Shown here one piece after another: positions 1 through 46,228 of a DNA stretch of 46,228 nucleotides. Numbering within the stretch: position 1 is the first letter of the stretch; every line of letters begins with the position of its first letter. Location: the NCBI GenBank assembly GCA_018333535.1, contig JAGXTA010000079.1, forward strand, positions 1 to 46,228, read 5' to 3'. The DNA is from Deltaproteobacteria bacterium (GTDB lineage: Bacteria; Desulfobacterota; BSN033; UBA1163). The position numbers and the translations under genes were made by a program. Below the pieces are notes generated by a model that was not told the origin of the DNA, did not search any database, and was given only the letters and a program-made list of their open reading frames with translations.

Positions 1-143
1 GGTTGTCTCCATCCCCACCGCCGACATATCTCTTGAGAAATGAACCTCCGGCTTCGGTCTCGATAGGCTATAAGAATTTCTCTAATTTCATTGATCTCTC
101 TAAAGGTATAATTCTTGCCACGGTATCTGATCCATTCTTCCAT
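1..143 (-). CDS. DUF4338 / DruA-like protein, N-terminal fragment cut by window edge
   Basis: Reading the minus strand from an ATG at 143 gives 47 open codons that run off the window edge. The peptide begins MEEWIRYRGKNYTF and ends ICRRWGWRQ. A basic N-terminus followed by an R-x-L/I helix and a closing W-G-W-R-Q-P is how proteins of the DUF4338 family start. That family includes DruA of the Druantia defence system and many related proteins linked to mobile elements. An in-frame TAA lies three codons upstream of the ATG, so this is the only possible ATG start, and a purine-rich GAGAGGG lies just before it. Only the N-terminal region is visible, so Druantia cannot be told apart from the stand-alone, transposon-like members. 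The family call is from recognition, without a search. Confidence 0.6.
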   Translation of the reverse strand, partial: MEEWIRYRGKNYTFREINEIREILIAYRDRSRRFISQEICRRWGWRQ

Positions 144-253
144 GCCCTCTCTTTAACACAAGGAAGATTGGAACGCAAGCACTTTTTTAATTCTTCAAAA
201 TAGGGGATTCCCCCCCGCTCCAGTGACGCATTACTGAAGTGACTTTTTTTTAC

Positions 254-281
254 TTGCTTTTTTGAAACTATCTTGTATAAT
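254..281 (+). promoter_or_regulatory. Putative sigma-70 promoter of the HU gene
   Basis: A perfect -10 hexamer TATAAT lies at 276-281. A weak -35 (TTGCTT, 254-259) sits 16 bases upstream. The HU start codon follows about 40 bases later, preceded by the ribosome binding site GAGGAGG at 306-312. Confidence 0.55.
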
Positions 282-320
282 CTTCACAAATAAATATTTT
301 CTTTCGAGGAGGGCACAGTT

Positions 321-623
321 ATGGCAGGAAAGAAACCGCTTACCAAATCACAGATCATCTCCTATGTTGCACAGAAGTTCGATCTCTCCAAGAAGTTGGC
401 CGGGTCCATCATCGATGAGATGGCCACCCTGGCTGTCACCGAAACCAAGAAAGCAGGCGCCTTCACCTTCCCCGGCATTGGCAAGCTCGTTTTAGTGAAA
501 CGGAAAGCGCGTGTGGGAAGAAATCCGGCAACGGGTGAAGCGATCAACATCCCGGCAAAAACCGTGGTGAAGATGCGTGTTGCCAAGGCTTGCAAGGACG
601 CCATCGTCCCGCCCAAGAAGTAA
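321..623 (+). CDS. HU-family DNA-binding protein
   Basis: This 100-aa protein belongs to the HU/IHF family of small dimeric nucleoid proteins that bend DNA and assist replication, recombination and transcription. The N-terminal helical part (residues about 6-45) is followed by the beta-arm region with the family signature around R-x-G-R-N-P-x-T-G-E (residues about 64-74) and the closing helix near KACKDAI. Its length is close to the usual 90-100 aa. A strong GAGGAGG lies about eight bases before the ATG. The gene stands alone with its own promoter and a downstream hairpin. HU and IHF subunits cannot be separated confidently from the sequence alone; the absence of typical IHF features favours HU. 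Confidence 0.93.
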   Translation: MAGKKPLTKSQIISYVAQKFDLSKKLAGSIIDEMATLAVTETKKAGAFTFPGIGKLVLVKRKARVGRNPATGEAINIPAKTVVKMRVAKACKDAIVPPKK

Positions 624-651
624 GACTGAACTCATCTCAAAAACAAAATAG

Positions 652-694
652 GGAAGCCACCGCATCTCCATTCTCGGAAATGTAAGTGGCTTCC
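652..694 (+). terminator. Hairpin downstream of the HU gene
   Basis: GGAAGCCAC (652-660) and GTGGCTTCC (686-694) form a perfect 9-bp stem with a 25-base loop, followed by a pyrimidine-rich but T-poor tract. It is probably the end of the HU transcript. The long loop makes it a weak intrinsic terminator. Confidence 0.5.
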
Positions 695-801
695 TGCCTT
701 CTTTTCTCTATCTTCAGGGAAATAGTGTTATAGTAGTCTGAGTACTCCACTTCGATTTTATCCCTGTCCCACCAGGGGCATTCCCCGCCGAATTGCAGGG
801 T

Positions 802-1407
802 CTACCCAATCCGGGTAAGAGCCCCCAAAATCTCTCCCATCAGCCGATTTCTCTCCTTGGCCCAACCTGCCATCAATGAACGCATCTTTTTCAGAAAAAC
901 CTTATCCGTCACCGGAACCAGATTAATGCCGATATTAAGCAAGCCTCCGGCCAGGGCCGCATCCGCAAGAAAAACCGCCACTCCTGTGTCGCTGGCGGCA
1001 TTCGGATTGCCTTTCAGGATGAGAAGCCGTGAATACTCCAGAAGTTGAATGGATTCCTGACATACCAGCTGGGGTGTCACCGTGGCCTTCTGATAAGCCT
1101 TCTGGATGGCCCTGATCCGCCTAATACGTTCCCTCTCTGTCTTTCTGGGAAGTCGAAAGGCATGGATTACCTCTTCGAATGATTTCGCATCTTCATCAAC
1201 AGCAAGGGAGAGCCTTCTCTGAAGAGTTAGGGCCTTCTTTTTGATCTCTCCCATCTCATTCTGCTTCTCCTTATCTTTCTTTGAAGAGAGACCAGCCACC
1301 ATGGCAACCAGCGAGGCTGAGAGAGCCCCCGCCAGAGCAGAAGCACTTCCCCCACCTGGAGTCGGGCTGTCCATGGCGAGCTTTTTTAAAAATCTCTTCA
1401 TGTCCAT
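802..1407 (-). CDS. Cyclodeaminase/cyclohydrolase family protein (FchA-like)
   Basis: This 201-aa protein is of the formiminotransferase-cyclodeaminase C-terminal family, which includes FchA methenyltetrahydrofolate cyclohydrolase and formimino-THF cyclodeaminase. The diagnostic motif S-P-T-P-G-G-G-S-A-S-A-L-A-G lies at residues about 14-28, followed by the all-helical fold with paired hydrophobic helices. AAGGAGG sits five bases before the ATG. It starts 17 bases after the hisC stop codon and on the same strand, so the two are probably co-transcribed. In anaerobes the family commonly interconverts one-carbon folate intermediates. Which of the two reactions this copy performs cannot be decided from sequence; no formiminotransferase partner is present here, which mildly favours a cyclohydrolase. 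Confidence 0.85.
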   Translation of the reverse strand: MDMKRFLKKLAMDSPTPGGGSASALAGALSASLVAMVAGLSSKKDKEKQNEMGEIKKKALTLQRRLSLAVDEDAKSFEEVIHAFRLPRKTERERIRRIRAIQKAYQKATVTPQLVCQESIQLLEYSRLLILKGNPNAASDTGVAVFLADAALAGGLLNIGINLVPVTDKVFLKKMRSLMAGWAKERNRLMGEILGALTRIG

Positions 1408-1424
1408 ACGGGCCTCCTTTTCAA

Positions 1425-2552
1425 CTAACTTGATTGCCGCAACAGGCTCTTGAGCGTTCCTTTATGCAGTACCTCTTCCAAGGCTCTGATGAACCTGCGG
1501 TTTTCCGCCCTTCTTCCAATCGTCACCCTCCCGAAGGTCGGATACCCCCATGCCTTCCCCGGCCGGATGATAATCCCCTCTTTGAGAAGAGCCCTGAAAA
1601 CCTCTTCTGAATCCTTATGAAAATCGATGAAGATGAAGTTGGCCTGGCTGGGCACATAGGAAAGTCCGATCCTGCTCAGTTCCTTATAAAGGTATCTCCT
1701 CCCCTCACAAACCATTTGAACCGACCGGACCGCATGCTTCTCATCGTTCAGGGCGGCCACAGCCGCCGCCTGGGCAAGCCGGTGAACGGGAAAGGGCTCT
1801 CTCACCTGATAGAGGCAATCGATCAAATCTTCTCTTCCTAAGGCATAACCGATTCTCAAACCTGCTAGCCCATAAACTTTTGAGAAGGTTCTCAGGAGAA
1901 TCACTTGTTTCTTTCCGACATAATCGAGGCCGTCGGGATTGCATGGATCTTCCACAAATTCTCCGTAGGCCTCATCCAGAATGACGATGACACGCTCCGG
2001 AAGTCGGGAAAGAAAGGTATCAAAGGATTCTTTGCTCACCGTGGTTCCGGTAGGGTTATTGGGATTGCAGACGAAGATCAGTTTTGTCTTCCGGCTCACT
2101 CTTTTTAAAATCCCATCGAGATCATGGGTGTAATCCTTCAATCTTACCTTAATGGGCTTCCCCCCCATGATCTGGGTCACATTGGTATAGACGGAGAACG
2201 TGGGATCCGCCATGATCACTTCATCGCCCTCGTTGACAAAGGCGCAGGCGATCATCAGAATGAGATTGTCCGCCCCATTGGAGATGACCACCCTCTTTTC
2301 AGGCAATGAAAATTTCTGACCGATGGCCTGCCTCAGGATCGAACAGGGGCCCTCGGGATAAAGATGAACCTTTGAAAGCTCTTTGCGGACAGCCTCTATG
2401 GCTTTCGGAGAGGGTCCCAGCACATTTTCATTCGATGCCAGTTTGATCCATCTCTTCGCACCGTATTCTTTCTGAACCTCCTCGATCGACTTCCCGGGAA
2501 CATAGGAAACGATCTTCAAAATGTTCTTTCGCGCCAATTTTTCAATCTTCAA
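1425..2552 (-). CDS. hisC: Histidinol-phosphate aminotransferase
   Basis: This is a PLP-dependent class I/II aminotransferase that converts imidazole acetol-phosphate and glutamate to histidinol phosphate. Visible family features are the substrate-side stretch K-L-A-S-N-E-N-V-L-G-P-S-P near the N-terminus, C-N-P-N-N-P-T-G-T, the D-E-A-Y motif, and the PLP lysine in T-F-S-K-V-Y-G-L-A-G-L-R-I-G-Y. The reading frame stays open to a GTG at 2609, but that codon has no usable Shine-Dalgarno. A TTG at 2552 has AAAGGA about nine bases upstream and gives the usual length (375 aa) and N-terminus, so it was chosen. No other his genes are in the window. Paralogues of this family can act on aromatic amino acids. 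Confidence 0.87.
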   Translation of the reverse strand: MKIEKLARKNILKIVSYVPGKSIEEVQKEYGAKRWIKLASNENVLGPSPKAIEAVRKELSKVHLYPEGPCSILRQAIGQKFSLPEKRVVISNGADNLILMIACAFVNEGDEVIMADPTFSVYTNVTQIMGGKPIKVRLKDYTHDLDGILKRVSRKTKLIFVCNPNNPTGTTVSKESFDTFLSRLPERVIVILDEAYGEFVEDPCNPDGLDYVGKKQVILLRTFSKVYGLAGLRIGYALGREDLIDCLYQVREPFPVHRLAQAAAVAALNDEKHAVRSVQMVCEGRRYLYKELSRIGLSYVPSQANFIFIDFHKDSEEVFRALLKEGIIIRPGKAWGYPTFGRVTIGRRAENRRFIRALEEVLHKGTLKSLLRQSS

Positions 2553-2640
2553 CGTTTGATGTCCTTTCTTTGAATTAATAACGGACAATTTTTTACGGTG
2601 GAGCGTCACCCTCGAAGGATGATAGTGTTCTTTGGGTAAG

Positions 2641-2750
2641 GGTTACGGCTACGAAGCCCGTTTCGGTTATCGGTTACGTTTACGTTTAAAAGCATTTACA
2701 TACGATAGCCGTAACCTTCTATGAACGATACGGGTCCCGCGAAGCGCGGG
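2641..2750. repeat. Inverted repeat and GC hairpin in the hisC-dctP gap
   Basis: GGTTACGGCTA (2641-2651) is matched by its perfect reverse complement TAGCCGTAACC (2706-2716). A second hairpin CCCGCG-AAG-CGCGGG follows at 2736-2750. The region between the divergent hisC and dctP genes (2610-2965) holds no convincing gene. A TTGACA at 2875-2880 may be part of the dctP promoter, but no well-spaced -10 was found. Confidence 0.6.
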
Positions 2751-2965
2751 ATTACCCTGACCGTTAGACTTTTTTCTGTGCGATGTGTTCATTTTAATGT
2801 ATCAACCGATTATGTCAAGGAGTATCTCCGGTTAAAGTCGCCATTATTAACTTAATATTGAACCGTTAAATCATTTGACAAACAGGGAGGAAAATATTAA
2901 ACCTTTTTGGTGTGTTTAGGGGGGGACCGTCTGATCCCCAATAAATTAGAAGGAGGTTGTAAAAG

Positions 2966-4012
2966 ATGATAAAGAAAAGTTTATTGATTCAACTCTGTGT
3001 TGTTTCATTTGTCATGGTTATCTCCCTGTCTTTCATTGGGACACAGGCCTGGGCTCAGACCACCATCAAACTTGCCCACGGAATGCCACCCATTGAGGAT
3101 GAGAACATTCACCGGGCCGTTTCGGTCTTCAAGAAGATTGTGGAACAGAAGACCGCCGGAAAAGTGAAAGTGGAAATCTATCCATCCAATCAACTGGGAA
3201 GGGAAAGAGAGCAGTTCGAGGGTGTCAAGTTAGGAACGATCGAGATGTGCATGATCGCAGACGGCCCGATCGCCGGTTTCTTTCCCGAAATCATGACCAT
3301 CGGCATTCCCTATCTCTATTCCAATGAGGCGGTGGCCTGGAGATCCCTCGATAGCTCCTTTGGGCAAAGCCTGTTCGAGGAGATGAGGAAAAAGACGGGC
3401 GTCAGGGTTCTTGGAATCGGGGAGAACGGCTTCAGGAATTTCACCAACAGAACGAGGCCCATCCGCAATCCTGATGATCTGAAGGGGTTGAAGATACGAA
3501 CCATGGAAAACCCTGCCCACATGGCCATGGTAAGAGCCATGGGAGCCAGTCCGACTCCGATTGCATGGGGAGAAGTCTATATGGCGCTCCAACAGGGTGT
3601 CGTAGATGGTCAGGAAAACCCGGTTTCGGTTATTCAGGTAGCCAAATTCAATGAAGTCCAGAAATACCTCACCCTGGACGGCCATGTTTATAGCATCCTG
3701 CCGATCCTGATCAACGACAAATTCTTCTCCTCCCTCTCCCCGGATGTTCAGAAGATCATTGTGGATACGGCCAAAATCATGGTCACCATCTCCCGGGGCC
3801 AGAATGTCTATCTCGTGGCCAACGGAGTGAAAAGCCTTCAGGATAAGGGCATGGAGGTCTATGCCCCGACAGAAAAAGAACTCCAGATGTTCAGGGATAA
3901 ATCCCAGAAACCCGTACTCGAGTTTTTGGAAAAGACATTTTCGGAAAAGAATGTCGACAAAAAATGGATTGATATGGCTTTGAAATCAGCAAAGGCGTCC
4001 GAAAAGGAATAA
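2966..4012 (+). CDS. dctP: TRAP transporter substrate-binding protein, DctP family
   Basis: This 348-aa periplasmic solute receptor belongs to a tripartite ATP-independent transporter. A signal peptide is clear: charged MIKK, a hydrophobic core to about residue 28, then cleavage after A-W-A-Q. The mature part begins T-T-I-K-L-A-H-G, as is usual for the family. The conserved ligand-binding arginine lies in the segment L-K-G-L-K-I-R-T-M-E-N-P (residues about 172-183), followed by W-G-E-V-Y-M-A-L-Q-Q-G-V-V-D-G-Q-E-N-P. GAAGGAGG precedes the ATG. It heads a dctPQM operon. Such receptors bind organic acids, but the actual ligand cannot be read from the sequence. Confidence 0.94.
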   Translation: MIKKSLLIQLCVVSFVMVISLSFIGTQAWAQTTIKLAHGMPPIEDENIHRAVSVFKKIVEQKTAGKVKVEIYPSNQLGREREQFEGVKLGTIEMCMIADGPIAGFFPEIMTIGIPYLYSNEAVAWRSLDSSFGQSLFEEMRKKTGVRVLGIGENGFRNFTNRTRPIRNPDDLKGLKIRTMENPAHMAMVRAMGASPTPIAWGEVYMALQQGVVDGQENPVSVIQVAKFNEVQKYLTLDGHVYSILPILINDKFFSSLSPDVQKIIVDTAKIMVTISRGQNVYLVANGVKSLQDKGMEVYAPTEKELQMFRDKSQKPVLEFLEKTFSEKNVDKKWIDMALKSAKASEKE

Positions 4013-4027
4013 GACCCATCCGCATGG

Positions 4028-4068
4028 AAATGGGGAATGGATGAAAAAGGTCCATTCCCCATTTTTTT
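4028..4068 (+). terminator. Intrinsic terminator or attenuator between dctP and dctQ
   Basis: AAATGGGGAATGG (4028-4040) and CCATTCCCCATTT (4052-4064) form a perfect 13-bp stem with an 11-base loop and a run of seven T residues (4062-4068). It sits inside the dctPQM operon. Partial termination or 3' end protection here would make the receptor more abundant than its membrane partners. Confidence 0.85.
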
Positions 4069-4080
4069 AGAAGAGAACCC

Positions 4081-4566
4081 ATGGAGAACCTCAGACAAAT
4101 TTCGGAAAAATTGAGTCTCCTTTCTGAAAAGGCAGTATATTATACCCTGGTAGTCATGATGATCGTGATGACGGTGACGGTCATCGTCCAGGTCTTCCTC
4201 CGTTACGTCTTCTCCTTCTCCCTTTCTTGGTCTGAGGAGGTTGCCAGGTATCTGATGATCTGGGTGGCCTTCCTGGGAGGGAGTCTGGCGCTCAAGAAAG
4301 GACTCCATATTGGGGTTGAGGTTTTGCTCGTCAGGATCGGTTCGAGAACGAGGAGATGGGTTTCTATCCTTTCAAAGATGTTCGTCCTCATCTTTCTCAT
4401 CTATCTCACCATCGGGGGAATAAAAATTACTTGGGCCGTTCGAGACCAGAGCTCCCCTGCCCTTCTCTTCTCCATGGCCTATGCCTATCTTTCAGCTCCT
4501 GTGGGAGGGTTTTTCATGGCCCTTCAAACCATTCATTCTCTCATTGAGGATTGGGGCAAAAGGTAG
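4081..4566 (+). CDS. dctQ: TRAP transporter small permease, DctQ family
   Basis: This 161-aa integral membrane protein has four hydrophobic segments (roughly residues 18-40, 50-70, 93-113 and 130-150). Between the first two lies F-L-R-Y-V-F-x-x-S-L-S-W-S-E-E-V-A-R-Y-L, the conserved DctQ loop. The G-x-x-x-A-L-K-K-G-x-H-I segment (residues about 69-82) is also typical. It associates with DctM to form the sodium- or proton-coupled permease. It follows dctP after a 68-base gap containing a terminator hairpin and precedes dctM by nine bases. Confidence 0.92.
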   Translation: MENLRQISEKLSLLSEKAVYYTLVVMMIVMTVTVIVQVFLRYVFSFSLSWSEEVARYLMIWVAFLGGSLALKKGLHIGVEVLLVRIGSRTRRWVSILSKMFVLIFLIYLTIGGIKITWAVRDQSSPALLFSMAYAYLSAPVGGFFMALQTIHSLIEDWGKR

Positions 4567-4575
4567 AGGAAAAAG

Positions 4576-5862
4576 ATGGTTCTCTTGATCATGCTCTCTG
4601 TATTTGCTTTCATGTTGATCATCGGGATTCCGATTGCCTTCTGCCTGGGACTCTCCTCCCTCGCCATCGTCCTGATTGAAGGAAAATATCCGATCATCAT
4701 TGTTGCCCAGAAGATGTTTAACGGGATGGATATGTTTGCCCTGATGGCCATTCCCCTCTTCGTCCTGGCCGGGGATCTGATGAACCTGGGGGGCATCACG
4801 GACCGCCTGATCAAATTTTCAAATCTGCTGGTTGGACATATCCGGGGAGGTCTTGCCCATACCCTGGTGGTGGCTGAGATGTTTCTCTCCGGTGTGACAG
4901 GATCCGCAGTCGCTGATGCATCGGCTCTGGGGTCTGTGCTGATCCCTGCCATGGTAAAGGAAGGCTATGATAAAGAATTTTCTACCGCTATCCTTGCAAC
5001 CGCTGCTACAGCCGGCCCGATCATCCCGCCCAGCATCACCATGGTTGTCTATGGGGTAACCATGGGGGTCTCCATCGGCGGTCTCTTTCTTGCTGGATTG
5101 CTCCCCGGCCTGATCATGGGACTCTCAATGATGGCCATGGCCTATTATTTTGCCTGGAAAAGAAACTACCCGAGGAATGAGAAAAGGGCGACGCTTCGTC
5201 AGATCATCACATGCAGCAGGGAGGCTACTGCAGCTCTCATTCTTCCTATCATTATCCTTGGCGGGATCATGTCAGGGGTTTTTACAGCCACAGAGGCGGC
5301 CGCCATTGCCGTCTTCTTCGCTTTTATCTTTGGATTTTTCCTTTTCAGGACGCTGACGCTCAAGGACCTACCAAAGATTCTTGTCAATTGCGCCATCACC
5401 ACTTCGGTCATCATGCTCATTATTGGAACGGCTAATGTGGCGCTCTGGTTCTTAGCCACCCAACAGGTTCCTCAGAAGGTTTCCACTCTTTTTCTCTCTA
5501 TCTCCACCAATCCTTATGTCCTTCTATTTATTGTCAATATTATTCTCCTCATTGTGGGATGTTTCATGGAGACAGGAGCGGCCATCATCCTCTTTGCCCC
5601 GATTCTCGCCCCTATCCTCGCAGGAGTGGGTTTTCATCCTCTCCATGTTGGTTTTATCTTTGTCTTCAACCTGGTCATTGGAATGATCACCCCGCCCCTC
5701 GGGATTTGCCTCTTCGTGGGCTGTACGATTGCGCGAATCTCTCTTGAAAGTCTGTCAAAAGCCATCTGGCCCTTCATTCTTCTATTGATCGCCGTTCTCT
5801 TGATCTTCAGCTACATCCCCGGCATCTCTATGATTATTCCCAGGATATTTGGATATACTTAG
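4576..5862 (+). CDS. dctM: TRAP transporter large permease, DctM family
   Basis: This 428-aa protein with about 12 transmembrane helices is the transport channel of the TRAP system. Family landmarks include M-F-A-L-M-A-I-P-L-F-V-L-A-G near residue 55, L-S-G-V-T-G-S-A-V-A-D-A-S-A-L-G near 110, and T-A-G-P-I-I-P-P-S-I near 145. A second G-M-I-T-P-P-L-G repeat lies near 370, as in the two-fold pseudo-symmetric ion-transporter fold. Length is typical. The stop codon (5860-5862) is shared with the left end of a MITE-like element, so the native 3' flank has been replaced. Confidence 0.95.
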   Translation: MVLLIMLSVFAFMLIIGIPIAFCLGLSSLAIVLIEGKYPIIIVAQKMFNGMDMFALMAIPLFVLAGDLMNLGGITDRLIKFSNLLVGHIRGGLAHTLVVAEMFLSGVTGSAVADASALGSVLIPAMVKEGYDKEFSTAILATAATAGPIIPPSITMVVYGVTMGVSIGGLFLAGLLPGLIMGLSMMAMAYYFAWKRNYPRNEKRATLRQIITCSREATAALILPIIILGGIMSGVFTATEAAAIAVFFAFIFGFFLFRTLTLKDLPKILVNCAITTSVIMLIIGTANVALWFLATQQVPQKVSTLFLSISTNPYVLLFIVNIILLIVGCFMETGAAIILFAPILAPILAGVGFHPLHVGFIFVFNLVIGMITPPLGICLFVGCTIARISLESLSKAIWPFILLLIAVLLIFSYIPGISMIIPRIFGYT

Positions 5863-6066
5863 AGTCTGTCCATAAATTAATGGTTCCTAAAAAGGTCGTC
5901 ATTCCGGCGAAAGCCGGAATCCAGGGTTCCCGGTGAAAACCGGGATCCAGCCTTAGAGATGGTTCCCGACTTTTGTCGGGACGACGTCTGGATGCACTCG
6001 CATCCATTACGGGGCAGGCTCCTCAAGTCCGGCATGACGGAAAAAGGACATTTATAAACGGACTCT
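5861..6066. mobile_element. MITE-like element, 206 bp, with terminal inverted repeats
   Basis: The left end AGAGTCTGTCCATAAAT (5861-5877) and the right end, reverse complement AGAGTCCGTTTATAAAT (6050-6066), match at 14 of 17 positions. Both ends are flanked by ACTT (5857-5860 and 6067-6070), a likely target duplication. The inside has no ORF and carries several hairpins of the type ATTCCGGC-GAAA-GCCGGAAT. It lies between the convergent dctM and PLD-like genes and could act as a bidirectional terminator. Confidence 0.65.
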
Positions 6067-6172
6067 ACTTAATGATTAGCCCAATAGTCCCGTAGTCTTG
6101 AGGATGGGATCAAAAAATATCAGATCCATGGCGAAAAAACATACCTATTCAAATCCCAGAGGAACCTAAATT

Positions 6173-6685
6173 CTATTTAATCATCCTCTTCTCCCGCCAG
6201 AGACGGTCAAACTCTTTCTGGTAGGAATCCACCAGATCGATGTCCTGAATGATTAAAAGGCTCTCATAATTTCCTTTCCAAGAGCCTTCCGACCAGTCAT
6301 GGGGGCCGGTGATGACTTTTTTCCCATCAAGGATGGCGAAGCGATGGTTCATCGTCCCTTTCTCTTTTTCGCCGAGGGTTTTTACGGAGATCCCCTGCTT
6401 GATCAGAAGGTTGACTTTTGAAGTTTTTACCCTGGCCCGTTTTGAATCCGTAACCACACGGATCTTGACGCCCCGCTCTTTTGCCTTGATCAGGGCCTGG
6501 ACTAAATGGATTGAAGTGATTTCATAGAGGGCAAGATCAAGGGTTTTAGCAAGCAACTCGATCTCGTTCAGGAGGGTCTCCCGGATGTTCACCTCTGCGG
6601 AAAAGAGGGTTTCGATTTCTGCAATCGCCTGAGAACCGACAAGGGATAACGATAAAAAGAGAAGGGGGAGGAAAATCCTCTTCAT
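6173..6685 (-). CDS. Exported phospholipase D-like protein with a degenerate HKD motif
   Basis: This 170-aa protein has a signal peptide (MKRIF, a leucine-rich core, likely cleavage near residue 22) and a single PLD/Nuc-type domain. The fold signatures are visible: L-A-L-Y-E-I-T-S near residue 51, the parallel strand K-I-R-V-V-T-D, and a final M-N-H-R-F-A-I-L-D-G segment. Where the family has H-x-K-x4-D, this protein has N113-H-R115-F-A-I-L-D120, so both the catalytic histidine and lysine are replaced. It may be a binding or structural variant, or catalysis may differ. Its ATG overlaps the stop of the upstream membrane protein (ATGA), indicating translational coupling. Confidence 0.8.
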   Translation of the reverse strand: MKRIFLPLLFLSLSLVGSQAIAEIETLFSAEVNIRETLLNEIELLAKTLDLALYEITSIHLVQALIKAKERGVKIRVVTDSKRARVKTSKVNLLIKQGISVKTLGEKEKGTMNHRFAILDGKKVITGPHDWSEGSWKGNYESLLIIQDIDLVDSYQKEFDRLWREKRMIK

Positions 6686-6993
6686 CTCTTACCCTCGCTG
6701 ATCGTGTTACTCGATTTATAGAAAAAATAGGCCGCTGCTCCATTAAAGGTGATGAGAACCGAAAGGGCCAGCCACAGGGGCCCGTGGAGATAAAGAAAGT
6801 AAGAGAGGGAGAAACTGACCAGGATGAAGAGGCTTCCCAGAATATAAATGATATATTGCCTCCACCTGAAAAATTTACTTATTTCCTTCAGTCCATCCAT
6901 GAAGTAAAGAATAAAGAGGACCAGGGCGATCAGGACAAAAGAGAAGAGGACAAAATAAAGAAAACTCAAATCGATGAATGAAAAGGATTCCAT
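6682..6993 (-). CDS. Small membrane protein of unknown function
   Basis: This 103-aa protein is very hydrophobic, with three probable transmembrane segments (residues about 10-32, 47-66 and 70-92). A basic stretch K-F-F-R-W-R-Q lies between the first two, and the C-terminus E-G-K-R is charged. I do not recognise a family. It starts 71 bases after the hybrid kinase stop on the same strand and overlaps the PLD-like gene by four bases, so it may belong to the kinase operon. The Shine-Dalgarno is weak (AGG). It could anchor or assist the exported PLD-like protein, but that is only inferred from position. Confidence 0.65.
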   Translation of the reverse strand: MESFSFIDLSFLYFVLFSFVLIALVLFILYFMDGLKEISKFFRWRQYIIYILGSLFILVSFSLSYFLYLHGPLWLALSVLITFNGAAAYFFYKSSNTISEGKR

Positions 6994-7064
6994 AAGTTTT
7001 ACCTATCGTCTGATTGAGTCTTTCATGTGACCCGCTTCAATGTCAAGATCAATCTTCTGAGGCG

Positions 7065-10000
7065 CTACGCACTGAATTCGACCTTCTCCGAAACCAACCT
7101 TATAATCTTATTGAAATCAAAAGGTTTTGTGATAATAAAATCGAGGCCTGATTCTTCTTTCTTGATCTCATCCACTTCCAGCCCCCATCCTGTGATCATC
7201 CCCACCGGTGTGGAGGATTTTATTTTCTTAATGCTCTTGCACACCTCCCAGCCTGACATCCCTGGCATTCCCAGGTCGGTCAGGACAATGTCAAACTTCT
7301 TTTCACCAAAGAGTCGAACCCCTTCTTCGCCGCTTTTGGCCACGGTGACCTGATGGTTGACCTGTGAAAGCATCTTTTCAAGCACTTCTCTCACCGTATC
7401 CTCATCATCGATCACCAAGATTCGGGCGGGTTTCCCCGGTTTAATCAGGTCGTGGGACACCACCATCTCTCTTCCTTCTAAGGCAACAGGCAGGACAATG
7501 GTAAAGGCTGTCCCGGATCCGACCTTGCTCTCAACTCTAATCTCTCCATTAAAACGCCTGATGATGCCATAGGACATGCTTAATCCGAGACCGGTATTTG
7601 AAAAGGGTTTCGTCGTAAAGAAGGGCTCAAAAATCTTCTTTCTGTTCTCTTCATCCATTCCGATGCCGGTATCGGCAATCCGGATATGAACCTCCTCTCC
7701 TTTCTGAAAGGTTTGAAATTCAATCGTTCCCCCCTGGGGCATGGCCTCCACGGCATTGAAGATCAAATTGGTGATGACCTCCCTTAATTCAGAGGCATCC
7801 CCGGCCACTCCAGGCACTTCTCCTAATGATGATAATACCTCAATGTGAACCCCTTTGCCCTGGGCATCGTTTCGCCATTTGGGCTTGGTGATCTCGATGG
7901 CATCTTTTACGATGGCATTGGCGTCGAGCTTAAAAAGTTCCTGGCGGGCCTTCTTTCGGGTAAACTCCTGAAGTCGCTTGACCGTTTTAGCGCTGTCCTT
8001 TGTCACCTTTTCAATCGTCTTGAGGGCTTCTCTGGTCTCTTCATCCTGCGCATTATAGAGAAGAAGTTGAGTGTTACCAAGAATCGCGGCCAGGGCATTG
8101 TTAAAATCGTGAGCCACGCCGCTCGCCATCTCTCCCAGGGATCGAAGTTTCTCAGTCTGGAGCAACTGTTCCTCCATCTTTTTCTTTTCAGTAATATCTT
8201 TCACAAAAACGATATAATCCATCTCACTTTCCGAACTTTTCATCACTCTTGCATTGATCTCTATGTTACGGATATCTCCGTCCTTGCGTATAGCATTCAA
8301 TTCAAAACTGGTCGATAATTTTTCTCCTCTCCCCCACCGAGCAAAGCGATCTGCCATCAATCGTTTGCTCTCTTCATCCACTAAATCGCAAAAATCCTTC
8401 CCGATCAATTCCTCCCGAGGATAACCTTGGATTTCTGTTAATCTTTGATTGACAAACTTTAATCGGTTATCTTTCTCAATCACGCAGATACCATCGTGGG
8501 CTCCCTCCACCACCGTCCTGTATCTCTCTTCGGATTGCTTCATCTCTTCAAGCAAAAGAGCATTCTGGATGGAGATGGCCAATCCAGGTACAATCTGTTG
8601 AAGTATATTGAGATGTCTCTCTGAAAAGTGGCTGGTCGCCTTACACCCGAAATTCAACGTGCCGAAGATCTTTTCTTTATACTCCAATGGAAGAACCAGG
8701 GAAGAACGAATTCCCTCTTTCAGTAATTTTTGACTGGTCCAGTAATCACTTTCTTCCGTATTTGAGATGATGACCGGAAGACCCATTTGCGCCGCTTTTT
8801 CGGAAGGGGTCCCTTTCAGGGGGTATGTGACACCTTCCATCAATTCTTTAATTTCATAGTCTTTATCTAATGCAAAAAATCGAAAGCCTTCCACATCCTT
8901 ATCGAAAATGGCAATGGTCATCCTTTCTGAATCCAGGACTTTCTTCAATTCAGAATGGACTGCCCTGAACACCTCTCTGACATCGAGGCTGGAGGCTAAT
9001 ATTTTATAAACATTATTGATTACCTCTTTCTCAATCCCCATCCTTTTCTCTTCGGTGACCTCCCTCGCCATGTCAACCACTATAATCTCTTCATTAGACT
9101 CATCATAGATTGGATAAGTATAGTATTGGAAGATGCCGTTTAAATATTTGCTTTCCCGTTCGCCTGATGCGGGTCTTCCCGTTTTCAGAGTCTCGGTGAC
9201 ATAGCATCCCTCGCAGGGGGATGAGAGATGATGCAGGATTTCATAACATTTCTTGCCGATGATCTTGTCTGGCCCCACTCCCCATCTTCTAAAAGCGGCT
9301 TTGTTGGCTCGAAGGACACGGTAATCCCTGTCCCGGATGGTGATGAGGTCGGTCACCGTATCGAAGGTCGTCTCCCATTCGGACTTGGCCTTTTCCACGG
9401 ATGAAAAGAGCTTTGCATTTTGGAGGGCCATTCCGACCTGATTCCCGAGACTTTCAAACAGGTGGACCTCATTCTGTCCGAGAAGACGATCAGAACGGCT
9501 GGTCAAGCAGATGGCGCCAACTGCTTCTCCCTTGGAAAGCAAGGGAATCCCCACCAGTGATTTCACCTTTTCTTCAATCAGGCTTGGAAGCATGCGTGGA
9601 GAAGGATATTGGTCGATCGACAAGGTGATGACCTCTTTTTTGTCAACAGCCGAACCCACAACCCCCTCGCCCCGCTTAAGTCTTTTCACCTCTTCCGCCA
9701 GATGGGATGGGTAGTTTTTATGAAACTTTAGATCCAGCCACTGCCTATCGTCACTGACAAGATAGATGGTCCCCATCTCAAACCCTGTCAGGGTCAATAC
9801 TCTTTCCAGTGCCATGGGGAGAATCTGGTCTAAATTCAGGGTCTGGTTGATCAAGACACTTAAATCATAAAGGGTTTCGAGTTCCTTCGTTCTCTGAAAA
9901 AGCTCTTCTTCCATTATTTTCCGATAAGAGATATTTTTAATGGTTCCTTCATAACCGATGATGTTTCCCTCCCCATCCCTTCTTGCAGTAGCAGTGATGA

Positions 10001-11336
10001 GGCAGTCCAGAGGAACTCCATCCTTTCTCTTCAACCTGACTTCAAAATCCTTCGCAAATCCTTTCTGAGCCACCTCCTCCTGGAATCTCCCCCTGTCTTC
10101 CGGCTTGACATAGGTATCTCGAACACTTATCCCCCTCACCTCTTCTCTGGTGCTGTAACCAAACATCTCTGCTCCGGCCTGGTTGACCTCTATGAATTTA
10201 CCGTCCTGAGAGGTGATGAAGACCATATCCTTCGAGTTTTCAAAGATCATCCGGTATTTTCCTTCTGCCTCTTTGATGGCGTTCTGAGATTGCTTTAAAT
10301 CTTTCACCATTTGGTTGAAGGATTGGGTGAGTTGTCCGACTTCATCTTTCGTGGAAGGCTCAATGTGAACATTTAAATTCCCCCCGGATACCCTCGCCAT
10401 CTCGCCCGACAGTTGTTTGATCGGGGAAGTTAATCGTCTTGTGAGAAAGAGACTGAACGCAAAAGCCAGAACAAAGGCGATGATAATCCATTTAATTGCT
10501 GTGTGAGCAATTTCTCTGAGAGGTTTGTAGGCTTCTTCAACAGGAATCTGGACAATGACTCCCCATTTCAATTCATGAATGGGTTTATAGACCACCAGAT
10601 ATTTCTGTCCCCTGGTATTTTCAAACTCCAGACTGCCCTCTTTCCCTGCGATCACCCAGTCCACAAAGGGGCCAAGAAGAATATTTTTTTCATTGGGATG
10701 GGCAATCAGATACCCCTCTTGATCCGTCACATAAGTTGAACCCTTTTCACCAATCTTCGTTTGATACAACAAATTAGTTAAGGGTTCGAGATAGATCCTC
10801 GCCTTCAATACGCCAACCGATTTCTCTTTATATTTTTCAACCGGAACGGCAACCACCATGGACGGTTTCCCGTCCGAAGTATAATAAAAATTTCCGTAAT
10901 AAATTTGTCCCTTTGAAGCCACCTGAAACATCTGACTCGTGGATTGGTCTTTCGGATCGATGGTCTTCTCTGTTTTAAATTTAGAAACCTTAATCTTTTC
11001 AAATCCTTTTTCATTCAGTAAAGTCCATTCCATAAGATAATCTGTCCGAGAAAGAACGCTGTTTAAATGGTCTTTCGTATGAGATGAATCGGTCCTTAAG
11101 AAATGTTCATCACCTGCAAAGAGCAGTAGATCGCTGGTGGCTCTTTCTAAGAAGTCTTTCGTTTTCTCTGCTACTCTATTTGCTTTCTCTTTCTGAAGAT
11201 TAATGACGGATTCCTTTAAATCTTCCTGATAGACCTGGACGATATTGATTCCTGCAATGACCAGGGGAATCGTGGCCAGGAGAATGGAAAAGGTCATCCA
11301 TTTGAAAGTGATGCTTTTTCCAATGCCTCTCATCAT
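7065..11336 (-). CDS. Large hybrid sensor histidine kinase (Cache-HAMP-PAS-GAF-PAS-GAF-PAS-HisKA-HATPase-REC)
   Basis: This 1423-aa membrane kinase has, by rough residue positions: TM 12-34; a periplasmic dCache-like sensor 35-275; TM 283-303; HAMP 304-356; PAS 365-480; GAF 490-640; PAS 650-770; GAF 775-930; PAS 935-1055; HisKA about 1060-1130 with the histidine in G-V-A-H-D-F-N-N; HATPase to about 1285; and a receiver from about 1300 (V-I-D-D-E-D, phospho-Asp in L-T-D-L-G-M-P-G-M-S). The second PAS contains S-P-C-E-G-C, a possible redox or metal pair. The frame opens at 11390, but the ATG at 11336 overlaps the stop of the upstream HTH gene (TGATG) and has AGGGGAGGAG just before it, so it was chosen. 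The ligand is unknown. Confidence 0.93.
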   Translation of the reverse strand: MMRGIGKSITFKWMTFSILLATIPLVIAGINIVQVYQEDLKESVINLQKEKANRVAEKTKDFLERATSDLLLFAGDEHFLRTDSSHTKDHLNSVLSRTDYLMEWTLLNEKGFEKIKVSKFKTEKTIDPKDQSTSQMFQVASKGQIYYGNFYYTSDGKPSMVVAVPVEKYKEKSVGVLKARIYLEPLTNLLYQTKIGEKGSTYVTDQEGYLIAHPNEKNILLGPFVDWVIAGKEGSLEFENTRGQKYLVVYKPIHELKWGVIVQIPVEEAYKPLREIAHTAIKWIIIAFVLAFAFSLFLTRRLTSPIKQLSGEMARVSGGNLNVHIEPSTKDEVGQLTQSFNQMVKDLKQSQNAIKEAEGKYRMIFENSKDMVFITSQDGKFIEVNQAGAEMFGYSTREEVRGISVRDTYVKPEDRGRFQEEVAQKGFAKDFEVRLKRKDGVPLDCLITATARRDGEGNIIGYEGTIKNISYRKIMEEELFQRTKELETLYDLSVLINQTLNLDQILPMALERVLTLTGFEMGTIYLVSDDRQWLDLKFHKNYPSHLAEEVKRLKRGEGVVGSAVDKKEVITLSIDQYPSPRMLPSLIEEKVKSLVGIPLLSKGEAVGAICLTSRSDRLLGQNEVHLFESLGNQVGMALQNAKLFSSVEKAKSEWETTFDTVTDLITIRDRDYRVLRANKAAFRRWGVGPDKIIGKKCYEILHHLSSPCEGCYVTETLKTGRPASGERESKYLNGIFQYYTYPIYDESNEEIIVVDMAREVTEEKRMGIEKEVINNVYKILASSLDVREVFRAVHSELKKVLDSERMTIAIFDKDVEGFRFFALDKDYEIKELMEGVTYPLKGTPSEKAAQMGLPVIISNTEESDYWTSQKLLKEGIRSSLVLPLEYKEKIFGTLNFGCKATSHFSERHLNILQQIVPGLAISIQNALLLEEMKQSEERYRTVVEGAHDGICVIEKDNRLKFVNQRLTEIQGYPREELIGKDFCDLVDEESKRLMADRFARWGRGEKLSTSFELNAIRKDGDIRNIEINARVMKSSESEMDYIVFVKDITEKKKMEEQLLQTEKLRSLGEMASGVAHDFNNALAAILGNTQLLLYNAQDEETREALKTIEKVTKDSAKTVKRLQEFTRKKARQELFKLDANAIVKDAIEITKPKWRNDAQGKGVHIEVLSSLGEVPGVAGDASELREVITNLIFNAVEAMPQGGTIEFQTFQKGEEVHIRIADTGIGMDEENRKKIFEPFFTTKPFSNTGLGLSMSYGIIRRFNGEIRVESKVGSGTAFTIVLPVALEGREMVVSHDLIKPGKPARILVIDDEDTVREVLEKMLSQVNHQVTVAKSGEEGVRLFGEKKFDIVLTDLGMPGMSGWEVCKSIKKIKSSTPVGMITGWGLEVDEIKKEESGLDFIITKPFDFNKIIRLVSEKVEFSA

Positions 11337-11518
11337 CAATTCTCCTCCCCTTTTAGGAAGCGGTTCAACTCGGACAGAAGCACTCTCCATCCTTTTCCCG
11401 CCTTAGCCGCCTTGATCCTTCCGAGATGGACATATTTGAGAAAGGTGGGTTTGGAGATCTTCAGATATTCGATGGCATCCTCTGTGGTTAATACCTGATC
11501 TTTTTCCATTATGGACAT
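11336..11518 (-). CDS. Excisionase/MerR-type helix-turn-helix DNA-binding protein
   Basis: This 60-aa protein consists of one winged-HTH of the excisionase (HTH_17) type: L-T-T-E-D-A-I-E-Y-L-K-I-S-K-P-T-F-L-K-Y forms the helix-turn-helix, and G-R-I-K-A-A-K-A-G-K-G-W-R-V forms the wing. A good GGAGG lies seven bases before the ATG. Its stop codon overlaps the kinase start (TGATG), so the two are translationally coupled. Family members act as small DNA-binding adaptors, in phage excision or as stand-alone regulators. No integrase is nearby, so a regulatory role tied to the kinase is more likely. That role is inference. Confidence 0.85.
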   Translation of the reverse strand: MSIMEKDQVLTTEDAIEYLKISKPTFLKYVHLGRIKAAKAGKGWRVLLSELNRFLKGEEN

Positions 11519-11555
11519 CGAATTGCCTCCACTTTTCCAGAGTTCCCTATAAAAA

Positions 11556-11570
11556 GCAAAATATGTGCCA
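11556..11570 (-). promoter_or_regulatory. Sigma-54 (-24/-12) promoter for the HTH-kinase operon
   Basis: On the minus strand TGGCAC (11570-11565), five bases, then TTGC (11559-11556) match the RpoN consensus TGGCAC-N5-TTGC exactly, continuing as TTGCTTTTT. Predicted initiation would fall some 25-30 bases before the HTH start codon at 11518. Such promoters need an enhancer-binding activator, which was not found in the window. Confidence 0.8.
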
Positions 11571-11730
11571 AAGAAGCTGGCGCCTACTAATTAGCTCGTA
11601 ACTACCCGACTTTAAATAATTGTTTTTTATAAGATTTGGAGAAGTAAAATGGGGAAAAGTCCGGCTAAAAACGACAAACTGTCAATGATGGAACATTATT
11701 GGTCATGTGAAGGGGAAAAAAGGAAGGAAC

Positions 11731-12231
11731 CTACATCTTATAATCACCGAAGTCATCCGGGTTCATATTCTCAATAATCGTCTTAAGTTCATCCTGTTCG
11801 TCTAAAAATCTGGAGGCCAGGAGACCCAGGCTTTTCGTCGCCTCTACAACCGACTGCGTGATAAAAATGGGCGCCTTTACCCTGACTGCCAGGGCAATCG
11901 CATCACTCGGCCGGCTATCTACAATGAGTTCTTTTCCATCAACATTAAAATGAAGTTTGGCGTAAAAAGTATTCTCTTTGATATCATTGATGACAACTCG
12001 GATGAGGGAAGTGTGGAGAGTATCGAGAATCTGTTTGAGGAGATCGTGCGTCATGGGACGAAGCGTCACCACATCTTCAAGGCCCCTGGAGATCGCCTCT
12101 GCCTCAAAGACTCCAATCCAGATGGGCAGGGCTTTCTGACCCTCCAGGTCCACTAAAACGACGACAGGGTTCGAAGCCTTGGCATCGACCACGATCCCCA
12201 TCACTTTCACTTCCATCAGTTCCTGTTCCAT
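11731..12231 (-). CDS. Bifunctional nuclease family protein (DUF151/BFN domain)
   Basis: This 166-aa protein of the DUF151 family has members reported to have DNase/RNase activity. The core contains V-V-L-V-D-L-E-G-Q-K-A-L-P-I-W-I-G near residue 23, E-A-x-A-I-S-R-G-L, then R-P-M-T-H-D-L-L. The most diagnostic segment is D-S-R-P-S-D-A-I-A-L-A-V-R near residue 105. The last 35 residues are an acidic tail. The frame is open to 12282, but the upstream codons lie in an AT-rich repeat; the ATG at 12231 begins at M-E-Q-E-L-M-E-V-K-V, the normal family N-terminus. The gene stands alone. Confidence 0.87.
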   Translation of the reverse strand: MEQELMEVKVMGIVVDAKASNPVVVLVDLEGQKALPIWIGVFEAEAISRGLEDVVTLRPMTHDLLKQILDTLHTSLIRVVINDIKENTFYAKLHFNVDGKELIVDSRPSDAIALAVRVKAPIFITQSVVEATKSLGLLASRFLDEQDELKTIIENMNPDDFGDYKM

Positions 12232-12285
12232 AAAGTTGCCTAGAAAATAGAGACGAATAGCACGAATGACAACGAATGACACGCT

Positions 12286-12311
12286 TGCGCGCCGAAGCGC
12301 TTCAGCGCGCA
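12286..12311. repeat. GC-rich hairpin upstream of the BFN gene
   Basis: TGCGCGC (12286-12292) and GCGCGCA (12305-12311) form a perfect 7-bp stem. It lies within a block rich in the direct repeat ACGAATGAC or ACGAATAG (12252-12320). It is probably a small dispersed repeat. Confidence 0.5.
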
Positions 12312-12476
12312 GGCACGAATAGGGTTTATTCGTGAAATTCGTTCGTAGTAGTCATTTTGATCATTCGTGGGGCCCCTCCGAGGGCATAAAAGATTCCTCG
12401 GAAAAAGTAAACCGATCAATTTGTTTTTATTGTAACCTGTATGAAAAGGATGTCAACTCTGGGGAGGGAAACTATT

Positions 12477-12567
12477 TGAGATTTCTGAAAAAATCCAGAA
12501 ATCTCTGGAATCAATTTTTTGAAATCTGTGTAATCAGAGAGCGAAAAGTAGTTTTGCAGAGCTCTCT
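12477..12567. repeat. Dispersed AGAGAGC...GCTCTCT repeat, copy 1
   Basis: The segment 12532-12567 matches 14392-14427 at 33 of 36 positions and contains the inverted pair CAGAGAGC / GCTCTCT. The preceding bases 12477-12530 resemble 14218-14281 (shared CCAGAAATCTCTG and AAATCTGTG). The right end runs into the stop codon of the thioesterase gene (12566-12568). The rest of 12283-12476 has no visible gene. Confidence 0.65.
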
Positions 12568-13012
12568 ATTTTTTCGCTTTCTTGAGGAAGGGGTGGGGGA
12601 TTCCTTTCCGGTAGGCCAGGGCCTGGCAGGAGGCGATCGGATGATCCTGGTCATCGAAAACTTTAATCTCACAGAGTGATGTTTTGGGGGTTTGATGAAC
12701 TTCCCTCGCCTCGGCAATCAAACGGCACCCCGGTGAGGGAGACGAAAGATAGGTGATGTTCATATTGAGGGCCACGGCTAATGTTCCATGGGAATTGGAA
12801 GCCGTCTCAAAAGCTTCATCGATCAGGGCAAAGAGCGCTCCCCCATGGGCCATGCCAAAGATATTTTCCATGTCCGGGGTGAATGTCATCTCTACCCTGG
12901 AGTATCCCTCATTCATATCAACCAGCTTGAGCCCGAATTTCTTTGCAAAGGGTTCCTTCTTCACCTGTTTAAAAAAAGCCTCTTTGACCTTTCCGTCCAT
13001 GAGATGTCCCAA
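12566..13012 (-). CDS. PaaI family hotdog thioesterase
   Basis: This 148-aa acyl-CoA thioesterase-like protein has the hotdog fold. The family signature N-I-F-G-M-A-H-G-G-A-L-F-A-L-I-D-E-A (residues about 50-67) carries the catalytic-loop H-G-G and the following D/E on the central helix. N-M-N-I-T-Y-L-S-S-P and the C-terminal Y-R-K close the fold. Length matches the PaaI/YdiI group. It starts 26 bases after the PAS kinase stop on the same strand. The substrate is unknown; members hydrolyse aromatic or medium-chain acyl-CoA. Its 3' end merges with a dispersed repeat. Confidence 0.88.
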   Translation of the reverse strand: MGHLMDGKVKEAFFKQVKKEPFAKKFGLKLVDMNEGYSRVEMTFTPDMENIFGMAHGGALFALIDEAFETASNSHGTLAVALNMNITYLSSPSPGCRLIAEAREVHQTPKTSLCEIKVFDDQDHPIASCQALAYRKGIPHPFLKKAKK

Positions 13013-13038
13013 TCGATGGTAAGCGCTTATGCGTTCAT

Positions 13039-14178
13039 TTATTTAGAGAAAAGAGAGTTTTGGGCTTCCGGTGAAACCCATTCACGGCGAATAAGTCGCC
13101 TGCGGTCCTTCGGAAAAGTGAGCGTTATCGTGGTCCCGCTCCGGAGCCGGCTCTCAATCCGGATTTTTCCTCCGTGGTCTTCCATCATCCGCTTGACAAA
13201 AGTGAGACCCAGTCCCACCCGTTCAGGCCTTGTGGAAAAGAAAGGCTCGAAAATACGATCGAGATTCTTTTTAGGGATTCCCTCTCCTCTATCTGAGACG
13301 GAGATTTCCACATTTTCTTCATTACAGGCAAGAAAGACCCTTATTCTTTTTCGCTCTTTCTTCCTCTTGCCCTGTCCGATAGATTCTATGCTATTCTCCA
13401 GAATATGAGAAAGGGCCCGGATCACCAGGCCTCTATCAATGTAGAAGTATTCCTCCCCTTTTAAAGACCCCTCTTCCAAATTGAAAGAGATTTCCTTCGC
13501 TTTCTCCACCTGTGAAACGCTCTGGAGGGTTCTCTCTACGACCTCAAGAAACTTCTCCCTCTGGAAAACCGGTCTGGGCATCTTAACCAACTCTTCCATC
13601 CGCCGGATCATCTCCTCCAGCCGCTTCGTCTCCTGAAGAACCCTATCGATATAGGCTTTTGTCTTAGGGGAAGAAACGGATGCTTTCATAAGGCGCTGAG
13701 CATAGCCTCCTATCGTGGCAATCGGGTTCCGGACCTGATGGGCAATCTCCTCCACCATCATCCCAAGGCTTGCCCGGTGCCTCAACTCCAATTTCTCCCT
13801 TTCTAGTCTCTTCAAGCGCTGAATTTCTTGGAAAGAGAAGGCTAAAAAAGTCTCCCCCCCCTCTTTGAAAGAGGCGGCGGAGAGATGAACGAAGATTTCC
13901 TTTCCATCCCTCTGTCGTAAGAGCCCGTCTCCTTCGAAGCCGGCCTTGTCAATCGCTAAATAAACGATGTTGGGTAGAAAATATTTCAGGTCATCTTCAA
14001 AGAAAAGAACTCGGATCCTCTGCCCTTCCATCTCTTCTCTCATATAGCCGAAGAGATGTTCCGCATAACGGTTGGCATAAAGGATTTTTGAGTGGATGTC
14101 CGTAAGGATAAAAGCCACATGGACTAAATCAAGAAAGGGATGTCGGGTTTTCGGAATCTCGGTCATAGTCATTTCCAT
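13039..14178 (-). CDS. Soluble PAS-domain sensor histidine kinase
   Basis: This 379-aa kinase has no transmembrane segment. A PAS domain (residues about 12-125) is followed by a HisKA dimerisation domain with the phospho-accepting histidine in V-E-E-I-A-H-Q-V-R-N-P-I (near residue 150). An HATPase domain follows, with an N box near H-I-L-E-N-S-I-E-S, D-R-G-E-G-I-P, F-E-P-F-F-S-T-R-P and G-L-G-L-T-F-V. The layout is NtrB-like, and such kinases usually signal to sigma-54 activators. No cognate response regulator is adjacent. Whether it works with the sigma-54 promoter at 11.56 kb is only a possibility. Confidence 0.92.
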   Translation of the reverse strand: MEMTMTEIPKTRHPFLDLVHVAFILTDIHSKILYANRYAEHLFGYMREEMEGQRIRVLFFEDDLKYFLPNIVYLAIDKAGFEGDGLLRQRDGKEIFVHLSAASFKEGGETFLAFSFQEIQRLKRLEREKLELRHRASLGMMVEEIAHQVRNPIATIGGYAQRLMKASVSSPKTKAYIDRVLQETKRLEEMIRRMEELVKMPRPVFQREKFLEVVERTLQSVSQVEKAKEISFNLEEGSLKGEEYFYIDRGLVIRALSHILENSIESIGQGKRKKERKRIRVFLACNEENVEISVSDRGEGIPKKNLDRIFEPFFSTRPERVGLGLTFVKRMMEDHGGKIRIESRLRSGTTITLTFPKDRRRLIRREWVSPEAQNSLFSK

Positions 14179-14217
14179 TCATTCTATTCAATCATCCCAA
14201 AAAGTCAACCCCCCCTG

Positions 14218-14427
14218 AAGATTTATAAAAACTTCCAGAAATCTCTGATAAATCTATGGAATTGTTTTTTAAAAATCTGTGCAATTTTTCATGACGGGTT
14301 CGTCACCTTCGAACAATGAAAATCTTTACCCCCCCATTCCCCCCCTTTGACAAAGGGGGACGACGGGGGATTTGAGATTTATTTTCTAAGAAATCAGAGA
14401 GCTAAAAATAGTTTTTCAGAGCTCTCT
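14218..14427. repeat. Dispersed AGAGAGC...GCTCTCT repeat, copy 2, with internal insert
   Basis: The outer parts (14218-14281 and 14392-14427) correspond to the contiguous copy at 12477-12567. Between them lie about 110 extra bases that include the near-perfect hairpin CCCCCTTT-GAC-AAAGGGGG (14341-14359). This suggests that one small repeat has inserted into another. It fills the divergent gap between the PAS kinase and glpA. Confidence 0.55.
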
Positions 14428-14434
14428 CTTTTTC

Positions 14435-14463
14435 TTGACAAACAGAGGAAAACCTCGTTATTT
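14435..14463 (+). promoter_or_regulatory. Putative sigma-70 promoter of glpA
   Basis: A perfect -35 TTGACA (14435-14440) is followed after 17 bases by TTATTT (14458-14463), a weak -10. The glpA ATG is ten bases further, so initiation here would give a very short leader. The segment TTGACAAACAG with GAGGAAAA resembles the sequence upstream of dctP at 2875. Confidence 0.45.
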
Positions 14464-14472
14464 AAGGGGTCA

Positions 14473-15981
14473 ATGAAACTTCAGACAGAGATTCTGATCA
14501 TTGGTGGCGGGGCCACTGGTGCGGGGATACTGAGAGACTTATCGCTGAGGGGAATTCCTTCTCTCCTGATCGAAAAGGGAGATTTTTTATCAGGAGCCTC
14601 CGGAAGAAATCATGGCCTCTTTCACAGCGGTGGAAGATATGTGGTCTCCGACCCTGAAGCGGCGCGTGAGTGCATTGCTGAAAACAGGATTCTGAGGAAA
14701 ATTGCCCCACACTGCATCGAGGAAACAGACGGATTTTTCGTCTCTCTTCCGGAAGATGGCCCCGATTTCAGGGATCGATTCATTCAGGCCTGCAAAGACG
14801 CCAACGTTCCCGCCCATCTCCTTTCCCGTGACGAAGCTCTTTCCCTGGAGCCCGGACTCACTCCTACTCTTCTGAGCGCGGTCAAAGTTCCGGATGGCGC
14901 CATCGATCCATTCGAACTGGTCCTCTCGAATGCCAAGGATGCAGAAACCTACGGAGGGAAATTTCTTCTACATACCGGGGTCACTTCGCTTCTCATGGAG
15001 GAAAATAAGGTAAAAACCGTTCTCGCAAAAGACCTTCTCCATGGAGAGGAGTATCAGATTGAAGCCTCTCATATCATCAATGCCACCGGGGCCTGGGCAG
15101 ACGAATTCCTGAAATTGGCAGGTCTTCGGGTGGCGATGGCCCTTTCAAAGGGTTCGATGCTCATCACCAACCAGAGGCTCACTCACAGGGTGATCAACCG
15201 TTGCCGGCCTCCCTCCGATGGAGATATCATCGTCCCAAACCATACTGTCTCCATTCTGGGGACAACTTCCGTCCGTCTTGAAGACGCCGAGAACTTTGAG
15301 GTCACTCCTCAGGAAGTCTCCCGATTGATCAGAGAAACATCAAGAATGATTCCGGCCATCGAAGAGGCCCGATTCATCCGCGCCTACGCCGGCATCAGGC
15401 CTCTCTTCCAATCCGAAGAAAAAGGCGATGATCGGGCCATCAGCCGGGGATTTGTTCTGATCGATCACGGAAAGAAAGATGGAATAAAAAATCTGATCAC
15501 CATCACCGGCGGTAAACTGGTCACCTACCGGTTGATGGCGGAAAAAACCTCAGACCTTCTCTGCCAAAAGATGGGGATCCATGCTCCTTGCTCCACCCAT
15601 TTAAAACCTCTCCCGGGCGCCGGGAAACTTTCAGGCCTCAAAGACCGGCTTAAAACATTGGGCAAATCGGAGACACTATGTGATTGTGAGCTGGTCCGGA
15701 AAGAAGAGGTTGAAGAAGTCTTGAAGGAAGGGAAATTGAAGAATCTTCAGGATATCCTCCATCGGACGCGGCTCGCCAAAGGAACCTGCCAGGGAGGCTT
15801 CTGCGTCTATCGGCTATTGGGAATATTAAACGAGTCGGGATTGGCTGAGGGAGATTCTAACAATATATTGAAGGGATTTCTCGAAGAGAGGTGGAAGGGA
15901 ATTCGACCGATCCTCTGGGGTTCGGCTGTCAAAGAAGAAGAACTGATGGAAGGAATCTACAAGGGGTTGTTTAATCTTTAA
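14473..15981 (+). CDS. glpA: Anaerobic glycerol-3-phosphate dehydrogenase subunit A
   Basis: This 502-aa FAD-dependent catalytic subunit oxidises glycerol-3-phosphate to dihydroxyacetone phosphate and passes electrons towards quinone via GlpB and GlpC. The N-terminal dinucleotide motif I-I-G-G-G-A-T-G-A-G-I-L-R-D is followed by G-R-N-H-G-L-F-H-S-G-G-R-Y. The C-terminal BFD-like [2Fe-2S] domain shows C-D-C (near residue 430) and G-T-C-Q-G-G-F-C. The frame is open from 14347, but those codons fall in a repeat; the ATG at 14473 has AAGGGG in front and starts with the normal N-terminus. It is the first gene of glpABC. Confidence 0.93.
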   Translation: MKLQTEILIIGGGATGAGILRDLSLRGIPSLLIEKGDFLSGASGRNHGLFHSGGRYVVSDPEAARECIAENRILRKIAPHCIEETDGFFVSLPEDGPDFRDRFIQACKDANVPAHLLSRDEALSLEPGLTPTLLSAVKVPDGAIDPFELVLSNAKDAETYGGKFLLHTGVTSLLMEENKVKTVLAKDLLHGEEYQIEASHIINATGAWADEFLKLAGLRVAMALSKGSMLITNQRLTHRVINRCRPPSDGDIIVPNHTVSILGTTSVRLEDAENFEVTPQEVSRLIRETSRMIPAIEEARFIRAYAGIRPLFQSEEKGDDRAISRGFVLIDHGKKDGIKNLITITGGKLVTYRLMAEKTSDLLCQKMGIHAPCSTHLKPLPGAGKLSGLKDRLKTLGKSETLCDCELVRKEEVEEVLKEGKLKNLQDILHRTRLAKGTCQGGFCVYRLLGILNESGLAEGDSNNILKGFLEERWKGIRPILWGSAVKEEELMEGIYKGLFNL

Positions 15982-15993
15982 CGTTTGCATTTT

Positions 15994-16140
15994 AAATCCG
16001 AAGCACGAAATCCGAATTTCGAAACAAATTCGAATGTCCAAAATTCGAAACTTAAAACTGGTAAATAATATGAGCTTGTAGGTTTGGAACATTTGAATTT
16101 TGAATTTGTTTCGGATTTCGATATTCGGATTTCGGATTTT
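15994..16140. repeat. AAATCCGAA-family inverted repeat, copy 1 (glpA-glpB gap)
   Basis: An AT-rich imperfect inverted repeat runs from AAATCCGAAGCACGAAATCC to TTTCGATATTCGGATTTCGG. The outer 38 bases of each side can pair with few mismatches. It is the same family as the repeats at 40674-40855 and 45094-45224, and it fills almost the entire gap between glpA and glpB. Confidence 0.8.
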
Positions 16141-16150
16141 GGTTCAGCCT

Positions 16151-17380
16151 ATGCACTACGATCTCATCATCATCGGTATGGGCCTTTCCGGGCTGATGGC
16201 GGCTAAAACAGCGGTAGAGGCCGGCAAGAAGGTCCTGATCATTGGAAAAGGACTGGGCTGCCTTACCCTCTTCTCCAATACGATTGATGTATTGGGAATC
16301 CCGCTTTTAGCGGGACCAGAAACGACAAGGTTAAGAGATGGCCTTTCTCAGTGGATTTATGATCATCCTGAACATCCTTATGGAAAAGTGGGGGTAGAAA
16401 AGATCGAGGAGGCGCTTTCTTCATTTAACTCTCTCTTTCCGCCACCCTACACTTTTCAATCACGAAATGAAACAAATAGCCTGATCCCCACGGGCGTAGG
16501 AACATTTCGACCGACCTACCTCATTCCATCCACCATGATGAGGGGGATAGCCCTCAAAGAGAAAAAAACGCTTCTCATAGGATTCAAAGGTTATAAGGAT
16601 TTTTATTCTCAGCGTTTGGCTGATTCATTCGAATGCCGGGGAGCTACCCTCTCTCTACCCGAAAGCCCTTCAACAGAAATCACCGCAACAGCTCTCGCAA
16701 GGTGGATGGAACAGCCCTCTTTCAGGGAATTCATTGGCACGGAAGTCAAGAAACAGATCAGAGATGAGGAGTTAATTGGCGTTCCTGCTGTTTTGGGGGT
16801 AAATGATCCCATGGGGGTGAGAAAAGATTTGGAGAAGAAGATTGGGGCCTCTGTGTTCGAGATCCCTATTCTTCCACCCTCCATCCCCGGGATGAGAATC
16901 TTTAATCGATTTAAAGAACGGCTGATCCGGAGAGGTGTGACTTTTCTCATTGGTCATCCTGTTTCAAAAGTAACGTTGAATGAGAAAAGGTGTGAGGGGA
17001 TTGAAATAGCTCACCCCCCCGTCACCACCTCCTATTCAGCGGATCATTACATTCTTGCCACAGGACGTTTTATGGGAGGGGGATTGGAGGCCGACCGGGA
17101 AAGGATATTGGAACCCATCTTCAATCTACCTGTCTTCCAGCCCGGGTCACAGGAGGATTGGTTTGGAAGGTTTTTCTTCGATAAACATCCCATCCACCGG
17201 ATGGGTATTTTAACTGATTCTTCCCTCCATCCCATTGACGAGAGAGGAAAGCCGATATTGGAAAATGTCTGGGTGGCAGGCACGATCCTGGCAGGACATC
17301 ACTACCTCGATGAGAAATCGAGAGAAGGAATCGAAATTGCCACAGGGTATTGGTCAGCAAAAAAAGCAATGGAGGGATAA
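16151..17380 (+). CDS. glpB: Anaerobic glycerol-3-phosphate dehydrogenase subunit B
   Basis: This 409-aa flavoprotein subunit has an N-terminal dinucleotide-binding motif I-I-I-G-M-G-L-S-G-L-M-A-A-K-T-A. G-C-L-T-L-F-S-N-T-I-D-V-L-G is a characteristic GlpB segment, and Y-I-L-A-T-G-R-F-M-G-G-G-L lies in the second half. It links GlpA to the iron-sulphur subunit GlpC. The frame extends upstream into the repeat; the ATG at 16151 gives the conserved start M-H-Y-D-L-I-I-I-G. It lacks a good Shine-Dalgarno because the repeat comes almost up to the start codon. Confidence 0.9.
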   Translation: MHYDLIIIGMGLSGLMAAKTAVEAGKKVLIIGKGLGCLTLFSNTIDVLGIPLLAGPETTRLRDGLSQWIYDHPEHPYGKVGVEKIEEALSSFNSLFPPPYTFQSRNETNSLIPTGVGTFRPTYLIPSTMMRGIALKEKKTLLIGFKGYKDFYSQRLADSFECRGATLSLPESPSTEITATALARWMEQPSFREFIGTEVKKQIRDEELIGVPAVLGVNDPMGVRKDLEKKIGASVFEIPILPPSIPGMRIFNRFKERLIRRGVTFLIGHPVSKVTLNEKRCEGIEIAHPPVTTSYSADHYILATGRFMGGGLEADRERILEPIFNLPVFQPGSQEDWFGRFFFDKHPIHRMGILTDSSLHPIDERGKPILENVWVAGTILAGHHYLDEKSREGIEIATGYWSAKKAMEG

Positions 17381-17383
17381 CAA

Positions 17384-17562
17384 TAAATCCAAATTTCAAA
17401 ACCCAAATTTCAAATGAATGTCAAAGTCCAAAATGGGATTCTGAAACAAGTTCAGAATGACACACTTGTCATGCCGAATCCCGCCGATGGCGGGACATCT
17501 CATTTGAGTTTTGGATTTGATTTGACATTTGAACTTTGCAATTTGACATTCCAACGATTTAA
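17384..17562. repeat. AT-rich inverted repeat with inner GC hairpin (glpB-glpC gap)
   Basis: Blocks such as CCAAATTTCAAA on the left are mirrored by TTTGACATTTGAACTTTG on the right, so the gap can fold into a long imperfect hairpin. A nested CCCGCC-GAT-GGCGGG lies near 17483-17497. The architecture resembles the AAATCCGAA family but the sequence differs. There is no gene here. Confidence 0.6.
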
Positions 17563-17564
17563 CG

Positions 17565-18788
17565 ATGCATAACTCATGGCCTAAAACTAACTCTGATGTT
17601 TGTATTCGCTGTGCCACCTGCATGGCAGTCTGCCCGGTTTCACGGGTCACTCCGCTTTTTCCGGGCCCGAAACACGCAGGCCCGGGAGCCGAACGATTTC
17701 GGAAACCCGGGGACCCATCTGTGGATAAATGGATCGATCTCTGCATTGGGTGTCATCTCTGCGATCTGGTTTGCCCTTCAGGCGTTTCCATCTCTGAAAT
17801 GAACCTGATTGCCAAAGCCAAGTATCTTGATGAAAAAGGACGGCCCTTTCGAGATTGGCTGCTGACTCATTCTTATCTCTTTGGCCAACTTGGATCATTT
17901 TCCTCCTCTGTCCTCAATCGTCTTTTCCAAAACGGTGTCGTCAAATGGTTTGTGGAATCCATTTTAGGGATAGACAGGAGAAGAGAACTTCCCGCTTATC
18001 AATCTTCAACGTTTAGGCAATGGTTTAAAAGCCACCCATCAAAAGGGCAAAGAAAGATTGCCTATTTCTATGGCTGTTACATCAACACGAACGAAGTAGA
18101 GGTTGGAAAAGCAACGGTCCAGGTCCTTGAGGCCAACGGTTTTGAAGTCTTCTTGCCGCCTCAGGAATGCTGTGGTATCCCCATGCTCGGCAACGGCGAT
18201 TTTAACGGGGCAAGAAAAATGGCTCTGAAGAACGTCCCCTCTCTTCTTCAAGCCATCCAATCAGGGTCAGACATTATCTTCTCTTCAACCAGTTGCGGCC
18301 ATATGATTAAGCATGAATATAGCCACCTCTTAAATATTCCGGGATCGGAGGAAGTGGCCAAACATACTTTCGATCTCTTTGAGTATCTCCGAAACTTATT
18401 AGAATCAGGGAATCTGAATTCCCGTTTTAAGAAACTCCCGATAAAAGCCGCCTACTTTGCCCCCTGCCATCTCAGGTCTCTTGGGATTGGTCTTCCCGCC
18501 CTCGAAATCCTGAGACTCATTCCAGGTCTACAAATTGACAATATTGAAGCAGATTGCTGTGGCCTGGGGGGGACCTTCGGCTTCAAAAAGGAAAAGTATG
18601 AAATCTCTCAGGAGATCGGGAAAGATTTAAAGGAAGCGATTGATCGTTTAACACCCGAGATTGTCCTTACGGATTGCGAAGGCTGTCGCATGCAGATCCG
18701 CCACCTCACAGGATTGAAGGTGCTGCACCCCATCCAGATATTAAGAGATGCACTGCTGCAAGGAATTGATAAGGAGGTAGGGAGATAG
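17565..18788 (+). CDS. glpC: Anaerobic glycerol-3-phosphate dehydrogenase subunit C (iron-sulphur)
   Basis: This 407-aa protein has two [4Fe-4S] ferredoxin clusters, C-I-R-C-A-T-C-M-A-V-C-P (residues about 13-24) and C-I-G-C-H-L-C-D-L-V-C-P (about 61-72). Two CCG (heterodisulfide reductase-like) domains follow with Q-E-C-C-G-I-P-M and A-D-C-C-G-L-G-G. It connects GlpAB to the membrane quinone pool. The order glpA-glpB-glpC and the lengths match the standard operon. No Shine-Dalgarno is obvious before the ATG. After the stop, a short tandem ATAGGGTG repeat (about 18787-18808) leads into the minus-strand toxin gene. Confidence 0.92.
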   Translation: MHNSWPKTNSDVCIRCATCMAVCPVSRVTPLFPGPKHAGPGAERFRKPGDPSVDKWIDLCIGCHLCDLVCPSGVSISEMNLIAKAKYLDEKGRPFRDWLLTHSYLFGQLGSFSSSVLNRLFQNGVVKWFVESILGIDRRRELPAYQSSTFRQWFKSHPSKGQRKIAYFYGCYINTNEVEVGKATVQVLEANGFEVFLPPQECCGIPMLGNGDFNGARKMALKNVPSLLQAIQSGSDIIFSSTSCGHMIKHEYSHLLNIPGSEEVAKHTFDLFEYLRNLLESGNLNSRFKKLPIKAAYFAPCHLRSLGIGLPALEILRLIPGLQIDNIEADCCGLGGTFGFKKEKYEISQEIGKDLKEAIDRLTPEIVLTDCEGCRMQIRHLTGLKVLHPIQILRDALLQGIDKEVGR

Positions 18789-18832
18789 GGTGATAGGGTG
18801 ATAGGGAGAAACAGATAAAATAGACTGCTGTT

Positions 18833-19144
18833 TCAGATATCGAGGGCAAAGCAAATTGCCCGCCCGACGTCAGCCATCCTTTCCGGAGACAAGGAAGTGA
18901 TCAGGGCGCCGATTTTTCTCTTCGAAACAGTCTGCAAGTGGTCACAGTTGAACGCGCAATCGCGGGGCATGCCATCAGCCTTCGAGAGAAAGACCTCGGA
19001 CGGGATGTCGCGGACCGTGCTTGTAATTGGGGCGACAGTTATTTCACCAAGGTATTCCAAAACGGAATTCCTTGTCAGTATAAGAACTGGCCTCTGTTTA
19101 TCCGGCTGAGCAAACTTGTACCAACGGATTTCCCCGTGTTTCAT
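18833..19144 (-). CDS. MazF/PemK family toxin (mRNA interferase)
   Basis: This 103-aa toxin of the MazF/PemK/Kid fold starts with G-E-I-R-W-Y, then K-Q-R-P-V-L-I-L-T-R, with the conserved R-P-V. V-A-P-I-T-S-T-V-R and C-D-H-L-Q-T-V-S follow, carrying the serine/threonine positions typical of the sequence-specific endoribonuclease site. Its ATG overlaps the antitoxin stop by four bases (ATGA), the usual coupling in type II modules. The length is normal and nothing looks broken, so the module is likely functional. Confidence 0.92.
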   Translation of the reverse strand: MKHGEIRWYKFAQPDKQRPVLILTRNSVLEYLGEITVAPITSTVRDIPSEVFLSKADGMPRDCAFNCDHLQTVSKRKIGALITSLSPERMADVGRAICFALDI

Positions 19145-19374
19145 TCCTCACCCCAAGCCTGTTCCCTTTCCCAAACCGAAAACTCATCGGCAATCACTGG
19201 GTGCCGGGCGTACCCTTCGCGGTGCTTGCGCTCCAGTTGTTCATGGCTGTAACGGGCAAGCGCCTCACGAAGCGCCTTTCGTGTGAAAGCGGAACGACTT
19301 GTGTTGAGTTGCTTTGAAACACGGTCAACCGCTTTGACAAGATTCTCATCAAGGGTCATCTGGATGGTTCTCAT
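19141..19374 (-). CDS. Ribbon-helix-helix antitoxin of the MazF toxin
   Basis: This 77-aa protein has an N-terminal RHH DNA-binding domain (residues about 1-45): strand M-R-T-I-Q-M-T-L-D, then two helices, A-V-D-R-V-S-K-Q-L and S-R-S-A-F-T-R-K-A-L-R-E-A-L. The C-terminal half is charged and ends in a W-containing acidic segment that would bind and block the toxin. It precedes the toxin gene with a four-base overlap and sits next to a 16-bp perfect palindrome, the expected site of autorepression. Confidence 0.88.
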   Translation of the reverse strand: MRTIQMTLDENLVKAVDRVSKQLNTSRSAFTRKALREALARYSHEQLERKHREGYARHPVIADEFSVWEREQAWGEE

Positions 19375-19383
19375 AATACACCT

Positions 19384-19435
19384 CTAAAATGTGGATTATA
19401 ATAGCTATGATAATCCACATTTTAGGTTTCGTCAA
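19384..19435 (-). promoter_or_regulatory. Promoter and operator palindrome of the toxin-antitoxin module
   Basis: A 16-bp arm (19384-19399, containing AAAATGTGGATTAT) is perfectly repeated inverted at 19410-19425 with a ten-base spacer. On the minus strand TTGACG (19435-19430), a 17-base spacer and TATCAT (19412-19407) form a promoter whose -10 falls inside the palindrome. Binding of the RHH antitoxin would therefore block transcription. Confidence 0.85.
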
Positions 19436-19512
19436 TATCGATTCTTTGGGCGAACGTACTACTCTCGGGCGCGAGGAACGAGCGTCCCGAGCAGCAAAAT
19501 GTTAGATCGTTT

Positions 19513-19920
19513 TTATCGTGTTGACATAGCAGCAGTGCGGATACCATAGGGGTCATGATCGATTTCAAGCTCAATGGCCAATTTGAAAAAGTTACTCGCT
19601 GCTGAATCACGGTCGAGACCGTATTCACGAACGCATGACCGGACGAAACGATGAAGCTGATCAAGAATCTCGCCAGATGTTCCGGCATCATCGTTAAGAA
19701 TTTTGCAGAAGCCATTGATCACGGCCTCCGGTAGATCGGGGCCATTGATAAAATAGCGCAGGTGTTTGATGAAGTGTGGGTGCCGGTATATCTCATCACC
19801 ACAGGTGCCATTGGATTCGAAAATCTGTTTTGGCGATTTATTCCGGGTTTCAGCGTATTTAGGGTCGGTGAAGATCATAGCGGAAGACGAGGAGATGTTC
19901 TTTTCGATAGTTATAGGCAT
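19513..19920 (-). CDS. Hypothetical protein
   Basis: This is a 135-aa ORF of unrecognised family. It looks like real coding sequence: amino-acid use is balanced, and the segment from H-P-H-F-I-K-H-L-R-Y-F through E-L-E-I-D-H-D-P-Y-G is amphipathic and mostly helical. It has no signal peptide or membrane segment. No Shine-Dalgarno precedes either ATG (19920 or 19878), so it may be the remaining C-terminal part of a larger gene. It lies in the accessory patch between the toxin-antitoxin module and a coiled-coil protein. No function is proposed. Confidence 0.45.
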   Translation of the reverse strand: MPITIEKNISSSSAMIFTDPKYAETRNKSPKQIFESNGTCGDEIYRHPHFIKHLRYFINGPDLPEAVINGFCKILNDDAGTSGEILDQLHRFVRSCVREYGLDRDSAASNFFKLAIELEIDHDPYGIRTAAMSTR

Positions 19921-20106
19921 ATTTGATGATCTGGAGGGTTGGTTGAGTGATTATGACTTCCTTAAGATCGAGCTGTGACCCGCCAGCAAACATCAATATC
20001 CCTTTCACCACGCCTGCGGTGGGGGGACGCTCTTCATAGAAAAAGGATGTAAACGTAATAAAAGGTGTTTCCGTAATGAGAGCTTATAGGTTGGCCAGGT
20101 AGTCTT

Positions 20107-20397
20107 TTAGGGGCATATGATTAGATGATCAAGGCTTTCCAACTGGTCCTGTAGGTGACGACGAATCTCCAACTCGCCTTCCAGTTCGAGGAGATCCATG
20201 TCTTGGTTTTCAGGGTGTGGAACTTTACCGGCCAAAAGAAGGTCAGGGTTAACTTTAAGCTCGGAGGCTAATTGTTTAATCCTTTCCTCTGTTTTGACGA
20301 GACTCTGAGTGAGAATGGACTTTTGCCGCTCAATAGTATCCTTAAGAACTGGGATTGCCTTTTCTGGCTCAGGAGTACTGATTTCAATTTTTTGCAT
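20107..20397 (-). CDS. Small coiled-coil hypothetical protein
   Basis: This 96-aa protein is highly charged and helical. Heptad-like stretches run through residues about 18-50 (K-D-T-I-E-R-Q-K-S-I-L, then K-T-E-E-R-I-K-Q-L-A) and 67-92 (E-L-E-G-E-L-E-I-R-R-H-L-Q-D-Q-L), with a break at K-V-N-P-D-L-L-L-A-G. AAGGAGAG five bases before the ATG makes translation very likely. The family is not recognised. It could be an antitoxin-like or scaffolding partner, but no toxin is adjacent. The interval 19921-20106 has no gene. Confidence 0.6.
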   Translation of the reverse strand: MQKIEISTPEPEKAIPVLKDTIERQKSILTQSLVKTEERIKQLASELKVNPDLLLAGKVPHPENQDMDLLELEGELEIRRHLQDQLESLDHLIICP

Positions 20398-20500
20398 AAC
20401 ATCTCTCCTTTGAAAAAATTATACTGTTTTTTCATCAAGAGAGTCAAGTTAATGAAAGTGTTGGATTGACCCCCTCCATCTCATTCCCCCCTCACCCCAA

Positions 20501-20660
20501 CCCTCTCCTACCAGGGAGACTGTGTCGTAATTAGTAATTTGCCCTTCGACAAGCTCAGGGCGAACGGCTAACTAATTGATTTTTAACATATCGTATTCCG
20601 TTCGTGGTGAGGCTCTCGAACCATGAACGGAATTACGACACAGTCTCAGGGGAGAGGGGA
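20501..20660. repeat. CCCTCTCC/GGAGAGGG palindrome, split by an inserted element
   Basis: CCCTCTCCTACCAGG on the left and GGGGAGAGGGG on the right would form one short palindrome if the 132-bp element at 20516-20647 and one AGG copy were removed. The palindrome is thus the older repeat and the element the later arrival. Confidence 0.65.
20516..20647. mobile_element. MITE-like element, 132 bp, with perfect 17-bp terminal inverted repeats
   Basis: GAGACTGTGTCGTAATT (20516-20532) is the exact reverse complement of AATTACGACACAGTCTC (20631-20647). AGG flanks both ends (20513-20515 and 20648-20650), a plausible 3-bp target duplication. The interior holds two hairpins: one around CCCTTCGACAAGCTCAGGGC and one around GTTCGTGGTGAGG...ATGAACGG. 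It has no ORF. Confidence 0.75.
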
Positions 20661-20670
20661 GAAAAAAAGA

Positions 20671-21462
20671 TCACCCTATCAATAAATTTTCGACGTCGGC
20701 GATGCTTTGAAAGACGAAGTCTGGCTGGTCTGGAGTGTGTTTATACTGCAGGAGGGTCTTTTCATCGGTCACACCGGTGAGGACAATACCTGTAGCAATT
20801 CCGGATTCCTTCCCCATTCGGATATCCGTCTCGAGACGATCCCCGATCAGGATGCAATCTTCAGGCTTTAAACTCAGAATATCAAGAACCGTTTGAATCA
20901 TGATGGGAGAAGGTTTGCCTACGATGACCTCAACCTTCTTCTCCGTTACTGCCTCAATGGCCGCAATCATCCCTGCACAGTCCGGGATTTCTCCTCCCTC
21001 AACAGGGCAGGTACGGTCGGGGTTGGTGGCAATGAAATGGGCCCCAAATTTTTTAATGGCCTGATAGGCAATATTCAGTTTTCTGTAATCGAAGGTCCGA
21101 TCAAAAGCCGCAATCACATAATCAATTTCACTGGGTTCCTCCGTAATCGTGAAACCAGCCTTTTTCAACTCTTCAATAAAAGGGATCTCCCCCACCACAA
21201 AGAGTTTCGCCTCCGGAGCATTCTTTTTCAAATAGTGGACCATTACAAAAGTGGAATTGATGACCTCATCAGGCTGGGTAGGAATTCCAAGCCGGGTTAA
21301 TTTGGAAGCGTAGTCTTCCCGGGTCTGGAGCGGCTTGTTCGAAAGGAAAACCACCTTTCTTCCAGTCTCCCGGAGCTTCCGGATCACGCTGTCAGCTCCC
21401 GGGATCAGTCTGTCGCTTAGATAAACCGTTCCATCCAGATCAAAAATAAATCCTTTGAACAT
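20671..21462 (-). CDS. HAD-IIA family phosphatase (NagD/AraL/G3P-phosphatase type)
   Basis: This 263-aa phosphatase has the HAD motifs F-D-L-D-G-T-V-Y (residues 7-14), F-L-S-N-K (39-43), a lysine in V-G-K-P-S-P near 179 and G-D-R-L-E-T-D-I near 204. The C2a-type cap identifies subclass IIA, which includes NagD, AraL, phosphoglycolate phosphatase and glycerol-3-phosphate phosphatases. It is the last gene downstream of the UgpBAEC-like importer. A role in hydrolysing imported or excess glycerol-3-phosphate would fit, but sugar phosphates are equally possible substrates. Confidence 0.87.
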   Translation of the reverse strand: MFKGFIFDLDGTVYLSDRLIPGADSVIRKLRETGRKVVFLSNKPLQTREDYASKLTRLGIPTQPDEVINSTFVMVHYLKKNAPEAKLFVVGEIPFIEELKKAGFTITEEPSEIDYVIAAFDRTFDYRKLNIAYQAIKKFGAHFIATNPDRTCPVEGGEIPDCAGMIAAIEAVTEKKVEVIVGKPSPIMIQTVLDILSLKPEDCILIGDRLETDIRMGKESGIATGIVLTGVTDEKTLLQYKHTPDQPDFVFQSIADVENLLIG

Positions 21463-21479
21463 CCCTCGCCTCTTGTGGC

Positions 21480-21498
21480 CACAGGCGTGACGCCTGTG
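21480..21498. repeat. CACAGGCG/CGCCTGTG hairpin
   Basis: CACAGGCG (21480-21487) and CGCCTGTG (21491-21498) form a perfect 8-bp stem with a 3-base loop in the short gap between the ATPase gene and the HAD gene. It is probably a dispersed intercistronic repeat. Confidence 0.6.
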
Positions 21499-21513
21499 CT
21501 ACGCCATCGTCCA

Positions 21514-22626
21514 TCATCCCTCGGTCTTAATCCGCAGATTCGGAGGATCTTTTGCGAACAGGTGCATCCTGTTCATGTCAAAAGCGAGCTCGATCTCCTG
21601 ATGGACTCGGTATAACGTCTGGACATCGACCGCCGCGATAAGATTATGCTTCCCTGCGGTCACATTGAGGTGAATCTCCGAACCCAACGGCTCAATCACA
21701 TCGATCGCCGAACGGATGGCGTTCCCCTTCAAGTGTTCAGGAGCGAAAGCCCGGTCGTAGATATCGTTTGGCCGAATGCCAAAAATGGCTTCCGATCCGA
21801 TCAATGATTGATAATAGGGGACCCTTTTCTCCGGAATGGGAAGTTGAAAACTTTCCGCATCGATCAGAAGACGACCACCCTTCGAAAGGATTCGACAGGG
21901 AATGAAATTCATCACCGGGCTTCCGATAAAGCCCGCTACAAAGAGATTGACCGGGTAATTATAAACCTCCAGAGGAGGACCAACCTGTTGAATCCAGCCG
22001 TCCTTCATCACCACGATCTTCGTCCCCATGGTCATCGCCTCAACCTGATCGTGCGTGACATAGATCATTGTCGTCTGAAGGCGGTCATGCAGTTTTGAAA
22101 GTTCGGCCCGCATCTGTACCCGGAGCTTGGCGTCCAGGTTCGAAAGTGGTTCATCAAAGAGAAAGACAGCCGGTTTCCGAACGATCGCCCTTCCTACGGC
22201 CACCCGCTGTCGCTGTCCTCCGGAAAGCTGTTTCGGCTTCCGGTCGAGAAAATCCTGGATACTCAGAATCTCTGCCGCCTCTCTCACCCTCTGATCGATC
22301 TCACTCTTCGGAAACTTTCTCAGCTTGAGACCAAAGGCCATATTCTTGTAGACCGACATATGGGGATAAAGAGCATACTCCTGGAAGACCATGGCGATGT
22401 CCCTGTCCTTTGGAGGAAGGTCATTGACGACTCGATCTCCGATGGAGATCGTTCCGGTGCCCGGCTCTTCCAACCCCGCAATCATCCGGAGGGCAGTCGA
22501 TTTGCCGCATCCCGAAGGGCCCACGAGGATGGCAAACTCCTTGTCCTCCACCGTGAGATTGAAATCCCTCACCGCCTGAACGGTTCCAAAATGCTTCGCG
22601 ACTTTTTCCATTATGACTCTTGCCAT
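21514..22626 (-). CDS. ugpC: Carbohydrate/G3P ABC transporter ATP-binding protein (UgpC/MsmK-like)
   Basis: This 370-aa ATPase of the CUT1 importer class has Walker A G-P-S-G-C-G-K-S-T (residues about 36-44), the Q-loop V-F-Q-E-Y-A-L-Y-P-H-M, the signature L-S-G-G-Q-R-Q-R-V-A-V-G-R, Walker B V-F-L-F-D-E-P-L-S-N-L-D-A-K-L and the H-loop V-T-H-D. The C-terminal MalK-type regulatory domain (from about residue 235) is present. These proteins energise sugar or glycerol-3-phosphate import and are often shared between importers. It follows the two permease genes in the operon. Confidence 0.92.
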   Translation of the reverse strand: MARVIMEKVAKHFGTVQAVRDFNLTVEDKEFAILVGPSGCGKSTALRMIAGLEEPGTGTISIGDRVVNDLPPKDRDIAMVFQEYALYPHMSVYKNMAFGLKLRKFPKSEIDQRVREAAEILSIQDFLDRKPKQLSGGQRQRVAVGRAIVRKPAVFLFDEPLSNLDAKLRVQMRAELSKLHDRLQTTMIYVTHDQVEAMTMGTKIVVMKDGWIQQVGPPLEVYNYPVNLFVAGFIGSPVMNFIPCRILSKGGRLLIDAESFQLPIPEKRVPYYQSLIGSEAIFGIRPNDIYDRAFAPEHLKGNAIRSAIDVIEPLGSEIHLNVTAGKHNLIAAVDVQTLYRVHQEIELAFDMNRMHLFAKDPPNLRIKTEG

Positions 22627-22675
22627 AACCTTTATCCTCCACCCTATGATAGGTATTCTGTCAACAGATCCCTCC

Positions 22676-23509
22676 TCAACCCTTCACTCCACTGAGCATG
22701 AAACTCTCCACAAACTTCTTCTGGAAAACTAAAAAGAAGATCAACATCGGCGCCGTGACAAAAGCTGTGGCCGCCATCAGCAGGGTCCAATCCGCCCCGC
22801 TCTCCTGCTGAACGAACATCCCCAGCCCAATGGTGAGCGTCCTCACCTCGGGCGTATCGGTGACAATGAGAGGCCAAAGGTAATCATTCCAGTGGCTCAC
22901 AATGCTGATGATGGAAAAAGCGATCAGGGTGGGTTTGGCCAGAGGAATCAAGACATGCCACAAGAACCGGAGCCCACCGCATCCATCGATCACCGCCGCA
23001 TCTTCAAGAGCCTTTGGAATCTGCCGGAAGGCCTGCCGGAGGAGAAAAGTCCCGTATCCGGAGGCAAAGAAGGGCAGCATCATTGCAACCCGTGTGTTTA
23101 AGAGGTCGAAATGCTTTAACGTTAAAAAGTTCGGCAAAAAGGTGGCATGAATAGGGATCATCATCTGGGTAAGGAAGAGGAAGAAGAAAAATTCCTTCCC
23201 CCAGAAATTCTTTCTCGCAAAAACATAGGCAGCGAGGGTGATGGTCACTAACTGGACCCCCAGAATACCCGTCACCACAATAATCGTATTGAGAAGATAG
23301 AGATGGAAGGGGGCCATCTCAAACATTTCAAGATAATTCTGGATATTGATGGGCCAAGGAATCCATTTCGGTGTTTGGGTAAAAACCTCCGTACGAAATT
23401 TCAGGGAGGTCGATAGAATCCAGAAATAAGGGGCTACGGTAATCAGAGAGACGACCATCAGGATAAGATGGAGACCTGATTTGTTTCTGAGATGACGGTT
23501 AAACTTCAT
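22676..23509 (-). CDS. ugpE: ABC transporter permease, UgpE/MalG type
   Basis: This 277-aa inner-membrane permease has six hydrophobic segments. The EAA loop near residues 190-210 reads A-L-E-D-A-A-V-I-D-G-C-G-G-L-R-F-L-W-H-V-L-I-P-L, close to the consensus that docks the ATPase. The N-terminus overlaps the upstream permease gene by 11 bases, and GGAGGG sits six bases before the ATG. Together with the UgpA-like subunit it forms the membrane channel. Confidence 0.9.
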   Translation of the reverse strand: MKFNRHLRNKSGLHLILMVVSLITVAPYFWILSTSLKFRTEVFTQTPKWIPWPINIQNYLEMFEMAPFHLYLLNTIIVVTGILGVQLVTITLAAYVFARKNFWGKEFFFFLFLTQMMIPIHATFLPNFLTLKHFDLLNTRVAMMLPFFASGYGTFLLRQAFRQIPKALEDAAVIDGCGGLRFLWHVLIPLAKPTLIAFSIISIVSHWNDYLWPLIVTDTPEVRTLTIGLGMFVQQESGADWTLLMAATAFVTAPMLIFFLVFQKKFVESFMLSGVKG

Positions 23510-24377
23510 AATAGACCCTCCTCCCGATCACCCGGAAGACCAGCCAAATCGCCACCAGAAGTCCAAGAATGAAGAGGGTGGTCAGGGTGGATCCCATTCC
23601 AAGGTCCCAGAACCGGAACGCATGCTGGTAGATGTAGAAGACCAGCACATTGGTCCGGTCACCAGGGCCCCCTTGGGTCATGACGAATACCTGATCAAAA
23701 ACCTGAAAGGAGGAGATGATGGCGACGATGAATACGAAAAGAGTGGCCGGAGCGAGCATGGGAAAGGTGATGTAACGAAACTGTTTCCATCCGGTAGCCC
23801 CCTCAATTGCCGCCGCTTCGTAGTAATGGTTTGGAATGCCCTGAAGGCCTGCCAGAAAGATGAGCATGTAATAACCGAAGTTCTTCCAGATGCTCATGAT
23901 AATGATGGCGATCAGAGCGTAGCGCATATCATAGAGCCATTCGAGTTTGGGAAATCCAAGGAATCCGAGGTAGTAATTGAAAATTCCAAGACCCGGATTG
24001 AAGATCCATACCCAGAGCATGGCCGCCGCAACCATTGGAATCATCGTCGGGTAGAACAAACTTCCTCTATAAAGGCTCCTGACCCACCCCATCTTCTGGT
24101 TGATCAGAATAGCCAGGAAGAGAGCCAGGGACATGCTGAGGGGAATGGTAGTGAAGGCATAGACAAGATTATTTCTCAGAACCAGCCAGAAAAGAGGGGC
24201 CTTGAAGACCTCGATATAATTTGAAAACCATGTGAAACTGGGTTCGGGGTTGTTGATGTTCCATTTGAACAGAGAGAGGTAGGCTGACATAAAGACAGGG
24301 ATAAAAGTGAAGATCCCCATGAAAAAAAGACCGGGAAGAAGATAGCCATAGGTTGTCAGACGATAAATTCGCTTCAT
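23499..24377 (-). CDS. ugpA: ABC transporter permease, UgpA/MalF type
   Basis: This 292-aa permease has six transmembrane helices, the first at residues about 10-32. The EAA loop near residue 187 reads Y-Y-E-A-A-A-I-E-G-A-T-G-W-K-Q-F-R-Y-I-T-F-P-M-L, the standard ATPase contact. M-T-Q-G-G-P-G-D-R-T is the conserved segment of the UgpA/LacF group. Its 3' end overlaps the next permease by 11 bases. The Shine-Dalgarno is not obvious. Confidence 0.9.
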   Translation of the reverse strand: MKRIYRLTTYGYLLPGLFFMGIFTFIPVFMSAYLSLFKWNINNPEPSFTWFSNYIEVFKAPLFWLVLRNNLVYAFTTIPLSMSLALFLAILINQKMGWVRSLYRGSLFYPTMIPMVAAAMLWVWIFNPGLGIFNYYLGFLGFPKLEWLYDMRYALIAIIIMSIWKNFGYYMLIFLAGLQGIPNHYYEAAAIEGATGWKQFRYITFPMLAPATLFVFIVAIISSFQVFDQVFVMTQGGPGDRTNVLVFYIYQHAFRFWDLGMGSTLTTLFILGLLVAIWLVFRVIGRRVYYEV

Positions 24378-24445
24378 ATCACGACTAAATGAGGGGATGG
24401 GGTTGCCCCCATCCCCTTCTCATTCCCCCTCCTGCTTCTCATCTG

Positions 24446-25726
24446 TCATTTGATCACAGCCTGAATCTCTTTCTGGGCGATCTTCATGGCCTCAGCAGGA
24501 GCAATCTTTCCGGCCGCCGAATCATCGAGCTGTCGTTTCAGGATCTCCCGGACCTTCTGGAAGTTCTTTGCCATCATCTTCCCGTTGGCAAACTTCAACT
24601 GATCCCTTGCGACCAGGTATTCGGGATTCTTACTCACATGCTCTTTCATCACCGGGTCATCATAGGCGCTATTCCTCACCGCCACATAACCCGAAGCCAC
24701 ACTCCATTCTGCCGTATTCTTCACATTAGTCATCCACTCAATATATTTCCATGCCGCCTCCTGCCGCTCCTTCGGAATCTTTTTAGCGATCATCAGATTG
24801 GCTCCTCCCACGGCAGCCCCGAAAGTCTTCTTCTGAGGCATAAAGGTGACACCGAAATCGAATTTGGCCGATCGCTTCAAGAAAGTCAGAATACCCGTGG
24901 AATGGTAAAGCATGGCTGTTCTACCACCCACAAAATCGGGTGGGGTGGAACCCCAGGTGCTGTGCGGCGGTCCCACTTTGAGGCGGTGTTTCAGCTCGAC
25001 CCAGAAATCAAGAGCTTCGATTGCCTCCTTCGAATCGAAATTTGCCTTTAAACCATCGGGGCTGATGAGGAAGCCTCCGTTCTGTCTCACGAAGCCCTCA
25101 AAGAGCCAGTCATTCCATCCTCCGGAAATGGTCACGCCCCACTGTTTGTCTTTAACTGTTAATTTTGTCGCATAGTCCTTCAACTCATCCCAGGTTTTGG
25201 GTGGTTTCTCCGGATCCAGTCCTGCGGCCTTAAACGCCTCCTTATTCCAGTAAAGAACTGGAGTTGAACGCTGGAAGGGAACCCCATAGATTTTACCTCC
25301 GATGACAGCATTCTCCCGGAAGGGGGCAAAAAAGTCTTCCCAGTAGCCCTTTTCCGTCTTCTTGATATAATCATCGAGAGATAGCACTGCACCCATTGCT
25401 AAAAGCGTGGGAAGCTCAGAGATCTCAACCATAAAGATGTCCGGTGGGTTTCCGGCCATGATGGCAGTCTGAACTTTCTGCATGGTGGGATCATAATCCC
25501 CTGAATAAACCGGAACCACCTCAACCTTTCCTTCATTCTCTTTGTTGAATTTGTCTGTCATCTCTCCGATCACTCTTGCCAGCGGGCCTGCCACTCCCAC
25601 AGGATAATAGAAGGTGAGCCGGAGCAACTTCGGTTTGCTCTTCTCCTTTTGAGCCCAGATTTCAGAGGTGCTCAAGAGGCCTGTGATAAAAAAGAAAACG
25701 GTGACAAGTAAAATGATCTTACGCAT
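24446..25726 (-). CDS. ugpB: Extracellular solute-binding protein, UgpB-like (glycerol-3-phosphate candidate)
   Basis: This 426-aa periplasmic binding protein has a signal peptide (residues 1-25, ending E-I-W-A-Q). The stretch S-T-P-V-L-Y-W-N-K-E-A-F-K-A-A-G-L-D-P-E and the following K-P-P-K-T-W-D-E-L are strikingly close to Escherichia coli UgpB as I remember it. So are V-G-G-A-N-L and N-T-A-E-W-S-V-A-S-G-Y. Those regions include ligand-contact residues in UgpB, so glycerol-3-phosphate or glycerophosphodiesters are the best guess. AGGAGG precedes the ATG. GlpABC encoded nearby supports the assignment, but other sugars cannot be excluded. Confidence 0.82.
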   Translation of the reverse strand: MRKIILLVTVFFFITGLLSTSEIWAQKEKSKPKLLRLTFYYPVGVAGPLARVIGEMTDKFNKENEGKVEVVPVYSGDYDPTMQKVQTAIMAGNPPDIFMVEISELPTLLAMGAVLSLDDYIKKTEKGYWEDFFAPFRENAVIGGKIYGVPFQRSTPVLYWNKEAFKAAGLDPEKPPKTWDELKDYATKLTVKDKQWGVTISGGWNDWLFEGFVRQNGGFLISPDGLKANFDSKEAIEALDFWVELKHRLKVGPPHSTWGSTPPDFVGGRTAMLYHSTGILTFLKRSAKFDFGVTFMPQKKTFGAAVGGANLMIAKKIPKERQEAAWKYIEWMTNVKNTAEWSVASGYVAVRNSAYDDPVMKEHVSKNPEYLVARDQLKFANGKMMAKNFQKVREILKRQLDDSAAGKIAPAEAMKIAQKEIQAVIK

Positions 25727-25839
25727 AGGACACCTCCTGAATTATTTTTGATTCCGGGGATCGCCCCCCCCTCACAGACTTTTTTCTCTCCTCCTTTCTC
25801 CCGTGGACGGTCGGATTGTCCGATTTCGGGTCACGTTCT

Positions 25840-26652
25840 CTATCGTCCGGTAGAAACGAAGTCCAGAAATTGAACAGACTCCTTCAAGCCTCTCCGAAAA
25901 TCCTCTTCCCCAAAAATCTCGATGATCCCCGTGCCCTTCCACTGTCGCTTCTTCAGTGCGTCGAGAAATTCTTTGATCTTGACCACGCCTCTTCCAAGCG
26001 GGAGATGCCCGTCCTCCGTTCCGGAGTTATCGTGCAGATGGAGATGAACAAGTCGTTCCCCCAGGCAATGGGCCGTCTCGATGAGATCAAATCCCTGGAG
26101 TGCGGCATGACCGACATCGATCAATCCCTTGACCTGCTCGGAAGAAAAAAAATGAATGAAATCGGAAAAATCAGGGACCCGGCGAAAGAGCGTCGCATCT
26201 TTCATCCCAATATTCTCTATGAGAAAAAGTCCTCCCTTTCCTTCTCCGGTCTCCAGGACCGATTGGATCAACCGAATCGAATTCCGAATCCCTTCCTCCC
26301 GGGAGGCATCCGGACGAGTGAGATGACCGGGATGGAAAACAACCCCTGAGCAGGACAATCGTTGAGAAATCTCTACGGAGCGTTGATAGAGGCGAAGGGT
26401 TTCCGAGGTGACACGGGGATGGCTATCCGCAGGGTTGAGACCTTCTATGGGAGCGTGAAGATAATAGGTCAATCCGTATGTTTCCTTCCAATCGAGCAGG
26501 AGATCGATTTCCTCGTCCCTCAAACGGTCGGGGTGGAAAGTAGGCGAATCACAGAAGAGTTCAACGATTCGAAACCCAAGGTCAACGAGGATCTTGGTTG
26601 CCTCTGTGATGGAACGATGGGAAAGGATCAGGGTGGAAACTCCAACCTTCAT
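25840..26652 (-). CDS. Sugar phosphate isomerase/epimerase-like TIM-barrel protein
   Basis: This 270-aa protein is of the xylose-isomerase-like TIM barrel family (AP endonuclease family 2). It shows the ordered metal-binding acidic and histidine residues typical of the family: E in F-R-I-V-E-L-F, H in Y-L-H-A-P, H in V-F-H-P-G-H, E in L-I-E-N-I-G, D and H in G-L-I-D-V-G-H-A and H-L-H-D-N, and E in G-I-I-E-I-F. The frame is open to 26691, but the ATG at 26652 lies four bases after the LacI stop and gives the normal start M-K-V-G-V-S-T-L. The substrate is unknown. Confidence 0.83.
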   Translation of the reverse strand: MKVGVSTLILSHRSITEATKILVDLGFRIVELFCDSPTFHPDRLRDEEIDLLLDWKETYGLTYYLHAPIEGLNPADSHPRVTSETLRLYQRSVEISQRLSCSGVVFHPGHLTRPDASREEGIRNSIRLIQSVLETGEGKGGLFLIENIGMKDATLFRRVPDFSDFIHFFSSEQVKGLIDVGHAALQGFDLIETAHCLGERLVHLHLHDNSGTEDGHLPLGRGVVKIKEFLDALKKRQWKGTGIIEIFGEEDFRRGLKESVQFLDFVSTGR

Positions 26653-26656
26653 CGGA

Positions 26657-27685
26657 TCAATTTTTAACCTTTTTTTTAAAAAAAGGCGCACAGGATTGAC
26701 GAACGGCCAGTTCCGTGTCCAAGAGGATCCGGTGTCTCGAAGCTTGAACCGGAATCTTTGACAACAGTTCGAAAAGAATCTCCGTAGCTTTCCAGCCCAT
26801 CTCGTAAGCAGGCTGGTGAATGGAAGTCAGGGGTGGAGCCACAAATTTAGAAAAGGCGATATCATCGAATCCAACAATCGAGATTTCTTCCGGAATCCTC
26901 TTTCCTATCTCTTTGAAGCCTTTCATCGCCCCGAGGGCCAAAATATCATTTGAACAGAAGATGGCTGTGGGAGGATGCGGGAGACCCATCAACAATTCAA
27001 CAGCCTTCTCCCCCTTTTCAAAAGCATATTCGGTCTGGACCACCAGGCCCGGATCATAAGGAAGGCCATTTTTTTTTAGAGAACGCCTGTACCCCAGCCA
27101 GCGTTGATAACTTCGGTCGGACAGGGAAAAATCGAGGGCGATCATCCCGATTCTCCGGTGCTTCAAGCTGATCAATAATTCCGTGGCCCGAAACCCTCCT
27201 TGAATATTATCCACACCGACAAAAGCGACCCCGGGGTGTTTCGGGTGACTGTAGATCAAAACGAAAGGGAACTCATCCTTTATTAGACCATGGACGACTT
27301 CCCCCCCCGGCTTGTTGGTGGTAAGAACCAGTCCTTCCACCTGTTTCTCCCTCAACAGGTTGACCAATCGTTTTTCTTTTTCATAGAGATAATCCGTATT
27401 CACCAGGATTACATGGTAGCCTTTTTCTGAAGCATAATCCTGAATTCCCCGTGTGGATTCCGAAAAAATGGGATTAATAATATTGGGGATAACGATCCCG
27501 ATGGTACGCGACCTCTTGGTCGACAGCCCCATGGCGAGCGCATTGTAGACATAACCGCAGGCCTCCATGGCCGTATTCACCTTCTGTCTCGTCTTCTCCG
27601 TCACCTTTCCCGGGTGATTGATCACCCTTGAGACAGTGGCAACGGACACATCTGCCCTTCGGGCCACATCGAAAATGGTAGCCAA
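26657..27685 (-). CDS. LacI family transcriptional regulator
   Basis: This 342-aa repressor begins with the standard HTH and hinge: T-I-F-D-V-A-R-R-A-D-V-S-V-A-T-V-S-R-V-I-N (residues 3-23), then the hinge helix near N-A-L-A-M-G-L. The periplasmic-binding-like effector domain starts with T-I-G-I-V-I-P-N-I-I-N-P and contains V-G-F-D-D-I. The start is a TTG preceded by AGGAGAG with good spacing. It heads the operon containing the TIM-barrel enzyme, UgpBAEC-like importer and HAD phosphatase, and an operator-like palindrome lies just upstream, so autoregulation of the whole unit is likely. Confidence 0.93.
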   Translation of the reverse strand: MATIFDVARRADVSVATVSRVINHPGKVTEKTRQKVNTAMEACGYVYNALAMGLSTKRSRTIGIVIPNIINPIFSESTRGIQDYASEKGYHVILVNTDYLYEKEKRLVNLLREKQVEGLVLTTNKPGGEVVHGLIKDEFPFVLIYSHPKHPGVAFVGVDNIQGGFRATELLISLKHRRIGMIALDFSLSDRSYQRWLGYRRSLKKNGLPYDPGLVVQTEYAFEKGEKAVELLMGLPHPPTAIFCSNDILALGAMKGFKEIGKRIPEEISIVGFDDIAFSKFVAPPLTSIHQPAYEMGWKATEILFELLSKIPVQASRHRILLDTELAVRQSCAPFFKKKVKN

Positions 27686-27698
27686 GGTCTCTCCTATA

Positions 27699-27740
27699 TG
27701 AAAACGTTTACATCTTATAGGGGACTTCTCCCCTTGTCAA
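27699..27740 (-). promoter_or_regulatory. Promoter and LacI-type operator upstream of the lacI-ugp operon
   Basis: On the minus strand TTGACA (27740-27735), 17 bases, then TAAGAT (27717-27712) form a promoter. Immediately downstream TGTAAACGTTTTCA (27712-27699) is a near-palindrome around the central CG, matching the usual LacI/GalR family operator. A repressor bound there would cover the start site. Confidence 0.8.
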
Positions 27741-27814
27741 GGGAAAAAGTAAAAAAATGGGAATCCTTCGGCGGTAGGGGACTCATTCCCTCTCATGGAT
27801 GGCATGAGTCCATA

Positions 27815-27836
27815 GGCGGGGTTTTCTAACCCCGCC
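27815..27836. terminator. GGCGGGGTT/AACCCCGCC hairpin between two minus-strand operons
   Basis: A perfect 9-bp stem (27815-27823 with 27828-27836) has a TTCT loop. Beside it are GACTCAT (27780-27786) and ATGAGTC. It lies downstream of the second ABC operon and may terminate it, but no T-run follows on the minus strand; it could simply be a repeat. Confidence 0.45.
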
Positions 27837-27918
27837 CTCTTGAGACGGTGAGCAACCTTCGGCGGGGCGAGGAAAGAGGTTTAAGGCCGGCGCGCCGCAA
27901 CCGGATCGGGAGACCGGG

Positions 27919-29001
27919 TTAAGTCAGAGCAATGCACTTCTCCGGATCCAAAAACAGGAAAAGTTCCTCTCCTTCCTTCTGCTTCACGTCATAAGCGACC
28001 TGGACTCTGATCATGGTGCTGTCCACATTCACAAAAAAGTTCAGGAAGTTGCCGAGATAGGCTCGATGCTGGATGATACCTTTGAAAAGATTGTCCCGTC
28101 CATCCGGTGGTTTGGTGAATACCTCCACGTCTTCAGGACGGATGGAGATATAAACTTTCTGGTTCGGTACGGCCGTCTCGGAGTCAAATACCCTGCAGAG
28201 CATCTTTTCACCAAACTCGGTTTGAATGTAAACCAGTTCTCTGCCCTTGGGAACTTCCGCAATCTCCCCCGGGATGAAATTTGTCGTCCCGATGAAATCG
28301 GCCACAAAACGGTTCGCGGGCTTCTTATAGATTTCCTCCGGAACGCCGACCTGCACGATATTTCCTGCCTCCATCACCGCAATGCGGTCCGACATGACCA
28401 TGGCCTCCGCCTGGTCGTGGGTGACATAGACAGAGGTCATATGCATCCGTCTCACGAGGCTCTTGATTTCAAACCGCATCCTCTCCCTGAGCTTGGCATC
28501 GAGATTACTCAGCGGCTCGTCTAACAACAGGACTTTCGGATTCCTCACAAGGGCTCTGGCAAGGGCAACCCGTTGTTGCTGGCCGCCGCTCAATTGCCCG
28601 GGATACCTCCTCCCCAGGCCCGTCAGCCCCACGGATTCCAGCGCTTCCATCACCTTCTCCTTGATCACGTGCCTGGGAAATTTCTGGATCTTCAGCCCGT
28701 AAGCGACATTATCATACACCCTCAGGTGGGGCCAGACCGCATAGTTTTGAAATACCATTCCAATCTCCCGCTGTGAGGGAGGAACAAACCCTTGAGAAAA
28801 CATCGGCTGACCGTCGATGAGAACATCTCCGTCATCGGGCTTCTCCAGGCCTGCGATGCAACGCAGGGTGGTGGTCTTGCCGCATCCGCTCGGTCCGAGA
28901 AGGGTTAACATCTCCCCTTTTTGTATTTCCAGGTAGATATGGTTGACCGCCACCATGTTGCCGAATTTTTTTAAAAGATTCTCAATCTTGATGAAAGCCA
29001 T
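27919..29001 (-). CDS. ABC transporter ATP-binding protein, FbpC/PotA type
   Basis: This 360-aa ATPase has Walker A G-P-S-G-C-G-K-T-T (residues about 36-44), the Q-loop V-F-Q-N-Y-A-V-W-P-H-L, the signature L-S-G-G-Q-Q-Q-R-V-A-L-A-R, Walker B V-L-L-L-D-E-P-L-S-N-L-D-A and the C-terminal TOBE-like region (from about residue 240). The V-W-P-H variant is common in iron(III) and polyamine importers. It begins directly after the permease stop (TAGATG), with GGAGG in front, and completes an importer of binding protein, fused permease and ATPase. Confidence 0.9.
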   Translation of the reverse strand: MAFIKIENLLKKFGNMVAVNHIYLEIQKGEMLTLLGPSGCGKTTTLRCIAGLEKPDDGDVLIDGQPMFSQGFVPPSQREIGMVFQNYAVWPHLRVYDNVAYGLKIQKFPRHVIKEKVMEALESVGLTGLGRRYPGQLSGGQQQRVALARALVRNPKVLLLDEPLSNLDAKLRERMRFEIKSLVRRMHMTSVYVTHDQAEAMVMSDRIAVMEAGNIVQVGVPEEIYKKPANRFVADFIGTTNFIPGEIAEVPKGRELVYIQTEFGEKMLCRVFDSETAVPNQKVYISIRPEDVEVFTKPPDGRDNLFKGIIQHRAYLGNFLNFFVNVDSTMIRVQVAYDVKQKEGEELFLFLDPEKCIALT

Positions 29002-30684
29002 CTAATACCTCCCCCCTGATGAACCCCACGCCGCTCCAAGTATCCCTCCGCCTATGCGCGCTACGATCAGCAGGAGGATGAAGATGATCACGATCATGAG
29101 GAAAGCCATGGCTCCGGCAATCCCAAATTCCATCCCCCTGTGCCAGTTCAGATAGATGCCGATGGGTAACGTCTCCCATCCCCCCCTGTAAAGAAAGATG
29201 GCCGTTGAAATCTCCTGAAAGGCCATGATAAAAAACATCACCAGCCCGACGAAAACTCCTTTTAGCAATAACGGCAATGAAATGTGCATAAAGGTCTTGA
29301 GCTTGCCGGCGCCCGCAACTTCCGACGCCTCCTCCAGCGAGACATCGAGCTGGAGGTAGGAGGCATGAGCCATTCTCAGAAAGTATGGAAGTCGCCGTAT
29401 GAAGAGGGACAGGGGCATGATGATCCAGTGCGTGGCGATTGGAATCCCTTCCCAGAAGGCAAGCAAGTAGCTGACGCCAACGGCGATCCCCGGAAATGCG
29501 AGCATCAGGGTGATCACAAAGTCGAGCGCATTTTTCCCTGGCACTTTGGTTCGGGTGATCAGATAGGCGGCCGGCAGCCCGAAAGCCACTCCAAACAGAA
29601 GGGCAATTCCGCTGAAGAGAAATGAATTTTTCAGAAGGGCCGGTGTTTCAAGAAAAATGAGCCTGAAATTATCGAGTGTCCAGTAGCTTGGAAAAGGCTG
29701 TAACACCCACCTCCTTGAAAACGCTGACAATCCCAGGACGATCGGAATGAGCAAAACAAGGATGGCAATGAAGAACATGTAAGCATAAGCGCTCACTTTG
29801 GTTAATATCCCGGGGTCAATAATTCTCCCCTCCAGGGTTGTGCCTTTTGAGAGGGCGGTATATTTTTTTCTCTCCACCCATGTTTTGGAGGCCAGGAAGA
29901 TGCCTACGCAGATAACCGATGAAACCACCACGGATACAATGCCCATGTATTTGCGGTGCATGTCCGTAAAGTGGTAGGCAATGTTGATATAGGAAAGGGA
30001 GGGAAGAAAATCAACCTGTCCAAAGATTAAGGGCGTAAGCCAATCCGTGAAGGGCCACAGAAAAACAATCACCGCACCGGCCAAATAATTCGGGCTGGTG
30101 AGTGGCAGAGTGACGGTTAAAAACCTTTTGAAACCGCCCGCCCCCTCTACCTCGGCCGCTTCCTCCAGAGATGGGTCGATGTTGGTGAAACCGGCCGAGA
30201 GGCTGAGCACAATAAAGGGGAGAAGATGGAGCGATTGAATGAAGACGAGGCCATGCAGTCCGAAGACGAAGTTAATCGGTTTGCTGATCAGACCCCAGTC
30301 CATGAGGAGGAGATTCATGGTCCCCATTTTGCCGAAAAAGACAATCAGGGCGAAGGCTCCAGCATAGGCGGGCAATACGATGGGAAGGAGGATGAGAGCG
30401 GTAAAAAGAACCTTCCCCCTCAGTCGATATCTGGCGAGAATATAAGCCAACGGCAATCCGAGCAGGGTGGTAGTGATGAGCACCAGCACCGCTAAAAACA
30501 GGGTATTGACAAAGGTTTTGAGATAATAGGGGTCCTTAAAGAAGTCGATGTAATTTTGTATGCCATAATGATCGGTGCCTGCTATTTTAAAACTTTCAAT
30601 GACCAAGAAGGAGAGCGGATAGATGACAAAGATGGCTACGATTGACCACAGTATCGCTGAGATGAGTAAGTTTCCCCGAGACAT
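29002..30684 (-). CDS. ABC transporter permease with two fused membrane domains (FbpB type)
   Basis: This 560-aa permease has about 12 transmembrane helices in two homologous halves. Each half has an EAA loop: S-L-E-E-A-A-E-V-E-G-A-G-G-F-K-R-F near residue 165, and S-L-E-E-A-S-E-V-A-G-A-G-K-L-K-T-F near residue 455. A single-chain double permease is typical of iron(III), thiamine (ThiP) and 2-aminoethylphosphonate importers. It is preceded by two intercistronic hairpins that separate it from the binding-protein gene. Confidence 0.92.
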   Translation of the reverse strand: MSRGNLLISAILWSIVAIFVIYPLSFLVIESFKIAGTDHYGIQNYIDFFKDPYYLKTFVNTLFLAVLVLITTTLLGLPLAYILARYRLRGKVLFTALILLPIVLPAYAGAFALIVFFGKMGTMNLLLMDWGLISKPINFVFGLHGLVFIQSLHLLPFIVLSLSAGFTNIDPSLEEAAEVEGAGGFKRFLTVTLPLTSPNYLAGAVIVFLWPFTDWLTPLIFGQVDFLPSLSYINIAYHFTDMHRKYMGIVSVVVSSVICVGIFLASKTWVERKKYTALSKGTTLEGRIIDPGILTKVSAYAYMFFIAILVLLIPIVLGLSAFSRRWVLQPFPSYWTLDNFRLIFLETPALLKNSFLFSGIALLFGVAFGLPAAYLITRTKVPGKNALDFVITLMLAFPGIAVGVSYLLAFWEGIPIATHWIIMPLSLFIRRLPYFLRMAHASYLQLDVSLEEASEVAGAGKLKTFMHISLPLLLKGVFVGLVMFFIMAFQEISTAIFLYRGGWETLPIGIYLNWHRGMEFGIAGAMAFLMIVIIFILLLIVARIGGGILGAAWGSSGGRY

Positions 30685-30705
30685 AATTCAATCTTCCTTC
30701 TGTTC

Positions 30706-30773
30706 AAGGTATGGGCGAGCCGAAGCTCGCCCATACCTTTCAATGAGTTGGGTATCCCCTTCAATTGAAGGGG
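30706..30773 (-). repeat. Two intercistronic hairpins between binding-protein and permease genes
   Basis: AAGGTATGGGCGAGC (30706-30720) and GCTCGCCCATACCTT (30725-30739) make a perfect 15-bp stem with a CGAA tetraloop. CCCCTTCAATTGAAGGGG (30756-30773) is an 18-base perfect palindrome. Both lie just after the binding-protein stop codon and would protect its mRNA or attenuate transcription of the permease. Confidence 0.75.
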
Positions 30774-30804
30774 TTTATCGACTGAAACGGACCTGTTATA
30801 TGGA

Positions 30805-32121
30805 TCACCGGGATGCCGCCACGAGCAATGCCCGGGCCTCAGAAGCGGTTAATCTCGCTGGCGCATAAGAGCCGTCGAATTCGAAGAGCCTTCTGGCTTC
30901 CTTGATTTTTGCCTCCGCTCTACCTACATCAACTCCCTTCTTCTTTGCGGCATCGATTTCGCCTTCCACTTCCTCAATGAGGAAGAGACTGCTTTTCAAT
31001 TCGCGAAACTTCCGGTAGATCTCGAACTCAAAGTAACGGTTGACATCATCCCACCTCTTCGCGGCCAGCTCCAGATTATAATCGATGAATCCCACCTTCA
31101 AATCCCAGAAGGAGTCCACCCCAAGAGCATCACGAGCGTGCTTGGCCATCGTCACACCTTCTTTTTCCCATACGGAAAATTTGATGTCTGTCCTCGCCGT
31201 AAAATAACGGCCCTCTAACACATATTTTTGTCCTTCCATGCTGAACAGCCAGTCCAGGAAGATCTTTCCGTTGGCCTCATTGGGAGCGTTTTTCAGCAAA
31301 GCCACTGCCTCGGGGACCAGGATCGTTTTATCAGGGAGTAAATCACGCACAGGATATCCATCTGCGCGCGCACTCATTGCATTCATCTGCGGTTGTGCAA
31401 TACCAATCGGAACTTCCCCCCTGCTGACCATATGAGTGGTATCAACGCTTCCAGTGGAGAATCTGGCTAACTGAGCCGCCAGAAGCCGGTTGTATGCCCA
31501 GCCCTCTTTCTCCCCAAAAGATTGAAGATGGATTTCAATCACTTCGTGCTGTGTCCCTGAGGCATAGGGCAAGGTTTGAACGATTAAGTCTCTGTAAATC
31601 GGGTTAAGCAATTCCTTCCAGGTCTTTGGAGCCGGCAATTTTAATGCCTTCAGGACCCTTTCATTATAAAGATTGGTCACGATCCAGGGCGCAAAACAGG
31701 TCCACATGAATTTTTCATCTTTAACCTTCATGCCGCCCCATTTATCCGGAATCTTGTCCCAATCCTTGGGTTTATAAGGAACAATGAAACCCTCTTTATC
31801 TAAAACCTCGAAGGCGGGAGCACCGGCCCCCAAAAATACATCTGCATCAGGCTTGCCCTTCCAGGCCCGCACCTTATCTACGCACACCGGCCATCCGCCG
31901 GGTCTGACGAAGGTGATCTCGATCTCTTTTCCGTAGGTTTTTTTGTAATACTCCTTAAAACCTTTCATCAAACTGTCGGAAAGCTCTTTGTAAACCGGCC
32001 CGACCCAACCCACCTTCTCTTTCTGGGCCTGAACTTCCATCGGAGACACCAGAAGACACATTAAAAAAGGCAGTAAAAACAGTGCAGAAACTCTCGTAAA
32101 GATTTTCCCTTTCATTTTCAT
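30805..32121 (-). CDS. Extracellular solute-binding protein, FbpA/AfuA-like, with helical C-terminal extension
   Basis: This 438-aa binding protein has a signal peptide (M-K-M-K-G-K, hydrophobic core, cleavage after V-Q-A-Q). The binding domain shows the family segments R-P-G-G-W-P, K-P-D-A-D-V-F-L-G-A-G, W-I-V-T-N-L-Y-N-E-R and P-K-T-W-K-E-L-L. After about residue 370 it carries an unusual charged helical tail (E-E-V-E-G-E-I-D-A-A-K-K-K-G-V-D-V-G, then A-K-I-K-E-A-R). The frame is open to 32175, but ATG 32121 has AAGGAGGG seven bases upstream. Iron(III) or an organic or phosphonate ligand are all possible. Confidence 0.87.
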   Translation of the reverse strand: MKMKGKIFTRVSALFLLPFLMCLLVSPMEVQAQKEKVGWVGPVYKELSDSLMKGFKEYYKKTYGKEIEITFVRPGGWPVCVDKVRAWKGKPDADVFLGAGAPAFEVLDKEGFIVPYKPKDWDKIPDKWGGMKVKDEKFMWTCFAPWIVTNLYNERVLKALKLPAPKTWKELLNPIYRDLIVQTLPYASGTQHEVIEIHLQSFGEKEGWAYNRLLAAQLARFSTGSVDTTHMVSRGEVPIGIAQPQMNAMSARADGYPVRDLLPDKTILVPEAVALLKNAPNEANGKIFLDWLFSMEGQKYVLEGRYFTARTDIKFSVWEKEGVTMAKHARDALGVDSFWDLKVGFIDYNLELAAKRWDDVNRYFEFEIYRKFRELKSSLFLIEEVEGEIDAAKKKGVDVGRAEAKIKEARRLFEFDGSYAPARLTASEARALLVAASR

Positions 32122-32266
32122 TGCGTGACCCTCCTTTCGATAAAAGTGAATCATGATGATACATGAATCTTCCAATCAGAGAAACCTCATCATAAATATC
32201 GTCAGTACCAGAATGATTCGCCTCAATTGGATCCCCCCTTTCTTCAGTCTGGTAAAATTTTTCACA

Positions 32267-32296
32267 ATCTTATCTTAACGGTGCAAAAGATGTCAA
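32267..32296 (-). promoter_or_regulatory. Putative sigma-70 promoter of the FbpABC-type operon
   Basis: On the minus strand TTGACA (32296-32291), an 18-base spacer and TAAGAT (32272-32267) precede the binding-protein gene. The IS66-like MITE ends about 12 bases (plus its 8-bp duplication) upstream of this -35. Confidence 0.6.
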
Positions 32297-32315
32297 GATA
32301 AATTAAGGGACCGAC

Positions 32316-32487
32316 GTAACCCCTCAGCTACGGGGGGCATAAAATTTCTGATAAAATTTAATTGCACCCGATAGGCGGGACATTCTTGTCCCGCCTATGT
32401 TGGAAGCGGGGTTAGACCTGCAGCAGGCCCCGCCTATCGGCTCTACTCATCCATGAAATAAAATTACCCCCTTAGCTGAGGGATTAC
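32316..32487. mobile_element. IS66-type MITE, 172 bp, with 8-bp target duplication
   Basis: The left end begins GTAACCCCTCAGCTA and the right end is TAGCTGAGGGATTAC. Over 21 bases the inverted repeats agree at 19 positions (32316-32336 with 32467-32487). The flanks are GGACCGAC (32308-32315) and GGACCAAC (32488-32495), seven of eight identical. Ends starting GTAA with 8-bp duplications are the hallmark of the IS66 family. There is no ORF; the inside has a GGCGGGACA-TTCT-TGTCCCGCC hairpin and a GCGGGG/CCCCGC pair. Confidence 0.8.
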
Positions 32488-32562
32488 GGACCAACTGAGG
32501 AAAGCTCCTGGGTTCATATCAAAATCATCAATTCCGGGAAAAATCCCTTCCGGATTTTCAGT

Positions 32563-32835
32563 GTGGAGGCCATCGATCCGTTTTCAAAAGAGAAAGAATG
32601 GGTGGTTAAGGAGGAAGAACTTAAGAGGGAAAATAGTGTGAAGAGCATCCGTTCCTCATTCAGGGATAAGACAGCAAGAAGAATCCTCTTTTATCGAAGC
32701 AGGCAGGCCTTTGAAAAAGAAAACCCGGACTTGGTCGTTTATTATTTAGGCGTCCCTGATACCTCTCCCGAGGTCCTTTCAGAAAAGGAAATGAAAGACT
32801 ATTTCGAAAAAGCTCAAGAAAGATTAAAAAAGTGA
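32563..32835 (+). CDS. Hypothetical protein, probably a 5'-truncated gene
   Basis: About 90 codons from a GTG, charged and soluble, including R-R-I-L-F-Y-R-S-R-Q-A-F, D-L-V-V-Y-Y-L-G-V-P-D-T and a helical C-terminus K-D-Y-F-E-K-A-Q-E-R-L-K-K. The same frame is open and protein-like back to the right end of the IS66-like MITE (about 32488), with no ATG and no Shine-Dalgarno, and a stop inside the MITE. The native start is therefore missing. Removing the MITE does not restore an upstream ATG, so decay preceded or accompanied the insertion. The family is unknown. Confidence 0.4.
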   Translation: MEAIDPFSKEKEWVVKEEELKRENSVKSIRSSFRDKTARRILFYRSRQAFEKENPDLVVYYLGVPDTSPEVLSEKEMKDYFEKAQERLKK

Positions 32836-32980
32836 TGCTCCCTGTGCTTTCGTACGGGACATCTTCACAACGGCCTGGAATTGACGGTTTCAAATAGTAT
32901 TTTCGGGTTGGATAAACGTGTGGGCAAGATGATCTTTTCTCCTGATGTTAGAACTCCTCTATCCCCCTTGGAAGAAGGAC

Positions 32981-33033
32981 TTGACATAGGCCAGAAGAGT
33001 TGGTTATATTTTTTCTAAATTAGGAATCATTCC
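32981..33033 (+). promoter_or_regulatory. Promoter and Fur/PerR-like box upstream of the fur-family gene
   Basis: TTGACA (32981-32986), an 18-base spacer and TATATT (33005-33010) form a good promoter. The palindrome GGAATCATTCC (33023-33033), with AT-rich flanks partly symmetric, lies at the expected start site and shares the AATNATT core of Fur and PerR boxes. This points to autoregulation. Confidence 0.65.
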
Positions 33034-33042
33034 GATTTATTT

Positions 33043-33507
33043 ATGATGACCAAAAAATCAATCATCAGCCAACTGCGAAAGAAGGGATTGAAGGTAACCC
33101 CCCAACGACTGGCCATCATTGACGTGCTGATTGAGCAGGGGGATTCCCATCCCGGTGCGAGCCTTTTCTATAAAAAGGCAAAAAAGAAAAGGAAGAGTTT
33201 GAGCTTGTCAACCACCTATGCCACGCTTAACGAGTTCTCCCGCCACGGCATCATCAAAACGCTTCAGTTTGATAAGATGGAAGACCGCTACGACGGAAAC
33301 CTTGAAGAGCACATCAATCTGATCTGCGAAAGATGTAAGAAGATACTGGATTACAACGTTCCCATCACCGTTGACCCCAAGAGGGTAATGAAGAAAACCG
33401 GCTTCTCGATCACTGACACCAGGCTGGAGTATTACGGGTATTGCAGGGACTGCCGACCAAGAACAAAGGAGGGTAGGGGCAAGCACATCGAGGAAGAGAA
33501 TGCCTAA
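33043..33507 (+). CDS. Fur family transcriptional regulator (probably PerR-like)
   Basis: This 154-aa metalloregulator has an N-terminal winged helix with K-V-T-P-Q-R-L-A-I-I-D-V-L and the recognition helix S-L-S-T-T-Y-A-T-L-N-E-F. The C-terminal dimerisation domain has H-I-N-L-I-C-E-R-C (first zinc Cys pair) and Y-C-R-D-C (second pair). The adjoining catalase-peroxidase gene 66 bases downstream suggests a peroxide-sensing PerR role rather than iron-sensing Fur, but the two subfamilies cannot be separated by eye. ATGATG gives two possible starts, 33043 and 33046. Confidence 0.9.
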   Translation: MMTKKSIISQLRKKGLKVTPQRLAIIDVLIEQGDSHPGASLFYKKAKKKRKSLSLSTTYATLNEFSRHGIIKTLQFDKMEDRYDGNLEEHINLICERCKKILDYNVPITVDPKRVMKKTGFSITDTRLEYYGYCRDCRPRTKEGRGKHIEEENA

Positions 33508-33534
33508 CAGCCCTATGCCTTTAACAATATATAG

Positions 33535-35769
<2,235 letters not shown>

Positions 35770-35824
35770 TCGCGGCATAAACGTTTTCGATGGGTTCTGA
35801 CAGAGCGTCAAAAACGGTCAGCTA

Positions 35825-35870
35825 ACAACCGGTTCAGCGGACGGCGTATCGCCACCGCTGAACCGGTTGT
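35825..35870 (+). terminator. Strong hairpin downstream of katG
   Basis: ACAACCGGTTCAGCGG (35825-35840) and CCGCTGAACCGGTTGT (35855-35870) form a perfect 16-bp stem with a 14-base loop. The following bases AATACTCTCTTT are only moderately T-rich. It is the likely end of the katG transcript. The following interval to 36160 has no gene. Confidence 0.7.
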
Positions 35871-36164
35871 AATACTCTCTTTCCATCGGTAATCACCGAC
35901 TCTCAGATCATCCCCCCATTGCAGAGTAGGTGTTATTTGTCATGTTAACTCCTAAAGGGAAAACTCACCAATCTCTAAATGATCATACGGTAACAATGTG
36001 AAGGGATTCATGTGGTTCCTTCACCTGCCTGGAGGCTTTTACATTTTTTTTCGATTGATCTTTTGACTCCTTGGCCATCCTATGATTCAGATCCAGCGCT
36101 ATTGAAATACTTTAGCCTGGCCCTGCTTTATAATGGCGGCCGGCCATTCGACGATTGGCCTTGC

Positions 36165-36198
36165 ATTATACGCAGGATTCTGGTAACCTGCGTATAAT
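36165..36198 (+). promoter_or_regulatory. Perfect 12-bp palindrome, putative operator of the nucleotidyltransferase gene
   Basis: ATTATACGCAGG (36165-36176) and CCTGCGTATAAT (36187-36198) are exact reverse complements with a ten-base spacer, 16 bases before the start codon. The right arm contains TATAAT, so the site may overlap the promoter. A shorter inverted pair AATGGC/GCCATT lies at 36132-36148. Confidence 0.65.
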
Positions 36199-36214
36199 CG
36201 AAGGGGGGCCCAAG

Positions 36215-37273
36215 ATGGAAAGAATACCGCTCGAGGTCCAGAATCTCTATACGGAACTTTTGGACAGATTATCAACCATCGACGCCCATAGGTCTATCGG
36301 TCATGTCCCAGGAGCCTTCCTCAAAAAGATGATCAAGGATGAAACTTACTATTACTTCCAGTATTCCGATCCCGGTGGCATCAAACGACAGCTCTACATC
36401 GGACGGAAAGACAGCTCTTTGGACAAAGTGGTTAAGAGCTACAGGGAAGCAAGGGCAGTCCTAGAAGAAGATTTAGATGGAGTCCAGCGCCTCTGCGCCC
36501 TGCTAAGAGCGGGTGGTGCCCTTTTGACCGACTCGGCCTCGGCCCGCGTATTAAGAGCCCTGTCTGACGGAGGGTTCTTTCGGTTGGATGGGGTGCTTGT
36601 TGGTACTCATGCCTTTCTGGTCCTCGGGAATATTTTGGGCGTCAGATGGGGCGGAGGGTCGATCCGAACCCAGGATATCGACATTGCTGCCGAACCATCC
36701 TTGAGCATCGCCTTTCCAGGTCCTGGTTCGGATATTCCTGGTGTTCTTGATGCGCTCCAGATGGGTTTTCTCCCGGTGCCCCAGCTCGCCCCCCGGAACC
36801 CTTCGACCTCATTTGTTGTTCGTGGCAAGGGACTTCGGTTGGATCTTCTGACACCCCTGCGCGGCAGACGGGTTCAGAAACCCATCTTTATTCCCAGACT
36901 GAAAGCCGCAGCTCAAGCCCTCCCCTTTTTGGATTTCTTGACCACGCGACCGGTGCGAGGTGCGCTTGTGGATGGTGGCGGGGTTCTCGTCAATGTCCCC
37001 GACCCGGCACGATTTGCAATTCATAAACTCATTGTTTCCGGGGAACGGGGGGCAGGAATGCATACAAGGCGTGAAAAGGATCTGAATCAAGCGGCTCAGG
37101 TTTTTTCTGTCCTCCTCGAAGATCGTCCAGGCGATGTCATGATTACATGGAGAGAGATTCAGAGTCGTGGAAAAGGATGGGTAAAAAGGGTTCAAAATGG
37201 GGTATCTGCATTAAGGAGAGTGGACCCTCTTATTGGAGAAAAGTTAGGCGCCTACTTAATGGCCGGTTCATAG
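36215..37273 (+). CDS. GSU2403-type nucleotidyltransferase-fold protein
   Basis: This 352-aa protein resembles the GSU2403 family (nucleotidyltransferase_8). The N-terminal helical region contains Y-Y-Y-F-Q-Y-S-D-P-G-G and R-Q-L-Y-I-G. The nucleotidyltransferase core has V-G-T-H-A-F-L-V-L-G-N-I-L-G-V-R-W (near residue 128) and then T-Q-D-I-D-I-A (near 154), the T-x-D-I-D motif also seen in AbiEii-like toxins. The frame is open from 36155, but the ATG at 36215 follows a GGGGGG run and gives a sensible start. Function is not established. The palindrome upstream suggests tight regulation. A deoC remnant follows directly. Confidence 0.75.
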   Translation: MERIPLEVQNLYTELLDRLSTIDAHRSIGHVPGAFLKKMIKDETYYYFQYSDPGGIKRQLYIGRKDSSLDKVVKSYREARAVLEEDLDGVQRLCALLRAGGALLTDSASARVLRALSDGGFFRLDGVLVGTHAFLVLGNILGVRWGGGSIRTQDIDIAAEPSLSIAFPGPGSDIPGVLDALQMGFLPVPQLAPRNPSTSFVVRGKGLRLDLLTPLRGRRVQKPIFIPRLKAAAQALPFLDFLTTRPVRGALVDGGGVLVNVPDPARFAIHKLIVSGERGAGMHTRREKDLNQAAQVFSVLLEDRPGDVMITWREIQSRGKGWVKRVQNGVSALRRVDPLIGEKLGAYLMAGS

Positions 37274-37455
37274 GTGGGTAAATTCAGTGAAAGAAATGTG
37301 AGGCTGATGAGGGAAACTGTTGGGGAAAGATTTCGGGGTGAAGGCCGCTGGTGGCATTCGCACCCTTGAGGATGCTATGAAGATGGTCGAGGCTGGAGCC
37401 AACTGAATAGGCACCGGCGGAAGTGTGGCGATTGTTCAAGCAGTTAAAAATTGAC
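37274..37455 (+). pseudogene. deoC: deoC (deoxyribose-phosphate aldolase) C-terminal remnant
   Basis: Starting right after the nucleotidyltransferase stop, one frame reads N-V-R-L-M-R-E-T-V-G-E-R-F (37295-37333). The next frame, from 37332, continues F-G-V-K-A-A-G-G-I-R-T-L-E-D-A-M-K-M-V-E-A-G-A-N, then a TGA (37404-37406), then I-G-T-G-G-S-V-A-I-V-Q-A-V-K-N and a stop. This is unmistakably the C-terminal third of DeoC, including the active-site lysine segment V-K-A-A-G-G-I-R-T. A frameshift near 37333 and the in-frame TGA, where arginine is expected, make it dead. The rest of 37456-37556 has no gene. Confidence 0.85.
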
Positions 37456-37556
37456 AAGTCTGAAATTTAATTTTAAAGTTAATGGAAAAGTAGATGGACC
37501 CTGGATCATCATCCATCCTGCCTCTCTTATTAAAACTCTAACCATTTAGGCTTGAA

Positions 37557-39047
37557 ATGAATGTTATACTGATCTACCCTGAAATTCCGGATACCTTTTG
37601 GAGTTTCAAGCATGCGCTGAAATTCATACGTAAAAAGGCCGCCTCCCCGCCCCTTGGACTCCTCACCATCGCCCCCATGCTGCCAACCGAATGGAAAAAG
37701 CGATTGGTAGATTTAAACGTAAGGAAGCTTACGAAAGAAGACCTTGCATGGGCTGACTGCGCCTTGATCAGTGCGATGACCGTTCAAAGAGGTTCAGCCT
37801 ATGAAACGATTGCACAATGCAAAGAAGCGGGTCTCCAGGTCATCGCAGGAGGGCCGCTCTTCACAACAGAGTACGAGCAGTTTGAAGCGGTTGATCATTT
37901 CGTGCTCAACGAGGCTGAATTGACTCTGCCTGCCTTTCTTGAGGATTTCGCCCAAGGCTGCGCCAAGAGGGTTTACACGACATCTGGTTTTGCCGACATT
38001 CGGAAGACACCCGCTCCAATGTGGGAGCTGGCCCATTTTGGCGATTACGCCTCGATGTCCATCCAATTCTCCCGCGGTTGCCCTTTCAATTGTGACTTTT
38101 GCAATGTGACGGCCTTGTTCGGCCATCGGCCTCGCACGAAGAGCGCTACGCAGATGATCGCCGAACTGGATAGTCTCTATCATCTGGGGTGGCGGAGTGG
38201 GATCTTCTTCGTGGATGATAACCTCATCGGGAACAAGAGGCATCTCAGAACCGATCTCTTGCCTGCGCTCATCGAGTGGAGAAAAAACAAGAAGGGGGTT
38301 CCGTTCGGGACGGAGGTGTCCATTAACCTGGCCGACAACGAACTGCTGATGCAGATGATGGTCAAGGCAGGTTTTGATACGGTCTTTATCGGAATCGAGA
38401 CGCCGAACGAGGATAGCCTGGCCGAATGCAGTAAGAAGCAGAACATGAACCGTGACCTCGTCGAGGATGTGAAGCGTATCCAACGGGCAGGGCTGCAGGT
38501 CCAGGGAGGCTTCATCCTCGGTTTTGACAACGATTCAGCTCTTACCTTCCGGCGACTCACTGATTTCATCCAGAAAAGCGGCATTGTGACCGCTATGGTT
38601 GGATTGCTTCAAGCCCCTCCAGGCACCAAGCTTTACGAGCGGCTTAAACAAGCAGGGCGATTGCTTGATCGAATATCGGGGGACAACGTTGACGGGACAA
38701 CGAACATTATCCCTGCGATGAGTCTTGATGCGCTCCGCAAGGGGTATAAGGATGTCCTGCAACACATCTATTCCCCTGAAGTTTACTATAAACGGGTCAG
38801 GACCTTTTTACGAGAATATCGACCGCCGCAGATCAAAGTCCCGCTAAACTTTAATCATGTCTCGGCTAACATCCATGCTTTTATCCGTTCCATCTTCCAA
38901 TTAGGAATCGTTGGCAAGGAACGTTTTCAATACTGGAAGCTTTTCATGTGGACGCTTGCTCGTCGGCCAAGGGCATTCCCACTGGCTATCACATTGGCTA
39001 TCTATGGGCACCATTTTAGAAAAACATGTAAACTCCATGTCCTGTAA
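37557..39047 (+). CDS. B12-binding domain radical SAM protein (DUF4070-like C-terminus)
   Basis: This 496-aa protein has an N-terminal cobalamin-binding-like Rossmann domain (residues about 1-140, with P-P-L-G-L-L-T-I-A and V-I-A-G-G-P-L). The radical SAM barrel has the cluster motif R-G-C-P-F-N-C-D-F-C (near residue 175) and F-V-D-D-N-L-I-G. A C-terminal region of the DUF4070 type follows from about residue 370. No conserved D-x-H-x-x-G cobalamin histidine is visible, so cobalamin may not be bound base-off. Substrate and product are unknown. It stands alone between the deoC remnant and the Moco leader. Confidence 0.88.
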   Translation: MNVILIYPEIPDTFWSFKHALKFIRKKAASPPLGLLTIAPMLPTEWKKRLVDLNVRKLTKEDLAWADCALISAMTVQRGSAYETIAQCKEAGLQVIAGGPLFTTEYEQFEAVDHFVLNEAELTLPAFLEDFAQGCAKRVYTTSGFADIRKTPAPMWELAHFGDYASMSIQFSRGCPFNCDFCNVTALFGHRPRTKSATQMIAELDSLYHLGWRSGIFFVDDNLIGNKRHLRTDLLPALIEWRKNKKGVPFGTEVSINLADNELLMQMMVKAGFDTVFIGIETPNEDSLAECSKKQNMNRDLVEDVKRIQRAGLQVQGGFILGFDNDSALTFRRLTDFIQKSGIVTAMVGLLQAPPGTKLYERLKQAGRLLDRISGDNVDGTTNIIPAMSLDALRKGYKDVLQHIYSPEVYYKRVRTFLREYRPPQIKVPLNFNHVSANIHAFIRSIFQLGIVGKERFQYWKLFMWTLARRPRAFPLAITLAIYGHHFRKTCKLHVL

Positions 39048-39131
39048 CTCGCAATCGCTTCACGTAGGTCTCATAGAAGTTCAATATTTCTAATCGCTGG
39101 AATCGTCTCATAATCTCTGTAATCCCTTACC

Positions 39132-39160
39132 TTGACTTTTTTTAACAAATCAATTAGATA
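39132..39160 (+). promoter_or_regulatory. Putative promoter of the Moco biosynthesis operon
   Basis: TTGACT (39132-39137), a 17-base spacer and TAGATA (39155-39160) would start transcription near 39167, a few bases before the riboswitch aptamer. The -10 is weak, but the position fits exactly. Confidence 0.55.
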
Positions 39161-39175
39161 TAAGTGAAAATTGGA

Positions 39176-39273
39176 ATCTCCGAGCCCTCTTCCTAACTCC
39201 TTTCTGGGAAATGGAAGTCGGCCGTCAGGGCATGGCTGGAAACGGCCATACCTCCCGTGTTTGGAAAGGAGAT
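39176..39273 (+). ncRNA. Molybdenum cofactor (Moco) riboswitch aptamer
   Basis: The leader of the Moco operon carries the features of the Moco RNA motif. A closing stem ATCTCC (39176-39181) pairs with GGAGAT (39268-39273). Inside are CGAGCC, the segment CAGGGCATGGCTGGAAACGG with its GGC/GCC-closed GAAA loop, then CCTCCC and GGAAAGGAG near the 3' side. It is immediately followed by a terminator and by moeA. The aptamer would sense the pathway end product and reduce operon expression. Confidence 0.88.
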
Positions 39274-39287
39274 GGATAATTGGACTT

Positions 39288-39324
39288 AAAAAGCCGATAT
39301 CCCAAACACGGGTGTCGGCTTTTT
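39288..39324 (+). terminator. Riboswitch-controlled intrinsic terminator
   Basis: AAAAAGCCGATA (39288-39299) pairs with TGTCGGCTTTTT (39313-39324), with one G-U pair, followed by T residues. Its loop side carries CCAAACACGGG (39302-39312), the exact complement of CCCGTGTTTGG (39254-39264) inside the aptamer. Terminator and aptamer-invading antiterminator are therefore mutually exclusive. Confidence 0.88.
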
Positions 39325-39437
39325 TATTTTTCCCTCACCCCTGATCGGAGAGGGGGGGGTGAGGGGATGGAACCGAATATCACAAATAATCAAATATTCG
39401 ATTCATTCGTTATCATTCGCGTCATTTGGAAGTGAAA

Positions 39438-40667
39438 ATGAAAGGTTTCTTCAGGGTCCAGACACCCGCTCAACTTCTACAGAAACTTAACCGTTTCAAA
39501 CCCCTCTCCTATGAAGAGGTTCCCTTTGAGGAATCCCTCCATCGGGTCCTTGCGGAGGATATCATCTCTCCCGCTAATCTTCCTGAATTTCCCCGCTCCA
39601 CGGTTGATGGTTTTGCTTTAAAGGCAAAGGATACCTATGGAGTCTCTGAAAAGAATCCTGCCCTCTTTCAAGTCATCGGAGAAATTCCCATGGGCAAGAT
39701 TTCGGAGATCACATTGATGGATGGCGAGGCGGCGAAGGTTGCCACCGGAGGGATGGTTCCGAATGGTGCGGACGCTGTGCAAATGGTTGAATATACCGAA
39801 TGGGTAGACTCCCACACCATTCATGCCTTTAAAACTCTCTCTCCACTCGAGAATGTGATTCAGGCAGGAGAGGATATCAAGGCGGGAGAGGTCGTCCTGC
39901 GAAAGGGTCGTCTCATCCGGCCACAGGAGATAGGACTCCTCGCTGGAATCGGAAGAACCCCTGTCCGGGTATCCCTCAGACCGAGAGTCGGAATCATCTC
40001 TTCCGGCGATGAAATCGTTCCTGTAGAACAAAAACCTTTATCCGGAGAGGTGAGAGATATCAATCGCCATACCATCGTTTCAATGGTGAAAGAAACAGGA
40101 ACCATTCCCGTTTTTTTAGGGATCGCAAAGGACCGCTTTAACGATCTGAAGGAGAAGATTGACTTGGGACTAAGGGAATTGGATATGGTGGTCATCACCG
40201 GAGGAAGCTCCGTAGGAACTCTCGACCTCGTAGGGGAAGTCCTCCAGTCTTTTCCCGGAACAGAGATTCTGGGCCACGGTCTATCCATCAGGCCCGGGAA
40301 ACCTACGCTTCTGGCAGATATCGATGGAAAACCTTTCTTGGGACTTCCAGGCCATCCTGTCTCTGCGATGGTCATCTTCCATCTCTTCGGAAAACCTCTT
40401 TTGAAAATCCTGTCCGGTTTATCCGATGAGATGGAGCCACAAATCAAATGGAAGGTGAAAGCCGGCCGCAATATCCCATCCGTGGCAGGACGGGAAGATT
40501 ACGTGAGGGTAACATTGGAGGAGAAGGATGGAATTCTCTGGGCTTACCCTGTTTTCGGGAAATCCGGAGCCATCTCACACTTGGTCAATGCCGATGGACT
40601 CATCAGGATCGGCATCGATGATGAAGGATTGGAAGAAGGAGAAGAAGCGGAAGTGATTCTCCTTTAA
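39438..40667 (+). CDS. moeA: Molybdopterin molybdenumtransferase MoeA
   Basis: This 409-aa enzyme inserts molybdate into adenylylated molybdopterin. Family landmarks are S-T-V-D-G-F-A-L (near residue 53), A-T-G-G-M-V-P-N-G-A-D-A-V (near 100), S-S-G-D-E-I (near 190), the MPT-binding V-I-T-G-G-S-S-V-G (near 252), R-P-G-K-P-T and G-L-P-G-H-P-V-S-A. The frame is open four codons further to a TTG, but the ATG at 39438 has GGAAG in good position. It is the first gene behind the Moco riboswitch. A second MoeA-like gene follows. Confidence 0.93.
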   Translation: MKGFFRVQTPAQLLQKLNRFKPLSYEEVPFEESLHRVLAEDIISPANLPEFPRSTVDGFALKAKDTYGVSEKNPALFQVIGEIPMGKISEITLMDGEAAKVATGGMVPNGADAVQMVEYTEWVDSHTIHAFKTLSPLENVIQAGEDIKAGEVVLRKGRLIRPQEIGLLAGIGRTPVRVSLRPRVGIISSGDEIVPVEQKPLSGEVRDINRHTIVSMVKETGTIPVFLGIAKDRFNDLKEKIDLGLRELDMVVITGGSSVGTLDLVGEVLQSFPGTEILGHGLSIRPGKPTLLADIDGKPFLGLPGHPVSAMVIFHLFGKPLLKILSGLSDEMEPQIKWKVKAGRNIPSVAGREDYVRVTLEEKDGILWAYPVFGKSGAISHLVNADGLIRIGIDDEGLEEGEEAEVILL

Positions 40668-40673
40668 AAGGAG

Positions 40674-40855
40674 AAATCCGAAATTCGAAGCACCTGCCTG
40701 CGCGAAGCCGCTTCGGCATAGGCAGGCGAATATCGAAACAATATCAAATCACCAAATTTTCCCGCCAATGCGGGATTCAAAACCAATAAGTTTAAGACAT
40801 TTGGATTTTGAAAATTTGAGTTTGTTTCGGATTTCGAAATTCGGATTTCGGATTT
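40674..40855. repeat. AAATCCGAA-family inverted repeat, copy 2 (moeA-moeA2 gap)
   Basis: The left end AAATCCGAAATTCGAAGCAC and the right end TTCGAAATTCGGATTTCGGA are inverted copies. Two nested GC hairpins interrupt the arms: GCCTGC...GCAGGC (40692-40727) and CCCGC-CAAT-GCGGG (40762-40775). It fills the gap between the two moeA genes. Confidence 0.8.
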
Positions 40856-40865
40856 AAGTGTTTCT

Positions 40866-42788
40866 ATGAAACGCAATATCTACTTAAAGAAGAAGTCGCT
40901 GGAGGAGGCAAAGGCTATCTCTTCAAGGCTGGCCGGCCTCATTCAACTTGGAACGGAGACGGTTCCTGTAATACGGGCATTGGGCAGGGTGACCGCCGAG
41001 CCTCTCTTTGCAAAAATTTCTTCGCCCCCTTTCCACTGCGCGGCCATGGATGGAATTGCAGTCAGGGCAGAAGCAACTTATGGAGCCACCGAGGATACTC
41101 CCAAAACGCTTATCGCTGGCAAAGAGGTTTTCTTTGTCAATACAGGCCATCCGATCCCTCTGGGAATGAATGCAGTGATTATGATTGAAGAGGTTCATCA
41201 GATTGATTCCGAAAGGGTGGAAATCAGAGAGGCTGCCCATCCCTGGCAACATGTGAGATCCATCGGTGAAGACATCGTTGCAACGGAGATGGTCTTTCCT
41301 GAAAGCCATAAAATCACATCTTATGATATCGGAGCCTTATTGGCGAGCGGTCATCAAGAGATATGTGTGAAGAAAAAACCGAGGGTTCTGATCCTTCCAA
41401 CCGGATCGGAACTGATAGAACCGGACGAGGTCAATCTTTCGGAGCCGTTATCCAAGATCATCGAGTCCAATTCTTATGTCTTAAGCCATTTGATCTTTGG
41501 AGACGGAGGAGAACCTGTCAGGCACCCCATTGTCAAGGACGATTTCCAGAAGATCAGAGAAGCCCTGCTTTCAAATCATGAAGGGGTTGACCTGATCCTG
41601 ATCATCGCAGGCTCCTCCGCTGGTTCGGAAGACTATACCCGGTCGATCGTTGAAGAATCCGGAGAGGTCTATGCCCATGGTATCTCCATGATGCCCGGGA
41701 AACCGACCCTCCTGGGGAGATTCAAAGACCGGCCCATTATCGGAATCCCCGGATATCCTGTTTCGGCCATCATGGCCTATGAGGAATTGGTGAAACCGAT
41801 TCTTTATCAGGTCATCCATCTTTTCAGACTGGAAAGGCCCAGGATTAAGGTTTCCCCAACCCGAAAGATCCCATCAAAATTGGGAACAGAAGAATTCTTA
41901 AGGGTGAAGGCAGGAAAGGTGGGAGAAAAAATCTATGCCTCTCCCCTTCCCCGTGGTTCCGGGATCATCACCTCTCTGACAAAGGCGGATGGAATCATTC
42001 GAATCCCCTCTCTCTCAGAGGGCCTGGAGGAGAATCAGGAAATAGAGCTGGAACTTCTCAGACCTCTTGAGGAAATCCTGAATACTGTTGTGATGGTGGG
42101 AAGCCATGATCTCACTCTCGACATCCTGGCCAATCTCCTTGGGAAATATTATCCTCCCATCTTTCTCTCCTCCCATTCCGTGGGAAGTTTAGGGGGAATC
42201 CTCGCACTAAAGAGCGGGATCTGTCACATCGCCGGTCTCCACCTTCTCGATCCTGATACAGGTGAATATAATTTTTCTTATATCCGAAACTACTTAAAAG
42301 GGAGCGAAGTCAAGATTTTTAACCTTGTCCATCGTGAGCAGGGTCTGATCGTCCAGCGTAAAAACCCGAAAGGACTCAAGGGTTTGGTGGATCTCCTCCG
42401 GGAGGATATATCCTTTATCAATCGTCAAAAGGGTTCCGGGACCAGAATCCTCCTTGATCATGAACTCAGAGGCCTCTCCATCGATCCGGGTCAGATCAAA
42501 GGATATGAGAAGGAGGAGTTTACGCATATGGCCGTGGCCTCCCTGGTTGCCAGCGGCATAGCCGATGCCGGATTGGGGATTCTGCCTGCGTCCAAGGCGA
42601 TGAATCTCGATTTCATTCCTGTCACAAAGGAGCGTTACGATCTCGTCATCCCATCCATCCACTTCGGAGATGAAAAGATCGGGAAGGTGATCGAGACAGT
42701 TCGCTCTAAAAAGTTTAAAGAAGAAGTCCTTCGGATGGGGGGCTATGATGTATCAAGAACAGGAGAGGAACTACAAATTCCAAGTTAG
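40866..42788 (+). CDS. MoeA-like protein fused to a periplasmic-binding-protein-like domain
   Basis: This 640-aa protein has residues about 1-400 forming a complete MoeA domain: A-M-D-G-I-A-V-R-A near 58, I-M-I-E-E-V, L-P-T-G-S-E-L, I-I-A-G-S-S-A-G-S-E-D, M-P-G-K-P-T and G-I-P-G-Y-P-V-S-A. Residues about 410-635 are a PBP-like domain (L-A-L-K-S-G-I-C-H-I-A-G-L-H-L-L-D, then R-Q-K-G-S-G-T-R, then A-D-A-G-L-G-I), as in ModE- and LysR-type molybdate or cofactor sensors. The motif order is a known fusion in archaea and anaerobes. It could handle tungsten or molybdenum selectively. The Shine-Dalgarno is weak because the preceding repeat reaches the start. Confidence 0.9.
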   Translation: MKRNIYLKKKSLEEAKAISSRLAGLIQLGTETVPVIRALGRVTAEPLFAKISSPPFHCAAMDGIAVRAEATYGATEDTPKTLIAGKEVFFVNTGHPIPLGMNAVIMIEEVHQIDSERVEIREAAHPWQHVRSIGEDIVATEMVFPESHKITSYDIGALLASGHQEICVKKKPRVLILPTGSELIEPDEVNLSEPLSKIIESNSYVLSHLIFGDGGEPVRHPIVKDDFQKIREALLSNHEGVDLILIIAGSSAGSEDYTRSIVEESGEVYAHGISMMPGKPTLLGRFKDRPIIGIPGYPVSAIMAYEELVKPILYQVIHLFRLERPRIKVSPTRKIPSKLGTEEFLRVKAGKVGEKIYASPLPRGSGIITSLTKADGIIRIPSLSEGLEENQEIELELLRPLEEILNTVVMVGSHDLTLDILANLLGKYYPPIFLSSHSVGSLGGILALKSGICHIAGLHLLDPDTGEYNFSYIRNYLKGSEVKIFNLVHREQGLIVQRKNPKGLKGLVDLLREDISFINRQKGSGTRILLDHELRGLSIDPGQIKGYEKEEFTHMAVASLVASGIADAGLGILPASKAMNLDFIPVTKERYDLVIPSIHFGDEKIGKVIETVRSKKFKEEVLRMGGYDVSRTGEELQIPS

Positions 42789-42862
42789 GAGTTCGGAGTT
42801 CAGAGTTCGGAGAAAAAGACGATCATAAACACTCCGAACTCCGAACTAATTACTCCGAACTT
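42784..42862. repeat. AGTTCGGAG-family inverted repeat (moeA2-moaA gap)
   Basis: Tandem GGAGTTCGGAGTTCAGAG and a further GTTCGGAG on the left are mirrored by CTCCGAACTCCGAACT and CTCCGAACT on the right, with a loop around 42815-42825. It is a third intercistronic repeat family in this operon. Confidence 0.7.
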
Positions 42863-42874
42863 TAATTAAAAAAA

Positions 42875-43858
42875 ATGCTATTAGATCCCTATCACAGGAA
42901 AATAAATTACCTTCGCATTTCGGTGACAGACCGTTGTAATCTCCGCTGTCGCTATTGTATGCCGGAGCAGGGACTTCCCCTCACTCCTCATGAAGAAGTG
43001 CTCACCTATGAGGAGATCTTAAGGATCGTCCGTGTTTTTGCGAAAGAAGGAATTTCAAAGATTCGCTTGACTGGCGGGGAACCCCTCGTGCGAAAAGGGA
43101 TCGTTGATTTTGTCTCCCGGCTTTCGGAGATTGAGGAGATCAGGGATTTAAGCCTGACAACCAATGGATTGCTCCTGAAAGATTATGCCGTGGATTTGAA
43201 GCGGGCTGGGCTAAAGAGAATCAACATCAGCCTCGATACTCTCAACCGTGAGAAATTTTCTATGATCACCCGGAGAAATGGCTACGAAAACGTATGGCAT
43301 GGAATTGAAGAAGCGATGAAGGTGTCTCTTTCTCCGATTAAAATCAATATGGTCGCCATTAAGGGGTTCAATGACGATGAGATTGAGTCCTTTGCCCTGC
43401 TGACCCTGCATCACCCGCTCATTGTGCGGTATATTGAGTATATGCCCTCAGGGAATGGGGAGGAATGGAAAGAGGGAAATATTTTAACCGTCCCCGAGAT
43501 AAAATATCGCCTTGAGGAGATGGGAAATCTCATCCCCATTCCTTCGGACCAATGGGATGGCCCTGCCCGCAGGTTTCGTCTTGAAGGGGCGACCGGAGAG
43601 ATCGGATTGATTGGACCGGTAAGCGACCACTTCTGCGGCAATTGCAATCGACTGCGATTGACCCCTGATGGAAAGATTAGAACTTGCCTTTTCTCTGATG
43701 AAGAGATTGATGTAAAGCAATTTCTCAGGAATGGCGGGAGCGACGGGGATTTAAGGGAACAACTTCTTGTGGCGTTAAAAGCGAAGCCGGAGAAACATCA
43801 GATCAATACGCATCAGTTTAAAAAATGCCAGAGAAACATGTCAGCAATAGGAGGATAA
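42875..43858 (+). CDS. moaA: GTP 3',8-cyclase MoaA
   Basis: This 327-aa radical SAM enzyme catalyses the first step of Moco synthesis, converting GTP to 3',8-cyclo-GTP. The N-terminal cluster motif C-N-L-R-C-R-Y-C-M lies at residues about 20-28. I-R-L-T-G-G-E-P-L-V-R is the SAM-binding segment. The C-terminal second cluster is C-G-N-C-N-R-L-R-L-T with a later Cys in I-R-T-C-L-F. The protein ends in the conserved G-G. The ATG is preceded only by A residues with no Shine-Dalgarno, next to a repeat. Confidence 0.95.
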   Translation: MLLDPYHRKINYLRISVTDRCNLRCRYCMPEQGLPLTPHEEVLTYEEILRIVRVFAKEGISKIRLTGGEPLVRKGIVDFVSRLSEIEEIRDLSLTTNGLLLKDYAVDLKRAGLKRINISLDTLNREKFSMITRRNGYENVWHGIEEAMKVSLSPIKINMVAIKGFNDDEIESFALLTLHHPLIVRYIEYMPSGNGEEWKEGNILTVPEIKYRLEEMGNLIPIPSDQWDGPARRFRLEGATGEIGLIGPVSDHFCGNCNRLRLTPDGKIRTCLFSDEEIDVKQFLRNGGSDGDLREQLLVALKAKPEKHQINTHQFKKCQRNMSAIGG

Positions 43859-43866
43859 CAAGGATA

Positions 43867-43999
43867 GAGGAGCGGGGACTACGTCCCCTTGAGGATCGGC
43901 TTATAGCCTTGAGGTAACAGGCAAAAGACAGAATGTTTTGCCTTAAGCCTTAAGCGAAGCGATCCTAAAACGAAGTGCTCCTCAAGTGAAACGCTCCTC
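43867..43999. repeat. GAGGAGCG-family inverted repeat, copy 1 (moaA-moaC gap)
   Basis: GAGGAGCG (43867-43874) pairs with CGCTCCTC (43992-43999). Inside, GGATCG with CGATCC and GGCAAAA with TTTTGCC continue the stem. The motif GTGAAACGCTCCTCAA at the right end recurs in the next gap. Confidence 0.75.
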
Positions 44000-44022
44000 A
44001 ATCTATTATTTGGGAGGAAACC

Positions 44023-44505
44023 ATGCCAAAACTTACCCATTTCGATAAGAAGGGTCGGGCAAAGATGGTTGATGTCAGCGGCAAGGCAGAGACACTGAGG
44101 GAAGCTATTGTCCGGGGATCTATCTTTATGAAGCCCGCAACCTTTAAAAAGATCATGTCCGGCAAGATTGCAAAAGGAGATGTCCTCTCCGTGGCGAAAG
44201 TGGCAGGAATTATGGCAGCAAAAAGAACCTCAGAGATCATCCCCATGTGCCATCCCCTCAATCTCTCCCATGTGGAGGTCAATTTCTTCCCCTTTGAAAA
44301 AGAGAGCCGGATCGATATCGAGGCAAAGGTCAGGATCAAAGCTCAAACCGGAGTGGAAATGGAAGGCCTCGTGGCTGTGGCCGTCGCAGGCTTGACGATT
44401 TATGATATGTGCAAAGCGATTGATCGTGGGATGGTTATTTTTAATATCCACCTGGTCAAAAAAACGGGAGGGAAAAGCGGAACGTATCTCGCAGGGCACA
44501 AATAG
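44023..44505 (+). CDS. moaC: Cyclic pyranopterin monophosphate synthase MoaC
   Basis: This 160-aa enzyme is the second step of Moco synthesis and works with MoaA to form cPMP. Characteristic segments are M-V-D-V-S-G-K near residue 15, K-G-D-V-L-S-V-A-K-V-A-G-I-M-A-A-K-R-T-S near 50-70, the active-site I-P-M-C-H-P-L near 75, and G-V-E-M-E-G-L-V-A-V-A-V-A-G-L-T-I-Y-D-M-C-K (near 110-133). The length is typical. GGGAGG seven bases upstream of the ATG supports the start. It lies between two copies of the GAGGAGCG repeat. Confidence 0.96.
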   Translation: MPKLTHFDKKGRAKMVDVSGKAETLREAIVRGSIFMKPATFKKIMSGKIAKGDVLSVAKVAGIMAAKRTSEIIPMCHPLNLSHVEVNFFPFEKESRIDIEAKVRIKAQTGVEMEGLVAVAVAGLTIYDMCKAIDRGMVIFNIHLVKKTGGKSGTYLAGHK

Positions 44506-44515
44506 GAGCATTTCA

Positions 44516-44624
44516 TTTGAGGAGCGGCCTTGGGCCTTGAGGGAAGAGGCAAAAGAATACCCTCAAACCTCGAGTGAAACGCTCCTCAAGCGGAGCAATC
44601 ATATATTGTGAAGCGCTCCTCAAA
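44516..44624. repeat. GAGGAGCG-family inverted repeat, copy 2 (moaC-MOSC gap)
   Basis: TTTGAGGAGCG (44516-44526) pairs with CGCTCCTCAA (44580-44589), and an extra GCGCTCCTCAAA lies at 44613-44624. CCTTGAGGG and CCCTCAAACC extend the stem. GTGAAACGCTCCTCAA is identical to the right end of copy 1. Confidence 0.75.
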
Positions 44625-44648
44625 CTTTCATGGGCAGACGAGGTAGAA

Positions 44649-45140
44649 ATGAAGGAGATCAACAGAGGCAGAGTTCTGGCTGTTAACATCAGCGAAGAAA
44701 AGGGTACGAAGAAGACCAATATCGGATCGTGTACCCTTCTTAAAGATTTTGGTCTGGAAGGTGATGCTCACGGCGGACCCTGGCACAGGCAGGTAAGCCT
44801 TTTAGCCAATGAATCGGTCGAGAAGATGAAAGCCAAAGGATTGAATGTGGGCTTTGGTGATTTTGCGGAAAATATCACGACAGAAGGCATTGACCTCGTC
44901 AGCCTTCCCATCGGAACGGAGATCCGTATCGGAAACTCCATCGTTCTCCGTGTGACCCAGATTGGAAAGGAGTGCCATGAGCGCTGCGCCATCTACTATC
45001 AGGCAGGGGATTGCGTGATGCCCAAAGAAGGAATCTTCGCTGAAGTCATAAGCGAAGGAGAAGTGAAGATAGGAGATGAAATAATAATCGAAAAATTCGA
45101 AGCACGAAATCCGAAATACGAAACAATCTCAAAATCATAA
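44649..45140 (+). CDS. MOSC domain protein with repeat-derived C-terminus
   Basis: This 163-aa protein has a MOSC domain (molybdenum cofactor sulfurase C-terminal type): R-V-L-A-V-N-I-S near the start, G-L-E-G-D-A-H-G-G-P-W-H-R-Q-V-S-L-L, G-D-F-A-E-N-I-T-T-E-G-I and K-E-C-H-E-R-C with the conserved cysteine. Stand-alone MOSC proteins handle sulfur or Moco and are often next to mogA or moaB. The frame opens at 44574, but the ATG at 44649 has GAGG upstream and starts at the domain. The last residues (F-E-A-R-N-P-K-Y-E-T-I-S-K-S) are encoded by the AAATCCGAA-family repeat, so the native C-terminus was replaced. Confidence 0.88.
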   Translation: MKEINRGRVLAVNISEEKGTKKTNIGSCTLLKDFGLEGDAHGGPWHRQVSLLANESVEKMKAKGLNVGFGDFAENITTEGIDLVSLPIGTEIRIGNSIVLRVTQIGKECHERCAIYYQAGDCVMPKEGIFAEVISEGEVKIGDEIIIEKFEARNPKYETISKS

Positions 45141-45224
45141 ATTCAAATGTTCCAAACTCATTTTGAATTTTTGTCATTCGAGATTTGAATTTGTTTCGGA
45201 TTTCGATATTCGAATTTCGGATTT
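45094..45224. repeat. AAATCCGAA-family inverted repeat, copy 3 (MOSC-mogA junction)
   Basis: From AATTCGAAGCACGAAATCCG to TTCGATATTCGAATTTCGGA with a spacer of about 40 bases. Its left arm lies inside the MOSC reading frame up to the stop at 45140; its right arm ends just before the mogA ribosome binding site. Confidence 0.82.
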
Positions 45225-45233
45225 GAGGGGTTA

Positions 45234-45728
45234 ATGATGTTCAAAGTCGCCATTCTGACTATCAGTGACCGGGGTTCCAAAGGCGAGCGGGGGGATTCGA
45301 GTGGTCCGCTCATTCAGGAGATGATCAAAGACCTGCCTGCTCAAACCATCCATTACGAAATCATCCCTGATGAGAAAGAGCAAATCGTCAAAGCCTTAAA
45401 ATGGTGCGCCGATGAATTGAAGGCGGATCTCATTCTCACCACTGGAGGAACAGGTTTAAGTCCAAGAGATGTAACACCCGATGCAACACTGGAAGTGATT
45501 AAGAAGGAAGTCCCAGGTTTCTCTGAAGCCATGAGGGCTCAAAGTCTAAAAAAGACGCCTCATGCCATGATCTCAAGAGCCATTGTAGGAATCCGTGATT
45601 CAAGTTTAATTGTGAATCTTCCGGGAAGCCCCAAAAGTGTAAAAGAAAATTTAGAAGTGATCCTACCTGCCCTTCCCCACGCCCTCTCCAAATTGAAAGG
45701 CGACCCTTCCGAATGCTGTCAGGAGTGA
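45234..45728 (+). CDS. mogA: Molybdopterin adenylyltransferase, MogA/MoaB family
   Basis: This 164-aa enzyme adenylylates molybdopterin to prepare it for metal insertion by MoeA. The motifs are I-S-D-R-G-S-K-G-E-R-x-D-x-S-G-P (residues about 10-26), I-L-T-T-G-G-T-G-L-S-P-R-D-V-T-P-E/D (near 66-82), S-R-A-I-V-G-I-R and N-L-P-G-S-P-K-S. GAGGGG precedes ATGATG, which gives two near-equivalent starts. It is the last gene of the Moco operon and overlaps the convergent kinase gene by ten bases. Confidence 0.93.
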   Translation: MMFKVAILTISDRGSKGERGDSSGPLIQEMIKDLPAQTIHYEIIPDEKEQIVKALKWCADELKADLILTTGGTGLSPRDVTPDATLEVIKKEVPGFSEAMRAQSLKKTPHAMISRAIVGIRDSSLIVNLPGSPKSVKENLEVILPALPHALSKLKGDPSECCQE

Positions 45729-46228
45729 GCAGATCCATCCAGCACTTCTCGGACGACCTGAAGCATCTCTTTCATATTAAACGGTTTGCTGATAAAGTTT
45801 TTTGCTCCTCCTTCCAAAAAGGTTTTGTGGGAGCCATCCGGCGAATACCCGCTTGTAATGACCACTTTCACCTCCGGATTGATCTGAAGGAGCTCTTCCA
45901 GACACTTCTTTCCACCCATTCCGGGCATGATCAGATCGAGAACAACCAGGGCTATTTCACCCTTCTTCTCCTGATAGAGTTTCAGGGCACTCTCTCCATC
46001 GGAGACTTTGAGCACCGTATAGCCATACTTTGCAAAAATCTGCTCGCCAAGATTCCGGATGGGTTCTTCATCGTCCACCAGCAGGATGGTCTCTGATCCT
46101 CCTTTGAGTTCCTTATCTTCTCTCCACTCCTCCACGCCCCTCCCCTGTTCTGTGACAGGAAAATAAATTCTGAAGGTGGTTCCTTTACCGGGTTCACTCT
46201 CGCAGAGGATATACCCTTCATGGCTTTT
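45719..46228 (-). CDS. Hybrid histidine kinase, C-terminal part (HATPase end plus receiver), cut by window edge
   Basis: 169 codons enter from the right edge. The first part, G-Y-I-L-C-E-S-E-P-G-K-G-T-T-F-R-I-Y-F-P, is the last strand and G2 box of an HATPase domain. After a short linker comes a CheY-like receiver: L-L-V-D-D-E-E near residue 50, the phospho-acceptor in V-L-D-L-I-M-P-G-M-G, V-I-T-S-G-Y and the lysine in F-I-S-K-P-F. The frame is continuous across 46135, so the receiver is not a separate gene. The N-terminal sensor lies outside the window. It overlaps mogA tail-to-tail by ten bases. Confidence 0.9.
   Translation of the reverse strand, partial: KSHEGYILCESEPGKGTTFRIYFPVTEQGRGVEEWREDKELKGGSETILLVDDEEPIRNLGEQIFAKYGYTVLKVSDGESALKLYQEKKGEIALVVLDLIMPGMGGKKCLEELLQINPEVKVVITSGYSPDGSHKTFLEGGAKNFISKPFNMKEMLQVVREVLDGSAHS

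Follow-up and report, generated by a model that had tools for sequence, protein, structure and literature searches.

A small BldC/Xis-type helix-turn-helix gene heads a predicted sigma-54 signalling operon in a Deltaproteobacteria bacterium

The window analyzed here, the whole 46,228-nucleotide stretch of contig JAGXTA010000079.1 from a Deltaproteobacteria bacterium, carries on its minus strand the genes for a helix-turn-helix (HTH) protein, a hybrid kinase, a small membrane protein and a PLD-fold protein, with the following features in and ahead of them:

11672..11685, minus strand: TTGACAGTTTGTCG palindrome, candidate enhancer (upstream activating) site, conserved ahead of orthologues
11599..11625, minus strand: AT-rich block aligned with the IHF-like sites of relatives, best local match at 11613-11625
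11555..11570, minus strand: -24/-12 (sigma-54) element TGGCACATATTTTGCT, 0 mismatches, position conserved in orthologues
11336..11518, minus strand: HTH gene, 60 aa, HTH_17 winged-helix protein with a BldC/Xis-like fold (PF12728, 9e-13; TIGR01764, 1.2e-10)
7065..11336, minus strand: hybrid histidine kinase, 1423 aa, membrane-anchored, assigned by Pfam domains, phosphorylation motifs and two hydrophobic segments
6682..6993, minus strand: 103-aa protein, three hydrophobic segments, two of them strong and one weaker
6173..6685, minus strand: PLD-fold protein, 170 aa, secreted-type, with a degraded HKD motif (PLDc_2, 1.7e-22)

Re-read from the sequence, the 4 genes and the -24/-12 site lie where the initial annotation had placed them, and the gene junctions that it described were recovered as well: the HTH stop and the kinase ATG have one A in common (TTGATGATG), the kinase gene is followed by a gap of 71 nt, and the genes for the 103-aa and PLD-fold proteins overlap by 4 nt. 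The kinase start chosen by the ORF caller (1441 aa) falls within the HTH gene; the length of 1423 aa is counted from the ATG at the HTH stop. Neighboring genes in the window encode BFN-domain, thioesterase, kinase and FAD oxidoreductase proteins (based on Pfam) as well as TRAP-transporter-like proteins (by inspection), and the genes upstream of the HTH operon are syntenic in relatives. An Rfam scan of the window region gave no match.

The Pfam domains of the kinase are arranged in the order dCache_1, HAMP, PAS, GAF, PAS, GAF, PAS, HisKA, HATPase_c and Response_reg, with hydrophobic segments at residues about 9-36 and 275-303. The H-box, the N and G boxes and the receiver D and K are all present, as befits a hybrid histidine kinase. 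The 103-aa protein matched no known family in Pfam or TIGRFAM, and ORFs of 99-107 aa resembling it come after the kinase in 2 loci of relatives (L050 and L052). The PLD-fold protein displays NHRFAILD...TGPHD where HxK(x4)D...GSxN is expected, so that the HxKx4D catalytic motif of NucT-like PLD nucleases is missing from its 170 residues. Because the HKD motif is degraded in the copies of relatives as well, this protein is probably not a nuclease and perhaps serves as a binding or structural protein.

The 60-aa protein matches HTH_17 (PF12728, E = 9e-13) and, with 41.6 bits against a cut-off of 28.8, the excisionase family TIGR01764. The structure model built from the single sequence was poor (pLDDT 73), and an alignment-based model was used instead (pLDDT 91), displaying a helix-helix-hairpin-helix arrangement. 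Its best fold matches by Z were BldC (Z 8.2; 54 residues aligned, rmsd 1.7, 17% identical), RdfS (Z 7.3) and Pukovnik Xis (Z 7.3). For a fold this small, a Z near 8 denotes the fold class and says nothing of function. A sequence search against solved structures yielded only a marginal Gp37/Xis match. As modeled, the protein is a stand-alone MerR-like winged HTH of under about 70 aa without a coiled coil, in keeping with the BldC type, and it carries no extra domain or phosphoacceptor. The sequence SKPTFLKYI...KAGKGWRVL, which holds the recognition and wing residues, shows strong conservation among paralogues, and for this reason they probably share binding sites. The Pfam assignments of the genes examined around the HTH gene include no recombinase, and these neighbors give it neither a partner recombinase nor a mobile-element setting; the earlier label "Xis-like" thus holds for the fold and the Pfam/TIGRFAM family only.

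Within the window, the -24/-12 pattern with ≤1 mismatch occurs twice, compared with 1.0 match expected, and a single site in 46 kb is not significant alone. Across the genome, the strict pattern has 36 matches versus 2 for the reversed control, some of them preceding genes that, from a look at the protein starts, resemble amtB, glnA and a pilin gene. The site is kept at a near-fixed spacing to the start codon in the upstream regions of orthologues. In a survey of the HTH family (GG and GC fixed, ≤3 mismatches, within 95 nt upstream), 59/62 copies had a site versus 8/300 neighboring control genes (Fisher p about 5e-55, a value overstated because the copies share ancestry and amount to about 7 effective sequences), and on this comparison a chance origin was rejected. 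A -24/-12 site is missing from all of 7 other HTH_17 genes in the genome, and the minus strand gave no sigma-70-like promoter from 11518 to 11731. The genome encodes a single rpoN, and about 20 AAA+ activators gave strong Sigma54_activat matches. Collectively, the site with 0 mismatches, the family comparison and the presence of rpoN and activators support the earlier assignment of a predicted sigma-54 promoter driving the HTH operon. Such promoters are described as being under the control of activators acting from a distance.

Searches with the first 350 residues of the kinase revealed 13 copies at ≥44% identity in 13 genomes, both counts including that of the window. The upstream region was readable for 12 of them, the 13th being located at a contig end, and all 12 reside in an HTH operon, so the coupling of HTH and kinase is conserved in relatives. 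In 3 of the orthologous operons (L050, L053 and L056), an ABC_sub_bind-type gene is located between the HTH gene and the dCache kinase gene, an arrangement that suggests a periplasmic co-sensor.

The HTH subfamily is present in 23/23 genomes of the class examined, with 1-5 copies in each; 3 further copies are encoded by the genome under study (58-76% identical), and the protein itself is 85-92% identical across most of the genus. In the rest of the phylum, the subfamily was recovered (E ≤ 1e-20) from only 3 sampled genomes, all from one other family: in 2 of these copies, a -24/-12 site lies 48-58 nt ahead of the gene, and the third has kept the leader and has no match. More distant HTH relatives outside the class mostly have no such site nearby. 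The conservation within the genus and the class, together with that of the promoter and the coupling, argues against the HTH being a leftover excisionase (recombination directionality factor) or a small HTH that came along as a hitch-hiker and plays no part in the operon, as does the lack of a recombinase among the neighboring genes examined. Although the TIGR01764 match and the ranking of RdfS and Xis among the closest folds point toward such an origin, it was already disfavored and we regard it as highly improbable.

Among the paralogues, the promoter and the HTH gene are constant, whereas the downstream gene varies. The HTH copies are followed by hybrid kinases, by an Hpt together with a REC-PAS-kinase-REC protein, by HEAT and HD-GYP-type proteins, or by REC-GGDEF, CutA1 and GmrSD-type genes, the partners being mostly two-component or c-di-GMP signalling proteins. 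In 3 relatives (L090, L093 and L096 of f2), the HTH is fused to PilZ in a protein of about 180 aa, with PilZ genes clustering nearby; such a fusion would be a c-di-GMP-binding DNA-binding protein. In another locus (L084), the genes headed by an HTH copy that has a -24/-12 site encode a GmrSD-type nuclease and a UvrD/PD-(D/E)XK protein, possibly a defence island. In 2 genomes of a third family, an opposite-strand ORF comes right after the HTH gene, which appears from this arrangement to be monocistronic. In both, a c-di-GMP-I riboswitch (L097:2828-2906 and L101:2822-2900; RF03167, 67 bits; RF01051, 57.7 bits) lies about 20-30 nt after the -24/-12 site and ahead of the HTH gene. Given these apparently monocistronic copies behind a sigma-54 site and a riboswitch, the HTH can act alone.

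Two further HTH_17 genes of the same genome, both without a sigma-54 site, are found in a signalling setting. One (L012:7802-8374, C1) encodes a 190-aa HTH_17-receiver fusion. The other (L013:5689-7481, C6), a different gene for a 77-aa protein, abuts a REC-HisKA-HATPase-GGDEF gene, and the locus is, by its predicted domains, a second HTH_17-signalling pairing.

These observations bear on the possibility that the kinase has in the HTH a dedicated DNA-binding output, the two forming a split response regulator: the HTH would be bound by the kinase receiver, or by a phosphorelay partner, and its DNA binding controlled in this way. The overlap of the 2 genes is conserved in orthologues, the kinase ends in a receiver without an output domain, and the HTH_17-receiver fusion demonstrates that both domains do combine in this genome; furthermore, OvmW, a small HTH_17 protein of Streptomyces, is interdependent with the co-transcribed OvmZ (PMC8910723). 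However, the same subfamily precedes HEAT/HD-GYP, CutA1, GGDEF, PilZ or GmrSD genes and is apparently alone in 2 relatives, a periplasmic-type binding protein gene separates the HTH and the kinase in 3 orthologues, and the protein has neither an extra domain nor a phosphoacceptor. Of the 2 roles offered by the initial annotation, autoregulator and output of the hybrid kinase, the latter is weakened by these changing or absent partners, and we consider it improbable; a regulator of its own promoter class or of genes elsewhere fits. The HTH thus probably does not serve this kinase as a dedicated phospho-output, and a stand-alone regulator is preferred because partners change or go missing while promoter and HTH stay together.

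We searched the upstream regions for further elements, including an operator of the HTH. TGACAnnnTGTCA (≤2 mismatches) is found in 11/14 orthologous upstream regions, compared with 4.9% in shuffles, and all matches of the orthologues lie 110-114 nt upstream of the -24 box. It is also found in 6/7 C69-type paralogues; in the other paralogue groups, most members lack it. As an HTH operator it was rejected, because paralogue groups with a nearly identical HTH are without the palindrome; we read it as a candidate enhancer for an unlinked sigma-54 activator common to this operon and the C69-type operons. Elsewhere in the genome (C123, about 31372-31494), TGACAnnnTGTCA lies about 95 nt upstream of the sigma-54 site of a RodZ-like gene; judging from this arrangement, that gene is likely co-regulated by the same activator.

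The AT-rich block closer to the promoter contains the best IHF-like match of the region, AAACAATTATTTA at 11613-11625, with 1 mismatch to WATCAANNNNTTR, the match being weak in the window itself. Matches with ≤1 mismatch occur in 32/58 family promoters versus 11.6% in shuffles, mostly 25-45 nt upstream of the -24 box, and in 12 of 28 sigma-54 promoters without an HTH gene. Since the latter show a similar enrichment, the block is probably a general IHF element rather than specific to the HTH and was set aside as its operator. A de novo motif search from the -12 box to the start codon recovered only the ribosome-binding site and the ATG, gapless anchored conservation of the upstream regions revealed only the -24/-12 element as strong, and, although the upstream regions are AT-rich, the leader motif search yielded no operator of the direct-repeat kind. 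The HTH targets proposed below are those that we infer, as no operator was found, and the missing operator is the main gap of the stand-alone regulator model.

We propose that the HTH binds DNA as a stand-alone regulator, that sigma-54 activation sets its level, and that it feeds back on the signalling operon to which it belongs and on the sister operons; this proposal stands close to evenly balanced in our judgment. It builds on the observed gene order, overlap, promoter conservation, coupling and family-wide pattern, and on the predicted fold. The operon would belong to a set of sigma-54 signalling operons that spans the class and in which the first gene encodes a BldC/Xis-type protein. An unlinked AAA+ activator, here probably acting at TGACAnnnTGTCA with IHF-type bending, would switch on the -24/-12 promoter, and the HTH and the hybrid kinase would be made together through translational coupling, along with 2 envelope-associated proteins. 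The kinase would sense an extracytoplasmic signal with its dCache domain and hand phosphate on via its own receiver, the acceptor probably being a separate Hpt or response regulator. The HTH may work without phosphorylation, its amount, as set by sigma-54 activation, permitting cooperative binding of AT-rich DNA, and would control the sigma-54 promoters of its own operon and of the sister signalling operons, the feedback being most likely negative or shape-changing. The constancy of promoter and HTH with varying cargo fits a function that goes with the promoter and not with any single partner.

Proteins of the BldC type are able to act on targets far away, and autoregulation is therefore not required. 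The HTH might instead regulate unlinked genes only, as a class-specific pleiotropic regulator of the BldC kind, with its position at the head of a sigma-54 operon merely tying its synthesis to the signalling state. The apparently monocistronic copies with a c-di-GMP riboswitch agree with this alternative, and BldC itself is pleiotropic (PMC5859096). Restriction to unlinked targets would nevertheless leave unexplained why most copies occupy the first place in signalling operons of the same promoter class, and we consider it rather unlikely.

More tentatively, as a possible extension of the stand-alone regulator model, the subfamily may be a lineage-specific family of BldC-like micro-regulators constituting a built-in transcriptional governor of the sigma-54 network of the class. 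Promoter and HTH would form a portable cassette ahead of sensor kinases and c-di-GMP enzymes, the paralogues would cross-regulate, and c-di-GMP would enter through riboswitches and PilZ fusions. If true, tiny DNA-binders fixed at the head of sigma-54 signalling operons would represent a new layer of control, and the interchangeable sensor and c-di-GMP cargo would offer uncultured bacteria a simple route to plug new sensors into one network. The combination of the HTH subfamily with a -24/-12 site provides a sequence signature by which signalling operons can be found automatically. The recurrence of HTH-led operons with changing sensor partners points to an undescribed regulator family in a little-known class.

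Each part of this system is known. Literature searches on sigma-54 with HTH_17/excisionase proteins and kinases returned nothing relevant, with partial coverage of subscription papers; as far as these incomplete searches reach, the combination is without description, consistent with the pairing of HTH and kinase having been flagged as undescribed. Sigma-54 signalling operons are known from Desulfobacterota: the regulome of Desulfovibrio vulgaris includes -24/-12 promoters and AAA+ activators, of which many are two-component response regulators, but neither helix-turn-helix nor excisionase-type genes turned up in a text search of that study (PMC4641369). OvmW resembles the HTH in being a small HTH_17 protein co-transcribed with a regulator without a recognized DNA-binding domain, whereas OvmZ is no histidine kinase and the pair controls an actinobacterial antibiotic cluster without sigma-54 (PMC8910723). 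RdfS, as far as the available part of the source goes (PMC11963761), and phage Xis have the same fold (Z 7.3) and the same Pfam/TIGRFAM neighborhood, but act with tyrosine recombinases on mobile elements, whereas the HTH heads a conserved signalling operon with no recombinase nearby. BldC of Streptomyces is only 17% identical and, in the available part of its description, is not placed in a sigma-54 operon or beside a kinase; it has no dimerization domain and occupies AT-rich direct repeats in a head-to-tail manner (PMC5859096), whereas DNA binding by the HTH is predicted. It is nonetheless the closest fold, and, as described there, it shares with the HTH the plan of a small winged-HTH protein with neither a dimerization nor an effector domain.
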